Under the pieces are notes generated by a model. The model was not told the DNA's origin. It saw nothing but the letters and a program-made list of their open reading frames with translations, and searched no databases. A stretch of DNA of 64,000 nucleotides from Accumulibacter sp. (GTDB lineage Bacteria > Pseudomonadota > Gammaproteobacteria > Burkholderiales > Rhodocyclaceae), in NCBI GenBank assembly GCA_024235715.1, contig JACKLW010000005.1, positions 496,001 to 560,000 on the forward strand, read 5' to 3'. The position numbers and the translations under genes are program-made. This document shows positions 1 to 64,000 of the stretch, in pieces (position 1 is the first letter of the stretch; every line of letters begins with the position of its first letter).

Positions 1-416
1 CGGTACACCCGGGCGCTTCGTTCACCGACTATCACCAGGCGGCGCTGCGCGTCCTGTCGCAGGGGCTGATCGACCTCAAGGTGATCAGCGGCAGTGTGGA
101 TGGCGCTGTCGAGAGCGAGGCATACAAGCCCTGGTACATGCACCGAACCGGCCACTGGCTCGGCCTGGACGTGCATGACGCCGGCGAGTACAAGACCGGC
201 AGCGCCGACGATGACTGGGTCAGGCTGGCTGCCGGGATGACCCTGACCGTCGAACCAGGACTCTACTTCCGCCCGGGCGGCGAGGTGCCGACGCATCTGC
301 ATGGCATCGGCGTGCGTATCGAGGACGATGTCCTGGTCACCGCAAACGGCTGCGTCGTCTACACCAGCGCGCCAAAAACGATCGACGAGATCGAGGAAGT
401 GATGCGGCATGAGTGA
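1..416 (+). CDS. pepP: Xaa-Pro aminopeptidase PepP, C-terminal part
   Basis: This is the last ~137 codons of a proline aminopeptidase, which removes N-terminal residues preceding proline in the cytoplasm using a two-metal centre. The reading frame is open from the left edge, so the start lies outside the window. Family hallmarks are the HRTGHWLGLDVHD block, with the metal-binding histidine, and the MTLTVEPGLYF block with its metal-binding glutamate. A later E(D)D stretch (GVRIEDDVLV) supplies the last metal ligand. The stop overlaps the start of the next gene by 8 bp. A pepP-ubiH order is common in Proteobacteria, and it suggests one operon with the downstream hydroxylase. Confidence 0.93.
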   Translation, partial: VHPGASFTDYHQAALRVLSQGLIDLKVISGSVDGAVESEAYKPWYMHRTGHWLGLDVHDAGEYKTGSADDDWVRLAAGMTLTVEPGLYFRPGGEVPTHLHGIGVRIEDDVLVTANGCVVYTSAPKTIDEIEEVMRHE

Positions 417-1560
417 GAACGTGCTAAGCGTTGACGTGGCCATCGTCGGCGCCGGTCCCGTCGGCATGTCGCTGGCGCTGGCGCTGGCCGACGGCCGGCA
501 CCGCGTGCTCCTGCTCGACAACCGACAGCGTCACGCCGGCGCCAGCGACCCGCGGGCCCTGGCGCTGGCGCACGGCACACGCCAGATTATGGAACGTCTC
601 GGTGCGTGGAATGCCGGCGCCGCAACGTCGATCGACAGCATCCACATCTCGCAGCGTGGCGGCTTCGGTCGGACGCTGATCGACAGCCGTGAGCACGGCA
701 TCGACGCGCTCGGCTACGTGATGCGTTACCGCGATCTGCTGGCCGCTCTCGACGCAGCTATCGAGCCGGTGCGGCGCGTGTACGACTGCAGGGTAGGCAG
801 CGTCACGGCGGACAGCGATGCCGCCGAGATTACGCTCAGCGGCGACGGCGCGCCGCAGCGGGTCGTCGCCAGCCTCGTTGTCCATGCCGAAGGGTCAGCC
901 GCAGGCGATCCCGATGTGCGCGTCTGCGATTACCGGCAGCATGCAGTGGTTGCCGAGGTCCGCCCACTCCCCGGGCACGGGCATCGCGCTTGGGAACGCT
1001 TCACGCCTGACGGTCCGCTCGCCCTGCTGCCGCTTGGTGATGACTACTCACTGGTGTTTACGGTACCGCCGGAAAAGGCGGCAGCACTGCTCGACCTGGA
1101 CGAGAGCTGTTTTCTTGCTGCCCTGCGTAAGCAGTTCGGGCGCCGGCTGGATTTCGTCGCCAGCGGTCCGCGCGCCAGTTTCCCGCTCGCGCTGCGCGTC
1201 CGCCAGCACCTGGTCGGCACCCGGCAAGCGTGGATCGGCAATGCCGCGCAAAGCCTGCACCCGGTCTCCGGCCAGGGTTTCAACCTCGGCCTGCGCGACG
1301 CCTGGGAACTCGCCAGCGCACTGCTCGCCAGCGACGGCGAAGCTGGCGATGAGCGTACGCTGGCCGCCTACGCCGCCGGCCGCGAACTCGACCGCAAAGC
1401 CAGCATCGCTTTCACCGACGGCATCGTGCGCATCTTCGGCAACGATCTGGCACCGCTGCGTGCCGCTCGCGGCGCTGGCCTGCTGGCCCTCGACCTGGTG
1501 CCGCCACTGCGTCACTTTGTTGCCAGACGCATGATCTGGGGCGCCCGGGCCTGGCCCTAG
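409..1560 (+). CDS. ubiH: UbiH/UbiF/VisC-family FAD-dependent hydroxylase
   Basis: A 383-residue flavoprotein monooxygenase of the ubiquinone-biosynthesis hydroxylase family. The N-terminus has the dinucleotide-binding motif GAGPVG (residues ~14-19). Near residue 280 is the second FAD motif in the form WIGNAAQSLHPVSGQGFN, where the usual GD(A/S)AH is GNAAQ as in other UbiH proteins. Family members hydroxylate the aromatic ring of ubiquinone precursors at the membrane. The ATG lies inside the end of pepP, which implies translational coupling. Which ring position it hydroxylates cannot be read from the sequence, because beta-proteobacterial UbiH, UbiF, UbiL and UbiM homologs are similar. The symbol follows the pepP neighbourhood. 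Confidence 0.83.
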   Translation: MSENVLSVDVAIVGAGPVGMSLALALADGRHRVLLLDNRQRHAGASDPRALALAHGTRQIMERLGAWNAGAATSIDSIHISQRGGFGRTLIDSREHGIDALGYVMRYRDLLAALDAAIEPVRRVYDCRVGSVTADSDAAEITLSGDGAPQRVVASLVVHAEGSAAGDPDVRVCDYRQHAVVAEVRPLPGHGHRAWERFTPDGPLALLPLGDDYSLVFTVPPEKAAALLDLDESCFLAALRKQFGRRLDFVASGPRASFPLALRVRQHLVGTRQAWIGNAAQSLHPVSGQGFNLGLRDAWELASALLASDGEAGDERTLAAYAAGRELDRKASIAFTDGIVRIFGNDLAPLRAARGAGLLALDLVPPLRHFVARRMIWGARAWP

Positions 1561-1706
1561 ACGACCGGCGTCGGGCCGCATGACCGGGTTCTCGACTGGC
1601 GCTGCCGACCCGACGTGGGAAGAAACGTTATCGCAGTTCGCTTTTTCGGGCGATTCGGCTAGACTTCGTCGCTTCCCAAGTTCCTGCCCCGCGCCCTGAA
1701 GATGCC

Positions 1707-2534
1707 ATGCCGCGAACCAACAAGACCAACCCGCTGATCGAGTTCAAGGGAACCACCCTGCCGCTGGTCACGGTCACTTTGCGATCCCTGCAGCTTGGCG
1801 AACTGGCCGAGGCCGCCAACACCCTTTTCGGCGATGATCCCTTCTTCGACGGCGATGCGGCCGTTTTTGAACTGTCGCAAGCAGGCGACGCGCCATCCGC
1901 CAAGTGGCCGTTTCTGAAAGAACTGTTCAGAACGCACGGCCTGAACGTGATTGGCGTGCGCGGCGGCAGCGAGGCACTGCGCCTGAGCGCGGCGGCTGCA
2001 GGCCTGCCCACCTACGCCGCCGTCGGCCGTACGCCACGAGTTGCCGCCGCCAGCGAAGACGCTTCGCCGCCCGCGCCGGCAGACAAACCCCCTGTTGCGG
2101 CGGTATCGCCTGCGGTGCCGCCCAGGCCAGAGCCGAAGCCCGAGCCCGAGCCCGCAGCAGCCGGCGCAGGCGGCAATTCGCCGACATTGTTCGTCACCCG
2201 CCCCTTGCGTTCCGGGCAGCAGATTTATGCCAGGGGCGGCGACCTGGTGGTCCTGGCCGCCGTCAATTCCGGTGCCGAGGTCATTGCCGACGGCAGCATC
2301 CACATCTACGCCCCCTTGCACGGTCGAGCGCTGGCTGGCGCCAGTGGCGCTACCGCAGCGCGTATCTTCTGCACGCACTTCGATGCGCAACTGGTCTCGG
2401 TGGCGGGCATTTACCGGACCTTCGAGAGCGGCGTTCCGGTCGAAGTGGCAGGCAAACCGGTGCAGGTGAGGCTCACCGAGAAGCCTGGCGAGACCACCGG
2501 CAACCTGCTCGTCGAGGCCCTCAAGACCGATTAG
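1707..2534 (+). CDS. minC: Septum site-determining protein MinC
   Basis: A 275-residue inhibitor of FtsZ ring formation at the cell poles. The N-terminal domain (about residues 10-105, beginning [15 protein letters not shown]) is the FtsZ-antagonist domain. A proline/alanine/glutamate-rich linker follows (about 110-155). The C-terminal beta-helix domain opens with the typical [22 protein letters not shown] and includes the [10 protein letters not shown] turn that binds MinD. It is the first gene of minC-minD-minE, all on the same strand, with about 100 bp before minD. The linker is long and of low complexity but within family variation. Confidence 0.96.
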
Positions 2535-2636
2535 CACCGCTCAGGGCATCGCCACGGGCGTGCCAACCGCGCGGCCAGCGAACAGAGTTTGCATTCTGCG
2601 GGTAGAATCTCAGCTTTAATCTGCGGAGAAACATCC

Positions 2637-3458
2637 GTGACACGTATCGTCGTCGTAACGTCCGGCAAGGGTGGGGTCGGCAAGACCACCACCAGCGCCA
2701 GCTTCGCCTCGGGCCTCGCCCTGCGTGGTTACAAAACTGCCGTCATCGATTTCGACGTCGGCCTGCGCAACCTGGATCTGATCATGGGCTGCGAACGCCG
2801 CGTCGTTTATGACTTGGTCAATGTCCTCAACGGCGAGGCGACGCTGACCCAGGCACTCATCAAGGACAAGCACTGCGCGAACGACCAGCTCTTCGTGCTG
2901 CCGGCTTCGCAGACCCGCGACAAGGACGCGCTCAGCGAAGAAGGGGTCGAGAAAGTGCTCAAGGAACTCGAGCACATGGGCTTCGACTATGTCGTCTGCG
3001 ATTCACCGGCAGGCATCGAACGCGGCGCGGTCCTGGCACTGACCTTTGCAGACGAGGCACTGGTGGTCAGCAACCCGGAGGTCTCCTCGGTGCGCGATTC
3101 GGACCGCATTCTCGGCATCATCCAGGCCAAGTCGCGCCGAGCACTGAGCGGCGGTGAGCCGGTCAAGGAACACCTGCTGATCACCCGCTATTCACCGAAA
3201 CGCGTCAACGATGGCGAGATGCTGTCGTACAAGGACGTACAGGAGATTCTGCGCGTGCCGATCATCGGCGTCATTCCGGAGTCTGAAGCCGTGCTGCAGT
3301 CATCCAACGCGGGTTCGCCGGCGATCCATCTGACCAACAGCGACGTTGCCGGTGCCTACCTCGACGTGGTCGGCCGCTTCCTCGGCGAAACCATCCCGCT
3401 ACGTTTCGTCGACTACGAAAAACCAGGCCTCTTCCAGCGATTTTTCGGGGGGAAATAG
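2637..3458 (+). CDS. minD: Septum site-determining ATPase MinD
   Basis: A 273-residue membrane-associated ParA-type ATPase that recruits MinC and oscillates under MinE control. I chose the GTG at 2637 because it gives the canonical [19 protein letters not shown]-terminus with the deviant Walker A motif and has a GGAGA ribosome-binding site 8 bp upstream. An in-frame ATG at 2589 would add an unrelated extension. Other family features are [10 protein letters not shown] (switch region) and CDSPAGIE (Walker B). The C-terminus [11 protein letters not shown] is the amphipathic membrane-targeting helix. minE starts 2 bp after the stop. Confidence 0.97.
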
Positions 3459-3460
3459 GT

Positions 3461-3730
3461 ATGTCCCTGTTCTCCCTGATCTTCGGCGGCAACAAGCCCA
3501 GGACGGCGTCCATTGCCAAGGAGCGCCTGCAACTGATCATTGCCCACGAACGCGATGCCGGCAACAGTGCACCGGATTTCCTGCCGGCTTTGCAGCAGGA
3601 GTTGATGACCGTCATCTCGAAGTACGTCTCGGTCGGTCCGGAAGACATCAAGGTGTCGATCGAGAAGCAGGGAAACATGGAAGTGCTCGAGGTCAACATC
3701 GTCATGCCGGACTCTGCCAGCAAAGCCTGA
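3461..3730 (+). CDS. minE: Cell division topological specificity factor MinE
   Basis: An 89-residue protein of normal MinE length. The N-terminal MSLFSLIFG is the membrane-targeting segment. The region [16 protein letters not shown] is the anti-MinCD helix that stimulates MinD ATPase activity. The C-terminal half is the dimerising topological-specificity domain. It lies 2 bp downstream of minD, with the GGGGGGAAA ribosome-binding site inside the end of minD, so the two are translated together. It drives the pole-to-pole oscillation of MinCD. Confidence 0.97.
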
Positions 3731-3845
3731 GCGCCCATTCGGCCACCGGCTCACGAATGTCGTTCTTCGGCCACAGGCGTCTGTTTTTCGGACCGTGATC
3801 GCGGTAGAATCCCGATCTTGCCTTGCGCTCCGGCACCCGATCGCC

Positions 3846-4898
3846 ATGGAATTCCTCGGTTTTTCGCTTCGCAACAACCTCTTTGTCGCACCAATGGCAG
3901 GTGTGACCGATCGCCCTTTCAGGCAGCTCTGCAAGAGTCTGGGCGCCGGCCTCGCCGTCTCCGAGATGGTGACCTCCAACTCCCTGCTCTACGGCAGCGC
4001 GAAGACCCGGCGGCGCGCCAACCATGATGGAGAAGTGGCGCCGATCTCCGTGCAGATCGCTGGCGCCGACCCGTCGATGATGGCCGACGCGGCGCGCTAC
4101 AACGTGGACCATGGGGCACAGATCATCGACATCAACATGGGCTGCCCGGCCAAGAAGATCTGCAACGTCATGGCCGGCTCTGCCCTGCTCCGCGACGAGG
4201 CGCTGGTCGGGCAGATCCTGGAAGCGGTGGTCGACGCCGTGCCGCAGACACCCGTCACCCTGAAGATTCGCACTGGCTGGGATAACGCCAACCGTAACGC
4301 CCTGAACATCCTGAAGATCGCCGAGCAGTCCGGCATCAGGGCCTTGGCAATGCACGGTCGTACGCGTGCCTGCGGCTATACCGGTCGTGCCGAGTATGAC
4401 ACCATCCGTGCCGTGAAGGCCGTGGCACGCATTCCACTGATCGCCAACGGCGACATCGTCTCGCCGGAAACGGCGAAGTTCGTTCTCGACACCACCGGCG
4501 CCGACGCGGTGATGATCGGCCGCGCCGCGCAGGGCCGCCCGTGGCTGTTTCGCGAGATTGAGCATTTCCTGAACACCAGCACGCATCTGATGCCGCCACG
4601 GGTCACGGAAATTCACAGCATTCTGCTCGCTCACCTTGAAGACCTCTACCTCTTCTACGGCACCGAGACGGGCGTGCGCATCGCACGCAAGCATATTTCC
4701 TGGTATACGAAGGGGCTGGTCGGCTCGGCAGCATTCCGCCACATGATGAACCAGTTGCCGACCATTGCCCTGCAACGGCAGGCCGTCAATGACTTCTTTC
4801 TGGCGCTCGCCGAGCACAACGAACACCTGCCCTACGTCGCCAGCGATCCGGATACGCCGGCGCCGGCCAACGCCGATTGTGGGGGTCTCGCGGCATGA
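3846..4898 (+). CDS. dusB: tRNA-dihydrouridine synthase DusB
   Basis: A 350-residue FMN-dependent enzyme that reduces uridines in the tRNA D-loop. The ATG at 3846 gives the family N-terminus MEFLGFSLRNNLFVAPMAGVTDRPFR. An upstream GTG at 3795 adds 17 residues not typical of the family. Diagnostic motifs are INMGCPAKK, with the catalytic cysteine, followed by the MHGRTR and IANGDI FMN-binding loops and DAVMIGRAAQGRPW. The stop overlaps the fis start as ATGA. The dusB-fis operon is the conserved arrangement in gamma- and beta-proteobacteria, where fis expression depends on dusB transcription. Confidence 0.96.
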   Translation: MEFLGFSLRNNLFVAPMAGVTDRPFRQLCKSLGAGLAVSEMVTSNSLLYGSAKTRRRANHDGEVAPISVQIAGADPSMMADAARYNVDHGAQIIDINMGCPAKKICNVMAGSALLRDEALVGQILEAVVDAVPQTPVTLKIRTGWDNANRNALNILKIAEQSGIRALAMHGRTRACGYTGRAEYDTIRAVKAVARIPLIANGDIVSPETAKFVLDTTGADAVMIGRAAQGRPWLFREIEHFLNTSTHLMPPRVTEIHSILLAHLEDLYLFYGTETGVRIARKHISWYTKGLVGSAAFRHMMNQLPTIALQRQAVNDFFLALAEHNEHLPYVASDPDTPAPANADCGGLAA

Positions 4899-5146
4899 AG
4901 CGACATCACGTTGAGGAAGAGGATATTGCGACATGCGTTCGCAGAGCACTGGAAAGCTATTTCGAGCACCTTGATGGCGAGAAGCCGGCGGCGATTTACG
5001 AAATGGTGATCAGGAGCGTCGAACGCCCCATGCTCGAAGTTGTACTCGAGCAGGCAGGCGGCAACCAGACCTTCGCTGCCGAGATCCTCGGGATCAACCG
5101 CAACACCCTGCGCAAGAAGCTGGTCGACCATCAGCTCATTGCCTGA
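4895..5146 (+). CDS. fis: DNA-binding protein Fis
   Basis: An 83-residue nucleoid-associated protein that bends DNA and activates rRNA and other growth-linked promoters. The ATG overlaps the dusB stop codon. The C-terminal half carries the Fis helix-turn-helix ([24 protein letters not shown]). The N-terminal part is shorter and more divergent than enterobacterial Fis (98 residues), as usual for beta-proteobacteria. purH begins 48 bp further on. Confidence 0.94.
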
Positions 5147-5193
5147 ACACGGACCCCCTACTCCAATTTTTCTTACCAGGTCGCAAGCCAGCC

Positions 5194-6759
5194 ATGAAAA
5201 TACGCCAAGCCCTGATCAGCCTGTCCAACAAGGACAAGGCTCTCGAATTTGCCCAAGGCCTCATCGCCCACGGCGTCAGCCTGCTGTCAACCGGCGGCAC
5301 TGCCAGGATGCTGCGCGATGCAGGCCTCCAGGTTACCGAGGTCGGTGACTACACCGGTTTTCCGGAAATGCTCGACGGCCGCGTGAAGACTCTGCACCCG
5401 AGAGTCCACGGCGGCATCCTGGCACGTCGCGACCTCCCCGAGCATATGGAAACCATCGAGCAGCACGACATACCGACCATCGACCTGGTGTGCGTCAACC
5501 TCTACCCGTTCCGCGAAACGGTCGCCAAGCCCGGCGTCACACTTGCAGAAGCGATCGAGAACATAGACATCGGCGGCCCGGCAATGGTCCGTTCGGCTGC
5601 CAAGAACTATCAGGGCGTTGCCGTCGTCACCGACCCGGCGGACTACCCGGCGTTGCTCGCCGAGATGGCGAGCAGCGCCGGCGCGCTGAGTGAGGCGACG
5701 CGCTTCAGCCTGGCCAAGAAGGCGTTCGTACACACCGCGCGCTACGATGCCGCGATCGCCAACTGGCTGACCTCGCTTGACGAAAACCAACAGCCACAAG
5801 CGTTTTCGGAAAATCTTCAGCTGGCCTTCGATCGTATCGAGACGCTGCGTTATGGCGAGAATCCGCACCAGCAAGCGGCGTTCTACCGGGACCCGACACC
5901 GACTGCGGGATCGATCGCCAACTACCGGCAGTTGCAGGGCAAAGAGCTGTCCTACAACAACATCGCCGACGCCGACGCCGCCTGGGAGTGCGTGAAGACC
6001 TTCGAAGCCCCGGCCTGCGTGATCATCAAGCACGCCAATCCATGCGGTGTAGCGGTCAGCGCCAACCTGCTGTCGGCCTACGAAAAGGCCTTCCAGACCG
6101 ACTCGACCTCGGCGTTTGGCGGCATCATCGCTTTCAATGGCACGGTCGACATCGACATCGTCGCGGCCATGAACGCGCGCAAGCATTTTGTCGAGGTCCT
6201 GCTCGCGCCGGCGTTCACCGAGGCCGCAAAAGACATGCTGTCGGGCAAGCAGAACCTGCGTGTCCTCGAACTGCCCCTGGCCAGGGCCGATCATGGCTTC
6301 GAGATGAAGCGCGTCGGCGGCGGCCTGCTGGTGCAGACGCCGGACCGCTTCAACGTGCAGGCGTCCGACCTTAGAGTGGTAAGCGAGCTTGCGCCGAGCG
6401 ACAGCCAGGTCGACAACCTGCTCTTCGCCTACCGCGTCGCCAAGTTCGTCAAGTCCAATGCCATCGTGTTCTGCGGTCGTGGCATGACGCTCGGCGTCGG
6501 TGCCGGCCAGATGAGCCGCGTGGATTCAACGCGTATCGCCGTCAGCAAGGCGCACAACGCCTGCCTCGACCTGGCTGGGTCATGTGTCGCGTCGGACGCC
6601 TTCTTCCCCTTCCGCGACGGCATTGATGTCCTGGCGGCGGCCGGCGCGAAGGCAGTCATCCAGCCCGGTGGGTCGATGCGCGACGAGGAGGTGATTGCCG
6701 CCGCCAACGAGCACGGCCTGACGATGGTGTTCACCGGCGCCCGACATTTCCGGCACTGA
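5194..6759 (+). CDS. purH: Bifunctional AICAR formyltransferase / IMP cyclohydrolase PurH
   Basis: A 521-residue enzyme for the last two steps of de novo IMP synthesis. The N-terminal MGS-like IMP cyclohydrolase domain (about 1-195) includes STGGTARML and the [13 protein letters not shown] motif. The C-terminal AICAR transformylase domain has [13 protein letters not shown], the catalytic KHANPCGVA and the Asp/Ser-rich [10 protein letters not shown]. Length is typical. It follows fis in the same direction and precedes purD after a 142-bp spacer in which I see no further gene. The fis-purH-(ruvCAB) order is common in this group, but here purD follows instead of ruvC. Confidence 0.97.
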
Positions 6760-6901
6760 TCGGGGTTCGCCGAGCACGACGCGACGAGGCAGGGAATGGG
6801 GGCCTTGAGCGACTATTTTTGGCAGCGGGGCGGGACAGATATCGTGCCGCTGGTGAGCGGTCGCATGCAACCGTTGCCGCTCTGGTGGTGAGGGGGTTCC
6901 T

Positions 6902-8221
6902 ATGAAGTTACTGGTAATCGGTTCGGGTGGTCGCGAACACGCGCTCGCCTGGCGTCTGGCGAAGACGCCTGGTCTGCAGAAGGTCTTCGTCGCACCCGGC
7001 AACGCCGGCACGGCAGCGGAGCGCGAGTTCGAGAATGTCGCCATAACGGATCTCGACGCGCTCGCGGACTTCGCCGAAGAAGAGAAGGTTTCACTGACCA
7101 TCGTCGGTCCCGAAGCGCCGCTCGCCGCCGGCATCGTCAATGTCTTCCGCGCCCGCGGTCTGAAGATCTTCGGCCCGACCAGGGAAGCGGCGCAGCTGGA
7201 AAGCTCGAAGGATTTTGCCAAACGCTTCATGGCCCGGCACGGCATTCCGACAGCCGCCTTTGCAAGCTTTTCCGAGCGTGCTTCTGCGCACGCCTACGTC
7301 GACCAGCAGGGAGCACCAATCGTCATCAAGGCCGACGGCCTGGCCGCGGGCAAAGGGGTGGTGGTGGCAGAAACCCTCGCCGAAGCACACGCTGCCCTTG
7401 ATCGCATGCTGCCGGATGAAGGCGTGCGCGCGCCGCAAGGCGGCATGCCGGCCCGCGTCGTGATAGAAGAGTTTCTGGAGGGCGAAGAAGCCAGTTTCAT
7501 CGTCATGGTCGACGGCAAGGACGTACTGCCGCTGGCGTCGAGTCAGGATCACAAGCGTATCGGCGACGACGACACCGGTCCAAATACCGGCGGCATGGGC
7601 GCGTACTCGCCTGCACTCGTTGTCACACCCGACGTGCACGCCAAGGCCATGCGCGAGATCATCCTGCCCACGGTCAGGGGCATGGCTGCCGAAGGCATCC
7701 CCTACACCGGCTTCCTGTACGCCGGCCTGATGATCGGCAAGGACGGATCGGTCAAGACGGTGGAGTTCAACTGCCGCCTGGGCGACCCGGAAACCCAGCC
7801 GATCATGATGCGCCTCAAGTCCGATCTTTTCGAACTGCTTGACCTGGCGGTTTCCGGACGACTCGACGAGGCCGAAGCGAGCTGGGACCGCCGCGTCGCG
7901 CTGGGCGTCGTTCTGGCGGCAGCCAACTACCCTGGCACACCGCGGACCGGTGACGTCATCAGCGGCCTGCCCAAAGCGAGCGAAGACAGCCATGTCTTCC
8001 ACGCCGGAACCAGCGAAAGGGATGGCCAGATCGTTACCGCCGGAGGCCGCGTGCTCTGCGTCACTGCCTTGGGCGACAACGTCAAGCAGGCACAGAAACG
8101 CGCCTACAACCTGATTATCGGCATCCACTTCGACGGCATGCAGTATCGCCATGATATTGGTTACCGTGCTCGTGCCGCGATGAACGACAGACGACAAGCG
8201 CCGCGCGAAGACCAGGGATGA
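6902..8221 (+). CDS. purD: Phosphoribosylamine-glycine ligase PurD
   Basis: A 439-residue ATP-grasp enzyme that makes glycinamide ribonucleotide in purine synthesis. The start is supported by the GAGGGGG ribosome-binding site just upstream. The N-terminal [17 protein letters not shown] and the ATP-grasp core ([16 protein letters not shown], then [17 protein letters not shown]) are standard, as is the [10 protein letters not shown] loop. The C-terminus is slightly long (about 10-15 residues past the usual end) and overlaps the hemF start as ATGA, which suggests that purD and hemF are cotranscribed. Confidence 0.96.
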
Positions 8222-9135
8222 TCGATCCGACGCAGCTCAGGGACTACTTCACCGGCCTGCAGGCGCGTATTGTCGCGGCAGTCGAAGCGATCGAAGGCCC
8301 GGAAGGCAGGAAATTCCGCGCCGACAGCTGGCAGAAAGCGGCTGGCGAACCGCTGGCCGGCAACGGCCGCACCTGCATCGTCGAAGGCGGCCGGGTATTC
8401 GAGCGCGGTGGCGTTGCCTTCTCTCAGGTCAGCGGTTCCGCCCTGCCAGCGTCTGCGACCGCCGCAAGGCCGGAACTGGCTGGTCGTGCCTTTGAAGCGA
8501 CGGGTGTTTCACTGGTACTGCATCCGGAAAGCCCCTACTGTCCCACCGCGCACATGAATGTGCGCGCACTGGTCGCCACCAGACCCGATGCCGAGCCGGC
8601 ATGGTGGTTCGGTGGCGGCATGGACCTCACCCCTTACTACCCCTTCGCGGAAGACATCCGGCATTTCCACGGAACCTGCAAGCAAGCGCTGTTACCGTTC
8701 GGCGGCGACACGCACGCGCGCTACAAGAAATGGTGCGACGAGTACTTCTTCCTCAAGCACCGCAAGGAACCGCGCGGGGTTGGCGGTGTGTTCTTCGACG
8801 ACCTGAACGAGGGCGGCTTTGAACGCTGCTTCGCGCTGACACAAGCGGTCGGCGACGCGTTTACCGAAGCCTACCTGCCGATCATCGCGAAACGCCGAGG
8901 CCTGCCCTACGGTGAGCGCGAGCGCGACTTCCAGGCGTACCGGCGCGGACGCTACGTCGAGTTCAACCTGGTCTGGGATCGCGGCACGCTCTTCGGCCTG
9001 CAGTCTGGCGGACGAACCGAATCGATCCTGATGTCGCTGCCGCCGATCGTCAAGTGGCGCTACGACTGGCAACCGGAGGTGGGCACCCCGGAAGCAACGC
9101 TCTACGAACTGCTGGAACCGCGCGACTGGGTCTAA
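8218..9135 (+). CDS. hemF: Oxygen-dependent coproporphyrinogen III oxidase HemF
   Basis: A 305-residue enzyme that converts coproporphyrinogen III to protoporphyrinogen IX using molecular oxygen. Family signatures seen include [10 protein letters not shown], the NVRA histidine region (PTAHMNVRA), [14 protein letters not shown] and [30 protein letters not shown] near the C-terminus. It overlaps purD by 4 bp and ends tail to tail with hemY, the two stop codons sharing bases, so there is no intergenic terminator. Its presence indicates aerobic heme synthesis. Confidence 0.97.
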
Positions 9136-10358
9136 GCAGGCAAGCGCGGCACGGCCTGAGCAGTCACGGCCAGTCGAAGCGGCACGCTCCCCCTCAGGGC
9201 GAGTTTCTCTGCAGCCGCCCGGTAGTGCGGCATGGCCTCATCCCAGCGGTCGGTTTGCTCGAAGAGGCGAGCCAGTTCCAGCCGTACGGCCCGCTGATCG
9301 TCCAGCGACAGGGAAGCCTCGAGATAGATCTGTGCCTTGCCCCACAAGCGCTGTGCCAGACACAGGCGGCCCAGAGAAAGCAATAGCTGCGCGTCGTCGG
9401 GGTGCTGTGGCAGCCACTTTTCTGCGCGCGCAATGCATGGCGTCAGGTCGCCGACGCGGACCTGACCGTAAAGCCGCACCAGGTCCGAGTCCCATTGCAT
9501 GTCGAGTTGCTTTTCGATCATGCGCTGCGCTTCATCATCCACGCCGTGTTCGAGGAGCGCCTCGCAGGAGGTGTGCGTCAGTGCAGCACTGCGCTCCTTT
9601 GCCGGCACCTGGTGCAGATAGTCGAGCAGTTGCCCTTTGTCCGCCCGCTGCTGGCGAATGCTTTCCTGATGTGCCTGCGTCTTGATTTCCTGCGCCAGTT
9701 CGGGCAGCAAAGCTTCGCGCTTTTCGAGCAGGCGGGCAAGACGCAGCACTTCCTGCCAGTTGCCGCAACCCTGCTGGGCACGCAACTCCAGGCGAAGCGC
9801 CGCGATATGCCGCCCGGCAATGTTCTGCAGGGCATGCAACACTGTCACGGCCTCCCTGAAGTCGCCGCGCTCGATGGCGATGTCCGCTTCCAGCATCAAG
9901 CGGGCAGGGTCCAGCCGCGGGTCGTCGACGCGACCCAGCCACTCCTGCTCCTTTTCCGGCTCGCCCAGACGCTGTGCGGCGCGCGCCGCCAGCAAAGCCG
10001 CCAAGCCCGGCGCCTGACCGGCAGCGTACACCTCGCCGGCCTTCTTCAAGGCCAACGAGTAACGCCCCTCGAAAAGCAGGCGGATGGTCTCGTGGAGCGA
10101 GGCCACCGCTTTTTCGCGGCGTCGGCGCGCACGAAACGCGCCGACGCGGCCTGGCAGGGAAAGCGTCAGCCCGATGGTGCGAAACGACAGGTAGATCAGA
10201 ACGAAGAGCGTGAAGAACAGGATGATCGCCAGGCTCAGCGCGATCTCGATGCGGTACGGTGGTACGATCAGCAGCAGATAGCCGTCATTGACACGCGCTG
10301 CCAGCGAAACCCCGACCGCCACGGCACAGAGTGCCAGTAGCCACAGTAGCCCTCTCAC
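9132..10358 (-). CDS. hemY: HemY-family inner membrane protein (heme operon)
   Basis: A 408-residue membrane-anchored protein with two N-terminal hydrophobic segments (about residues 3-22 and 40-63). These are followed by a basic stretch and a long helical region with tetratricopeptide-like repeats. This is the proteobacterial HemY of the hemCDXY operon, thought to assist late heme-biosynthesis enzymes at the membrane. It is unrelated to the Gram-positive HemY oxidase. It is last in the operon, and hemX ends at its first base. It faces hemF tail to tail. Confidence 0.88.
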
Positions 10359-11839
10359 TAGCGCTCCTGACCAAGCTTGAAGGTTTTAATCGCCGACAGG
10401 CTGTCGTTAAGCGTCGGCATCTCGATATCGATCTGCGTTGCAATCAGCTGCTCCAGATTGCTTTGCGCCGTCTGCAGCGCGGCATTGCCGGCGTCGAAGT
10501 AGCGGTCCATCCATGTCTTGGCATGTTTCAGCTCATCGTGGAAAGTGACCTGATCATGCCCCAAGAGCGCCAGGCGGGCATTCAGCAGGCGCAGCTTGAT
10601 GTTCTCGCGCAGGAAGAAGGCCTGTCCGGGTGCCACGAAGGCCGGCTCGTTCCCGTCCATGCGCTGGATCCTGATCAGGGACTTGACCTCGCCCCAGAAC
10701 TCACGCCCCAGTCGCCGCCACAATTCAGCACTGGTCAGCCGCTGCCAGAATTCCACACTGGTTACTGAAGGCCACTCCGTCGACGATTCCTGTGCGGCGG
10801 CATCTGCCGACACTTTCGCTCTGTCCTGACTCGGCTGCGGCTGTGCCGCAACCGCCAGAGGGAGGGTATCGATTGCAGTGATCACGCTTTCCAGCCGCTG
10901 GCTCATGGCCGCGAGATCGATCTGTGGCAGGGCACGCAGACGCTCGAGATCGCCGCTCAGCACCTTGCGCAGGCTGGAAAACTGTGGCCGGCTGCTCGCC
11001 GCCAGGCGGGCGTCGGCAGTTTGCAGGGCCAACACGGCGCCCTGCACGTTGCCAGCCAGCTGCAGTTGCTGGGCGGCCAGCGTCACGCTTTGCTCGACCT
11101 CGGCAAGCGCCCACTCATCCCGGTTGCGTGCCAGATCCTTGTACAACTTCTCCAGGGTCGCCTGCTGGCTCTGCGACTCGCCGATCTTCTCCTCGAGCGC
11201 ACCGAGCCGGCCCAGCATGCCGGCCACCTGCTCCTGCGCCCCCTTGGACAGCGCCCGGATTTCCGCGCCGCTGGTGTCGCTGTCGGCAAGACGACGGGCC
11301 AGCTCCTGCTGCGTATCGGCCAGCTTCTGCCTGGTCTCCAGCCACTGCCAGCCGGCCAGCCCGAGGGCCACCAGGACCACCAGCAACCACGGACTACGCC
11401 AGGCCGGGGACGGCGAACCCGCCGTTATCGGCGCCTTCCCTGACGATGAGGAACTCGCCGGTGCTGGCTGAAAGGTCTCGGACATCGGCGCGTCGGCGGG
11501 CAGCGGTGGCGCCTCGGCCGTTGGCTGAGCGTCCGCCGCCGGTTCGCTCGCCGCGGCCTGCGCATTCGCGGGCGGCGGCGAGGTCTCGGACAGTAGCTGA
11601 TCCGCCGACAGCGGCGGCGTCTCCGTTGAAGGCGTATTCTCGGACTCCGGCTGACCGGCCAGTGGCGCCTCGCTGGCTGCAGCCTGGGGTTCCTCGGCCG
11701 ATGGCGGCGAGCCCTCAGGCACCGCTGCATCCGTATCAATGGCCGGTGACACCAGACTCTCTGACGGCGGTTCGCCGGCTGAGGTTGCAGCCGCTTGTTC
11801 AGTGAGAGAAGGCTGTGGCTCGATTCGTTTTTTCATCAT
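10358..11839 (-). CDS. hemX: HemX-family membrane protein (uroporphyrinogen C-methyltransferase-like name)
   Basis: A 493-residue inner-membrane protein of the heme operon. The ATG at 11839 overlaps the hemD stop as ATGA, which decides the start over a TTG 9 bp upstream. Roughly the first 150 residues are a Pro/Ala/Glu/Ser-rich low-complexity cytoplasmic region with repeated PLSADQLL/PLPADAP-like units. One transmembrane helix follows (about 155-172, WLLVVLVALGLAGWQWL), then a coiled-coil periplasmic domain typical of HemX. Despite the database name, no methyltransferase motif is visible. The exact role is not established. Confidence 0.86.
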   Translation of the reverse strand: MMKKRIEPQPSLTEQAAATSAGEPPSESLVSPAIDTDAAVPEGSPPSAEEPQAAASEAPLAGQPESENTPSTETPPLSADQLLSETSPPPANAQAAASEPAADAQPTAEAPPLPADAPMSETFQPAPASSSSSGKAPITAGSPSPAWRSPWLLVVLVALGLAGWQWLETRQKLADTQQELARRLADSDTSGAEIRALSKGAQEQVAGMLGRLGALEEKIGESQSQQATLEKLYKDLARNRDEWALAEVEQSVTLAAQQLQLAGNVQGAVLALQTADARLAASSRPQFSSLRKVLSGDLERLRALPQIDLAAMSQRLESVITAIDTLPLAVAAQPQPSQDRAKVSADAAAQESSTEWPSVTSVEFWQRLTSAELWRRLGREFWGEVKSLIRIQRMDGNEPAFVAPGQAFFLRENIKLRLLNARLALLGHDQVTFHDELKHAKTWMDRYFDAGNAALQTAQSNLEQLIATQIDIEMPTLNDSLSAIKTFKLGQER

Positions 11840-12609
11840 GACCGCCAATTATATACGTTCAGAGCAGCAATGATCCCAGCATCTGCCGGTTCGGTCAGAA
11901 TCACCCGCTGCAAACCAAGTTTTTGTGCCATCCCGGCGATTCGCTGGTGCGGCACGAACACCGGGGTGGTACACAGGGACGCGCGCGCAGGCGCATCAAG
12001 CAGATCGACCAGGTTGCGCAAGCCTTCGCTGGAAGTAATTGTAATAGCATCAAGCCGGTCGCTGCGCCAAAGCGCCTCAAGCGGCGCCGCGGTAGCCGGA
12101 GCGGAACGCCGATAACAGCTTACATGATCGACCTCGGCACCGCGTTCCCGCAAGCCATCGGCAAGCAACTCGCGACCGCCGTTCCCGCGGAAGATTACCA
12201 CGCGTCTTCCGGAAACGTCAGCCCGCTGCAGTGCCGGTAGTTCGAGCAAGGCCTCGGAATCGAAGCGCTCAAGCGGAGCGAGCGTGTTGGAAATCCCGTA
12301 GGCAGCCAGCGCAGCGACGCTTCCCTGGCCGATAGCGACTGCCTGCAGGTCCGCAGGCCACCCTCGTCCGGCAAGAATCGCCGGAACACTGTACTCGACC
12401 GCATTCGGGCTGATGAAGACGGCCAGAGAGTAGGTCTCCAGACGAGCGATCGCCGACTGCAAAGGTTCCGGGTCGTCCGCCGGCGAAATTTCGAGCAGCG
12501 GGAAAAGCAGCGGTTCGCCGCCCTGCTCGGCGATCCAGCCGAGAAGCTTCGGTGCTTGCGCGCGTGGCCGCGTGACGACGATTGTCTTTCCGCACAGGCG
12601 CCGGGTCAT
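11836..12609 (-). CDS. hemD: Uroporphyrinogen-III synthase HemD
   Basis: A 257-residue enzyme that closes and isomerises hydroxymethylbilane to uroporphyrinogen III. The start at 12609 overlaps the hemC stop and gives the usual N-terminus [11 protein letters not shown]. Conserved features include [20 protein letters not shown] and the C-terminal [14 protein letters not shown]. It sits between hemC and hemX with 4-bp overlaps on both sides. Sequence conservation in this family is low, so synteny is a major part of the call. Confidence 0.94.
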
Positions 12610-13553
12610 TGGCCGACAGCGATTTCTTTGAGGATCGCATCGGCTCCCCGGTCGCGGAGCACCTGTGCCAGACCGCGGCCGACCGACTCGTCGTCTTCGG
12701 GCAGGCCATGCAGTTCGCCGGCCAAAAACTTCTTTCCGTCCAGCGTGGCCACAAAGCCGCGTAGCCACAACACACCACCTTCCAGTATCGCGTGCGCGGC
12801 AAGCGGAAGCTGGCAACTGCCTCCGAGAGCCCGCGAAAAAGCACGCTCAGCGCGCACGCAGTGGGCGGCAGCCGGATCGTTGAGCGGCGCCACCAGCTCG
12901 ATCAGGTCAGTGCGCCCACAGGGCACCTCAATGCCAAGCACGCCCTGCCCCGGCGCCGGCAACGACTGCTCGGGCGTCAGCACGGCGGCGATCCGGTCCA
13001 CCAGACCGAGTCGAATCAGGCCCGCCGCAGCGAGTATGATCGCATCATATTCGCCGGCATCGAGCTTCCTGAGCCGCGTATCAAGGTTGCCGCGCAGGCT
13101 CTTGACGACCAGTTCCGGACGGCAGGCGCGCAAACTCACCTCGCGGCGCAGGCTCGAGGTACCGACGACGGCGTTGACCGGCAGTTCGGCAAGATCGGAA
13201 AAGCGATTGGAGACGAAAGCGTCGCAGGGATTCTCGCGCGACGATATGGCGGCCAGGACGAATCCCTCAGGGAGATCCATCGGCAGATCCTTCATCGAAT
13301 GTACCGCGAGGTCGGCACGACCGCTGTGCATCGCGACCTCAAGCTCCTTGATGAACAGCCCCTTGCCACCGATTGCCGACAATGGGCGATCGAGGATCTG
13401 GTCGCCGCGGGTTGTCATGCCCAGGATGTCAACGCTGCGCTGCGGGTATAACGCGGCAAGGCGGTCACGCACATGCTCCGCCTGCCACATGGCAAGACGC
13501 GACTCCCGCGAGGCGATGACGATACGAGAGTAAGGTGGATTCGCAGGGTTCAA
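12606..13553 (-). CDS. hemC: Hydroxymethylbilane synthase (porphobilinogen deaminase) HemC
   Basis: Polymerises four porphobilinogens into hydroxymethylbilane. Motifs: [18 protein letters not shown] at the N-terminus, [27 protein letters not shown] and GQGVLGIEV. The cofactor-attachment cysteine lies in the C-terminal domain ([19 protein letters not shown]). I prefer the TTG at 13553 (315 residues, [15 protein letters not shown]). The only upstream ATG, at 13601, adds an arginine-rich stretch not seen in the family, but the start is uncertain. It is the first gene of hemC-D-X-Y. Confidence 0.94.
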
Positions 13554-13789
13554 GACTGAATTCCGGTAACGGTGTCGGCCGCCGCGCCAAACGGCCGGCA
13601 CGCAAGGGCAACATCAAACCCAAGGGCATCATGACCAGCGGCAATACTAACATGCTTGGCTAACATCCTTGGTCGGTACGCTGGCCGGCGGCAAGCCACT
13701 CGCTCCTTCTGCTCGCGCACCATCGCGAAAACCACGGGTCACGGGGCGGCAGCGCCTCCTTCTGCCAGGACATCGGGAACAGGCAGGTC

Positions 13790-14185
13790 GCCTGACAAGC
13801 CTGCCAATCAACGCCAACTGACTGCTCGGATTCCTGCAGCGCCGTCAGATAAGCCAGGATATCCTGGATAGCGCTGACCGCAAGAGCGTACAGGGCGCCC
13901 GTTTTGGCAGCCTCTTCATCGCACCGGCGCTCAGCCGCAAGATTGGCATTGATCTGCCTTTTGCAGGTAGTTCGTGTATTGGCCGCCAATGCGCGGGTAT
14001 TCACCTTGCTTGCCGCCAGCGCCGAACGGGCCGCGGCATGCAGCACACGGCCCGCAGACCTCTTTCGCCCGCTCGACATCCAGTGCCTGTGCCGGCCGAA
14101 TGATCGCTCCCCAAGCAGGATGAAGAGCAATCCTTTCAAGCTCTGAATGTAGCGCATGGAGACCAAGTCGGATGGCAGCCGGCAC
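13790..14185 (-). pseudogene. Decayed class I c-type cytochrome gene
   Basis: Read on the minus strand from an ATG at 14185, one frame gives a sequence resembling the start of a small cytochrome c: RPAQALDVERAKEVCGPCAACRGPFGAGGKQGEYPRIGGQ. The heme motif is CAACR rather than CxxCH, so the axial histidine is lost, and that frame stops at 13931. The shifted frame continues with the expected C-terminal pattern (IQDILAYLTAL) to about 13,820. Together these indicate a gene inactivated by a histidine-to-arginine change plus a frameshift near 13,960, and probably an internal deletion. The likely ancestor is a periplasmic cytochrome common in Rhodocyclaceae. The flanks (13,554-13,789 and 14,186-14,272) show nothing I recognise. 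Confidence 0.55.
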
Positions 14186-14272
14186 TACAGAACAGAAAAT
14201 GCGTCGCCGGCCACCGTGATGAGAGTCAGGAAGCCGCCGGCCATCCCCTTGCCGGCCCGTCGCAGCAGGCGA

Positions 14273-15058
14273 TCAGGAGCTTAGCTGGCGCGCATAGGCC
14301 TTGAGTAGGGGCCACTGCCGACGACTGACCGGCAGACGCTCGGGAACATCGCGCAGAAGCGCCTGCCATTGGCTCTCCGCGTCGTCGCAGGTGGCAGTTC
14401 TTTCGAAACCGGTGACCGCGTCCTTGGCCGCCAGCACGCTGCGATGCAGGCGGATGAAGTTGCCGCCGAACTCCTGTTCGAGATGGGTCAGAGATTCGTC
14501 AAGCAGGTACTCACGATCGCGAGTCCTCGCCGCGACGTACTTCAGCTCGGCCCGCAGGTAGACAATGTCGGCCACGGCAATCAGCAACAGGCGGCCACGC
14601 TCGTGACAGGAAAGGTGCGTGCGCGGCGCCTGCGGCAACCGCGCGAGCGGCGCCGCTGACTTCTGCTGCCCGGCACGCACTTTCCGCAGCGCGTCCAGCA
14701 GGCGTCGCGCACGCACCGGCTTCAGCAAGTAGTCGACGGCGTTGAGTTCGAAGGCCTGGACCGCGTAGGCGTCGTAGGCGGTCACGAAGATGACCGCCGG
14801 TGGATGCTCGCTAAGCGCCAGGTGACGCGCGAGTTCTATGCCATCCATCTCAGGCATGCGGATATCGACCAGCGCCACGTCCACCGGCTGACCCTCGATC
14901 GCGGTCAAGGCACACAAGCCGTTGTCGGCTTCGGCAACGACCCGGTTGGGCAATTCCGGTGCGATGTCCGCCAACAGGTCACGCAGGCGCGCCCGCGCCG
15001 GCGCTTCATCGTCACAGATCAGCAGCGACAGGGTCGCAGGGTTTGCCTGCGCAGTCAT
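14273..15058 (-). CDS. algR: LytTR-type response regulator (AlgR-like)
   Basis: A 261-residue two-component regulator. The receiver domain (about 10-125) has the acidic pair in LLICDDE, the phosphoacceptor aspartate in VDIRMPEMDG (near residue 65) and the conserved lysine in VDYLLKPVRA. The C-terminal half (about 150-255) is a LytTR DNA-binding domain (HLSCHERGRLLLIAVADIVYLRAELKYVAARTRDREYLLDESL). It overlaps the upstream kinase gene by 4 bp. The order argH / algZ-algR-hemC matches the Pseudomonas alg locus, where AlgR controls alginate and type IV pilus functions. Targets here are unknown. Confidence 0.88.
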   Translation of the reverse strand: MTAQANPATLSLLICDDEAPARARLRDLLADIAPELPNRVVAEADNGLCALTAIEGQPVDVALVDIRMPEMDGIELARHLALSEHPPAVIFVTAYDAYAVQAFELNAVDYLLKPVRARRLLDALRKVRAGQQKSAAPLARLPQAPRTHLSCHERGRLLLIAVADIVYLRAELKYVAARTRDREYLLDESLTHLEQEFGGNFIRLHRSVLAAKDAVTGFERTATCDDAESQWQALLRDVPERLPVSRRQWPLLKAYARQLSS

Positions 15059-16095
15059 CGCCGCAAACCTCGGCGAGGCAGGCCAATGCGCACGCGAAAC
15101 TCGCGCCGCCCGTCTGGCAGCACGACTTCACCCGTCTCCAGGCGCGCTTCAAGATCGTAGTGCAGAGCCAGCCGTTCGCGGATGTTGTCCAGCGCCATGT
15201 GGTTGCTGCGCAGGCTTCCCGCCCGATTGCCGCAGGGATTGGCAATATCGAGGAGCACTTCGTCAGCGCTGCAGGCCAGGCAAATACGGATCGTGCCTTT
15301 GTCGCCCGAAGGCTCGATGCCGTGATAGACGGCGTTTTCGAGCAGTGGCTGCACCATGAGCGGCGGCACCTTGAGATCCAGGGGCAGATCGGCGGCAACG
15401 TCCCATTCGACGTTCAGGCGCTCTGCAAGACGCAATTTTTCGAGGCCCAGATACTGTCGGCATAGCTCGATCTCGTCGGCCAGTGGTACCAGTTCGCGAT
15501 GATCACGCATCAGCGTACGAAACAGCTCGGCCAGTTCTTCGAGCGCCGTCTCCGCACGCCGCGGGTCTGCGCGGATCAGCGAGAGTACGGCGTTCAGACT
15601 GTTGAACAGAAAATGCGGGCGGATGCGAGCGCTCAAGGCCAGCAAGCGCGCCTCGACGAGCGCCGGAGAAAGCGCGCTGGCCCGCAAGCTGAAGTAGCCG
15701 AGCATGAACGCCGCCGCCAACCCGCCAAGCAGCCCGGCCCTGATCAGGCGCTGTCCACAACCCTCGTCGAAGCTCAGGTAACACCACAGTGCGGAGAACA
15801 GGGCCGCCGACGCGGCGGCCAGCAGGAACACCGCCGCGCGCCCCACCCAGACCGGCGGCCGCCGCAGGACGTTGGCAAGCAGCGCCAGAACAGCCAGGTT
15901 GAGGAGCAGCACCGGCTGCACCCAGGCGGCCATGTCAATGTAATTTTGCAGACTGTCCGCAATGCCCCGGCTCTGGACCAGCGCCGCGACGAGCGCCAGC
16001 AGGTTCACGCCAAGCAGAACTCGCAGCATGACGCCGGAATTCCGGAACTCCGGTAGAGGCTGACCGGCCAGGTTTTGCTTTATACTTCCCATCAC
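15055..16095 (-). CDS. algZ: LytS/AlgZ-type sensor histidine kinase
   Basis: A 346-residue membrane sensor kinase of the His_kinase (LytS/YehU) class. The N-terminal half has about four hydrophobic segments (starting LRVLLGVNLLALVAAL). The phosphoacceptor region is LSARIRPHFLFNSLNAVLSLIRADP, where H in RPHFLFN is the expected site. A C-terminal ATPase domain includes PPLMVQPLLENAVYHGIEP (N box) and a glycine box near LDIANPCG. It is coupled to the downstream regulator by an ATGA overlap. It faces away from argH across a 58-bp gap that must hold both promoters. Confidence 0.88.
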   Translation of the reverse strand: MMGSIKQNLAGQPLPEFRNSGVMLRVLLGVNLLALVAALVQSRGIADSLQNYIDMAAWVQPVLLLNLAVLALLANVLRRPPVWVGRAAVFLLAAASAALFSALWCYLSFDEGCGQRLIRAGLLGGLAAAFMLGYFSLRASALSPALVEARLLALSARIRPHFLFNSLNAVLSLIRADPRRAETALEELAELFRTLMRDHRELVPLADEIELCRQYLGLEKLRLAERLNVEWDVAADLPLDLKVPPLMVQPLLENAVYHGIEPSGDKGTIRICLACSADEVLLDIANPCGNRAGSLRSNHMALDNIRERLALHYDLEARLETGEVVLPDGRREFRVRIGLPRRGLRR

Positions 16096-16153
16096 TCGAA
16101 GTGGCGCCTGTCCAAGGTTCTACGAGTGATTCTAGCCCAGGACCCCCTCCTTC

Positions 16154-17539
16154 ATGAGCCTATCGGATTCTACCCAATACACTTGGGCCGGCCGCTTCTC
16201 CGAGCCGATGTCAGATCTCGTCAAGCGCTACACGGCCTCGGTCGATTTCGATCGGCGAATGTGGCGTCAGGACATCCGCGCCTCGGTGGCGCACGCCACG
16301 ATGCTCGCCAGGCAGCAGATCATCAGCGCCGAGGACCTTGCCGATATCGAACGTGGCATGGCGCAGGTGGTACGCGAGATCGAGGACGAAAGCTTTGTCT
16401 GGTCGCTCGATCTTGAGGATGTGCACCTGAATATCGAGAAGCGCCTGACCGCGATCGTTGGCGACGCCGGCAAACGCCTGCATACCGGTCGCTCGCGCAA
16501 CGACCAGGTAGCGACCGACATTCGTCTCTATCTGCGCGACGCGATCGACGATCTGCTCCCGCTGCTGCGCCAGTTCCAGACCCGGCTGCTCGATCTGGCC
16601 GAAAGGGAGGCGGCGACGCCGCTACCCGGCTTCACCCACCTGCAGGTCGCCCAGCCGGTCACCTTCGGACATCACCTGCTGGCCTATCACGAGATGATGC
16701 AGCGGGATGCCGAACGCTTCGCTGACTGCCGGCGCCGCACCAACCGCCTGCCGCTCGGAGCGGCTGCGCTGGCCGGCACCACCTATCCGATCGATCGCCA
16801 TTTCGTCGCCGAACTGCTCGGTTTCGAGGGTGTCTGCGAGAACTCGCTCGATGCCGTTTCCGACCGCGACTTCGCTATCGAATTCTGCGCTGCCTGCGCG
16901 CTGCTGATGATGCACCTGTCGCGCCTGTCGGAAGAACTGGTGCTGTGGATGAACCCGCGCTTCGGCTTCATCAGGATTGCCGACCGCTTCTGTACTGGCA
17001 GCTCGATCATGCCCCAGAAGAGGAATCCCGATGTTCCCGAACTGGCGCGCGGCAAGACCGGCCGCGTGTACGGACACCTGACCGCCTTGCTGACCTTGAT
17101 GAAAGGCCAGCCACTGGCTTACAACAAGGACAACCAGGAAGACAAGGAACCGCTGTTCGACGCCATCGATACGGTCAGTGACACGCTGCGCATTTTCGCC
17201 GAAATGATCGCCGGCATCACCGTCAACCCGGGGAAGATGCGCGACGCATTGGCCGAGGGCTTCGCCACGGCCACCGACCTGGCCGATTACCTGACCCGCA
17301 AGGGCCTGCCTTTCCGGGACGCCCACGAGACTGTCGGGCTGGCAGTGCGTCGCGCCGAGGACCTCGGCGTCGACCTGGCGCAACTGCCGATCGCCGACCT
17401 GCAAAGCTTCTCACCGCTGGTCGGCGACGACGTCTTCGCAATCCTCAGCGTCGCCGGCTCGCTGGCCGCGCGCAAGCACATTGGCGGCACGGCGCCGGAG
17501 CAGGTCCTGGCGGCAATCGCCCGCGCCCGCCGCGCTTAG
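16154..17539 (+). CDS. argH: Argininosuccinate lyase ArgH
   Basis: A 461-residue fumarase-superfamily enzyme that splits argininosuccinate into arginine and fumarate. Motifs: the N-terminal [47 protein letters not shown] (catalytic histidine region), and the signature [15 protein letters not shown] with the catalytic serine. Full length, with typical arginine-pathway features. It is divergent from algZ. The kinase gene follows 22 bp later on the same strand. Confidence 0.97.
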
Positions 17540-17561
17540 GCCAACCGCCGCGGACGGCGCG

Positions 17562-18848
17562 ATGGAGAAGATCGGCAAGTATGAGCTTGTCCGGGAAATC
17601 GGCCGTGGCGCAACGTCCACCGTGTTCCTGGCCAGCGACGCGTTTACGCAGCGCGAGGTGGCGGTCAAGGTAGCGTTCCCCGGCATCCTGAAAGACCCTG
17701 ACCGGGGTCGCCTATACACTCATTTGTTTCTCAATGAAGCCGCGCTGATCGGCCGACTGTCGCACCCGCACATCGTCCAGACCTACGACGCGGTTGTAGA
17801 CGACCATCTCTGCTACATCGTGATGGAGTATGTCGCCGGTGGCACGCTGGAAAAGGTCTGCGCAGCCGACCGGCTGCTGTCGCTCGAACGCATCGTCGAG
17901 ATCGTATTCAAATGCACGCGTGCACTCGACTTCGCTTGCCAGGGCGGCATCATTCACCGCGACATCAAGCCAGCCAACATCCTGTTCACCTGCACCGACC
18001 CGCACGAGGGCGACATCAAGATTTCCGATTTCGGCGCAGCGATCATCGGCTCGCCCGACCGCACGCTGGTACAAGGTATCGGGTCGCCGGCCTACATGTC
18101 ACCGGAACAGGTCAAGGAGCAAGCGCTCGACCAGCAGACCGACATCTACTCTCTGGGCGTCGTGATGTATCAGTTGCTGACCGGTCGCCTGCCCTTTCGG
18201 GCGCACAACAGCTACGACATGATCTACCAGATCATCAACGCCGAACCACGCAAGCCATCGACACTGCGCAAGGAGATTCCGGCAGCACTTGATGCCATCG
18301 TCGCACGCGCGATGAGCAAGAGGGTCGAAAGCCGCTACCCCACCTGGCAGGAGTTTGCCCACGACCTGGCGCAGGCCTTCCGCGCACAACAACCGAAGGT
18401 GTCGGTCGAGAACATGGCCGATCTCGAGAAGTTCGACATTCTGCGTTCCTTCGCGTTTTTTGCCGACTTCGCGGATGTCGAGATCTGGGAGGTGGTGGGC
18501 TTTTCGGAGTGGAGCCGCGCATCGCCGGGCACGGCGATCATTCGCGACGGCGACCTGGGCGAGTTCTTCTGCTTCCTCGTCGAAGGCGAGTTGAAGGTAC
18601 TCAAGAACGGACTGATCCTGGACATGCTTACCACCGGCGAATGCTTCGGCGAAATGGCCGTGATCGGCAAATCGACCTGTCGACGCGCTGCCGATATCGT
18701 CGCTCTGACCGAAGCAAAGCTGGTACGCATAGGCAAGAACGCCTTACAGGCTTCTTCAGAAACCTGCCGGGCACACTTCTACCAATCCTTTCTGGCTGTC
18801 CTCAGCGAGCGTCTGAGTTTGGCAAACAATCGCCTGGTAACGTTCTGA
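17562..18848 (+). CDS. Serine/threonine protein kinase with C-terminal cyclic-nucleotide-binding domain
   Basis: A 428-residue soluble protein fusing two domains. Residues ~1-265 form a eukaryotic-type protein kinase: glycine loop EIGRGATSTVFLA, catalytic lysine in VAVKVAF, HRDIKPANILF catalytic loop, DFGAA metal loop and the SPAYMSPEQV activation segment. Residues ~290-428 form a CRP-like cyclic-nucleotide-binding fold (GTAIIRDGDLGEFFCFLVEGELKVL, then GECFGEMAVIG). No transmembrane segment is evident. The start was chosen because it begins MEKIGKYELVREIG directly. It may be cotranscribed with argH. The link suggests phosphorylation gated by cAMP, c-di-GMP or another ligand, but substrate and ligand are unknown. 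Confidence 0.9.
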   Translation: MEKIGKYELVREIGRGATSTVFLASDAFTQREVAVKVAFPGILKDPDRGRLYTHLFLNEAALIGRLSHPHIVQTYDAVVDDHLCYIVMEYVAGGTLEKVCAADRLLSLERIVEIVFKCTRALDFACQGGIIHRDIKPANILFTCTDPHEGDIKISDFGAAIIGSPDRTLVQGIGSPAYMSPEQVKEQALDQQTDIYSLGVVMYQLLTGRLPFRAHNSYDMIYQIINAEPRKPSTLRKEIPAALDAIVARAMSKRVESRYPTWQEFAHDLAQAFRAQQPKVSVENMADLEKFDILRSFAFFADFADVEIWEVVGFSEWSRASPGTAIIRDGDLGEFFCFLVEGELKVLKNGLILDMLTTGECFGEMAVIGKSTCRRAADIVALTEAKLVRIGKNALQASSETCRAHFYQSFLAVLSERLSLANNRLVTF

Positions 18849-18952
18849 GAGCGGGCGCAGCTCACCACCGGGCGCCCGAAGTGAATGGCGATTGCTTCGA
18901 TCGGCGGCATCGATGTATATTAGTGTTTTCTGATCGATGGAGTACCCCGCTC

Positions 18953-19318
18953 ATGAGCAAATCCTTCAACACCATAACCAGCGATGTTTCCAAGGGACTG
19001 AGCACCCTTCGGCACGAGATCCCGGAAACGATTCAAGGCTTCAATGCATTGGCCAAGGCCGCCCTCTCACCCGGTGCGATGTCGGCGCTCGACAAGGAGT
19101 TGATCGCGTTGGCGATCGGCGTCGCCAGTCATTGCGATGCGTGCATCGGCTTTCATGTGAAGGCACTGATTCGCCTGGGCGTCAGCCGCGAACAGCTGAT
19201 GGAGACGCTCGCCGTCTGCACCTACATGGGTGGTGGCCCATCCCTCATGTACGCCGCCGAAGCCGTACGCGCCTACGAGGAGCTGAGCGTCGGCAGGCCG
19301 GCGCCGGCCCACGCCTGA
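18953..19318 (+). CDS. Carboxymuconolactone decarboxylase / AhpD-like protein
   Basis: A 121-residue member of the AhpD-like alkylhydroperoxidase superfamily. The characteristic active-site region is DKELIALAIGVASHCDACIGFHVKALIRLGVSREQLMETL, with the CxxC pair (CDAC) and nearby histidine of the thiol peroxidase relatives. The start is supported by a GGAG ribosome-binding site. Members are trimeric or hexameric and act in peroxide reduction or as small decarboxylases; the sequence alone does not choose. It lies about 100 bp after the kinase gene and ends at a strong hairpin shared with grxD. Confidence 0.88.
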   Translation: MSKSFNTITSDVSKGLSTLRHEIPETIQGFNALAKAALSPGAMSALDKELIALAIGVASHCDACIGFHVKALIRLGVSREQLMETLAVCTYMGGGPSLMYAAEAVRAYEELSVGRPAPAHA

Positions 19319-19360
19319 AAAGGCCATCGCGGCGCTACATGCACGCCGCGATGGCCTTCA
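19317..19360. terminator. Bidirectional terminator between ahpD-like gene and grxD
   Basis: A perfect 15-bp inverted repeat (AAGGCCATCGCGGCG and its complement, 19,320-19,334 and 19,344-19,358) around a 9-nt loop. On the minus strand the stem is followed by TTTT. It sits between two genes that end toward each other, so it can terminate both. Confidence 0.75.
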
Positions 19361-19414
19361 GCCGGCAAGACATCGGCGCATACCGCGCCCGTCGGACAGC
19401 AGGTGGCTCAGCGA

Positions 19415-19738
19415 TCAGACGGGGTCTACCAGCCCTTCAAGAAGTTTCTGCAACTCGCCGTCTTCATACATTTCACGCATGATGTCACAGCCGCCAACGA
19501 ACTCGCCGCGCACGTAGAGTTGCGGGATCGTCGGCCAATTGGCATACGACTTTATGCCGCTGCGGATTTCCGGATTCTCGAGCACATTCACGCTCAGGAA
19601 GCTGGAGACCCCGCAAGCCTTGAGAATCTGCACGGTTACCGACGAGAACCCGCATTGCGGAACCTGCGGCGTTCCTTTCATATAGAGCACCACCGGGTTG
19701 GTCGTTACCTGTTCCTTGATCAATTGCTGAGCATCCAT
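19415..19738 (-). CDS. grxD: Monothiol glutaredoxin GrxD (Grx4)
   Basis: A 107-residue CGFS-type glutaredoxin that carries [2Fe-2S] clusters, usually with BolA partners. The active site is MKGTPQVPQCGFSSVTVQIL. Other features are the glutathione-binding WPTIPQLYVRGEFVGGCDIM region and the C-terminal GELQKLL. It is the last gene of the hemA-prfA-prmC-grxD cluster, a standard order in beta-proteobacteria. Confidence 0.96.
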   Translation of the reverse strand: MDAQQLIKEQVTTNPVVLYMKGTPQVPQCGFSSVTVQILKACGVSSFLSVNVLENPEIRSGIKSYANWPTIPQLYVRGEFVGGCDIMREMYEDGELQKLLEGLVDPV

Positions 19739-19810
19739 CGCAAAACCTCGTAATTCCTGTTGGTTGGGAACAAATCAGCCGGTCAGTCTACCGGCTTGCT
19801 GCACGGATCG

Positions 19811-20641
19811 TCAATGGACATGGCCACCGCTGACGCGTTCGGTCTTCGCCAAATCGGACCACGAACGGACACCCGCCAAGCCTGCCTGATGCAGCAGCGC
19901 ACGCACCTCCGCGGCCTGGTTGTAGCCGTGCTCGAGCAACAACCAGCCGCCCGGCAGAAGGTACTCTGACGCGCCACCGACAATTTCGCGAATGCACGCC
20001 AAACCATCGCCGCCAGCCACCCCGTCAGTCAGCGCCAGCCGCGGCTCAAATGGCAGGCCATTGAGCAACAGGTGCGGGTCGGCATGCGCAACATACGGCG
20101 GATTGGCCACGATCAGATCGAAGCATTCCTTGCCCAGCGGGGCGTACCAGCAACCACAAAGGAAGCGAACCTCGACCGCGTGCCGTCGCGCATTGTCGCA
20201 GGCCACATCGAGCGCCAGCGACGAAACATCTACCGCCGTGATGGCGGCGGCCGGACACAGCTGCCGCAACGTCACGGCCAGGTTTCCCGAACCTGTGCCG
20301 AGATCCAGGACCCGCGGAGCCGACTTCAACTGCATCCGTTCGATCGCCAGATCGACCAGTAGTTCAGTCTCCGGGCGTGGAATCAGCACCGCTGGTGTGA
20401 CGGCAAACTCGCGGCCATAGAACCCAGCTGTACCCAGGATATAGGCCAGCGGCTCGCCTTCGGCACGCCTGCCGACCAGCGCCTCCAACCTGGCAAGCTG
20501 GTCGGCAGAAAGCAGGCGCGCCGGGTGCGCTATCAAATCGGCGTGCGTACACCCGACCACGTGCTCGATGAGCAGACGCGCATCAAGACGATCGATACGC
20601 TGGCCGGCCAGGCGCCACGCGCCGCCGAGAGTCATCGCCAT
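19811..20641 (-). CDS. prmC: Peptide chain release factor N5-glutamine methyltransferase PrmC
   Basis: A 276-residue S-adenosylmethionine-dependent methyltransferase that methylates the GGQ glutamine of release factors. The N-terminal helical substrate-binding domain (RIDRLDARLLIEHVVG) precedes a Rossmann methyltransferase domain with VLDLGTGSGNLAVTL (SAM motif I) and the catalytic NPPY in LIVANPPYVAHAD. It lies directly downstream of its substrate gene prfA, as in most bacteria. The usual ATG could also be two codons later. Confidence 0.94.
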   Translation of the reverse strand: MAMTLGGAWRLAGQRIDRLDARLLIEHVVGCTHADLIAHPARLLSADQLARLEALVGRRAEGEPLAYILGTAGFYGREFAVTPAVLIPRPETELLVDLAIERMQLKSAPRVLDLGTGSGNLAVTLRQLCPAAAITAVDVSSLALDVACDNARRHAVEVRFLCGCWYAPLGKECFDLIVANPPYVAHADPHLLLNGLPFEPRLALTDGVAGGDGLACIREIVGGASEYLLPGGWLLLEHGYNQAAEVRALLHQAGLAGVRSWSDLAKTERVSGGHVH

Positions 20642-20718
20642 CCGCTTCAGCGTTCAGCGCAGGAACGGCAAGTCCGGACAGTGTGCGTCGCGCAGCAGTC
20701 GCTGCCAGCAAAAACGCA

Positions 20719-21801
20719 TCACTCGCTCTCGGCGAGCATTGCCAGCTGATCGGCCTGATACTCTGCGACAAGCGCGGCAAGCAGCTCGTCAAGGTCGCCG
20801 TCCATGATCGCCTCGATCTTGTACAGGGTAAGATTGATGCGGTGATCGGTGACTCGACCCTGCGGAAAATTGTAGGTGCGAATTCGCTCGGAGCGGTCTC
20901 CACTACCGATCAGGTCCCTGCGCGTCGTCGCTATGTTCGCGTGTTGCTCGCGCTCCTGCATGTCTTTGATCCGTGCCACCAGCACCGACAGCGCCTGCGC
21001 CTTGTTCTTGTGCTGCGAGCGATCGTCCTGGCATTCGACGACAATCCCGGTCGGCAGGTGCGTGATCCGTACCGCGGAGTCGGTCTTGTTGATGTGCTGT
21101 CCGCCCGCACCCGAAGCGCGGTAGGTATCGACGCGAATTTCGGCCGGGTTGATGTGCACCTCTTCGAGCGCATCGGCCTCCGGCATCACCGCCACCGTGC
21201 ACGCCGACGTGTGAATGCGGCCCTGGGTTTCGGTATCCGGCACGCGCTGCACGCGATGGCCACCGGATTCGAACTTGAGTCGCGAATAGACGCCATTGCC
21301 GATGATGCGTGCGATCACCTCGCGATAGCCACCAAGGTCCGAGACATTCGCGGAAATCACGTCGACCTGCCATCCCTGGCGCTCGGCGTAGCGCGTATAC
21401 ATGCGGAACAGGTTGCCGGCAAAGAGCGCCGACTCCTCGCCGCCAGTACCCGCGCGCACCTCAAGAAAGACGTTGCGATCGTCATTGGCATCCTTGGGCA
21501 ACAACAGGCGCTGCAGGTCCCCCTCGAGTTTTGGCAGGCGTTCGCGGACATCGGCCACTTCCGCCTCGGCCAGTTCCCTCATCTCCGGATCGGCCAGCAT
21601 TTCGAGAGCCGACGACAGCTCTGACTCCGCATGCCGCCAGGTCTCGTAAAGAGCGACCACGGGGCCCACTTCGGCGTACTCGCGCGACAGCTTGCGGAAC
21701 TCGTCCATATCCTGCGTCGCTTCGCTGCTGGCCAACATGCGGCCAAGCTCGTCGAGGCGACCGCTCAGTTGCTCAAGTTTGTCGCGAATACTCTGATTCA
21801 T
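20719..21801 (-). CDS. prfA: Peptide chain release factor 1
   Basis: A 360-residue class I release factor that reads UAA and UAG. The GGQ peptidyl-hydrolase loop is present as [19 protein letters not shown]. The stop-codon recognition region contains [23 protein letters not shown], in which the release-factor-1 PxT-type tripeptide is PDT. Length and order (between hemA and prmC) are typical. Confidence 0.97.
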
Positions 21802-21864
21802 GGAGAAATGACTCGAAGCCCGCCACGGCAGGCAAAAAAATGCGTTGGCGCCGCCCGGAGGCCG

Positions 21865-23127
21865 CTACTCGCCGAAGCGGGAATCCGGATGCAGGTGAAA
21901 AAGGCGTCCGACCAAGGCCTGCAACTCGTCCCGGTCGCCGCTGGCCTGGCTTAGCGCCTGTGTTGGCGCGTGCAGGAACTTGTTCGTCAGGCGGCGCGAG
22001 AAGTGCTCAAGGACACGTGCGGGATCGTCACCTCTGGCCAGTAACTTCAGCGCATGTTCAATCTCGTGGCGACGCGCCCGATCGGCCGCATCCCGCAGCG
22101 AACGGATGAGCGGCACTGTACCACGGGTGGCCAGCCAGCGCAGGAAGCCTTCGACACGCTCATTGATGATCGACTCCGCGTCCACCACGGCAGCCTGACG
22201 CGACTCGAGACCGGACTCGACCACCTGCGCCAGATCGTCGACCGTATAGAGGAAGACATCGTCCATTTCACCGACCTCGACCTCGATATCGCGGGGAACG
22301 GCGAGGTCGACCATGAACATCGGCCGATGCCGGCGGATCTTGATCGCCCGCTCGACCATGCCCAGGCCGAGGATTGGCAACGGGCTGGCCGTACAGGAGA
22401 CGACGATGTCGAACTGCGACAATCGTTCTCCGAGGTCCTCCAGCCTGATCGCCGTTCCGCCGAGACGATCGGCCAGCACAAGGCCGCGCTCGACAGTCCG
22501 GTTGGCGATGACCACCTGCTTCGGGTGCTGTGCGGAAAAATGCCTGGCGCACAGCTCGACCATCTCGCCCGCGCCGATGAAGAGGATCTTCTGATCGGCA
22601 ATGCGCTCGAAGATCCGCTCGGCCAGGCGGACAGCCGCGGCGGCCATGGAAACCACATTTGCGCCAATCGCAGTCGTCGAACGCACTTCCTTGGCAACGG
22701 CAAAAGCATGCTGGAAAAGCTTGTGCAAGGTCGTCCCCAGAGTGCCGACTTCCTCGGCAAGGCGCACCGCCTCCTTCATCTGACCGAGGATCTGCGGCTC
22801 GCCGAGAACCATCGAGTCGAGCCCACTGGCCACGCGAAAAGCATGGCGAACGGCATCGCGCTCGGGATAGGTATAGAGGAACGGCGCAATTTCATGGCGC
22901 GCCAGCTGATGGTAGTCAGCGAGCCACTGTGTCGCTGCGTCCGGCAACTCGGTGGCAAAGTACACTTCGGTCCGGTTGCACGTCGAAAGAATCGCCGCCT
23001 CGTGAACCGGTTTGCAGCGCATCAGGTCAGTCAAGGCCTGCGGCAGGCTTGCAGCATGAAACGCCATCTGCTCGCGAACCGAGAGTGGCGCTGTGTGGTG
23101 GTTGATACCAAGGGTGAACAGCGCCAT
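21865..23127 (-). CDS. hemA: Glutamyl-tRNA reductase HemA
   Basis: A 420-residue NADPH-dependent enzyme that makes glutamate-1-semialdehyde from Glu-tRNA, the first step of C5 heme synthesis. I chose 23127, which gives the family start [20 protein letters not shown]. Motifs: the catalytic cysteine in [11 protein letters not shown], then [25 protein letters not shown] (NADPH site) and [12 protein letters not shown]. It is the first gene of hemA-prfA-prmC-grxD and lies about 110 bp from the end of the GGDEF/EAL gene, which is on the same strand. Confidence 0.97.
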
Positions 23128-23237
23128 GCTTGAAGGACAGTAGGCAAAGGGAGGGCAGGTCAGCAGGCGATTATAGCACCGGCGCCTGTCGCCTCCCGAA
23201 GCGCGCAAGCCTTGCCAGGCGTTCCTGCCTTTCCGGG

Positions 23238-26099
23238 TCAGGCGATGTCCGTGCCCGGCTTGCCTATGAAGTAACCTTGCGCGTAGTCGACGCCGAAGGC
23301 ACGCAACATGTTCAGGGCGCGTTCGTCTTCAACGAATTCGGCCACGGTCTTCTTGCCGAAACCTCGGGCGACTTCCGCCAAGGCACGCACGAAAACCTGA
23401 TCATCCGGACTGTCGACCAGTGTGCGGACAAAGGAGCCATCGATCTTGACGTAGTCCACCGGCAACTGCTTGACGTAGTTGAAGGACGAGAATCCGACAC
23501 CGAAATCGTCGAGAGAGAACGCGCAGCCCAGTTCCCGAACCGCATTCATGAACGCACGTGCGGCGGAAAAGTCCGATACGGCCGCGGTTTCCGTGATTTC
23601 GAAGACGACATGGCTGGGCAACAGCGGGCTGCGCGCGAGTTCATCGCGAATGAACGAAAGCAGGCGCGGATCATTGATGCTGACCCCCGACAGGTTGATC
23701 GAAAACTTGTAGTGCTTGCCGGCAGAGAACAGCGCCACCATCCTGCCAAAGACCTGGTGAATCACGTGCCGGTCGATGTCACGTATCAGCCCGCTGTTCT
23801 CGGCCACTTCCATGAACATCCCGGGCGGACTCAGAGACCCGTCTTCAGCGCGCATGCGTACCAGCGCCTCGTAATGACTGACCTGTCGCGCGCGTATATC
23901 GAGTATCGGCTGGTAATGAACGACAAATCCGTCGTCATCCAGCGAGCGATTGATCATTTCCTCCCAGTACAGGCGGTTCTGCATCTTTTCCTGCACGCCC
24001 TCGCCCTCGGAGTACAGATGCCAGCCGGCGCCGCCTTTCGACTTCGCCTGATACATGGCGATATCGGCATTGGCGAGCAGCTGTTTGACGTCCATAAATG
24101 CCTCGGAGAAGACGACGATCCCGATGCTCGCCGAAACACGATGGTTCGCGCCCAGCCCGGGGAACTTGATCTCCGCGAGCCGCCTGTTTATCTTCTCGGC
24201 CACCTGAATGGCACCATCGCGATCACATTCGTGCAGCAGGATGCCCAACTCGTCACCACCCAACCGGCCCAGCAAGTCGCTCGCACGCGCCACGTTGCCA
24301 ACCTCATCGGCAACCACTCGCAACAGGGCATCGCCCGCCTGATGCCCGCTCAGATCGTTGACGTACTTGAAACCGTCGAGATCCAGATAGAGCAGCGCGC
24401 CGTCATGGGCCAACCGGCGAGCACTGGACAGGGCCTGATCCAGCTCGTGTTGAAAGTGTTGTCTATTGACCAGACCGGTCAGCGGGTCGTGCTCGGCCAG
24501 ATAGCTTACATGTGACTCGGCACGCTTGCGTTCGGTGTGATCGATGCCCACCGACAGGATCATCACCCCGTCACTCGGGCGATCGGAAAGGCGGGAATGG
24601 TTCCAGGTGATTTCGTACGACTGCCCGTTGGCGCTCGTCAGGATCGATTCAAGCTGCACGTGCTGACGCTCGCCGGCGGCGATGTCCCGCACCGCCTGGC
24701 GCATTGCCGCCTCGGACGATCCGTCCGGACAAACCAGCTCGGAGAAGCGCTTGCCGGGCAAACACTCCTCGCTCCAACCGGACAGCAGACGCCCGTAGCG
24801 ATTCAGGGTAAGGATCGCTCCGTCGGCAGACTGGGTCAGAATGATGACTTGCGCAGTGTCGAGCAGGCTTCTGCTGAAGTCGCGCTCGAGGGAAATGCGC
24901 TGCAACATCCCCTGTGTCTGTGCAGAATGGGCCGCCACATCGCTCTCCAGCGTCTCCAGACGATAGGACAAGGCTATCGCCGCCTCATCAAGGCTGTCGA
25001 TTTCGTCATCAAAAAGACGCCGGGCGCGTGGCGCCATTCGTTCCCGTGCCTCGGCAAACGCGCTTCGCCCGAGCAGCGGAATGGCGCGCACCGCCCGGAT
25101 CATGCGTTGCAGCGGCGCGTGCACCAGCAGCGCCAGCAGCAGCAAGGAAAACAGCGAGGCCAGCAACTCACCCTGCAAACGACTCCAGACAGATTTTCGA
25201 ATATCGGCCAAGGCCTGCGTGAGATCGTCGATAACCACCAGGAACGCCGACGAGCGCGCACCATCGCCGGCGTCGAGTGCTAGGAACGACAACTCGAACT
25301 GACTGCCGTCGTAGGACAAAAGGCGCCAGGCGCTTGTGCCGGCCATCGCTGGCAGAGTCTCCAGTTCGTGCAGCAGGGGCAGGTTGCGCTCGGCGCTGCT
25401 CAAGCCGACGACCTGCAAGCCGAGCGCAGGCAACACGTTCTTGCCAGCTGTAGGGCCGGCGGGGACGAGAACACCCAGGTCCGCACCGGACAAACGGTGG
25501 AACGAGACAACCACGTCGGCGAGAGAACTGCCCACGACGACCGCCCCGGCGACCCGACCAGCCGACAGAATCGGTGCCGCGGCAAACTGGGTGCACACCT
25601 GTTCGCAGCGCGTCCAGTGCAAGGCCCGCTCCTGCCCTATGACGGCACGCACCTGGGCATCCTGATCGATCTCGGCGAGCACGTCGGTTTTCCAGGTGGC
25701 CAATGGCGGACCGCTCGCCGCGTAGACCTGCAGCGAGTCCAGACCCAGGTCGAGCTGCAATACCGACCAGTAACTGTCGAAGTGCTGGCGGAGCAGCGCA
25801 TTGCCGGCCCGGGTCTGGAAAAGACTGACGCCGACCGAGTCGAGGGCAGCGAGCATCCCCGCCAGCGCCTGCAGGCGCAGCCCGAAATCGGTGCGCAGGG
25901 CAAGTGCTTGGGTGACCAGCCGCTCCCGGGTCGCCGTCCGCTGCACATCAAAGCGCGTCGTCAGGTCATGGAAGTGAAGCCACGACAGCGCACCGTTGAC
26001 CGACAGCATGACCCCACCCAGGGTCAACAAGATCTTCCACTTCAGACTGAGGAAGTTGAAGGTGCTGCGCACCTTCGTCGGCACGGGGCTGGAAGGCAT
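23238..26099 (-). CDS. Membrane GGDEF/EAL c-di-GMP signalling protein with PAS domain
   Basis: A 953-residue transmembrane protein. Transmembrane helix 1 is near residues 22-42 and helix 2 near 310-330, bounding a ~265-residue periplasmic sensor region. A HAMP-like linker, a PAS domain (~425-520) and GGDEF and EAL domains follow. The cyclase motif is GGDEL ([11 protein letters not shown]), a variant of GGDEF. The phosphodiesterase side looks intact: [28 protein letters not shown] and [10 protein letters not shown] are all present. Net activity is therefore probably c-di-GMP hydrolysis, possibly regulated by the GGDEL domain. The start gives a basic N-terminus before helix 1. It ends a three-gene set with a porin-like protein and a periplasmic binding protein, which may supply its signal. 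Confidence 0.92.
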
Positions 26100-26108
26100 C
26101 CGAGGAGA

Positions 26109-27320
26109 CTAGAAACGGAACGAGCCGAGGAGCATGAAGTTGTCCCAGTAGCGGCGCAGGTCCCGAGGGTCGGGGTTATCCTGGACCGCCAGAAAGCCGG
26201 TGCCATCGACCCGATGCGCTTCGGCGCGCAGCATGAACTGTGGCGTAACGTCGAAGCGAACGCCAACGGTCCAGTCCTTGGCATAACGCGTAAACCCGGG
26301 CAGGCCGGTTGCCGCCGCAAAGTCGCTGCCGTCGCGATCGTTCTTGTCAGCGTAATAGACGTCGTAACGCAGTAGTGCTTCCCACTTTGGAGCCAATCGG
26401 TAGGTACCCTGCAGGTAATAACTCTCGCCAACCGCATCGCCATTGTAGAAATACGGGCCAAAGTCCTTTACCGAGATGCGACGGCTCGCGTACTCGCTGG
26501 TCAGGCTCCAGTTCTCGGCGTTGTACTGGGCGGAAAAGATCAATGGCGTGAGCTTGAAACGCCCGGAGCCCAGGCGATCCGCGTAGCCCGGCCTGTAGCG
26601 CAGATCGAGATGCAAGGCGGTGAATCCCAGGCGATACCTGCCACCCGCACCCTCGTAGATGGCCTGGAAATCGGGTGCCAGCTTCGCATCGAGGTGACCC
26701 GGCGGGTTCAGGCCGACGAGGGCGACCGTGGCAGCCTCGGTATCGGTCTGCGGTTGCCCGAGCGCGAAGCTGGCCGAAAGCGAACCGGCTTCATCGTAGT
26801 GCTCGAGGTAGATCTCCGCGCCGTCGGCCGAAACGGTCAGGTTGCGCGTCCGATCGAAGTAGATCGACTGCGGCAGGATTATGCTGGGCCGAGTGAACGG
26901 AACGTCGCGTGTCTTGTTGTACAGCCCATAGGCGGTCTTGACCCGTCCCAGCCGCACGCCGCCTCGCCCCTGCTCGCTCGACATCGCGGTCCAGTCGAGG
27001 AGACCGTAGTCCAGCCGCACACCACCATCGTCAGTGCCGCCGGCCCGGTGTGAGAGCAATTGCGCCGACACCTGCACATCCGGCGTCAGCCGCCATGAAG
27101 AGTTGAGGCCGACCTCGCTGAAATTGTTGCTGATCCGGTCGTCGCTCTGTCCGAAGAAGTTGTTGTCAGAGGTGTTTACCAGGGTAAGCGAAAAGAACCC
27201 ATGCACCTGCAGATCGCCGTCCAGCAGATCGATGGCACGCACCGGCGTCGCCAATAACGAAAACGCGCCAAGCAGGGCAAGCCCGGACGCTGCTCTAGCG
27301 AATCTTGAGTACGCGCACAT
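26109..27320 (-). CDS. Predicted outer-membrane beta-barrel (porin-like) protein
   Basis: A 403-residue exported protein. The ATG at 27320 gives a clear signal peptide (MCAYSRFARAASGLALLGAFSLLATPVRA, cleaved after the final AxA). The mature part is rich in alternating aromatic/polar strands (for example WSLTSEYASRRI, WEALLRYDVYY, WTVGVRFDVTPQFMLRAEAH), and ends in phenylalanine (LGSFRF), the outer-membrane insertion signal. It overlaps the end of the binding-protein gene by 26 bp and ends 9 bp before the GGDEF/EAL gene, so the three are probably one operon. No specific substrate can be assigned. A phosphate-selective porin relation is possible but not shown. Confidence 0.78.
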   Translation of the reverse strand: MCAYSRFARAASGLALLGAFSLLATPVRAIDLLDGDLQVHGFFSLTLVNTSDNNFFGQSDDRISNNFSEVGLNSSWRLTPDVQVSAQLLSHRAGGTDDGGVRLDYGLLDWTAMSSEQGRGGVRLGRVKTAYGLYNKTRDVPFTRPSIILPQSIYFDRTRNLTVSADGAEIYLEHYDEAGSLSASFALGQPQTDTEAATVALVGLNPPGHLDAKLAPDFQAIYEGAGGRYRLGFTALHLDLRYRPGYADRLGSGRFKLTPLIFSAQYNAENWSLTSEYASRRISVKDFGPYFYNGDAVGESYYLQGTYRLAPKWEALLRYDVYYADKNDRDGSDFAAATGLPGFTRYAKDWTVGVRFDVTPQFMLRAEAHRVDGTGFLAVQDNPDPRDLRRYWDNFMLLGSFRF

Positions 27321-27768
27321 TCTGATTGACCTCGCTCGCCCTGACGTAACCCATCGCACCAGGCGTGGACGCCACTCGCGACAACATCTCCTCGCTCGAA
27401 CCGACCTGCTCGGGGTATTGTCCCTGACCCGAAAAGACCTGCCGGTCCCATGCCATTCGTAGTTGGTGGGGAAAGACTTGCAGCACGCTCTTGCTGAAGG
27501 TGCCATGCTCGGGTGCGTCATCCTTCAGAACGAACACCTTGACCGGCGTGTTGCCAGGCCATCTCTGAAGCAGCATGCCAAAGATCGCTCGCAGGGACGC
27601 TCGGGGAATTGCCTCGTCGCTGGTCGCCGGATGGGCGATGGCAACCATCGTGGGCTCCGCCGATTGCGCGTGCGCCTGGCCGAGCACCAACGCAGCCGCC
27701 AGCAGGCAGAGCAAGAGCGCTCGACCCGGCGAAGTCACGCATTTAATGGCAGGAAGCTTTTCGATCAC
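27295..27768 (-). CDS. Small periplasmic phosphate-type substrate-binding protein
   Basis: A 157-residue protein with an N-terminal signal peptide (hydrophobic LLLCLLAAALVLG, then AHA-QS). The mature part resembles the single-lobe PstS-like proteins: SLRAIFGMLLQRWPGNTPVKVFVLKDDAPEHGTFSKSVL and the C-terminal VASTPGAMGYVRASEVNQNVRVLKI. At about half the length of a true PstS it is unlikely to serve an ABC importer, and none is nearby. Being first in the set with a barrel protein and a membrane GGDEF/EAL enzyme, it may act as a periplasmic ligand sensor (inference). Confidence 0.75.
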   Translation of the reverse strand: MIEKLPAIKCVTSPGRALLLCLLAAALVLGQAHAQSAEPTMVAIAHPATSDEAIPRASLRAIFGMLLQRWPGNTPVKVFVLKDDAPEHGTFSKSVLQVFPHQLRMAWDRQVFSGQGQYPEQVGSSEEMLSRVASTPGAMGYVRASEVNQNVRVLKIR

Positions 27769-28000
27769 GGGCGCATCCTACCAGACAAGCGGAACAAAAA
27801 AATTGCGATATCATGAAACAAGGCGCCCTCGCCAATGCGCTCGACAGCCTGTACCAGGGCTCGCGCGCGCCCGATCACGTTGCGGTCGCCAGCAGGGGCT
27901 GCTCACCGAATGGCATCACGCGGCACGTGCCAGCGGAGGTCAGCTTTCCGTGCCCGGAAAAGGTTCGAAAAGCCAAATGTGACCGCCAACGCGCAAAAAA

Positions 28001-28024
28001 AAAGCCACGGCATGCCGTGGCTGG
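28001..28024 (-). terminator. Rho-independent terminator of pbpG
   Basis: Hairpin AGCCACGG-CATG-CCGTGGCT at 28,003-28,022, followed on the minus strand by a run of nine T residues. It lies 19 bp beyond the pbpG stop codon. The rest of the gap to 27,768 shows no gene. Confidence 0.85.
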
Positions 28025-28040
28025 TTCACCCGCGCTGGTT

Positions 28041-29165
28041 TCAGGCGGGAGTCGCCTTGCCGGACGCGGAGGCACTCTCGATCCATCGCCGGATGCGAAT
28101 TGCGTCGCCAATACGCGTTTGCTTGCCGTCCGAATCCAGCAGGACAATCACCACCGGACGGTCCGCGACACGCGCCTGCATGACCAGGCACTTTCCCGCC
28201 TCGCGAATGTAGCCGGTCTTTGACAGGCCGATCTCCCAGGTCGGGTTCTTGACCAGCTGGTTCGTATTGCGATACTGAAGTTCACGGCCTTTCACCTCGG
28301 CGGTTGCGCCGGGGGTCGTCGAGAACTCGCGAATCAGGGGATAGCGGTACGCGGCAGCGACCATGCGCGCCAGGTCATGGGCTGTCGACACGTTGCTGCT
28401 GGTCAAACCAGTGGGATCGTCGAAGTGCGTCCTGGCCATTCCCAACGCGGCCGCCTTGCGGTTCATCGCCGTCAGGAAGGCTGGCAGCCCCCCGGGATAG
28501 TGCCTTGCAAGCGCGTGCGCTGCACGATTCTCGGAGGACATCAGCGCCAGCAACAAGGCCATTTCACGGGTAAGCACGGAACCCACCGGAAGGCGGGAAC
28601 GACTGCCCTTCAAGTAGTCCACATCGTCGTCGGTGATGGCAATCGACGCCTGCAGATTGGGCATGGCGTCAAGCACGACCATTGCCGTCATCAGCTTGGT
28701 GATCGACGCAATCGGGACGACAATGCTGGCATTCTTCTCGTACAGTGCCTCGCCACCGTCCTGCGCGATGACCAACGCCGATCCCGAACGCACGGCCAGG
28801 CGGTCGTGACCCTGCCACTCCTCAACGGCACTGGCAATCTCGTGGTCAACACTCGTCCCGTGAGCCGCGCGCGAGGTCTTCCTTGTTGCAGCGCGGCCAG
28901 CGGAGGTGCTCGTCCTGGCCATGCGGGTGGACTTCTTCGTCTTCGCCAGCTGGTGAGTGGTCCTGCCTGTCTTCTGCGCCACCCTCTTGGCTGAACTGGT
29001 CTTCGTCGCCGCTGACGCCTTGCTCTTCTGCGTTGGCCGGGCTTTGCTCTTCTGCGTTTCACTTCCGCTCGTCGACGTGCCCGCCGCGTGCGCAACTTCA
29101 ACCGACGCCAAGCCGGTCGCCACCACAGCCCCACACAGCACCGCTGCCATCAGAATCATCCGCAT
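28041..29165 (-). CDS. pbpG: D-alanyl-D-alanine endopeptidase (PBP7/8 family)
   Basis: A 374-residue periplasmic low-molecular-weight penicillin-binding protein that cleaves peptidoglycan cross-links. The start at 29165 gives a signal peptide ending in VAHA. The active-site motifs are intact: SxxK in PIASITKLMTAM, SxN as SSEN, and KTG in LSKTGYI. Between the signal and the catalytic domain is an unusual ~75-residue Lys/Thr/Ser/Ala-rich region (repeats of TQKSKA type) that is probably disordered and could bind the wall electrostatically. It ends at a strong terminator and is a single transcription unit. Confidence 0.92.
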   Translation of the reverse strand: MRMILMAAVLCGAVVATGLASVEVAHAAGTSTSGSETQKSKARPTQKSKASAATKTSSAKRVAQKTGRTTHQLAKTKKSTRMARTSTSAGRAATRKTSRAAHGTSVDHEIASAVEEWQGHDRLAVRSGSALVIAQDGGEALYEKNASIVVPIASITKLMTAMVVLDAMPNLQASIAITDDDVDYLKGSRSRLPVGSVLTREMALLLALMSSENRAAHALARHYPGGLPAFLTAMNRKAAALGMARTHFDDPTGLTSSNVSTAHDLARMVAAAYRYPLIREFSTTPGATAEVKGRELQYRNTNQLVKNPTWEIGLSKTGYIREAGKCLVMQARVADRPVVIVLLDSDGKQTRIGDAIRIRRWIESASASGKATPA

Positions 29166-29449
29166 CACAAGCCCTCCTGCACGATCCAAAAATAGACCCC
29201 AATTCTACTGCAAGCCGCCTCTCGCAAATCAACGTATGAAAAATAATGAGATACGGCTATTTTGTAATCTAGCACATCAACTTGGTGGAGTTCAAGAAAG
29301 GCTTTCGCATCTCCCACCTGGACGCGGGTCGACTGCCCCTCTCGACGCGCCGGTGGCAGGCCAAAGCTCATCCATGGCTTCGCACGTATCGGATTAAGCC
29401 GGGCGGCAGCTGCCGACACCTTGCGCAGTTGCCACCCGGTTCAGGGCGC

Positions 29450-31750
29450 TCAGCGCTCGCTTATCAGTTTTTCGACGACGGCCAGGGCGGTCATGTTGAC
29501 CAAACGACGAACCGTCGCGGTCGGCGTCAGGATGTGCACCGGTTGCGCAGCCCCGAGGAGGATCGGCCCGATGGTGACGTTGTCTCCTGCGGCGACCTTG
29601 AGGAGGTTGAAAGAAATGTTCGCCGCGTCAAGCGTTGGCATGATCAACAGATTGGCCTGCCCCTTCAGGCGAGCGTCGCCTGGAAAGACGCGCTGGCGGA
29701 TCTGGTCGTCGATTGCCGCGTCGCCGTGCATCTCACCCTCGACTTCAAGACGCGGCGCACGCTCTTTGAGCAGGCGCAGCGTTTCACGCATCTTGAGCGC
29801 CGTGGGCGTGTTTTCCGAACCAAACGAGGAATGTGACAGCAGCGCGACGCGCGGGGTGACACCGAAACGACGGACCGTGTCGGCCGCCAGCAGCGTCATG
29901 TCCACCAACTGCTCGACCGATGGGTCGTAGTTGATGTAGGTATCGGCGATGAACAAGGTACGGTCAGGCAGCAGCAGCACGCTCACCGCATAGAGACCCT
30001 TGGCGCCCGGCGCCAGGCCGACGACATTCTCGACGTGCTCGCGATGCACGCGATGGCGCCCGAAAGTGCCGCAGATCAGGCCGTCGGCATCGCCCATGCG
30101 CACCATCAGCGCGCCGAACAGGGAGGGACGACGGCGAACCTCACGCTTGGCGAAGTCCGCCGAAACGCCCTTGCGCTCCATCAGGCGACGGTACTCCCGC
30201 CAGTAGGACTCGAAGTGCTCGTCGAAGAAATCGCCGTGGCCGGCGCAAACGACGTCGAAGTCGACACCCGGACGGACACGCAGGTTGGCTGCCTCGAGCT
30301 TGCGGGTGATATCGCCGGGGTGGCCGATCAGAACCGGCTTGGCAATCCCTTCGTCGACGATCACCTGCACGGCGCGCAGCACGCGCTCGTCACCACCTTC
30401 CGCAAAGACGATCCGTCTCGGCGCCTGCTTGGCCTGTGAGAAGACCGGCTTCATGATCAGGCCGAAGTGATAGACGAATTCGTCAAGGCTGTCCTGATAA
30501 GCCTCCAGGTCCTTGATTGGCCTGGTCGCCACGCCGGATGCCATGGCCGCTTCGGCAACCGCTGGGGCGATCTTGCTGATCAGGCGCGGATCGAAAGGAT
30601 TGGGAATCAGATATTCCGGACCAAAATTGGACACCTTTTCGCCATACGCCTTGAGCGCCACTTCCGATTGCTCGACACGCGCCAGTTCTGCGATCGCCTT
30701 CACCGCGGCGAGCTTCATCTCTTCGGTGATGGTAGTCGCTCCGGCATCCAGCGCACCGCGAAAGATGAACGGAAAACAGAGCACGTTATTTACCTGATTG
30801 GGATAGTCCGAACGCCCCGTCGCGATAATCGCATCGCTGCGCACCGCCTTGACATCCTCCGGCAGGATCTCCGGGTTAGGGTTGGCCAGCGCCATGACCA
30901 ATGGCGAAGGAGCCATCTTGGCGACCATCTCGCGCTTCAGCACGCCTCCGGCCGACAGCCCGAGGAAGACGTCGGCACCGCCAATGACATCATCGAGCGT
31001 GCGCGCGTCGGTCTGCTTCGCGTAGCGCCCCTTGATGTCGTCCATGTCCTCGACCCGGCCTTCGTAAACCAGTCCCTTGATGTCGGTCACCCAGATGTTT
31101 GCCACCGGGATTCCCAGCATCACCAGCAGATCAAGACAGGCCAGCGCCGCGGCGCCGGCACCCGAGGTGACCACTTTCACCGCATCGAGTTGCTTGCCCT
31201 GCAGGTGCAGACCGTTGAGAATCGCTGCGCCGACAACGATCGCCGTACCGTGCTGGTCGTCGTGGAAAACGGGGATCTTCATCCGTTCGCGCAGTTTTTT
31301 CTCGACGTGGAAACACTCCGGCGCCTTGATGTCCTCGAGGTTGATGCCGCCAAAGGTCGGCTCCAGCGAGGCAATGATGTCCACCAGGCGGTCGGCGTCG
31401 CGCTCTTCGATTTCGAGGTCGAAAACGTCGATGTTGGCGAACTTCTTGAACAATACCGCCTTGCCCTCCATCACTGGCTTGGCCGCCAGCGGTCCGATCG
31501 CTCCGAGCCCGAGCACGGCCGTTCCGTTGGTAATCACGCCGACCAGATTGGCCCGCGAAGTGAGCGTGCTCACCTCACCCGGGACGCTGACGATTTCTTC
31601 GCAGGCAGCCGCCACCCCGGGCGAATAGGCCATCGACAGGTCGTACTGGTTGGTCAGCTGGGTGGTCGGCTGGATGGCGATCTTGCCCGGCTTTGGATTG
31701 CGGTGATAAGAGAGGGCGGCTGCACGCAGCTGGTCCTTTTCCTTGCTCAT
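29450..31750 (-). CDS. maeB: NADP-dependent malic enzyme MaeB (malic enzyme-phosphotransacetylase fusion)
   Basis: A 766-residue enzyme that decarboxylates malate to pyruvate. The start at 31750 gives [26 protein letters not shown]. The N-terminal malic domain has [34 protein letters not shown] and the Rossmann loop [14 protein letters not shown]. The C-terminal ~330 residues are a phosphotransacetylase-like domain (from about residue 430, [19 protein letters not shown]), as in all MaeB proteins, where it is regulatory rather than catalytic. It is divergent from pckG; both act at the C3-C4 node. Confidence 0.96.
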
Positions 31751-32117
31751 GACTCGTTCTCCTGGCAGCATTTTTACGGACCACAGCAAATGCCTGTGGC
31801 GCCCCAACGGTCGACCGGCGACACGGTGCGCGTTAACACGCGCGAGCCGGCCAAAGCTGCGCTACTTGTCTACGGATCGTCAGTGCAGGCTGGAGCTGTG
31901 GCATAATTACACAAACACAGACAACCATGTAGCAATGACGCCAAGCATGCCGACCTCCCCCGCCTGCACCGCGCTTGTTTTTTGCCAGCCGCGACCGACG
32001 CGTCGCCCCCGACTGGGCTGGACGGACCCGCAAGGGTCCAGGCTCCGTTGGCCAGCTTCTGCGCGCGCCGCGCCACGGTAACTTCCGCTCCTCCACCTTC
32101 CCTAGAGAGTGATTACC
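31751..32117. other. Divergent intergenic region between maeB and pckG
   Basis: A 367-bp gap between genes that point away from each other, so it must hold both promoters. I see no clear coding region, and no hexamer pair with good spacing. A CATAAT hexamer at about 31,902 could serve pckG. Confidence 0.4.
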
Positions 32118-33953
32118 ATGAACCAGACTGTTTCCATCAATGCCCCGGACTACGTAAAGCATGAAGGCCTGAAGAAATGGGTTGCCGAAATCGCGGCCCT
32201 CACCCAACCCGCCCAGGTGGTCTGGGCCGACGGCTCGCAAGAGGAATACGACCGTCTCTGTGCCGAACTCGTCGAGGCCGGCACCTTCACCAAGCTCAAG
32301 AAGCGCAAGAACTCCTTCCTGGCCTTTTCCGACCCGTCCGACGTTGCCCGCGTCGAGGACCGTACCTACATCTGCTCCGCGAAGAAGGAGGACGCCGGCC
32401 CGACCAATAACTGGGAAGACCCGGCCAAGATGCGCGAGACGCTGAACGGCGTCTTCAAGGGCTGCATGAAGGGCCGCACGATGTACGTGATCCCGTTCTC
32501 GATGGGCCCGGTTGGCTCGCCGATCGCCCAGATCGGCGTCGAGATCAGCGACAGCGCTTACGTCGTCGTCAACATGAAGATCATGACCCGCATGGGCAAG
32601 GCCGTGTTCCCGGTCCTCGGCACCGACGGCGCCTTCGTCCCCTGTGTGCACTCGATCGGCGCACCCAAGGAGCCCGGCCAGAAAGATCCGCGCTGGCCGT
32701 GCAACCCGACCACCAAGTACATCGTTCATTATCCGGAAACGCGCGAAATCTGGTCCTACGGCTCGGGCTACGGCGGCAACGCCCTGCTTGGCAAGAAGTG
32801 CCTGGCGCTGCGCATCGCATCGAACATGGCGCGCGACGACGGCTGGATGGCCGAACACATGCTGATTCTCGGCGTCGAGTCGCCCGAAGGCAAGAAACAT
32901 TATGTTGCGGCCGCCTTCCCGTCGGCCTGTGGCAAGACCAACTTCGCGATGCTCGTCCCGCCGGCCACCCTGAGTGGCTGGAAAGTGACCACCATCGGCG
33001 ACGACATCGCCTGGATCAAGCCGCGCAAGGACAAGAACGGCGTCACCCGTCTGTACGCGATCAATCCGGAAGCGGGCTTCTTCGGCGTCGCACCGGGTAC
33101 CAACGACAAGACCAACTTCAACGCCATGGCCTCGCTGGCCGAGAACACCATCTTCACCAACGTCGCTCTGACCGACGATGGCGATGTCTGGTGGGAAGGC
33201 ATGGGCCCGGCACCCGCTCACGCCATCGACTGGCAGGGCAACGACTGGACGCCCGAAATCGCCAAGGAGAAGGGAACCAAGGCCGCACATCCGAACTCCC
33301 GCTTCACGGCCCCGGCGTCGCAATGCCCGTGCATCGACGAGAACTGGCAAAACCCTGAAGGGGTGCCGATCTCGGCCTTCCTGTTCGGTGGCCGTCGCGC
33401 CTCAACCGTGCCCCTGGTCTGCGAAACCGTTGACTGGGATCACGGCGTCTATGCCGCCGCCACGCTCGGTTCGGAAACCACGGCTGCCGCCTTCGGTCAG
33501 CAGGGCGTCGTTCGCCGCGACCCGTTCGCCATGCTGCCGTTCTGCGGCTACAACATGGCCGACTATTACAGCCACTGGCTGAAGATGGGCAACGCCGCCG
33601 ACACGCCGGTGCCGATCTTCATGGTCAACTGGTTCCGCATGAACGAAAAGGGCGAGTTCGCATGGCCGGGCTTCGGTGACAACGCCCGCGTCCTCAAGTG
33701 GATCATCGACCGCTGCGAGGGCAAGGTTTCAGCCAACAAGACCACGCTCGGCTGGATGCCCAACTACGAAGACATCGACTGGTCTGGCAGCGACTTCTCG
33801 AAAGAAGAATTCGCCAATGTCACCAGCCTGGACAAGCAGGCCTGGAAGAGCGAACTCGATGGCGTCAAGGAATGGTTCGGAAAGATGGGCGACAAGTTGC
33901 CTCCGAAACTCGCAACCATCCGCGACGAACTCGAGAAGGGATTCGCCGCCTGA
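32118..33953 (+). CDS. pckG: GTP-dependent phosphoenolpyruvate carboxykinase
   Basis: A 611-residue enzyme converting oxaloacetate plus GTP to PEP. The ATG at 32118 gives [22 protein letters not shown]. The GTP-class P-loop is [13 protein letters not shown], with the reactive cysteine, and other family motifs are present ([22 protein letters not shown] and CPCIDENW). Length matches the GTP class (about 600), not the ATP class (about 530). It ends at a strong terminator. Divergent from maeB. Confidence 0.97.
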
Positions 33954-33981
33954 TCGTCCCGACACGACTCCGGTCGTCGAA

Positions 33982-34007
33982 AAGCCGCCTGCGGGCGGCT
34001 TTTTTTT
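33982..34007 (+). terminator. Rho-independent terminator of pckG
   Basis: Hairpin AAGCCGCC-TGCG-GGCGGCTT followed by eight T residues, 28 bp after the pckG stop codon. Confidence 0.9.
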
Positions 34008-34069
34008 CGCCTCGATCATACGCCCTGTGGCTAAACTGTGCTCTTCACTCAAATCGCAGCCACGGAATC

Positions 34070-35230
34070 ATGCCGACCTTTCCAGCCAGCCGCCTCGCCG
34101 ACATCGCCCCCTTTCACGTCATGGAACTGCTGGCCCGCGCGAGAGCGCTGGAAGGCGAAGGGCGTGACATCATCCATATGGAAGTCGGCGAACCCGATTT
34201 CCCGACGCCGGAACCGATCGTCGCCGCCGCTCAGGCGCAAATTGCCACCGGCCGGGTGTTGTACACGCCAGCGCTTGGGCTTACCGAACTGCGCGCCGCA
34301 ATCGCTGCTTTCTATGAAACGCGCTACGGCATCAGCGTGCCGGCCTCGCGCATCGTGGTCACTGCCGGGGCTTCGGGCGCACTGCTGCTGGCCATGGCCT
34401 GCCTCGCCGAACCCGGCAGCGAATGGTTGCTCAGCGACCCCGGTTATCCCTGCAACCGCAACTTTGTGCGCAGCTTCGAAGGCGTACCGGTGGGAATTCC
34501 AGTACGCGCCGACAACAACTTCCAGCCGACGCTCGCAGAAATCGAGCGACACTGGACCGCACGCACCGCAGGCGCCCTGCTCGCATCGCCGGCCAACCCA
34601 ACCGGCACGCTGCTCGATGACGCCACACTGGGCGCGATCGCAGACTTCATACGTCGGCAGGGCGGACAACTGATAGTCGACGAGATCTACCACGGACTGA
34701 CCTACGAGCGTCCGGCATCGACGGCCTTGCAGTTCGGCGATGACATCTTTGTCGTGCAGAGCTTTTCCAAGTATTTCAACATGACCGGCTGGCGTCTGGG
34801 CTGGCTGGTCGTACCGCAACGCTTTACGCGCGATATCGAGAAGCTGGCACAGAATCTGTTCATATCGCCGTCGACTCCAGCCCAGCATGCTGCACTCGCC
34901 GCCTTCGCCCCGGCCACCCTGAACATCCTCGAGGCACGCCGGCTGGAGTTCAAGCGACGCCGCGACTTCCTGGCGCCAGCGCTGGCAGAGCTCGGCTTTC
35001 GCCAGGCGACCAGGCCCGAAGGTGCCTTCTACGTGTACGCCAATTGCAGCCACTTGACCGACAGCAGCGATCGCTTCGCGCGCGAGTTGCTGGAGGCGGC
35101 CGGAGTGGCGATCACACCCGGCCTCGACTTCGGAAGCAACCAGCCCGAAAAACACCTGCGCTTCGCGTACACGGCAACACTGGAGCGCCTGGCCCAGGCG
35201 GTCGACCGCATCCGCCGCTTTCTCGGCTGA
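34070..35230 (+). CDS. PLP-dependent class I/II aminotransferase
   Basis: A 386-residue fold-type I aminotransferase. The start at 34070 gives MPTFPASRLADIAPFHVMELLARA, as in close relatives. Motifs: MEVGEPDFPTPEPI, SPANPTGTLLD (the Asn that contacts PLP), IVDEIYHGL and the Schiff-base lysine in VVQSFSKYFNMTGWRLGWLV. The C-terminal LRFAYTATLERLAQAVDRI is standard. Substrate cannot be deduced. It stands alone between the pckG terminator and the converging ampD. Confidence 0.92.
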   Translation: MPTFPASRLADIAPFHVMELLARARALEGEGRDIIHMEVGEPDFPTPEPIVAAAQAQIATGRVLYTPALGLTELRAAIAAFYETRYGISVPASRIVVTAGASGALLLAMACLAEPGSEWLLSDPGYPCNRNFVRSFEGVPVGIPVRADNNFQPTLAEIERHWTARTAGALLASPANPTGTLLDDATLGAIADFIRRQGGQLIVDEIYHGLTYERPASTALQFGDDIFVVQSFSKYFNMTGWRLGWLVVPQRFTRDIEKLAQNLFISPSTPAQHAALAAFAPATLNILEARRLEFKRRRDFLAPALAELGFRQATRPEGAFYVYANCSHLTDSSDRFARELLEAAGVAITPGLDFGSNQPEKHLRFAYTATLERLAQAVDRIRRFLG

Positions 35231-35311
35231 CGGTCCTTGCCAACGGCGGTATCTGCACAACTGCAACGCGCCGGCACCGACATCGCGTCTGGCGCGGCTG
35301 GTCATTCCAGG

Positions 35312-35893
35312 TCAGCGGCAAAACCCGGGAAAATCGCCGATAGAGGCCAGCCGCCGCCAGTCGAAGCAGGGGCCCGGATCCGTCTTGCGACCGGGCGAAA
35401 TATCGCTGTGCCCGACAATCGCTTCGACCGGATAGCGCGCGCACAACAGCCGCAGCAGTTTCCGCAGACGACGGTACTGGATGGCCGTGAAAGGCAGGTC
35501 GTCGCAACCCTCGAGTTCGATGCCCAGCGAAAAGTCATTGCAGCGCTCGCGCCCGTTCCAGCACGACAGGCCCGCATGCCACGCGCGCTGGCGGCAGGAG
35601 ACGAACTGGATCAGCTCGCCCTGTCGTCGCAGCAGGAAATGGGCCGAGACGCGCAGCGTGCTGATCTGCGCGAAGTAAGGGTGGGCATGGGCCTGCAGCC
35701 GATTGGTGAACAGCCGCACAATCGCGTCGCCCGAAAACTGACCTGGCGGCAAACTGATCGCATGCACGACGATCAGCGATACTGCCTCGCCTTCAGGACG
35801 CTGATCGCGGTTGGGCGACTCGATACGCCGTGCGCCAGGCAACCAGCCATCAGCATCGATCTCGCAAGCGGCGCCGGGGTGCAGAAGCGTCAC
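35312..35893 (-). CDS. ampD: 1,6-anhydro-N-acetylmuramyl-L-alanine amidase AmpD
   Basis: A 193-residue cytoplasmic zinc amidase of peptidoglycan recycling. Zinc ligands are seen in LIVVHAISLP (first His) and in the C-terminal IVGHSDISPGRKTDPGPCFDW (second His and the Asp/Cys side). The middle part has QFVSCRQRAWHAGLSCWNGRERCNDFSLGIELEG. Length and motifs fit cytoplasmic AmpD (no signal peptide). It starts 4 bp inside the end of pilR, on the same strand. Confidence 0.95.
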   Translation of the reverse strand: MTLLHPGAACEIDADGWLPGARRIESPNRDQRPEGEAVSLIVVHAISLPPGQFSGDAIVRLFTNRLQAHAHPYFAQISTLRVSAHFLLRRQGELIQFVSCRQRAWHAGLSCWNGRERCNDFSLGIELEGCDDLPFTAIQYRRLRKLLRLLCARYPVEAIVGHSDISPGRKTDPGPCFDWRRLASIGDFPGFCR

Positions 35894-37260
35894 TCTTCGA
35901 TGCTCAGCCGTTCGATGCGATAGCGCAGCGAGCGGAAGCTGACGCCGAGCAGTCTTGCCGCTGCCGTGCGGTTGAAAGCGGTCTTGGCCAGCGCCTCGAG
36001 AATCGCCTGCTTTTCGATGCGGTTGATATAGTCATCCAGCGTTTCACCGCTTCTGCCAACGCTGTCGCCAGCCACGGCGGCCGACGCCAGTTGCAGATCC
36101 TCAACGACGACTGCGTCGCCGGCGCACAAGGCCGTGGCCCGCTCGAGAATGTTCTCCAGTTCGCGAACATTACCCGGAAAACTGTAGGCTTCCAGGGCTC
36201 GCAGGGCCTGCGCGTCCAGACGCGGCGGTTGCGCACCACAGATGCGCAACAGCAGGGCCTGTACGAGCGGCGCTACGTCCTCGTGACGTTCGCGCAGCGG
36301 CGGCATGCGCAGTTCGATGACGTTCAAACGGTAATAGAGGTCCTGGCGAAACCCCCCCTCGTCGACGCAGTTCTTGAGGATCTGGTGGGTCGCCGAAATG
36401 ATGCGCACGTCGACCACCTCTTCGGCAGTACTGCCGACCTTGCGCACCTTTTTCTCCTGAATCGCACGCAGCAGCTTCACCTGCATCGCCAGAGGCAGGT
36501 CAGCCACCTCGTCGAGAAACAGCGTCCCTCCATTGGCCGCCTGGAAGAATCCTTCGCGGTCGCCGTCGGCGCCGGTAAACGCCCCTTTGCGATAGCCGAA
36601 GAACTCGCTCTCCATCAGATTCTCGGGAATCGCGCCACAGTTCACGGGAACAAATGGCGCCGCACGCCGAGAGCTGTGATCGTGTATCAGGCGCGCCGCG
36701 AGTTCCTTGCCGGTTCCCGACTCGCCGGAGATGTAAACCGGTGCCTGACTACGCGCCAGCTTCTCGATCATCTGACGTACGTGCTCGATCGCCGCCGACT
36801 CGCCGATCAATTGGCCAGCAGCGCTCGTCGCCTGCCCGTCACCCGTGACGCCGCTCTGACGAGGCAGACTGAGGGCCGACTTGATCAGGCTGCGCAGCTG
36901 CTCCAGGGCCACCGGCTTGGCCAGATAGTCAAAGGCTCCGGCCTTGAGGGCAGCAACGGCGTTCTGCGCGCTTCCAAAAGCCGTGATCACGGCCACCGGC
37001 GTCTCGCCGTAGCGCTCATTGATCAGTTTGACGATTTCCAGCCCGTCACCGTCGGGCAAGCGCATGTCGGTAATGCACAGCTGGTAGCGCTGCCGTTCGA
37101 GGAACTCGCGCGCCTGCAGCACGCTTTCTGCGCAATCCGCCGACAAGCCCATGCGCGCAACGGTAAGATCGAGTAGTTCACGAATATCCGCCTCGTCGTC
37201 AACAACCAGCACTCTCGCCAACTCGCCGCGTGGGCGACGCTCCGTCTTGACTACTGACAC
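35890..37260 (-). CDS. pilR: Sigma-54-dependent response regulator PilR
   Basis: A 456-residue NtrC-type activator. The start is a GTG at 37260, with a GGGGAG ribosome-binding site upstream and 10 bp of overlap with pilS. The receiver domain has VLVVDDEADI and the phosphoacceptor in TDMRLPDGDG (near residue 65). The AAA+ domain has Walker A GESGTGKE, an intact GAFTGA loop (RKGAFTGADGD) and LFLDEVADLP. The C-terminal Fis-type helix-turn-helix is ILEALAKTAFNRTAAARLLGVSFRSLRYRIERL. With the six-helix kinase next door this matches PilS-PilR, which controls type IV pilin transcription. No pilA is in the window. Confidence 0.92.
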   Translation of the reverse strand: MSVVKTERRPRGELARVLVVDDEADIRELLDLTVARMGLSADCAESVLQAREFLERQRYQLCITDMRLPDGDGLEIVKLINERYGETPVAVITAFGSAQNAVAALKAGAFDYLAKPVALEQLRSLIKSALSLPRQSGVTGDGQATSAAGQLIGESAAIEHVRQMIEKLARSQAPVYISGESGTGKELAARLIHDHSSRRAAPFVPVNCGAIPENLMESEFFGYRKGAFTGADGDREGFFQAANGGTLFLDEVADLPLAMQVKLLRAIQEKKVRKVGSTAEEVVDVRIISATHQILKNCVDEGGFRQDLYYRLNVIELRMPPLRERHEDVAPLVQALLLRICGAQPPRLDAQALRALEAYSFPGNVRELENILERATALCAGDAVVVEDLQLASAAVAGDSVGRSGETLDDYINRIEKQAILEALAKTAFNRTAAARLLGVSFRSLRYRIERLSIEE

Positions 37261-38843
37261 CCTGATGATCTCCCCAATAGACAAAAATCGGCACCCGGCG
37301 CCGAGGCCTGCAGCTCGAGCAACGCGCCATTCGCATCGCATAACTCGCGGGCGATGTAGAGGCCCAGACCGGTACCACGATGGTGCGTGGTGAAGAAAGG
37401 CTCGAAGATCTGCTCGCGATGTGCGTCGCCAACCCCGTCGCCATCGTCGATAACATGCAATTCCACCTGCGCATCGCCCTTGCCGTCGCAAACCAGCAGG
37501 CGCACGCTGCCGGCAATGCGTTGCGAATGGCGTAGCGCATTGCCGAGAAGATTTCCCAAGACCTGATGAAAATGTGAGCGATCGAAACACAGAGACGCCG
37601 CGCCGGACAACTCGAGGCGAACCACGTCGACCGACAGGTCCTCCTTGACAAGGTAGTCCTCGATCAACAGCGGCAGGCTGTCCCGCAGGTCGATCAGTTC
37701 CGGGTAGGTGCGATCACGGCGCCCGAGTTCCAGCACATCGCTGACGATGCGCTCCAGCCGCTGTGTATTGTCCAGCATGATGCGCAGCAAGCGCTCGTAC
37801 ATCTCGCCGCGCCTCTCTTCACGCAGCAGCTCACCCGCGTGACTGATCGCCGACAGCGGGTTGCGAATCTCGTGCGCAATGTTGGCCGTCAGACGACCGA
37901 GCGCTGCCAGCTTCAGCTGTTGCGCCTGCTCCTGCAGACGGCCCATATCCTCAAGGTAGACCAGAACGTCGCTTTCGGACGTCTCGGTGGAAGCAAACCT
38001 GGCACGCAATTGCATGCCGCTCGCAGGAACCCGCACCAGCACGTCCTGGTCACCTCCATTCCGGCACCACTCGACGAAATTCTGCGCCAGCTCAGGCGAA
38101 TATTCGGCCAACAGATACTCGCCGTCACCGTCGAGGCCGAGCAGTTGCCGGGCGCGCGGGTTGTTCTGCTTGACTCTGCCGTCGCGGCGGAGCACCACCA
38201 CACCGTCCTGCATCTCCTCGATGACGCGCTGACTGATCAGCGTCTGGTTGTTCAGGTCAACGCCACGCTGACGCGCCAGCGCCTCGTTGGCAATTACCCT
38301 GCGCGCCAGCAGTCGCGCCGAAACCGCCACCGCAAAAAAACCGGCGCTGAACAGGCCGGCGTGAAAGAACCCCGCCGCATCGAAATCATCCTGAAAAGCG
38401 CGGTAGGAGTGTTCGAAGAGCACTGCCAGGGTGGCCATCGCCGCGTAGAACAACACCAGGCGCCCCTGCCCGACCAGACCAGCGCCGGCCAGCGTCACCA
38501 GCAGCATCGAACCTAGACCGCTGCCCAGCCCGCCGCCGACATGAATCAGCATCGTCATGACCAGGACATCGACCAGCACGCTTGCCGTCAGTTGCACGGT
38601 CGCGTGCTGGCGGTGGCGATAGGCGATGATCACCGCCAGCGCGGTTGCCACCAGATAGACGCTGGCCAGCGCCAGATGCTGCAAACTCTGGTTGGGACTG
38701 AGGATGGTAAAGGCGGAGGGATAGAGCAGCGCGGAAAAGAAGAGCAGCGCGGCAACGACGAAGCGGTAAAGGTTGAAGTAGCGCAGGGACTTCCAGTGCA
38801 TCTCGGAGAACTGCTCGGCGCCGAGGCCTGCGCTCGTCAACAT
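37251..38843 (-). CDS. pilS: Sensor histidine kinase PilS
   Basis: A 530-residue membrane kinase. The N-terminal ~190 residues hold about six transmembrane segments (FVVAALLFFSALLYPSAF onward), then a PAS domain (~210-310). The HisKA phosphoacceptor region is GRLTANIAHEIRNPLSAISHAGELL. The ATPase domain has a recognisable N box (LGNLLGNALRHSQR), G1 box (DDGDGVGD) and G2 box (HRGTGLGLYIARELCDANG). Partner of the overlapping regulator gene. The domain plan is that of PilS. Confidence 0.92.
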   Translation of the reverse strand: MLTSAGLGAEQFSEMHWKSLRYFNLYRFVVAALLFFSALLYPSAFTILSPNQSLQHLALASVYLVATALAVIIAYRHRQHATVQLTASVLVDVLVMTMLIHVGGGLGSGLGSMLLVTLAGAGLVGQGRLVLFYAAMATLAVLFEHSYRAFQDDFDAAGFFHAGLFSAGFFAVAVSARLLARRVIANEALARQRGVDLNNQTLISQRVIEEMQDGVVVLRRDGRVKQNNPRARQLLGLDGDGEYLLAEYSPELAQNFVEWCRNGGDQDVLVRVPASGMQLRARFASTETSESDVLVYLEDMGRLQEQAQQLKLAALGRLTANIAHEIRNPLSAISHAGELLREERRGEMYERLLRIMLDNTQRLERIVSDVLELGRRDRTYPELIDLRDSLPLLIEDYLVKEDLSVDVVRLELSGAASLCFDRSHFHQVLGNLLGNALRHSQRIAGSVRLLVCDGKGDAQVELHVIDDGDGVGDAHREQIFEPFFTTHHRGTGLGLYIARELCDANGALLELQASAPGADFCLLGRSSGCQ

Positions 38844-38849
38844 GACATC

Positions 38850-39086
38850 TCAGGCGTCGCTGGAGCGGCTCTGGTCAAGATGTGCGGCGCAGCAGTAGTA
38901 GCTGCCATTGGCCAGAATGCTCTCGCTCAGCGGCTGATTGACGCCACAATGGGCGCACTGCACCATGCGCTCGGCTTCACGCTCGAAGGTCTGCCGCTCG
39001 GCAGGCGCAGGCAATGAACTTCGTGCCTTGCGCCAAACCCACCAGACCAGCCAAACCAGCCCGATCAAAAGGAGGTATTTCGTCAT
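38850..39086 (-). CDS. Small membrane-anchored zinc-ribbon-like protein (PP0621 family)
   Basis: A 78-residue protein with one N-terminal transmembrane helix (YLLLIGLVWLVWWVW) and a short cytoplasmic domain. The domain carries two cysteine pairs, CAHCGVNQPLSES and YYCCAAHLDQ, typical of the PP0621 family commonly found next to pilSR in proteobacteria. The spaced Cys/His residues suggest a metal-binding knuckle. It ends 7 bp before the start of pilS, so it is the first gene of the pilS-pilR-ampD run. Function unknown. Confidence 0.82.
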   Translation of the reverse strand: MTKYLLLIGLVWLVWWVWRKARSSLPAPAERQTFEREAERMVQCAHCGVNQPLSESILANGSYYCCAAHLDQSRSSDA

Positions 39087-39266
39087 TGAGAGAGAGGTCG
39101 TGCACGGCGCTCAAGCATAGCAGAGGCTCCCGCAGGGCGAGACGTCAACGCACAGAGTTGAAGCAACAAGCTTGCACGGCGAAGATCGGGAGCGGCGAAA
39201 AATGATCGTCATTGCGAGAACCGTGCATTGTGTCGCGCATTGCGGCGATGATCGCGGCGAAGCGAT

Positions 39267-39343
<77 letters not shown>

Positions 39344-39361
39344 ACCGAGGCGACAACTGCG

Positions 39362-40324
39362 CTAGTAATTCCTAGCGACAGCGAAGAGGCATAATTCTAG
39401 CAAGGAATCCTTGTATTGAGAAGCGGGGACAACATCGAGTGCGGCAGCCGCAAGTGCGGCCTCGGCGGCCGCCTTCTTTTTCGCGTATTCGAGCGCGCCC
39501 GTCTCACGAATGGCTGCCAGCACGCTGGGAAAATCGTCCCTCCCACCGTTCTCGATAGCCTGCCGTACGCAGGCCGCCTGTCCCGAATCGCCATTGCGCA
39601 GGACATAGATCAGTGGCAGCGTCGGCTTGCCTTCGGCCAGATCGTCGCCGAGATGCTTGCCCGTCTCGACTTCCGCGCCGGAGTAATCAAGCACGTCGTC
39701 GATCAATTGAAAGGCAGTCCCCAGATGCATGCCGTAAACGGCCATTGCCTGTTCGACAGCCAGGCCACCGCCGCCGATGATTGCGCCAAGCTGCGCCGCT
39801 GCCTCGAAAAGCTTGGCGGTCTTGAAACGGATGACCTGCAGATAGCCCGCCTCGTCGATTCCTGCGTCATGACAGTTCATCAACTGCAGAACTTCGCCCT
39901 CGGCAATGACGTTCGTTGCATCCGACAAGACCCGCATGATGCGCATGTCGTTGACCGCTACCATCATTTGGAAGGCACGCGAATAGAGGAAGTCGCCGAC
40001 CAGTACGCTGGCGGAATTGCCGAACAGGGCATTCGCCGTCTCCCGGCCACGCCGCAGGTCGGATCCATCGACGACATCATCATGCAGCAGGGTGGCCGTG
40101 TGGATGAACTCGATTACCGCCGCAAGCTCGTGATGGTGAGTGCCCCGGTAGTCCAGCGCGCCAGCGGAGAGCAACACCAGCGCCGGACGCAGCCTCTTGC
40201 CGCCGCTCTGAACGATGTATTCGGCGACCTGACGGACCAAGGCAACCTCGGAATGGAGGCGCTGGCGGATCACCGCGTCGACGGCCTTCATGTCCGTCCC
40301 GATCAGCTTGTACAACTGCTCCAT
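39362..40324 (-). CDS. ispB: Octaprenyl diphosphate synthase IspB (trans-polyprenyl synthase)
   Basis: A 320-residue trans-isoprenyl diphosphate synthase that builds the ubiquinone side chain. The ATG at 40324 gives MEQLYKLIGTDMKAVD, preferred over a much longer upstream frame that crosses the rplU promoter. The first aspartate-rich motif is LLHDDVVDGSDLRRG and the second is LIDDVLDYSG. GGKRLRPALVLL near the N-terminus binds diphosphate. Chain length (C40 or other) cannot be read. Divergent from rplU, as is usual in proteobacteria. Confidence 0.95.
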   Translation of the reverse strand: MEQLYKLIGTDMKAVDAVIRQRLHSEVALVRQVAEYIVQSGGKRLRPALVLLSAGALDYRGTHHHELAAVIEFIHTATLLHDDVVDGSDLRRGRETANALFGNSASVLVGDFLYSRAFQMMVAVNDMRIMRVLSDATNVIAEGEVLQLMNCHDAGIDEAGYLQVIRFKTAKLFEAAAQLGAIIGGGGLAVEQAMAVYGMHLGTAFQLIDDVLDYSGAEVETGKHLGDDLAEGKPTLPLIYVLRNGDSGQAACVRQAIENGGRDDFPSVLAAIRETGALEYAKKKAAAEAALAAAALDVVPASQYKDSLLELCLFAVARNY

Positions 40325-40420
40325 TCTCACGAGAACGCACCTTGGCACAAAAAACCTCGGAATCTTAGGCGCCGGCCGCTTGTGCGTCAAGCGACGGATG
40401 GCCGAACCTGGCCAAACCCT

Positions 40421-40448
40421 TTGACTGAAGAGGAAGATTACGTATAAT
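40421..40448 (+). promoter_or_regulatory. Sigma-70 promoter of rplU-rpmA
   Basis: A TTGACT hexamer at 40,421-40,426 and TATAAT at 40,443-40,448 with a 16-bp spacer, close to consensus. The expected start point is near 40,455, about 38 bp before the rplU ATG. Confidence 0.8.
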
Positions 40449-40492
40449 GCTCGGTTCTTCATCCCACTTTGTTTAGTTCTTTGGAGTCCAAC

Positions 40493-40828
40493 ATGTACGC
40501 GGTCATAAAAACCGGTGGCAAGCAATATCGCGTTGTCATCGGCGAAAAATTGAAAATAGAACAGATACCGGCAGACGTTGGCGCAGAAATCAGCTTTGAC
40601 CAGGTTCTCATGGTTGGCGAAGGCGAAACAGTGACCATTGGTACACCAATCGTCACCGGCGCCTCGGTCAAGGCCACGGTGCTGTCGCAAGGTCGTCACG
40701 ACAAGATTCGCATCTTCAAGTTTCGCCGTCGCAAGCACTCGCAGAAACATCAGGGGCATCGCCAGAACTACACCCAGATACGGGTCGACGGCATTGCCGG
40801 CGGCGCGGCGCTTGACCCTTCAGCCTGA
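40493..40828 (+). CDS. rplU: 50S ribosomal protein L21
   Basis: A 111-residue large-subunit protein. The ATG at 40493 gives the invariant [14 protein letters not shown], preferred over an in-frame ATG 24 bp upstream. The C-terminal half has the L21 signature [31 protein letters not shown]. About eight residues longer than E. coli L21. It is the first gene of rplU-rpmA, 19 bp apart. Confidence 0.98.
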
Positions 40829-40847
40829 TTTGAGAGGAGTCTGACTC

Positions 40848-41111
40848 ATGGCACACAAGAAAGCAGGCGGCAGCGTACGCAATGGCCGCGATTCCGAAGC
40901 AAAGCGCCTCGGCGTAAAGCGTTATGGCGGCGAACTCGTCCGCGCGGGCAACATCATCGTCCGCCAGCGTGGCACTGCCTTTCACCCCGGCGAGAACATG
41001 GGTCTCGGCAAGGATCACACCCTGTTTGCGCTGGTCGACGGCCATGTGCAGTTTGCCATCAAGGGCGCGCTGCGTCGGCGCACGGTCAGCATCGTTCCCA
41101 CTGCCGGCTGA
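40848..41111 (+). CDS. rpmA: 50S ribosomal protein L27
   Basis: An 87-residue large-subunit protein whose N-terminus reaches the peptidyl-transferase centre. It begins [29 protein letters not shown] and contains [34 protein letters not shown]-like ribosome-binding site precedes it. A terminator hairpin lies between it and obgE. Confidence 0.98.
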
Positions 41112-41151
41112 CGCGGCAAGCTGGCTGCCGCAACAAGCCAGCCCGGCATCA

Positions 41152-42323
<1,172 letters not shown>

Positions 42324-42325
42324 CG

Positions 42326-43444
42326 ATGGCCAGCAGCCGCATCGCCTCAGCCCGCAGGCTGGTCATCAAGGCGGGTTCCGCGCTGATCACCAATAATGGT
42401 GAGGGCCTGGATCTCGCTTCTATCGACGACTGGGCGAGGCAGATCGCCGAATTGCGTCAAGCCGGCAAGCAGGTCATCCTGGTCTCGTCCGGTGCGATCG
42501 CCTGCGGCATGCAGCGTCTCGGCTGGCGGAAGCGCCCACACGCTGTCCATGAGTTGCAGGCCGCGGCAGCCGTCGGCCAGATGGGGCTGGTTCAGGTCTA
42601 TGAAAGAGCTTTTGCAAAATACTCGCTGCATACGGCACAGGTCCTGCTCACTCACGACGATCTTGCCGACCGCAAGCGCTACCTGAACGCACGCTCGACT
42701 CTGAGCACGCTGCTGCGCTTCGGCGTCGTGCCGATCGTCAACGAAAACGACACGGTCGTCACCGACGAGATCAAGTTCGGCGACAACGACACGCTTGCGG
42801 CGCTGGTCGCCAACCTCGTTGAAGCCGACTGCCTGATCATTCTCACCGATCAGCAGGGGCTGTTCACCGCTGATCCACGCAAGGACTGCAGCGCCAGCCT
42901 GATCTCCGAAGCGCGCGCCGGAATTGCCGCTCTGGAAGCCATGGCTGGCGGCGCCGGCACGCAATTCGGCACCGGCGGCATGCTGACCAAGGTCATCGCC
43001 GCCAAACGCGCAGCACGCAGTGGCGCCCATACGGTCATCGCCAGCGGCCGCGAGGCCGACGTCATCGTGCGTCTGGCGCAGGGCGAGCGCCTCGGAACGC
43101 TGCTGGTTGCCGAAACGCAGCCGCTTACGGCGCGCAAGCAATGGCTGGCAGATCACCTGCAACTCAACGGCAAGCTGATTCTCGATAGCGGCGCGATCAG
43201 CGCCCTGCGCGAAGGGAAAAGCCTCCTGCCAATCGGTGTCGCCAGCGTTTACGGCGACTTCGAACGTGGCGCTGCCGTGGCCTGCGTCTCAAGCGACGGG
43301 CACGAGATCGCTCGCGGTCTGATCAACTACGGCAGCAGCGACTCGCGGCGCATTGCGCGGCGCGCCAGCCAGGACATCGAGCGCATCCTCGGCTACATCG
43401 AGGAGCCGGAGATCATCCATCGCGACAACCTGATACTCAGCTAG
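42326..43444 (+). CDS. proB: Glutamate 5-kinase ProB
   Basis: A 372-residue enzyme that phosphorylates glutamate in the first step of proline synthesis. The amino-acid-kinase domain (about 1-260) has [31 protein letters not shown] and [26 protein letters not shown]. The C-terminal PUA domain (about 280-360) includes [16 protein letters not shown]. It starts 2 bp after obgE. It ends facing the PilZ gene, with 37 bp between. Confidence 0.97.
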
Positions 43445-43481
43445 CCAACGCGCGCCAGCATCCGGCCCGCCCTGTGCTGCG

Positions 43482-44204
43482 TCAGCGTGCGCTTTCGGCC
43501 AGCTGCTGATAGACGAAGGCGGTCATCGCAATTGCCACGTCGTCCGACAGGCCTGCAAACTGTATCCCATGCAGGTACTCGCCGGATTCGTCCCGAGCCA
43601 GCGAGCGGATCGTCGCATCGATGGCGGCGAGAAACTCGATCCCCCGGATCTCGACGCGGAACTTGACCGACAGCAGGTCCCCCGTGCCGCCAAGACGTCG
43701 CCTGGCGGACAGCAAGGCGCCGCTGACGCTGAGGTTGGTCAACACCCCTGCCGCATTGACGGTCTTCATGTCCTCCTGCAGGACAACCGCGCAGATGATG
43801 CGCACCGCAACCCTCTCTCCGGTGCGCACCACCAGACCGCGCACCTGCGCGGGATACGCGAGATGCATGTGAGGAAAGGGAATGCTCGAGGATCGCAGCA
43901 CGCTGGCCGTAAATGCATAGGCGCTCTTGCCAGAGAAGAAGCGAACGACAAAGACCTGCCCTTCACGCACGAAACAGAGCCGGCCATCGGCTTCCGGAAT
44001 CGTTACCAGCACGCTCTTGCCGCGCAGATAACCGATCAGCTTGACATAGTAGCGGGATTCCCCCTGCTCGACCTGGCTCTGGATCTGGAAGGAATCGCCG
44101 ATGGCCAGCTTGATTTCGTCGAAAGGCTGTGTGCGCTCGACGTTCGCTTCCGCGTGGCTACCGTCACCGCCACCTGTTGTGGCGCGGCCGGAAATGGGAC
44201 TCAC
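43482..44204 (-). CDS. YcgR-like PilZ domain protein (c-di-GMP receptor, flagellar brake type)
   Basis: A 240-residue cytoplasmic protein with two domains. The N-terminal YcgR-N domain (about 30-115) precedes a PilZ domain (about 118-235). The c-di-GMP contact motifs are recognisable: the arginine-rich RTGERVAVR and the later LTNLSVSGALL (the D/NxSxxG motif). It probably binds c-di-GMP and slows flagellar motility or acts on pili. The exact target is unknown. Monocistronic, converging on proB. Confidence 0.86.
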   Translation of the reverse strand: MSPISGRATTGGGDGSHAEANVERTQPFDEIKLAIGDSFQIQSQVEQGESRYYVKLIGYLRGKSVLVTIPEADGRLCFVREGQVFVVRFFSGKSAYAFTASVLRSSSIPFPHMHLAYPAQVRGLVVRTGERVAVRIICAVVLQEDMKTVNAAGVLTNLSVSGALLSARRRLGGTGDLLSVKFRVEIRGIEFLAAIDATIRSLARDESGEYLHGIQFAGLSDDVAIAMTAFVYQQLAESAR

Positions 44205-44596
44205 CTTTGTCCCCCGTCTCGCCCCGCCAATCGCGTGTTCAAGTACGGCATCGGACGCCGGATGCGCCGCCTGCCCGGCAAGACCGGGAACCTGCGGTGA
44301 CGCACGCCTGCGGCCGCAACAGGGCCGGGATTACCCAACAGAATATGACCTTCACGTCATAGCCTCTTGTCGCTTCTGCCGTCATCGTTCCAGCTCCCGG
44401 CGAGTGGCTGAATGGCGCCCCCGGTCAATGCCGGATGGCAGCCGCCACGGTGCCCGCCCATCGGACGGGCTGATTGAGAGTTCAGAAACTCCTTCTGCTC
44501 GTGCTCCGGCGAAACAACGCCCGCAGGTCCTGACCGCGCAACGAGTTGCCTGCTGTTCGGTCGGACGATGCAGGCAGTGCGTTCACCAGCGCTTGC
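44205..44596. other. Intergenic region with no recognised feature
   Basis: A 392-bp gap between the PilZ gene and zapD. In many beta-proteobacteria the zinc protein yacG follows zapD here, but I see no CxxC-type yacG sequence on either strand. It holds at least the promoter of the PilZ gene. No tRNA or clear hairpin was found. Confidence 0.4.
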
Positions 44597-45352
44597 CTAC
44601 AGCGCACAAAACAGCATGTCGAACTCGACTTCGCTATCGGATTGACGCGGTCGATGATCGCTGTCGGGACGCGTGAAGCGGATATTCAGGGCGTACTTGT
44701 TGGCGCTGATTTCCGGGATATAGGGGTCGTCGAGCTTCAGCGAAATGCGTACCATCTGCGAACTGCTGCCGCCGAGCATCATCTGGAAAGCACCGTTGCT
44801 TGCGACGTGATGTTCGGGGCGACCGCTGGCACGCAGGAGGCGCAGGACGATCGCCAGCGCGTCACGCAACGGCAGCATGGGCTGCAACCAGCCGAGCAGC
44901 GCATCGCGCCTGGCGCCGGGCTCCTGATGCCGCCAGTAGTGGTATGAAGGCAGATCGAACTGGCAGACGCCACCGGGAATGCTGGCGCGGCTCTTGATGC
45001 TCATCAGCCAGTCGTTGTCGCGCAGATGCTGACCGATCTTGCCGGTCATGGCGAGCAGTGCTGCCGAGGCACGCTCGATTTCCTGGAGCGCCTCGGACAG
45101 CGCGTCCTGCGAAATGTCCGGGTTGTTGCGGTACGCGAGCAGGCTCTGGCGCTGCCTTTCCAACTCCTGGATCAGATCCATTTTCAGATCGGCACGCCCG
45201 GCCACCTCGAGAATCTCGAACAAGGTGAGCAAGGCGACATGGTGATCCTGTGATCCGTCGCGCTGCATGAAGCTGCCGACTTTCTGGAATAAATCTTCCA
45301 GACGCAGCAGCGTGCGTATGCGTTCATTGAAAGGATATTCGTAGGTAATCAC
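44597..45352 (-). CDS. zapD: Cell division protein ZapD
   Basis: A 251-residue FtsZ-binding protein that bundles FtsZ filaments. It begins with the family signature MITYEYPFNERIRTLLRLEDLF and continues with FEILEVAGRADLKMDLIQELERQ and the C-terminal KYALNIRFTRPD. Length is normal. It follows coaE on the same strand after 60 bp. The coaE-zapD pair is conserved in beta- and gamma-proteobacteria. Confidence 0.95.
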   Translation of the reverse strand: MITYEYPFNERIRTLLRLEDLFQKVGSFMQRDGSQDHHVALLTLFEILEVAGRADLKMDLIQELERQRQSLLAYRNNPDISQDALSEALQEIERASAALLAMTGKIGQHLRDNDWLMSIKSRASIPGGVCQFDLPSYHYWRHQEPGARRDALLGWLQPMLPLRDALAIVLRLLRASGRPEHHVASNGAFQMMLGGSSSQMVRISLKLDDPYIPEISANKYALNIRFTRPDSDHRPRQSDSEVEFDMLFCAL

Positions 45353-45412
45353 ATGTCCGCCGGTGTAAAGAACGGGGATTCTCGATAATTCTGAAGCATT
45401 TGCAGCAAAACC

Positions 45413-46036
45413 TCAACGCCCGACATGAAGTTTGCCCCTGGCCAGTTCCAGATATTGCTGGTGCAGGGCGTCGATTTGCGGAAGCAATTCGGCCAATTCG
45501 CCATTATTGAACACCAGATCGTCGGCAGCCGCCTGCCGCTCGGCGCGCGAGGCCTGCGCGGCCATGATCGCCTGTACTGCCTCGGCCGAGAGGCCGTTTC
45601 GCGCTGTCACCCGCGCAATCTGCACCGCCTCGTCACAATCGACCACCAGCACCCGGTCGGCACGTCGCCGATAGCTTGCCGTTTCGACCAGCAAGGGCAC
45701 GACGAGCAACACGTACGGTGCGTACTCTGCCGCGGCGCAGCATTCGTCGCTGCGCCGCCTGATCAGGGGATGGAGAATGGCTTCCAGTCTTCTCTTGGCG
45801 GAGGGATCGGAGAAGACCAGCGCGCGCATGGCAGCACGATCGAGGCTGCCGTCGGCAGACAACACGGCGTTGCCGAAGGTGGCGCCGATCTCGTCCATCG
45901 CCTCACCCCGCGGGCCACTCAGCTCATGGGCGATGGCATCCGTATCGACCAATGCCACACCACGCTCGGCAAAGAGCTCGGCGACCGTGCTCTTGCCACT
46001 GCCAATACCGCCGGTCAGACCGACAATGAAGCTCAT
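45413..46036 (-). CDS. coaE: Dephospho-CoA kinase CoaE
   Basis: A 207-residue P-loop kinase for the last step of coenzyme A synthesis. Walker A is [12 protein letters not shown] at residues ~6-17, followed by [16 protein letters not shown] and VVPLLVE. Near the C-terminus is the characteristic VFNNGEL. The ATG overlaps the end of the SPOR-protein gene by 4 bp. Confidence 0.97.
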
Positions 46037-46749
46037 GGCGTCGCCTCTCCCGCTGTTTGACAGTCCTCCGCAGCGGCCTTGGGAAGCAGCGCGACGATTG
46101 CCTGGCGGAGCGCTTCCGCCTGCGTCGCTGGCCCACGGATGTCGAGCGTGCTGAGGGCGGACTTGCTCTTGCGCGCGCCCACCCGGGCGGATCTGACACC
46201 TTTGGCACGAAGCGCTTCCAGGCGCGTCCTGGCAGCTTCCTCGTTGCGGTAGGTGCCCAGCGAAATTGCCAGCGGGCTGCTGCCGCTGCTCGGCACGATG
46301 AAGTACTCCCGCACGCCGAGTTCTTGCAGCTCTGCCGTCTTCTTGTTTGCTTCCTCTCGGCTGGCAAGCGGCGGAATGAAGACCCAGTAGCCGGTGATCT
46401 CCCCCAGCGTCCGACGTGTCGCCTTGAAAGCCGCAAATCGCTCGCCCAGCAGCTGTTCGATCTGGTCGGCATCCGTGCCGGCCAGGTCATTCCAGCGCTG
46501 GCAGCTTTCGGCAGGTGGCCTGGTGGCGACAGGCGCAGGAGCGGCGGCCGCAGCGGGTACGGTTTGCTTTTCCGCTGGCGGCGGCGGCTCATCGCGTGCA
46601 ACGATGCGCAGCCGTTCGGGCAACAGCTGTTCTTCGACACGCCGCGCGTCGGGGTTGGTCGACCCGCCCAGATAGCCCTGCGTCCATACGAACAGCAGCA
46701 GATTGGCGAGCAGCAACAGGAAAACGGCGATTCGCATCGGGACGGTCAT
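46033..46749 (-). CDS. SPOR-domain membrane protein
   Basis: A 238-residue protein with one N-terminal transmembrane helix ([18 protein letters not shown]) and a Pro/Ala-rich linker. A periplasmic SPOR domain covers about residues 112-185 ([33 protein letters not shown] ... [23 protein letters not shown]). SPOR domains bind denuded glycan strands at the septum, so a division or wall role is likely. It overlaps trpB upstream and coaE downstream as ATGA, so it is translationally coupled to both, an odd partnership. Confidence 0.8.
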
Positions 46750-48113
46750 CCGACTTTGGGCAGGTGCTCGAGCGAAGCGCGAATCGCTTCAGCCGGATAC
46801 TCGAAGTCCTCGAGTTCACCTGCGAAATAGCGGTCGTAGGCGGCCATGTCGAAGTGCCCATGCCCGGTGAGATTGACAAATATCGTCTTGACTTCGCCGC
46901 TCAGCCTGCAGCGCAGGGCCTCGTCGATCGCCGCGCGCAGCGCGTGACTGGACTCCGGCGCGGGAATGATCCCCTCGGCGCGAGCAAACATGACGCCGGC
47001 TTCGAAGGTGGCAAGCTGGGCGACGGCAACAGCCTCGATCAGACCGCCATGGTAGAGCTGCGAGACCAGCGGCGAATCGCCATGGTAGCGCAATCCGCCA
47101 GCATGGATGCCTGGTGGCATGAAGTCATGTCCGAGGGTGTACATCTTCATCAGCGGCGTGAAACCCGATGCGTCGCCGAAGTCATAGGCGTAGGCACCCC
47201 GGGTCAGCGTCGGACACGAGCTCGGCTCAACGGCCACCAGTCGCGTCGGCCGGCCGTTTCGCCCACCGGCGGCATTATCGGCGACGAACGGAAATGCCAC
47301 TCCGGCAAACGATGAACCACCGCCACAGGGCGCAAAAATCACGTCAGGCCAGTCGGCGACCTTCTCGAACTGCTTCTTCGCTTCCTGGCCAATGATCGTC
47401 TGATGCAGAGCGACGTGATTGAGCACCGAGCCAAGCGCATAGCTGGTGTCCGCGCGTCCGGCCGCTTCCTCGACGGCCTCGGAAATGGCAATGCCGAGCG
47501 AGCCCTGATTGTCGGGATCGCCGGCCAGCAGTTCACGCCCGGTCTGCGTCATCTCCGACGGACTGGCAAAGACCTCCGCGCCCCAGGTCTGCATCATCGA
47601 GCGGCGGAAGGGTTTTTGCTGGTAGCTGACCCTGACCATGAAGACGCGTACATCGAGGCCGAACATCTGGCCGGCAAAGGCCATCGAACAGCCCCACTGG
47701 CCGGCACCGGTCTCGGTAGTGATGCGCTTGATGCCTGCCTGCTGATTGTAGAAGGCCTGCGCTACCGCGGTGTTCGGCTTGTGCGAACCGGCCGGCGAGA
47801 CCCCCTCGTACTTGTAGTAGATTCTGGCCGGAGTGGCGAGCGCTTCTTCGAGCCGCCGGGCACGAATCAGCGGTGACGGACGCCACATGCGGTAGATTTC
47901 GCGCACCGGCTCCGGGATCGGGATCCAGCGTTCGCTCGACATTTCCTGCTCGATGATCGCCGCCGGGAAAATCGCCCCCATCTGCTCTGGCGAAACCGGC
48001 CTGCCGTCGGCCCCGAGTGGCGGCAATGGTGGCGTCGGCAGGTCGGCGACGACGTTGTACCAGTGCGTCGGAATTTCCGACTGTTCGAGGGTAATGTGCA
48101 GCGACTCCACCAC
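46746..48113 (-). CDS. trpB: TrpB2-type tryptophan synthase beta-like enzyme
   Basis: A 455-residue PLP enzyme of the TrpB2 (stand-alone) class, longer than TrpB1 (about 400). The PLP lysine is in [20 protein letters not shown]. Other features are [16 protein letters not shown], the glycine-rich phosphate loop [13 protein letters not shown] and C-terminal [13 protein letters not shown]. TrpB2 enzymes make tryptophan from indole and serine without a tight TrpA complex. No trpA or other trp gene is nearby, so a salvage role is possible. Confidence 0.9.
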
Positions 48114-48223
48114 TTCTCCCGATATTTCCCGTTGATCGAATGCCGGAAGTATACCCCTGGACAGGCACTGCGATCACCTCCGCCGGCGGGCCTCGGCGCC
48201 GTGGCTCCTAGCCCGGCCCCGCG

Positions 48224-48718
48224 TCAGCCGCCGCCCTGCCCCACGAAGCTGGTACTGGTTCTGGTGACCACCCCGTCGTTGTTGAAGTGGACGTTGAAAT
48301 ACCAGGTCATGCCTGGCTCGACCTTGGTCTTCCAGTCCCACACCTTTTCCTGTTTAAGCGAAAAGTAAACCTCGTGCGCCGGTCGACCGAGCATGTAACG
48401 CACTTCGTCGCTGCTCATCCCCGGCCGGACCCTGGCGAAGTTCTCCTCGGTCAACACCTGCCGCACCTCGCGCAGCACGTTGTCGGGGCCGATGACCAGC
48501 ATGTAGTTGACGATACCCTCGGGCGTTCGCGGATACTCCCAGACGCGCGTGCCGTCGGCATCGACCCACTCCAGCGTCGGCTGTCCCATCAGCTTGCGCA
48601 CCTCGTCGCCGCTGCTGCTGCCCGGTTTGAGCTTGCTCAGCCTGTCGGCGTCGCACGCCGCAAAAACAAGGGCGAGCAGCCCCGAGAGAGCAATGCCTGC
48701 AAAGCGTCTTATCGACAT
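48224..48718 (-). CDS. BamE/SmpA-like outer membrane lipoprotein
   Basis: A 164-residue predicted lipoprotein. The start at 48718 gives MSIRRFAGIALSGLLALVFAAC, with the lipobox FAAC at residue ~22. The mature part contains two SmpA/BamE-like repeats: KLKPGSSSGDEVRKLMGQPTLEWVDADG and RVRPGMSSDEVRYMLGRPAHEVYF. The duplication distinguishes it from canonical BamE (single domain, about 110 residues), so it is probably a paralog at the outer membrane rather than the Bam-complex subunit. Confidence 0.8.
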   Translation of the reverse strand: MSIRRFAGIALSGLLALVFAACDADRLSKLKPGSSSGDEVRKLMGQPTLEWVDADGTRVWEYPRTPEGIVNYMLVIGPDNVLREVRQVLTEENFARVRPGMSSDEVRYMLGRPAHEVYFSLKQEKVWDWKTKVEPGMTWYFNVHFNNDGVVTRTSTSFVGQGGG

Positions 48719-48944
48719 GTCAACCGTACCCCGCCCACTGCGGCTAGAATCGTTACAGCAAAAGCCCGAGTATAGACGACGCGACAACAAGGAGGCCTGT
48801 GAGCCTGATCGACTCCGCGACTTTCCAGCGCTGCGTACGGCCACCGGTCGCCGACCGCAGGCCACCTGAGCCACGCCAGGACGGGCAGTGCGGCGGCTCG
48901 CCGACAGCGGGCTGCAACGCCATCGCCTGCACCGCGGAGTGCGC

Positions 48945-50231
48945 TTGAACCCGAACCGGCGCGGTTACCCGCCCGCCGCTGTTGCCTGGAGTGTCTGGGG
49001 GCTCGGCGCGTTACTCTACCTGATCGGTTTCTATCAGCGTGTCGCGCCAGCCGTGATGACCGACCAGCTGATGATCGACTTCTCGATCGGCGCCGCCGAA
49101 CTCGGCAATCTCTCGGCCTTCTATTTCTACTCTTACGTGGCAATGCAGATCCCCACCGGGCTCATCGCCGACCGCTGGGGACCACGTCGCCTGCTGACGG
49201 CAGGCGCCATCGTGGCGGCAATCGGCAGCGCCCTGTTCGCCAGCGCACCCGACCTGTGGTGGGCCAATGGCGGGCGCCTGCTGATCGGCGCCTCGGTCGC
49301 CGTCGCCTTCGTCTCGATGCTCAAGCTCGCCAGCCACTGGTTCGCGCCCCAGCAGTTTGCTCTCGCGTCCGGGCTGGCGCTGGTCTGCGGCGTCGTCGGC
49401 GGGGTGATTGCCGGCGTCCCGCTGCGGATGCTCATCGAAGCCTGGGGCTGGCGCCCGGTGATGGGCGTCTCGGCAGCCCTCACCGGGCTGCTGGCGATTG
49501 CCATCTGGCTGCGCGTCCGTGACGATCCCGTTGACCTCGCTTACGACAGCCATGCGCACGCGGCGCACGGGAGCCGGCAGCACGGCTCGATCGTGCGTGG
49601 CATGGCCGAGGTACTCTCGTATCGCAACACCTGGATCCTGCTGATCACGCCGATCGGTGTTGCCGGCGCGGTACTGACTTTCGCCGGTCTGTGGGGAGTG
49701 CCCTATCTGCGCCAGGTACATGGCCTGGACACCAAGACCGCTGCGGCCATTACCTCGCTGCTGCTGATCGCCTGGGCCGTCGGTGGGCCGGTTCTCGGCG
49801 CGCTTTCCGAACGCCTCGGTCGCCGCCGACCGCTCTACGTCTGGACGACCGCCGCCGCGCTGGCCGGCTGGCTGGTGGTCATTTTCGCGCCGATTCCGAT
49901 CTGGCTGTTGATCGTCACCCTGCTGATCACCGGTCTCGTTTCTGGCAACCTGATCATCGGTTTCGCCTTTGCCAAGGAATCGGTACCGGCGCGCCTGATG
50001 GGTACTGCCTCGGGAATCTGCAACATGGGCCCGCTACTGGGCGGCATGCTGCTCCAGCCGGCCGTTGGCTGGGTGCTTGACGACCACTGGCTTGGCGCTA
50101 CGGTGGGCGGAGCACGAGTCTACGACGCGGCAGCCTATCAGGCCGGGTTCAGCCTTATGGCCGGCTGCCTGCTGGTATCGCTGTGCCTGATTCCGTTTGC
50201 CAAAGAAACCGCTTGCCAGCAGAGCAGCTGA
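48945..50231 (+). CDS. Major facilitator superfamily transporter
   Basis: A ~428-residue, 12-helix MFS permease. The first half has the typical loop GLIADRWGPRRLL between helices 2 and 3, and the second half has LSERLGRRRPL. No ATG precedes the first helix. The TTG at 48945 has a GGAG site 5 bp upstream and is my choice, but GTGs at 48939 and 48888 are alternatives. The last ~200 bp overlap the end of the converging Bcr-type gene. The substrate is not predictable. Confidence 0.82.
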   Translation: MNPNRRGYPPAAVAWSVWGLGALLYLIGFYQRVAPAVMTDQLMIDFSIGAAELGNLSAFYFYSYVAMQIPTGLIADRWGPRRLLTAGAIVAAIGSALFASAPDLWWANGGRLLIGASVAVAFVSMLKLASHWFAPQQFALASGLALVCGVVGGVIAGVPLRMLIEAWGWRPVMGVSAALTGLLAIAIWLRVRDDPVDLAYDSHAHAAHGSRQHGSIVRGMAEVLSYRNTWILLITPIGVAGAVLTFAGLWGVPYLRQVHGLDTKTAAAITSLLLIAWAVGGPVLGALSERLGRRRPLYVWTTAAALAGWLVVIFAPIPIWLLIVTLLITGLVSGNLIIGFAFAKESVPARLMGTASGICNMGPLLGGMLLQPAVGWVLDDHWLGATVGGARVYDAAAYQAGFSLMAGCLLVSLCLIPFAKETACQQSS

Positions 50232-51434
50232 AGCATCGACGATGCTGCGCCGATAGTGGCTCGCGGCGGCGGCGGCACCGAGCATGCTCAGGCCTGCCAT
50301 CCCGAGCGCCAGGCTCAGCGTCGACTCACACAGAGCGGGAGCGATCAGGGCGGCAGCGAGCGCATTGACAGCGGCCTGCACGAAAGCCTGACAGGACGCG
50401 GCCAGACCGCGCTGCTCGGGAAACATGTCCAGCGCCACCAGCGTCAGGCTGGGGATTGCCAGTGACATGCCGAGCGTGAACGCGAACAGCGGCAAGACAC
50501 TCCACGGCAAGGCCGCTGGCATGGCCAGATTCAAGCCCACGTTGAGCGCGGCCGCAACCGCCATCACCAGGTAGCCGGCAACAATCGTTCGGCCGTGCGA
50601 AAGCCGCCTGGCCAACACACCGGACAGCCAGGCGCCGAGCATCAGGCCGCTCATCGCCGGCGCGAACAGCCACGGGAAACCGGTCGCCGCCACACCCAGA
50701 TGGCGAACCAGGAAGACCGGTGCCGACAGCACGTAAATGAAAAAGGCCACGAAGTTGCATGCCAGCGCCACGCAGATCAGCAGGAAGGATGGCGAACCGA
50801 GCAGGCTGCGATACGCTTTCGCCAGATAGTCGACGCGCAGCGACTGGCGTCGGTGCATGGGAAGTGTTTCCGGGAGCAGCTTCCAGCAGGCCAGCCACAG
50901 GGCGACGCCGAGCAGGACCAGCAGCGCAAAGACTGCGCGCCAGCCAAACCAGGATTGCAGCCAGCCACCGAGCACCGGGGCAATTACCGGCGCGAGCGAA
51001 AACATCATCATGATCTGCGCAATCAGCCGCTGTGCGCGCGCACCGTCGTAGAGATCGCGAACGATTGCCCGACAGACGACCATGCCGGCGCCGGCGGTCA
51101 TGCCCTGCAGGGCGCGCAGCAGCCAGAGTTCCTCGATACGAGTTGCCAGGGCGCAGCCCGCCGAGGCCAGCGCAAAGAGCGCAACGGACACCAGGATCAT
51201 CCGACGGCGGCCAAACGCATCGGAGACCGGGCCATGCCAGAGCGTCATCAGCGCGAAGGGCAGCAGGAAAGCAGTCAGCGTCTGCTGCACTTCGTGCGGC
51301 GTGGCCACCAGCGCTCGGCCAATGCCCCCGAAGGAGGGCAGATAGGTGTCTATCGAGAAGGGACCAAGCGTCGCCAGAGCGGCCAGGACGGGGGCGATGC
51401 CGCGCGGTGCAGGCAAGGTTTCCGAATCAGGCAC
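50034..51434 (-). CDS. Bcr/CflA-family multidrug efflux MFS transporter
   Basis: A 466-residue drug:proton antiporter of the Bcr/CflA type. It has the family start FSIDTYLPSFGGIGRALVATPHEVQQTLTAF, the GPVSDAFGRRRMI loop and RALQGMTAGAGMVVCRAIVRDLYDG in helix 4. The 12 helices end near residue 400 (ASHYRRSIVDASAALLASGFFGKRN). The last ~66 residues are a hydrophilic extension encoded antisense to the neighbouring MFS gene, not expected for the family. It may result from a lost stop codon. Confidence 0.88.
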   Translation of the reverse strand: MPDSETLPAPRGIAPVLAALATLGPFSIDTYLPSFGGIGRALVATPHEVQQTLTAFLLPFALMTLWHGPVSDAFGRRRMILVSVALFALASAGCALATRIEELWLLRALQGMTAGAGMVVCRAIVRDLYDGARAQRLIAQIMMMFSLAPVIAPVLGGWLQSWFGWRAVFALLVLLGVALWLACWKLLPETLPMHRRQSLRVDYLAKAYRSLLGSPSFLLICVALACNFVAFFIYVLSAPVFLVRHLGVAATGFPWLFAPAMSGLMLGAWLSGVLARRLSHGRTIVAGYLVMAVAAALNVGLNLAMPAALPWSVLPLFAFTLGMSLAIPSLTLVALDMFPEQRGLAASCQAFVQAAVNALAAALIAPALCESTLSLALGMAGLSMLGAAAAASHYRRSIVDASAALLASGFFGKRNQAQRYQQAAGHKAEPGLIGCRVVDSCSAHRSAKPVVVKHPANGRLEQHAAQ

Positions 51435-51435
51435 G

Positions 51436-52935
51436 TCATTCTTTCGCTATCCGACGGTACTGCACGGCCTCAGCAACATGCTGCGCCTCGATCGTACCAA
51501 CACCTGTTATATCGGCTATCGTGCGGGCAATCTTTAGCAGACGATGGTAGGCGCGAGCGGAAAGATCGAAGCGGCGGATGGCATGTTTCAGCAGCGCCGC
51601 GGCAGCGGCTTCAGGCTGGCAGAACTGGTCGACTTCCCTGGTCGTCAGGCGCGCGTTGGCCTTCTCCTGCCGTGCCAACTGCCTTTCGCGAGCCTGTACG
51701 ACGCGAGCGCGCACGACGATCGACGCTTCGCCGTCGGCCGCCTGCTGCAGAGCTTCGGCCGGCAGCGCCGGAACCTCGATCTGCAGGTCGATGCGGTCGA
51801 GCAGCGGACCGGAGAGGCGGCTCCGATAGCGGCGTACCTGCTCGACCGTGCACCGGCAGCGTCCGCCCGGATCACCGTGATAGCCGCAGGGGCAAGGATT
51901 CATCGCCGCAACCAGCTGGAACTGCGCCGGAAATTCGGCCTGCCGGGCGGCGCGCGAGATGTGGATACGCCCGCTATCGAGCGGCTCGCGCAGGGCCTCG
52001 AGCACGCGCCTATCGAATTCCGGGATCTCGTCGAGAAAGAGCACGCCCTGATGGGCAAGCGAGATCTCGCCGGGACGCGGCACGCTGCCACCGCCGACCA
52101 GTGCTGCCGATGAAGCCGTATGGTGCGGCGCCCGGTACGGATAGCGGCGAAAGAGTTCCGTGCGGAACAGTCCGGCCAGCGACAGGACCGCCGCCGATTC
52201 GAGCGCGGCGGCCAGGGTCATCGGCGGCAGCAAACCCGGCAGGCGGCTGGCGAGCATCGACTTGCCGGTACCCGGCGGTCCGGCCAGCAGGATCGAATGG
52301 GCTCCCGCAGCGGCGATCTCCAGCGCACGTTTCGCCTGCGCCTGACCACGCACATCGGCCAGGTCGAGGTAGTGGCTGCCGTCGTCTGGGGCTGCGTCGG
52401 AAGCCAGGCATTCGGCCAGCGATCCCTGCCCGGTCAGGTGAGCACAGACCTCGAGCAGATTGCGGGCGGTGAGCACCCGCACACCGCCCGCCAGGGCGGC
52501 TTCGCGCGCGCTGCCTTCCGGCAGCACAAAGCTTCGTCCCCGGTCACCGGCAGCGAGAACCATGGCCAGCGCGCCCCGGATTGGTCGCAGTTCGCCCGAC
52601 AGCGACAGTTCGCCGGCGAATTCATGGTCCGCCAGCGCGGAATCGGGGATCTGGCCTGATGCCGCGAGGATGCCAAGGGCAATCGGCAGGTCGAAGCGGC
52701 CCGACTCCTTGGGCAGGTCGGCCGGCGCCAGGTTGACCGTTATCCGCTTGCCGGGAAAGCTGAAGCCCGAGTTCTGCAGCGCGGCCCTGACCCGGTCACG
52801 CGCCTCCTTGACTTCGGTATCGGGCAGGCCGACCAGCGTGACGCTGGGCAGACCGCCGGCGAGATGCACCTCGACCGCGACTTCCGGGGCCGAAAGGCCG
52901 TCCAGTCCACGGCTATGAACGATAGCAAGCGACAC
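51436..52935 (-). CDS. comM: YifB/ComM magnesium chelatase-like AAA+ ATPase
   Basis: A 499-residue AAA+ protein that in naturally transformable bacteria drives branch migration of incoming DNA. The N-terminal domain (about 1-170) begins LAIVHSRGLDGLSAPEVAVEVHLAGGLPSVTLVGLPDTEVKEARDRVRAAL. Walker A is GPPGTGKSMLASRLPGLLPPM. Also seen are LFLDEIPEF (Walker B) and the conserved cysteine-rich NPCPCGYHGDPGGRCRC loop. It lies just before the efflux gene on the same strand. Confidence 0.95.
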   Translation of the reverse strand: MSLAIVHSRGLDGLSAPEVAVEVHLAGGLPSVTLVGLPDTEVKEARDRVRAALQNSGFSFPGKRITVNLAPADLPKESGRFDLPIALGILAASGQIPDSALADHEFAGELSLSGELRPIRGALAMVLAAGDRGRSFVLPEGSAREAALAGGVRVLTARNLLEVCAHLTGQGSLAECLASDAAPDDGSHYLDLADVRGQAQAKRALEIAAAGAHSILLAGPPGTGKSMLASRLPGLLPPMTLAAALESAAVLSLAGLFRTELFRRYPYRAPHHTASSAALVGGGSVPRPGEISLAHQGVLFLDEIPEFDRRVLEALREPLDSGRIHISRAARQAEFPAQFQLVAAMNPCPCGYHGDPGGRCRCTVEQVRRYRSRLSGPLLDRIDLQIEVPALPAEALQQAADGEASIVVRARVVQARERQLARQEKANARLTTREVDQFCQPEAAAAALLKHAIRRFDLSARAYHRLLKIARTIADITGVGTIEAQHVAEAVQYRRIAKE

Positions 52936-53011
52936 CGTCGGCGATCGTCGAAGCAGACCCGGGCCGGGGCAGTCGAGGATGCGGACTTACATGAGCGCCT
53001 GCTTCCCGCGC

Positions 53012-53257
53012 TCAGGCCGCGCGGTCGGGAGGATTCTCCAGCCGCTCCAGCCGCACTTCAAGCGCCTTCAGCTTTTCCCGGGTGCGCTGCAGAACCTGGG
53101 TCTGGATATCAAACTCTTCACGACTGACCAGATCGAGCTTGGCGAAAGCACTGGCAAGCAGCGTGCGAACATTCTTCTCGATATCGGCAGCGGGGCTGGC
53201 GGCCAGGATGCCACCCAGCCGGGCGCCAATATCTTCGAGGATTCTGGGGTCAAGCAT
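53012..53257 (-). CDS. ubiK: Ubiquinone biosynthesis accessory factor UbiK (YqiC/BMFP family)
   Basis: An 81-residue small helical protein. Residues ~5-40 form an amphipathic helix (ILEDIGARLGGILAASPAADIEKNVRTLLASAFAKLDLVSREEFDIQ) and ~45-75 a coiled coil (VLQRTREKLKALEVRLERLE), the BMFP pattern. It supports the Ubi complex with UbiJ. I start at the ATG giving MLDPRILED; in-frame ATGs 6 and 12 bp upstream are possible. It is divergent from glnK and 77 bp before comM. Confidence 0.88.
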   Translation of the reverse strand: MLDPRILEDIGARLGGILAASPAADIEKNVRTLLASAFAKLDLVSREEFDIQTQVLQRTREKLKALEVRLERLENPPDRAA

Positions 53258-53437
53258 GGTCATCACCATAGCGTTGTGGTTTCTGAGTATATCGAGTCTA
53301 GCACAGGCGCAGTGCCTGGCCGGAGTCGCACCATTCCGGTGCATGCACGTGCCGACGCTGCTCTATCGCAGTGCAGCAATCGCCGCCCCCCCCCGCACAA
53401 GCACAGCAATCAATTGTTTATAAAAACAAAAAGCAGC

Positions 53438-53454
53438 TGGCACAAAACGTGCTT
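53438..53454 (+). promoter_or_regulatory. Sigma-54 (-24/-12) promoter upstream of glnK-amtB
   Basis: TGGCACAAAACGTGCTT: the GG of -24 (53,439-53,440) and GC of -12 (53,451-53,452) are exactly 10 bp apart, as RpoN promoters require. The -12 element is TGCTT rather than TTGCT but the key bases are there. It lies 224 bp upstream of the glnK start, with a short open frame and a hairpin between. NtrC control is expected but no NtrC site was identified. Confidence 0.78.
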
Positions 53455-53500
53455 GGAACCAGGCAGCAATTCCTTTCTTTCTCCGTTTGAGGATCCAACC

Positions 53501-53563
53501 ATGAAACAAATCGCTCACGCCACGCTTTGCGCGGCAGAGTTTTTCAGACCAGCCATGGCATAG
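53501..53563 (+). pseudogene. Short leader-like open frame before glnK (possible remnant of an exported protein)
   Basis: A 20-codon frame with a GAGG ribosome-binding site 8-11 bp upstream: MKQIAHATLCAAEFFRPAMA, then TAG. It reads like the start of a signal peptide, ending PAMA as a cleavage site would, but lacks the continuous hydrophobic core and stops at once. In related Rhodocyclales a TorF-type putative porin precedes glnK-amtB (recalled knowledge, not checked here). The frame may be that gene reduced to its leader by deletion, or it may encode a leader peptide. Confidence 0.5.
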
Positions 53564-54016
<453 letters not shown>

Positions 54017-54026
54017 GGAGCCTCCC

Positions 54027-55520
54027 ATGAAACGCATTTTCACCATTCTCGCCCTGGTCGGAGCCGTCGCTGTCGGTGCCCCTGCCTGGGCTGATGAAAC
54101 CCCTGCCGGAACAAGCGCAACCACTACCGCCGTTGCCACCACGCCGGCGCCGTCGGCAGCAGCGGCAGTTGCCGACACCGCCAGCGCGGTCACCGCCGAA
54201 CAAGCGGCGCCGGCACTCAACAAGGCGGACAACGCCTGGATCATGGTCTGCGCCGCGCTGGTCATCCTGATGTCGCTGCCCGGACTGGCACTCTTCTACG
54301 GTGGCCTGGTGCGCACCAAGAACATGCTCTCGGTGCTGATGCAGGTCTTCGTGACCTTCTCGCTGATCAGCGTCCTGTGGGTGGTCTACGGCTACTCGCT
54401 GGCGTTCACCGAAGGCGGCAGTTTCTTCGGGGTGCTCGACAAGGTCTTCCTGAAGGGGGTCACCGCGGACTCGCTTGGCGCCACCTTCTCCAAGGGCGTT
54501 TTCATCTCCGAACTGACCTTCGTCATCTTCCAGGGAGCGTTCGCCGCGATCACCTGTTGTCTGATCGTCGGCGCCTTCGCCGAACGCGCGAAATTCGCCG
54601 CGATCCTGGTCTTCATGGTGATCTGGTTCACGCTCTCGTATGCCCCGATGGCGCACATGGTCTGGTACTGGGCGGGTCCGGACGCGTACGTCGATGCCGC
54701 TGCGGCCGAAGCAGCCGGTGCAACCGCCGGTTTCCTGTTCCAGAAGGGCGCGCTCGACTTCGCCGGTGGCACCGTTGTGCATATAAACGCGGCGGTCGCC
54801 GGCCTGGTCGGCGCGATGATGATCGGCAAGCGGATCGGCTACGGGCGCGAATCGATGGCACCGCACAGCCTCACTTTCACCATGATTGGTGCCTCGCTGC
54901 TGTGGGTTGGTTGGTTCGGTTTCAACGCCGGCTCGGCACTCGAAGCGAGCGGCGGATCGGCGCTCGCGATGGTCAATACCTGGCTCGCAACTGCCTGCGC
55001 GACGATGGCCTGGATGATCGCCGAATGGATGCTCAAGGGCAAGCCTTCAATGCTCGGCGCCGCGTCCGGTGCGGTGGCAGGGCTGGTGGCGATCACCCCG
55101 GCAGCCGGCTTCGTCGGTGTCATGGGCGCCATCGTCATCGGCCTGCTGGCCGGCGTGGTCTGCCTGTGGGGCGTCAATGGACTGAAGCACATGCTCGGCG
55201 CTGACGATTCCCTCGACGTCTTCGGCGTGCATGGCGTCGGCGGCATCCTCGGCGCCATCCTGACCGGCGTCTTCGCCTCGCCATCGCTTGGCGGCGCCGG
55301 CGTCTATGACTACGTCGCCAACGCCGTCGGCGAGTACGACATGACTGCCCAGGTCATCAGCCAGTTGTGGGGCGTCGGCACGGTAATCGTCTGGTCGGGC
55401 GTCGTTTCGGTAGTGGCCTTCAAAGCGGTCGACGTGCTGATCGGCCTGCGCGTACCGGAAGACGAGGAGCGCGAAGGCCTCGACATCACGTCACACGGCG
55501 AATCGGCCTACCACTACTGA
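54027..55520 (+). CDS. amtB: Ammonium transporter AmtB
   Basis: A 497-residue inner-membrane ammonium channel. The ATG at 54027 has a GAGGAG site. A signal peptide (MKRIFTILALVGAVAVGAPAWA) is cleaved, then an Ala/Thr-rich segment precedes 11 transmembrane helices. Family features include ALFYGGLVRTKNMLSVLMQ, GALDFAGGTVVHINAAVAGLVGA (first pore histidine) and DVFGVHGVGGILGA (second pore histidine). The C-terminus GLRVPEDEEREGLDITSHGESAYHY is the GlnK-interacting tail. Confidence 0.97.
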   Translation: MKRIFTILALVGAVAVGAPAWADETPAGTSATTTAVATTPAPSAAAAVADTASAVTAEQAAPALNKADNAWIMVCAALVILMSLPGLALFYGGLVRTKNMLSVLMQVFVTFSLISVLWVVYGYSLAFTEGGSFFGVLDKVFLKGVTADSLGATFSKGVFISELTFVIFQGAFAAITCCLIVGAFAERAKFAAILVFMVIWFTLSYAPMAHMVWYWAGPDAYVDAAAAEAAGATAGFLFQKGALDFAGGTVVHINAAVAGLVGAMMIGKRIGYGRESMAPHSLTFTMIGASLLWVGWFGFNAGSALEASGGSALAMVNTWLATACATMAWMIAEWMLKGKPSMLGAASGAVAGLVAITPAAGFVGVMGAIVIGLLAGVVCLWGVNGLKHMLGADDSLDVFGVHGVGGILGAILTGVFASPSLGGAGVYDYVANAVGEYDMTAQVISQLWGVGTVIVWSGVVSVVAFKAVDVLIGLRVPEDEEREGLDITSHGESAYHY

Positions 55521-55553
55521 GCCGTTCCGCCTGCAAAGAGCTCTCTCCCCTTC

Positions 55554-55582
55554 GGGCGCCCAGGTGGCGCCCGCTTTTTTTG
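55554..55582 (+). terminator. Rho-independent terminator after amtB
   Basis: Hairpin GGGCGCC-CAGGT-GGCGCCC, then GC and seven T residues, 34 bp beyond the amtB stop. The remaining gap up to the tRNA-Lys promoter (55,583-55,777) shows no feature I recognise. Confidence 0.85.
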
Positions 55583-55777
55583 GCGCACCGGACCGGAGGC
55601 GCGTGTCGACAGCCAGGCCGCTCCCGGGCAGACGGGCCCGCCACGGACGAACGCTCGGACCGCCGCTCTTCTGCGTGCCCTGATCCGGCAGCACTGCGGC
55701 CAGCCGCAGCAGCGGCGAGTTCGCTTCGACCGGAGCTTCGGGATCGGAAAGCACATCCTTTTTGTCGCCCGGCCGCA

Positions 55778-55806
55778 TTGACAGGCCAATGGCGCTTCCC
55801 TATAAT
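55778..55806 (+). promoter_or_regulatory. Consensus sigma-70 promoter of tRNA-Lys
   Basis: Perfect TTGACA (55,778-55,783) and TATAAT (55,801-55,806) hexamers with an ideal 17-bp spacer, 14 bp upstream of the tRNA 5' end. A GC-rich stretch (CGG CGTTTTTCGG) follows the -10, as in stringently controlled stable-RNA promoters. Confidence 0.93.
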
Positions 55807-55820
55807 TCGGCGTTTTTCGG

Positions 55821-55896
55821 GGGTCGGTAGCTCAGTCGGTAGAGCACTGGACTTTTAATCCATTGGTCGTGAGTTCGAGCCTCACCCGACCCACCA
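55821..55896 (+). tRNA. tRNA-Lys (TTT), integration site of the island
   Basis: A 76-nt tRNA with acceptor stem GGGTCGG and its complement. It continues with D-arm GCTCAGTCGGTAGAGC, anticodon loop CTTTTAA with anticodon TTT, T-arm TGAGTTCGAGCCTCA and an encoded CCA. The top pair of the anticodon stem is C27-U43, which cannot pair. The 3' 46 nt recur at 60,011-60,056. A terminator follows at 55,911-55,939. Confidence 0.96.
55851..55896 (+). repeat. Left direct repeat (att-like, inside tRNA-Lys)
   Basis: 46 bp identical to 60,011-60,056 except at two positions (55,854 T versus C and 55,877 G versus A). This is the usual recombination core for tyrosine integrases that target tRNA 3' ends. Confidence 0.78.
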
Positions 55897-55908
55897 GGAA
55901 AATCAGGA

Positions 55909-55939
55909 AAAAAGCCAGACTCACGAGGTCTGGCTTTTT
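55909..55939 (+). terminator. Rho-independent terminator after tRNA-Lys
   Basis: Stem AAAGCCAGAC-TCACGAG-GTCTGGCTTT with a following T run, 15 bp past the tRNA CCA. It is bidirectional in appearance (A run upstream, T run downstream). Downstream to 56,110 I see only two copies of CCATGTAGCCA at about 55,953-55,974. Confidence 0.85.
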
Positions 55940-56110
55940 GCTTTCTGGCTTCCATGTAGCCACCATGTAGCCAGATTCGAGCAATCCAAAACAACCCCGC
56001 CAACGACGAATCCGGCACAGTGGCAGCGCTGTGCCAGGGCCTCGCCAGAAATGAAGACACCCGCACCACAGAAGCGGTGGCGGGCGCAGGCATCAAGGAG
56101 TCAGGCTCAC

Positions 56111-56264
56111 TCAGCCGACATTGCTCCGCGCGGCTCCCTCCCGCGCCTCAGTGATGTAGGCCGCCAGCTTGGCGGCAATCCGCGGCAGGTCGGCGCGGAA
56201 CTTCTCGGCGTCCACTTGGCTGGTGTCAATCGTCAGGACGACGGAGAACGGCGCGTCTGCTCAT
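56111..56264 (-). pseudogene. Frameshifted small gene in the island
   Basis: On the minus strand an ATG at 56264, with an AAGGGAG site upstream, opens a frame that stops after 12 codons. The next frame reads a compact helical sequence to TGA at 56111: PFSVVLTIDTSQVDAEKFRADLPRIAAKLAAYITEAREG. Restoring two bases (a GC dinucleotide) near codon 3 would join them into one ~51-residue protein. I do not recognise it. Alternatively only the second part is a fragment of a longer lost gene. Nothing else is seen to 56,373. Confidence 0.35.
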
Positions 56265-56373
56265 TGGATCTCCCTTCGTCGCCCTCCTTCAGTCGGGATG
56301 CCGCGCCAGCCGGGGAAGGGACCCGGTTTTCTCCCTCGGGGATCAGCCTCTGGATAGGCGCGGCAAGACTCGT

Positions 56374-56691
56374 TCAGGCCAGGTGCTCCTCCCGGCGGGC
56401 AACTGCCAGGCGCAGACCCGCGGCGGACAGGACAGCCAGCAGCGTCTCAAGCGTCGGATTCCCCTTGGGAGACAGCGCGCGGTAAAGGCTTTCACGGCGT
56501 AGCCCGGCACGTTCAGCTACTGCCTCCATGCCTTGCGCTTGGGCGACGTGGCGCAGGGCGCGCAGCAGAGCTTGCCGCCCGCCGGGTTCGTCGGCTTCTT
56601 CCAGCGCGGCGGCCAGGTATTCATCGGCAAAGGCCGGGTCTTCGCGGAGCAGTTCCACCATTGCTTCATCGTGGGGGCGGGTGGCTTTCAT
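56374..56691 (-). CDS. Antitoxin of a HigBA-like type II system (HTH)
   Basis: A 105-residue DNA-binding antitoxin. The C-terminal half carries a helix-turn-helix of the addiction-module antidote type (GMEAVAERAGLRRESLYRALSPKGNPTLETLLAVLSAAGLRLAV). The N-terminal part is acidic and helical (DEAMVELLREDPAFADEYLAAALEEADE). It overlaps the toxin stop as ATGA. As in HigBA systems the toxin gene comes first. It presumably neutralises the toxin and represses the pair's promoter. Confidence 0.85.
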   Translation of the reverse strand: MKATRPHDEAMVELLREDPAFADEYLAAALEEADEPGGRQALLRALRHVAQAQGMEAVAERAGLRRESLYRALSPKGNPTLETLLAVLSAAGLRLAVARREEHLA

Positions 56692-57014
56692 TGTGCGTTT
56701 CTCCTTTGCCAGTCTTGCCAGTAGCGGACGGCGGTTGCAATGTCGACTTGCTGCCGGCGCTTGTCACCACCGACGAGCAGCAACAGCACTCGCCGGCCGG
56801 CCTGAGCGTAATACACCCGGTAGCCGGGACCATGGTCTATCTTCAGTTCCCATACCCCATCGCTCAACGGCTTGTGGTCGCCGAAGTTGCCGGCGGCCAT
56901 GCGTTGCACCCGAACGGCCACCCGCGCGCGCGCCCGCCGGTCTGCCAAACCTGCCAGCCACTCCTTGAACGGGTCGCGGCCGTCTTCCGCCTGATAGTCG
57001 AGAATGTCGAACAT
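56688..57014 (-). CDS. RelE/HigB-like toxin (phage-derived Gp49-like)
   Basis: A 108-residue RelE-superfamily toxin, probably a ribosome-dependent mRNA interferase. It contains PFKEWLAGLADRRARARVAVRVQRMAAGNFGDHKPLSDGVWELKIDHGPGYRVYYAQAGRRVLLLLVGGDKRRQQ, with the WELKI...GYRVYY core and a basic GGDKRRQ tail that are standard for this addiction-module killer family. It is the first gene of the pair. Such modules are typical cargo that stabilises islands. The upstream stretch 57,015-57,184 has no gene but one more CCATGTAGCCA copy near 57,151. Confidence 0.87.
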   Translation of the reverse strand: MFDILDYQAEDGRDPFKEWLAGLADRRARARVAVRVQRMAAGNFGDHKPLSDGVWELKIDHGPGYRVYYAQAGRRVLLLLVGGDKRRQQVDIATAVRYWQDWQRRNAQ

Positions 57015-57184
57015 GGGCTAGTAACGTGAAGGTTACAGAAGTTGCGCAAGGGAAGCAATGCAATGGGCTGGTATGCTGCCCGCTGTCATTTCCGGCCGCC
57101 CTTCACCAAGCGCAGGCCGTGAATGGTGAGTGGCGGCAAGCTGGCGGCGGGTCCATGTAGCCAAGTTATAGCAACCGCCTTCAA

Positions 57185-57192
57185 CGCAGAGC
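57185..57192. repeat. Left 8-bp target-site duplication
   Basis: CGCAGAGC, identical to 59,912-59,919 on the other side of the transposon. Confidence 0.92.
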
Positions 57193-57214
57193 GTAACTAT
57201 TCGGTGAACCCGTA
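57193..57214 (+). repeat. Left terminal inverted repeat of the IS66-family element
   Basis: 22 bp starting GTAACTATTCGG, the exact reverse complement of 59,890-59,911. The two ends diverge immediately inside. Confidence 0.93.
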
Positions 57215-57276
57215 AGCAGCCTTGGGTATCGAATACGGGCTGGACACATGCATCAAGTCGGTCTACAGTCGGCCGC

Positions 57277-58974
57277 ATGGATACGGCACGGGACATCGTC
57301 GAGGATCTGCCTGCGATAAGCGAGGGGAAGTGCCCTGCGTTTTCGCAGGTGTTGGTGACGCTGAGCAAACAAGCGTATATCCAGCTCACTTGGGATGCGA
57401 GGTACTGGAAGACCACCTATCAAAGAGCGATTGCTCGTCTGCGGGAACTTGAAGAGCGTCATCGACGAGAAACCGAGCAGGCCGCACAGCGCGAAGCCGC
57501 GTTGCGCGGTGAGTTGTCGGCCGCTCAGGCCAAGATTCGTGAGCTACAAAAGCGTGTGTTCGGTCGCAAATCGGAGCAATCGTCTGGTGCAGATCGAGCG
57601 CCCACAGCGAATGTCCCCTCGCCTCGGTCGCGAGGTCAGCAGACGGGTGCGCCGGGTCATGGACGGACGATGCACGGCCATCTGCCGGCGCACACCGAAA
57701 GCATCGAAATTGATTCGCCGCAGTGCCCATCTTGTGGTCTGAGCTTCGCCGACTTTCCTGGCAGCGAAGACAGCGAGGTCCTCGAAATCGAGGTGTGCGC
57801 GTACCGACGGGTCATCCGTCGGCGACGTTATCGAAAGACCTGCGCCTGCAAGGCTACCCCGGGCATCATTAGCGCGCCGCCGCCGGCGCGCTTGATCGAG
57901 CGCGGCAAGTACGGCATTTCGGTCTGGGTGCACCTTTTGCTCTCCAAGTTCCTCTACGGTCAGCCAACGCATCGTCTCCTGCAGGATCTGGCTGATTGCG
58001 GCTTGAGCTTGTCAGCGGGCACCCTCACGGGCGGACTACAAGCGCTGGCACCCCTGTTCGAACCGCTGGAAGCCGCGCTCCTGACCCGACTGCGCAGCGA
58101 GACTCACTGGCATGCCGATGAGACCCGCTGGCAGGTGTTTATCGACGTCGAAGGCAAGATCGGGCATCGCTGGTACCTGTGGGTGTTTCAGTCCCCCTCG
58201 GTGATTCACTATGTGCTTGACCCGACGCGATCGGCGAAGGTGCCGATCGCCGAATTGGGCGACGTGCCGGGTGGGATATTGAGCTGTGATCGCTACGCGG
58301 CCTACAAGAAATTCGCCAAGCAGCACACGACGGTGATTCTGGCCTATTGCTGGACGCACCAGCGGCGCGATTTCCTGGAACTGGCCAACGCGCATCCTGA
58401 TCTTCGCGCCTGGGCACTCGTCTGGGTCGACCGGATTGGCGAGCTCTATCAGCTGAACGCCCGGCGCCTCGACAGCGAATCGGACGCCGTCACCGATGCC
58501 GCAGGCGATCAGTCGTTGCGGCGAGCGATAGACCGCATGGCCGCCAACCGCGATGCCGAACTCGCCGAGTCCTCGCTCAAGACCGCAGCGCTCAAGGTGC
58601 TGCAAAGCATGAAGAAGCATTGGTCAGGCTTGACGGTGTTTGTCGATCACCGCGAGGTGCCCATGGACAACAATGCGGCCGAACGAGCCATTCGCCTGCC
58701 GGTGGTCGGGCGCAAGAATTTCTACGGTTCGGGAAGTTGCTGGGCGGGCGAATTGGCGGCGACGATGTTCAGCCTGCTGATGACGGTCAAGCACTGGGGG
58801 ATCAATCCGCGAACCTGGCTGACTGCCTATCTGCAAGCCTGTGCGGAAAACGGCAACCAACCGCCGGCCGAGCTGAGTGTCTTTCTTCCCTGGACCATGG
58901 ATGCCGAAGGCCTGGCGGCGATGCGCCGTGGCGCGCCTGATCACGCGGGCGCGGCAGGCATCGACAGCTCATGA
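57277..58974 (+). CDS. IS66-family transposase (TnpC type)
   Basis: A 565-residue DDE transposase. An N-terminal coiled coil (about 45-95) ends in the IS66 leader motif VFGRKSEQ. A zinc-finger region (CPSCG) and a basic RRRRYRKTCAC stretch follow, then the catalytic domain. Catalytic residues are D281 (HADETRW), D338 (SCDRYAAYKKF) and E469 (NNAAERAIR); the family GRKNFYGSGS follows the glutamate. Everything is intact. Its last codons overlap the next gene as ATGA. No IS66 orf1/orf2 helpers are present. Confidence 0.95.
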   Translation: MDTARDIVEDLPAISEGKCPAFSQVLVTLSKQAYIQLTWDARYWKTTYQRAIARLRELEERHRRETEQAAQREAALRGELSAAQAKIRELQKRVFGRKSEQSSGADRAPTANVPSPRSRGQQTGAPGHGRTMHGHLPAHTESIEIDSPQCPSCGLSFADFPGSEDSEVLEIEVCAYRRVIRRRRYRKTCACKATPGIISAPPPARLIERGKYGISVWVHLLLSKFLYGQPTHRLLQDLADCGLSLSAGTLTGGLQALAPLFEPLEAALLTRLRSETHWHADETRWQVFIDVEGKIGHRWYLWVFQSPSVIHYVLDPTRSAKVPIAELGDVPGGILSCDRYAAYKKFAKQHTTVILAYCWTHQRRDFLELANAHPDLRAWALVWVDRIGELYQLNARRLDSESDAVTDAAGDQSLRRAIDRMAANRDAELAESSLKTAALKVLQSMKKHWSGLTVFVDHREVPMDNNAAERAIRLPVVGRKNFYGSGSCWAGELAATMFSLLMTVKHWGINPRTWLTAYLQACAENGNQPPAELSVFLPWTMDAEGLAAMRRGAPDHAGAAGIDSS

Positions 58975-59828
58975 GACGCTACTGCGGACGCGACTTTGGC
59001 GCCGATGAACTGCTGGCCGTGGCGCAGCTGATCGCGAAAAATCCCGGCGCCAACCGTGCTGAACTCTCGCGACAACTGTGTGTGTTGCTCGATTGGTTCA
59101 AGCCCAATGGCGGTTTGAAGGACATGAGCTGCCGGGTGGCCATGCTGCGCATGCAGGCCGATGGACTGATCACCTTGCCTCCATCCCAATTGCGGCCTCG
59201 TCGTCGCCCCGAATTCGTTGCCACCGCCGCCACCGATGCGCAGCCACTCCTGGCGCAACCCGTACATGAGTTGGCGCCACCGTGCTTGCGCCAGGTCGCA
59301 GGGACGGCGAACTCGCGCCTGTGGAACGAGTACATCGCCCGCTATCATTATCTGGGCTACACGCCCATGGCCGGTAGTCAGATGCGCTACTTCGTCTACG
59401 AAGGCGAGCGCTTGCTGGCCTTGTTGAGCTTCGGCGCCAGCGCCTGGAAACTCGCGCCACGCGATCGCTTCATCGGCTGGGACGAGGCGCAGCGGCAGAG
59501 AAACCTGCAACTCATCGTCAACAACGCCCGCTTCCTGATCTTGCCGTGGATACAGTCCAAGGGCTTGGCATCAAAGATTCTGTCAGTCATCCAGCGGCAA
59601 CTGCCCAACGATTGGCTCCAGCGATACGGCTACCGCCCGGTGCTCTTCGAAACCTTCGTGGAAACGCCCCGCCATCGCGGCACCTGCTATAAAGCCGCCA
59701 ACTGGATCAACGTCGGGAAAACCACCGGTCGCGGAAAAAAGTGCCAAGGTCATCAACCCATCCTGCCCATCAAGGACATCTGGCTCTATCCTCTGCGGAA
59801 CAACTTCCGCTCCCTTCTCGCTCGATAG
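58971..59828 (+). CDS. DUF4338 (DruA-like) protein encoded inside the transposon
   Basis: A 285-residue protein of the DUF4338 family, whose best-known member is DruA of the Druantia anti-phage systems. The N-terminal ~80 residues form a helical domain (YCGRDFGADELLAVAQLIAKNPGANRAELSRQLC). The conserved core (about 110-270) has RYHYLGYTPMAGSQMRYFVYEGERLLALLSFGASAWKLAPRDRFIGW, then NNARFLILPWIQSKGLASKILSVI. It ends with the terminal block RHRGTCYKAANWINVGKTTGRGK. It is coupled to the transposase by an ATGA overlap and ends 61 bp before the right inverted repeat. No other Druantia gene (large helicase DruE etc.) is nearby, so defence is unproven and a transposition-accessory role is equally possible. 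Confidence 0.88.
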   Translation: MRRYCGRDFGADELLAVAQLIAKNPGANRAELSRQLCVLLDWFKPNGGLKDMSCRVAMLRMQADGLITLPPSQLRPRRRPEFVATAATDAQPLLAQPVHELAPPCLRQVAGTANSRLWNEYIARYHYLGYTPMAGSQMRYFVYEGERLLALLSFGASAWKLAPRDRFIGWDEAQRQRNLQLIVNNARFLILPWIQSKGLASKILSVIQRQLPNDWLQRYGYRPVLFETFVETPRHRGTCYKAANWINVGKTTGRGKKCQGHQPILPIKDIWLYPLRNNFRSLLAR

Positions 59829-59889
59829 CGCCGTCAGACTCGGGATAGCTCCAGACGTAACAGTCGGATACTCCGCAACGCAGCTTGGC

Positions 59890-59911
59890 TACGGGTTCAC
59901 CGAATAGTTAC
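59890..59911 (-). repeat. Right terminal inverted repeat of the IS66-family element
   Basis: 22 bp, exact reverse complement of 57,193-57,214. Confidence 0.93.
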
Positions 59912-59919
59912 CGCAGAGC
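59912..59919. repeat. Right 8-bp target-site duplication
   Basis: CGCAGAGC, identical to 57,185-57,192. Confidence 0.92.
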
Positions 59920-60010
59920 AACGTCAATTTACTTCATCCTATTGTTTTTGTTATGTTTTCTACAATTCAGCGAATCCCGTTCAACATGAAGAAATGCGCC
60001 TTTTTCCAGG

Positions 60011-60056
60011 ACTCTTAATCCATTGGTCGTGAGTTCAAGCCTCACCCGACCCACCA
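60011..60056 (+). repeat. Right direct repeat (partial tRNA-Lys copy, att-like)
   Basis: 46-bp near-copy of the tRNA-Lys 3' half, from the anticodon loop to CCA, without the 5' half, so it is not a gene. It carries CTT at the anticodon position where the intact tRNA has TTT. It is followed by a hairpin GGCCAG-AGTTCGCC-CTGGCC (60,067-60,086) that may be the tRNA's original terminator. Confidence 0.8.
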
Positions 60057-60143
60057 AGCATGCGAAGGCCAGAGTTCGCCCTGGCCCTTGTCGTTTACGA
60101 GCCCGGAGGCCGCGGACTTCGTATTGGCGAATCGCCCCCCTGC

Positions 60144-61190
60144 TCAATGCTCGTGCCGATGATGGATGTCGGGGAAGTGCCGGTGACTGTGCGAGATCGG
60201 CAAATGCCGGTGGCGGTGACTGTGCGGTTCCTCGCCCGCCCAGCCAGCACCGTGTTCGTGCTGGTGGTGCTCGTCGTGGCGGTGGCTGTGCGCGTGCAAC
60301 AGGTCGGCATGGGTATGCTGATGAGCGTGCTGCTCGCTGAGATGCAGCCAGACGCCGACGGCCATCAATGCCGCGGCTGCCCAGAACGACAGTGACGTCG
60401 ACTCGTCGAGAAGGAGCAGCGCGACGGCGGCGCCGATGAACGGTGCGGTCGAGAAGTACGCGCCGGTGCGTGCGGCACCGAGACCACGCAGCGCCAGGAC
60501 GAACAGCACCAGGCTGACCCCGTAGCCGAGCAGGCCAAGGGCCATCGCCGGAATCCCCTGCGACAGGGCGGGCAGCGTCATTCCCAGGGCGAGCGCAAGC
60601 AGGGTATTGACCCCACCGGCTACCAGGCCCTTGCTGCCGGCGATGAACAGCGCGTCCGATGCCGACACATGGCGCGTCAGGTTGTTGTCGATTGCCCAGC
60701 ACAGGCAGGCGGCGCTGATCGCCAGCGGGCCAAGCCAGGTCCCCTGCCCGACGTCAGCGGCCGGCCACGACAGGACCACGCCGCCGGCGACGATGGCCAG
60801 CATCCCCAGGACGATCCGCCGGTCGGCGTTTTCCTTGAAGGCAAGCCAGGCCAGGGCGGCGGTGAGAACCGCTTCGAGATTCAACAACAACGAGGCCGTC
60901 GCGCCGCTGGTGTGCACCAGGCCGTAGAGCAGCGCGACCGGCCCGAGCACGCCGCCGAAGAACATCGCCCCGAGCAACCAGGGCCATTCCGCAGGTGACA
61001 GACCCGCTGGCTGCCAGCGTCGATCGCGGAGCAGACGGGCCACACCCAAGCCGACGCCACTGCCAAGGTAGAGCAATCCGGCGAGCATGATCGGCGGCAT
61101 CTCGCCGACCAGCAGCTTGGCCATCGGCGTGCTGGCGCCGAAGAGAGCAGCCGCCAGCAGGGCATAAATCACGGAGCGGTTCATCAGCAT
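60144..61190 (-). CDS. EamA-family transporter with histidine-rich C-terminal tail
   Basis: A 348-residue drug/metabolite transporter superfamily permease. Ten hydrophobic helices form two EamA repeats (VIYALLAAALFGASTPMAKLLVGEMPPIMLAGLLYLGSG ... and LGPLAISAACLCWAIDNNLTRHVSA ...). The last 63 residues contain about 23 histidines in HxH patterns (HSHRHDEHHQHEH, HSHRHRH), a likely metal-binding cytoplasmic tail. The start at 61190 (or 61184) is chosen just before helix 1. The metal tail and the facing DUF411 gene suggest a metal-linked role, but EamA members usually export metabolites. Confidence 0.85.
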   Translation of the reverse strand: MLMNRSVIYALLAAALFGASTPMAKLLVGEMPPIMLAGLLYLGSGVGLGVARLLRDRRWQPAGLSPAEWPWLLGAMFFGGVLGPVALLYGLVHTSGATASLLLNLEAVLTAALAWLAFKENADRRIVLGMLAIVAGGVVLSWPAADVGQGTWLGPLAISAACLCWAIDNNLTRHVSASDALFIAGSKGLVAGGVNTLLALALGMTLPALSQGIPAMALGLLGYGVSLVLFVLALRGLGAARTGAYFSTAPFIGAAVALLLLDESTSLSFWAAAALMAVGVWLHLSEQHAHQHTHADLLHAHSHRHDEHHQHEHGAGWAGEEPHSHRHRHLPISHSHRHFPDIHHRHEH

Positions 61191-61555
61191 GTGCAGCCCG
61201 GAATGGGGGAAGGGACGCCGCCAGCACCAAACAGCGGCGGCAATGATGGTAGCGCAGTCGCGCGGACCGCGGCCGTGGTGCGATGGCTCCGCGGGCGGGC
61301 GGCGAGGGCGACGAATTGTACGAAGGCACGAGGCTCGCCCTGGCGATCGAGGGTGCACCTGCGACACCGTGCGGCGGATTCTCGAAACGATTAGCAGATT
61401 ATGCGCCCGAGCGCGCTCGCAGAAGTCCTCGCTCAAAGGATTACGGAAATGTAATCTCGGCGTCAGCTTGCGGTAGGCTTTGGCTTTGCAGAATGCCGGA
61501 CTGGCCGACGCGAAAATGCCAGGGCACCAGCCATCCCACCCGACGAGATCCCGCC
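61191..61555. other. Divergent intergenic region between EamA and DUF411 genes
   Basis: A 365-bp gap that must hold both promoters. The only clear structure is an inverted repeat at 61,439-61,456 (listed separately). No gene seen. Confidence 0.45.
61439..61456. promoter_or_regulatory. GATTAC-N6-GTAATC inverted repeat, candidate CopR/CusR-type operator
   Basis: The 6-bp arms GATTAC and GTAATC are perfect complements around GGAAAT. It lies about 100 bp upstream of the DUF411 gene. ATTAC...GTAAT palindromes are typical binding sites of OmpR-type copper regulators (CopR, PcoR, CusR), and DUF411 genes are common in copper loci. No regulator gene is in the window, so assignment is by pattern only. 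Confidence 0.5.
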
Positions 61556-61990
61556 ATGAAACTGCTTCCTATTTTCCTTTCCCTCGCCCTGTTGTCGGCA
61601 AGCGGCGCGTTCGCACAGGGTGCCGCGCGCGTCGAGGTCTACAAGAACGCGGCGTGCAGCTGCTGTGGTGGCTGGGTCGACCACCTGCGCGAAAATGGCT
61701 TCGCGGTAAGCACCCACGACATCGACGATGTTCCGGCGAACCGCGAGAAGCTGGGCATGCCGGAGAAACTGGGCTCGTGCCACACGGCGACGGTGAACGG
61801 CTACGTCATCGAAGGCCACGTCCCGGCAAGTGACATCCAGCGCCTGCTCAAGGAGAAACCGAAAGCGCTCGGTCTCGCGGTGCCGTCGATGCCGGCGGGT
61901 TCGCCGGGGATGGACAGTGCCAACCCGGTGAACTACGACACCCTGCTGGTTGAGCGTGACGGCTCGACCAGCATCTTCTCCAAACACTGA
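61556..61990 (+). CDS. DUF411 periplasmic metal-binding protein
   Basis: A 144-residue exported protein. Signal peptide MKLLPIFLSLALLSASGAFA is followed by the DUF411 domain: VEVYKNAACSCCGGWVDHLRENGFAV with the CSCC metal motif, LGSCHTATVNGYVIEGHVPASDIQRLLKEKP and LAVPSMPAGSPGMD. Members occur in copper, silver and other metal-resistance loci and are predicted to bind metal in the periplasm. It stands alone and is divergent from the EamA gene with the His-rich tail, so the two may share a metal-responsive control region. Confidence 0.9.
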   Translation: MKLLPIFLSLALLSASGAFAQGAARVEVYKNAACSCCGGWVDHLRENGFAVSTHDIDDVPANREKLGMPEKLGSCHTATVNGYVIEGHVPASDIQRLLKEKPKALGLAVPSMPAGSPGMDSANPVNYDTLLVERDGSTSIFSKH

Positions 61991-62332
61991 CTCCAGCGAC
62001 GGCGGCGCGCAGCCGCGGCACGCTGGAGGTACCAGTCCCTCGCCAGGAATCGATCGCGGCGCTGGCAGGCAATTCGCCCGGCAACGGCAGCCCGCTCGGA
62101 GCATCGACGAGCGAAAGCTCGCGAACGCCCGTCGCATGGACGGCGATGGCGTGGAAGCGATTCGCGCCTTCCGGAAAAGCGACTACTATGTGATCAGGGG
62201 CTGCGCGTTTGGCCACCAGGGTGTCTGGCCATGACAGCGCATCCTTCGCGAGGAAATTCTCGCGCCCGACACCAGGATTCGGGAGGCCGTAGCAAGGCCC
62301 CTCCCTCTACCGACGAGAGGAGCGAGCAGACA
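61991..62332. other. Intergenic region with no recognised feature
   Basis: A 342-bp gap between the DUF411 gene and the next hypothetical gene. Open frames exist on both strands but none has a ribosome-binding site or a recognisable protein. The GAGAGG just before 62,333 is the ribosome-binding site of the next gene. Confidence 0.35.
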
Positions 62333-62878
62333 ATGGCGACCAGCAGACCGACATGGCGTGACGTCAAGGCTACCTTGAAGGATTTCGACCGGGCTGATCT
62401 GCTCGGGCTGATCGAAGACCTTTATGCAGCGAGAAAAGACAATCAGGCTTTCCTGCATGCCCGCTTCGGGCTCGGCAGCGATGCCCTCAAACCCTACAAG
62501 GCAATCATCGATCGCTGGCTTTGGCCCGATGTGTTCAGCAACCAGACCTATTCGGTTGCCAACGCGAAGAAACCGATCGCCGATTACCAGAAGGACGTTG
62601 GCGACCCCGAGGGGCTGGCCGAGTTGATGATCTTCTATTGTCGGCACGCAATTGGCTTCAGCACCGAAGTCGGCGTCGCCGACAAGGCCTATTTCGATGC
62701 ATTGATAAAGATGTTCGAGCAGGCACTGACGACGGTCATGACCTTGCCGGAAGCCAAGCGCGAGCACTTCCTCGCCGAAATGGCCGACATCAGGGCAACC
62801 GGCAGGAACCTGGGCTGGGGGGTAGGCAGCGGTTTCAACGATGCCCTGGCGCTCATCGGCCAGAAGCTGGGCGACTGA
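62333..62878 (+). CDS. Conserved hypothetical soluble protein (possibly DUF6155)
   Basis: A 181-residue protein I do not firmly recognise. It has no signal peptide or membrane segment. It reads as mostly helical: WRDVKATLKDFDRADLLGLIEDLYAARKDNQAFLHARFG, YKAIIDRWLWPD, NAKKPIADYQKDVGDPEGLAELMIFYCRHAIGFS. The N-terminal pattern resembles the DUF6155 family of unknown function (from memory, unchecked). The start at 62333 has an AGAGGAG site. Upstream in-frame sequence back to 62231 looks non-coding. Confidence 0.75.
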   Translation: MATSRPTWRDVKATLKDFDRADLLGLIEDLYAARKDNQAFLHARFGLGSDALKPYKAIIDRWLWPDVFSNQTYSVANAKKPIADYQKDVGDPEGLAELMIFYCRHAIGFSTEVGVADKAYFDALIKMFEQALTTVMTLPEAKREHFLAEMADIRATGRNLGWGVGSGFNDALALIGQKLGD

Positions 62879-63063
62879 GCGAAGAACAAGCGAGCCTGGC
62901 GGCGTTGAGCCGGTCGCCATCGAGCGAACTTCCTTACGGTACCGAATGGTCCCTGCCACGGCAATCGCCGTAAGATGCCATGCATGCCGGCCTGAGCACC
63001 GTTGCCGGTGCGAGGACTGCACAGTGGATGCGTCCGGTCTGTAACTCGTGCCGAGGAAATCAC

Positions 63064-63555
63064 ATGAACAAGCACCTGCGGAAGCTTGCCCGTCTGGCAG
63101 GAACATCGACCATTCTCCTGCTCGTCGGATGCAGCACGCTGTCTGCCGAAACCCGGCAGGAACACGTGCATCAGATGGCACACGGGGTCATGCCTTTCGA
63201 CCTGTCACAGACCGTCCATATCTTCAGGATGACCGAGTCTGGAGGCGTTCTGCGCGTCATCGCGAAGGACAGCGCTGCCAGCGATCAGATCGCCCTGATC
63301 CAGCAGCACCTCCAGCACGAGGCACAGCGGTTTCAGCATGGCGACTATGCCGACCCGGCGACGCTGCACGGCGCAGACATGCCGGGCCTGAAGGCGCTTC
63401 AAGCCGGCGCAGCCGGGATCCGTGTCGCGTATGCGATGCTTCCCAGCGGCGCGGAAATCACCTTTCAAGCGACCGATATCCGCCTGATCACAGCCCTGCA
63501 TCGCTGGTTTGGCGCGCAGTTGTCCGAACACGGCGCCGATGCCAGGGCGGAGTGA
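63064..63555 (+). CDS. Conserved hypothetical lipoprotein
   Basis: A 163-residue predicted lipoprotein. The start at 63064 has a CGAGGAAA site and gives a basic N-terminus. A hydrophobic stretch (TSTILLLVGC) with the lipobox LVGC follows. The mature part contains HGVMPFDLSQTVHIFRMTESGGVLRVIAKD, LHGADMPGLKAL and HRWFGAQLSEHGADA. Homologs are sometimes labelled aspartate carbamoyltransferase in databases, but the ATCase motifs (STRT, HPxQ) are absent here, so that name should not be used. Function unknown. Confidence 0.78.
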   Translation: MNKHLRKLARLAGTSTILLLVGCSTLSAETRQEHVHQMAHGVMPFDLSQTVHIFRMTESGGVLRVIAKDSAASDQIALIQQHLQHEAQRFQHGDYADPATLHGADMPGLKALQAGAAGIRVAYAMLPSGAEITFQATDIRLITALHRWFGAQLSEHGADARAE

Positions 63556-63923
63556 GCACAGACTGCAAGCTCAAACGATTCAGGCGGTGTTCGACGACAC
63601 GAAGCAGAAGGAGCGGGAACGGGCACTGCGTGCATTGATTTACGGGGCATCCGTCGTCGAGTGTGCCTCCGTCGCGGCCGCCCCGACAGCCAAGGCAGTC
63701 GCGCTTACCGTCAGGCGAAATGACGTGCCGCGTCCCCTTCGGTCGTGCCGCTGTCCGAACCCAAAGACGTGTAAGGTCGCGTTTCGGGGTACAGCCAAAT
63801 ACAATGGACCTTGCCCTGTTGGCCTTGCCAGAAAAACATGCAGCCTGACCGAGGTCGCGTTTCACTTTTGCCCAGCCGACAAGGTGCTGGTGGGCACATC
63901 GAAGAATCCCACGGAGCAATCGA
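63556..63923. other. Intergenic region with possible gene debris
   Basis: A 368-bp gap. One frame (63,560-63,690) reads coding-like QTIQAVFDDTKQKERERALRALI but lacks a start signal and then degenerates, so it may be a fragment. The 12-mer AGGTCGCGTTTC occurs twice (about 63,773 and 63,852). It also contains the start region of the next gene. Confidence 0.3.
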
Positions 63924-64000
63924 ATGAGCGATCCCGTCTTCCTTACGCGAGTCGTGTTACGCAACTATAAGAGCATCGGCTACTGCGATGTTCGCCTCAA
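63924..64000 (+). CDS. Start of an AAA-type ATPase (truncated by window edge)
   Basis: An ATG at 63924, with a GGAG site 8-11 bp upstream, opens a frame that stays open to the right edge: MSDPVFLTRVVLRNYKSIGYCDVRL. The pattern 'LRNYKSI...V.L' is the standard first strand of RecF/SMC-like AAA ATPases (AAA_15/AAA_21), which precedes the Walker A motif by about 15 residues. The rest is outside the window, so subfamily is unknown. Such genes are frequent in anti-phage and OLD-type systems. Confidence 0.6.
   Translation, partial: MSDPVFLTRVVLRNYKSIGYCDVRL

Follow-up and report, generated by a model that had tools for sequence, protein, structure and literature searches.

Insertion sequences of the classical IS66 subgroup carry the genes tnpA and tnpB, and the family also has tnpC-only members without both. 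Phage Mu is itself a transposing phage, and its Mom protein protects phage Mu DNA. Mom modifies adenine in DNA, according to the excerpted text of PMC7824862. The domain DUF4338, in the sections of PMC10853773 that we draw on, is called a GNAT domain and is fused to some DndF proteins, and the accessible portion of PMC12730594 describes a TET/JBP dioxygenase in the DNA transposons of fungi, present in many of their lineages and transferred between them. No report of a pairing of tnpC or IS66 with DUF4338 or DruA was found in searches of open-licence full texts.

The window, by which we mean the whole 64-kb stretch of Accumulibacter DNA analysed, contains an element that had been called intact, and re-reading the sequence confirmed its perfect 22-bp inverted repeats, the 8-bp duplication of the target and the overlap of its two genes (Table 1). 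The 22-mer end occurs at only these two sites in the 64-kb window at up to 3 mismatches, and a chance origin of the ends was excluded, with none found in 100 shuffles (mean 0.00). Only 62 bp to the left of tnpC and 61 bp to the right of the DUF4338 gene separate the genes from the repeats, which leaves no room for tnpA or tnpB, and both helpers are absent from this copy. The distance of 61 bp first given for the end of the DUF4338 gene is correct from the stop codon to the right inverted repeat, but the end of the element itself is 83 bp away. In TnpC, D281, D338 and E469 stand where they had been placed, and we take them, from knowledge of the family, to be the catalytic triad. The two genes overlap by the four bases ATGA (58971-58974). 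The PF14236 match of the window DUF4338 protein covers only positions 41-222 of the 297 in the profile; PDB sequence searches gave no match below E 0.49. The helix-turn-helix assignment of its N-terminal part is weak, because the best Foldseek match of that part has an E-value of only 0.39.

Table 1. Features of the IS66-type element and its flanks (window coordinates)
Feature	Position	Strand	Evidence
Left target duplication CGCAGAGC	57185..57192	.	direct reading
Complete two-gene IS66-type element	57193..59911	+	2719 bp; ends, target duplication, 3 identical copies
Left terminal inverted repeat, 22 bp	57193..57214	+	22/22 match to right repeat
tnpC, IS66-family DDE transposase, 565 aa	57277..58974	+	PF03050 E 3.2e-59; NCBIfam NF033517 (IS66 transposase) E 2.3e-93
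DUF4338 gene (druA-like), 285 aa	58971..59828	+	PF14236 E 4.1e-44; start in tnpC stop
N-terminal helical, HTH-like part, residues 1-70	58971..59180	+	AlphaFold2 residues 1-84, pLDDT 86.7, three helices
Mom-related GNAT-fold domain, residues 99-285	59265..59825	+	
Right terminal inverted repeat, 22 bp	59890..59911	-	22/22 match to left repeat
Right target duplication CGCAGAGC	59912..59919	.	direct reading

The genome from which the window comes contains three full-length copies of the element at 100% identity, and exactly six inverted-repeat ends, forming three pairs, at up to 3 mismatches. The C15 copy has its own 8-bp duplication, GTCCGGTT, unlike the CGCAGAGC of the window copy; the duplication of the third is unreadable because no contig sequence precedes that copy, which starts at base 1. 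The three identical copies, the three pairs of ends and the different duplication at C15 therefore indicate recent movement as a two-gene unit, in agreement with the original prediction that the DUF4338 gene moves with the IS, and a single decayed copy is excluded. The same genome has a distant IS66 copy (about 29% identical) with no DUF4338 match in its 5-kb stretch.

A scan with the window DUF4338 protein gathered 79 loci, spread over many phyla and including one archaeal MAG, with 30 of them in one Accumulibacter genome (ACC003); as the set was picked through this protein, it is uninformative on the frequency of TnpC without the gene. A tnpC gene lies at most 700 nt upstream in 68 of the 79. 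With a 12-base consensus and a tolerance of 2 mismatches, both ends could be identified at 28/30 ACC003 loci and 31/49 others, and tnpC is inside in 59/59. At no more than 1 mismatch per end, 28/28 of the ACC003 pairs and 28/31 of the other pairs are retained, and mostly the same ends emerged when paired inverted repeats were searched for independently. Among loci with readable flanks, exact 8-bp duplications were present at 27 of 28 in ACC003 but at only 7 of 29 outside Accumulibacter; many of the second group are on short metagenome contigs, whose flanks may come from different sites. With ACC003 copies other than L008 dropped, DUF4338 is more like its window counterpart than TnpC is in 31/31 full-length pairs (one of them for ACC003), and the 4-nt overlap is kept in 29 of the 39 elements measured. 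Five comparisons of DUF4338 with the window gene gave NG86 dN/dS values of about 0.15-0.24, at nearly saturated synonymous sites. Between L008 and L009, which represent two ACC003 element types, dS is 0.178 for DUF4338 versus 0.068 for tnpC, so that here DUF4338 differs more.

Genome and locus sets seeded with the gene are biased by the manner of finding; samples seeded with TnpC are less biased but small, and they yielded few close relatives. Among 29 genomes picked for holding the gene, DUF4338 adjoins tnpC at 29 of 30 examined TnpC loci, the one exception being a fragment at a contig end. Seeded with TnpC at E 1e-80, the family sample around ACC003 yielded 3 of 199 genomes, with DUF4338 beside the examined loci in 3/3, and a 398-genome phylum sample at the same threshold yielded the source genome only. 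In genome G196, TnpC is represented by pieces at the edges of contigs. No TnpC relatives were found in viral contigs by a pattern scan that detects close relatives only, and none of 50,697 phage records matched DUF4338 at E 1e-5; a profile search of viral contigs returned five DUF4338 loci, four of which (L190-L193) also have IS66 genes or pieces. A phage origin of the pair is thus unsupported by the viral-contig and phage-record searches. A search of plasmids returned 2 of 72,556 records at E 1e-5.

One relative deserves separate discussion. In the class sample, the TnpC of G011 is 45-48% identical and belongs to an element of 2020 bp in which the DUF4338 gene is absent, bounded by related ends, which have 11 identical bp between them, and by an 8-bp duplication, AAAATTAA. 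A rival inverted pair, 3122 bp apart, scores 16 versus 11 for the 2020-bp pair and is unexplained; we prefer the 2020-bp pair for the likeness of its right end to the IS66 consensus (3 mismatches) and for its exact duplication. In the TnpC tree, where ACC003 copies other than L008 and L018 were dropped, 33 of the 34 rows of the clade containing G011 carry DUF4338 (support 100/99; rows mostly picked through the gene), and the reading frame of the G011 tnpC reaches the right end without a stop. Because G011 is nested among gene-bearing elements and its frame runs past the right end, a secondary deletion is likely. The original prediction had stated that copies with the same ends and without the gene would mark it as incidental; G011, a relative with recognisable ends, answers to this in part. 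By its position within a gene-bearing clade the absence is best read as a loss, and the frame without a stop suggests an internal deletion. The element may have moved without the gene or may have lost it after insertion, and the gene would therefore be dispensable in some settings, unless it was deleted after insertion or is supplied in trans.

The nature of the second protein is indicated by its GNAT-fold domain, for which VIA-align ranks Mom as the first match; in Foldseek's own order Mom stands at rank 15 (E 7.7e-5), behind FeeM, SpeG and RimI chains. By hhalign against A1 (from which L049 and L077 were left out for stop codons, and which does not include further loci), a profile of 12 Mom proteins matches at E 3.3e-8, while a single Mom sequence gives E 0.091, which is not significant. 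The Pfam Mom model (PF25680) scores below its cut-off of 27.1 bits, with 17.2 bits for the window protein and 22.6 bits for L245. A Mom profile matches 28/28 transposon-type proteins, while PHROG 1384 matches 0/14 of DruA type at E-values up to 1, and DruA-type proteins compared with Mom by hhalign give E 0.27. Among acyltransferase families, Mom is the only one picked out by sequence profiles. The residues paired with the HY, S124 and G-Y-A-N-G positions of Mom are the same in 28/28, and the invariant D149 of Mom pairs with E231, a position at which 24 of the 28 have E, 3 have Q and 1 has V. On this evidence we are confident that the GNAT-fold domain of the second protein is homologous to Mom.

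In a tree of 123 domains, which left out duplicates, a list of loci and the DruA-type row L260, a 100/100 branch splits 14 proteins of about 400 aa, called DruA-type from their length and profile match, from 109 others; the DruA-type proteins entered the tree whole and the rest trimmed to the domain, a difference that may lengthen this branch. On the larger side the rows are labelled IS66 (58), ISAs1 (11), Tn5-like (10), IS701 (3) and none seen (27), and 82 of the 109 are thus labelled with an adjacent or fused transposase. Two of the none-seen rows are mislabelled, since L302 duplicates L245, an IS701 row, and L265 is accompanied by IS66 pieces; the protein downstream of L273 resembles the IS66 transposase of L289; the IS66 label of L082 refers to pieces recognised by eye, and L076 was labelled by likeness to L075. 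The starred branches require label changes, no fewer than 8 for IS66, 4 for ISAs1, 3 for Tn5-like and 3 for IS701, counts that are inflated by unlabelled rows, and a few of the labels are faulty. The tree indicates partner switching. The broader idea, that some PF14236/DUF4338 proteins are really transposon parts and not defence genes, is supported by this distribution. In the part of the 14 examined, only L088/L141 has neighbours whose sizes are like those of Druantia genes, and a HerA-like ATPase is found downstream of several DruA-type genes (L142 and L143 by Pfam, L144 by likeness).

Beyond the original prediction, the Mom-related domain recurs as a partner of transposases from several families. 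By Pfam it is fused to a Tn5-like transposase in L145 and L243, to ISAs1 in L149, which is from the source genome itself, and in L139, a Thiodictyon plasmid protein annotated as ISAs1 family transposase, and to a DDE_5/IS701-like transposase in L245 and L255. It is adjacent to Tn5-like genes at L083 and L085, to DDE_5 at L080 and to ISAs1 at L244, L270 and L284, and among IS66 loci the gene orders tnpC-druA, druA-tnpC and tnpB-druA-tnpC all occur. Inverted repeats at L083, L081 and L296 score 16, 19 and 13, versus at most 11, 10 and 10 for shuffled flanks, and have exact 8-bp duplications at a shift of 2, 0 and 1 bases, respectively. The end pairs of L298, L301, L290, L292, L085, L080 and L149 score near shuffled flanks, and none were found where ends were sought at L145, L139, L146, L075 and L293. 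At E 0.001, PF14236 occurs in 12/229, 8/199, 35/247 and 29/249 genomes of four samples, all built around genomes in which the gene had been found beforehand. By our own tally, a transposase accompanies at least 14 of 30 loci from the 35/247 sample and 11 of 30 from the 29/249 sample, and nothing was recognised in flanks of about 1.5 kb at 12 loci in each of these two sets. Three neighbours of DUF4338 loci without a recognised transposase match DUF772, below its cut-off.

Several explanations of the gene can be weighed against this evidence. It had been proposed that it might be a mobile defence gene; a DruA would then hitch-hike on an IS66 element and protect the host. Pfam does name PF14236 after Druantia DruA, the DruA model of PADLOC matches the window protein weakly (26.3 bits, E 9.4e-7), and the protection of Mu DNA by Mom makes a protective role conceivable. 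Yet no further gene in the element is Druantia-like, and in a list of closed ORFs for 54 to 64 kb, from which frames running off the window end were excluded, none exceeds 565 aa, so that none of the size of the very large Druantia helicase DruE is listed. Moreover, the window protein lies outside the DruA-type branch, whose 14 members have no Mom match, while the 28 transposon-type proteins compared all do, and the repeated fusion to transposases points to a role in transposition. A Druantia fragment is rejected on these grounds, and a defence role is very improbable. Even less credible is an incidental passenger, kept because it is harmless: G011 represents an element of the same clade existing without the gene, but DUF4338 is better conserved than TnpC in every one of the 31 pairs, which by itself disfavours a simple passenger, the gene is present in almost all rows of that clade (most of them picked through it), and its loci range over many phyla and one archaeal MAG, with fusions to other transposases.

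Two further explanations grant the gene a function in the element. The GNAT domain could regulate transposition by acetylating a host factor or the transposase itself, which we consider unlikely, since Mom alone among acyltransferases is selected by sequence profiles and is ranked first by VIA-align. Somewhat less likely still is a non-catalytic accessory, in which the GNAT fold would act as a scaffold that binds DNA or the transposase and might take the place of TnpA/TnpB. The window element, with gaps of 62 and 61 bp, would suit such a substitution, but L081 has tnpB and the DUF4338 gene together and therefore speaks against a simple replacement, and the residues paired with Mom are the same throughout the 28 proteins, except at E231. 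We hold it highly probable that the DUF4338 gene is an integral partner in transposition, rather than cargo or a stray defence gene. The repeated fusions, the overlap with tnpC and a conservation stronger than that of tnpC are best read as signs of a part in transposition, and the gene fits the transposition accessory among the roles first proposed.

TnpC and the DUF4338 protein are probably made from one message by coupled translation. The partner would consist of a small N-terminal helical domain, possibly DNA-binding, and the Mom-related GNAT-fold domain, and would most likely act on nucleic acid during transposition. DNA would be its likeliest substrate because of the kinship to the adenine-modifying Mom, and it could, for example, transfer an acyl-type group onto adenines of the element DNA or its ends. 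Such a mark might shield the element from host nucleases or control when and where it moves; alternatively, it might control strand transfer or target use. Catalytic activity, DNA as the substrate and a benefit to the element are what we infer. That the protein modifies DNA bases is conceivable, at somewhat less than even chance, and it is doubtful whether it serves for shielding or for regulating transposition. Taken as a whole, an autonomous IS66-type insertion sequence with an integral, Mom-related partner that likely acts on nucleic acid is the explanation that we modestly favour. A wider proposal, that at least four DDE families (IS66, IS4/Tn5-like, ISAs1 and IS701-like) share a swappable, Mom-related base-modifying partner, fused or translationally coupled, that marks element or target DNA in transposition, is put forward only tentatively.

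If these readings are correct, a family known mainly under a defence name would have a role that can be tested, and setting transposon-borne DUF4338 apart from DruA-type proteins would bear on defence annotation. They would also suggest that several kinds of bacterial transposon recruit an enzyme of a DNA-modifying type. In genomes with many copies, such as ACC003 with its 30 of the 79 loci, native DNA is open to examination for modified bases.

With the IS66 family the window element shares a PF03050 transposase with D, D and E residues, inverted repeats and an 8-bp target duplication, and it differs in holding a DUF4338 gene inside its ends, without tnpA or tnpB. PF14236 is common to the window protein and Druantia DruA, and hhalign aligns it with DruA-type proteins at E 1.6e-7 over 98 columns; however, the latter are about 400 aa long, form a separate clade, have no Mom match and, where looked at, have other gene neighbourhoods. 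Mom and the phage Mom-like proteins (PF25680, PHROG 1384) are alike in the GNAT fold and in the HY, S and G-Y-A-N-G positions, whereas the IS protein has an extra N-terminal helical domain, a sub-cut-off score and linkage to an IS transposase. The DUF4338 domains fused to DndF are likewise called GNAT but belong to a defence context, with no transposase link in the sections drawn on (PMC10853773). The fungal TET/JBP transposons, as the accessible portion of PMC12730594 describes them, resemble our case in that one type of base-acting enzyme was captured by many transposon lineages, and differ in being eukaryotic and in using another enzyme, one that oxidises 5-methylcytosine. If it is true that several transposase families share a base-modifying partner of this kind, it would be a bacterial counterpart of the TET/JBP enzymes of fungal transposons.

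The IS66-type element appears, from the sequence, to lie within the remnant of an integrated island. A repeat of the tRNA-Lys 3' end is found in the window 4.1 kb beyond the complete tRNA-Lys gene, and the two look like the attachment sites that flank this remnant, of which the int-alpA RNA is perhaps another trace. Apparently also inside it are two small genes, one Gp49-like and the other addiction-module antidote-like, whose Pfam assignments suggest a toxin-antitoxin pair.

Features around the element and at DUF4338 (PF14236) loci elsewhere (locus coordinates are internal to each locus)
Feature	Location	Detail
tRNA-Lys gene, complete	window 55821-55896	
Repeat of tRNA-Lys 3' end	window 60009-60056	48 bp, 96%
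int-alpA RNA	window 56286-56364	RF02996, 55.3 bits
Two small genes	window 56374-57014	PF05973 (Gp49-like), PF21716 (antidote-like)
ISAs1-type/DUF4338 fusion	L149 3148-5282	contig C5, near 1,084 kb
DUF4338 gene pair	L235 1417-3464	opposite orientation
Split PF14236 match	L286 1-3435	
Split PF14236 match	L285 1327-3480	
Split PF14236 match	L148 179-3904	
Three-gene row	L142 3284-7400	Pfam
Three-gene row	L143 6555-10731	Pfam
Three-gene row	L144 7894-12000	by likeness

The same Accumulibacter genome holds another kind of DUF4338 element, in which an ISAs1-type N-terminal region is fused to the DUF4338 domain and the DDE part lies in a different frame. A DUF4338 gene is also present on a contig of an ANME-2 archaeal MAG (L082), beside a PF01609 transposase gene that has IS66-transposase-like pieces, recognised by eye, on both its sides. 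At L235 two neighbouring DUF4338 genes are oppositely oriented, and a 471-aa gene past one of them had no Pfam match at E 0.001.

Three larger proteins carry a PF14236 match split into two pieces, one of them (L286) with additional, weak STAND/AAA matches. Three further loci each have a row of three genes, which encode a DruA-type protein of ~400 aa, a second protein of 395 aa and a HerA-like ATPase. The ATPase was assigned through Pfam at L142 and L143 and by likeness at L144, and we consider the row a candidate defence cassette.
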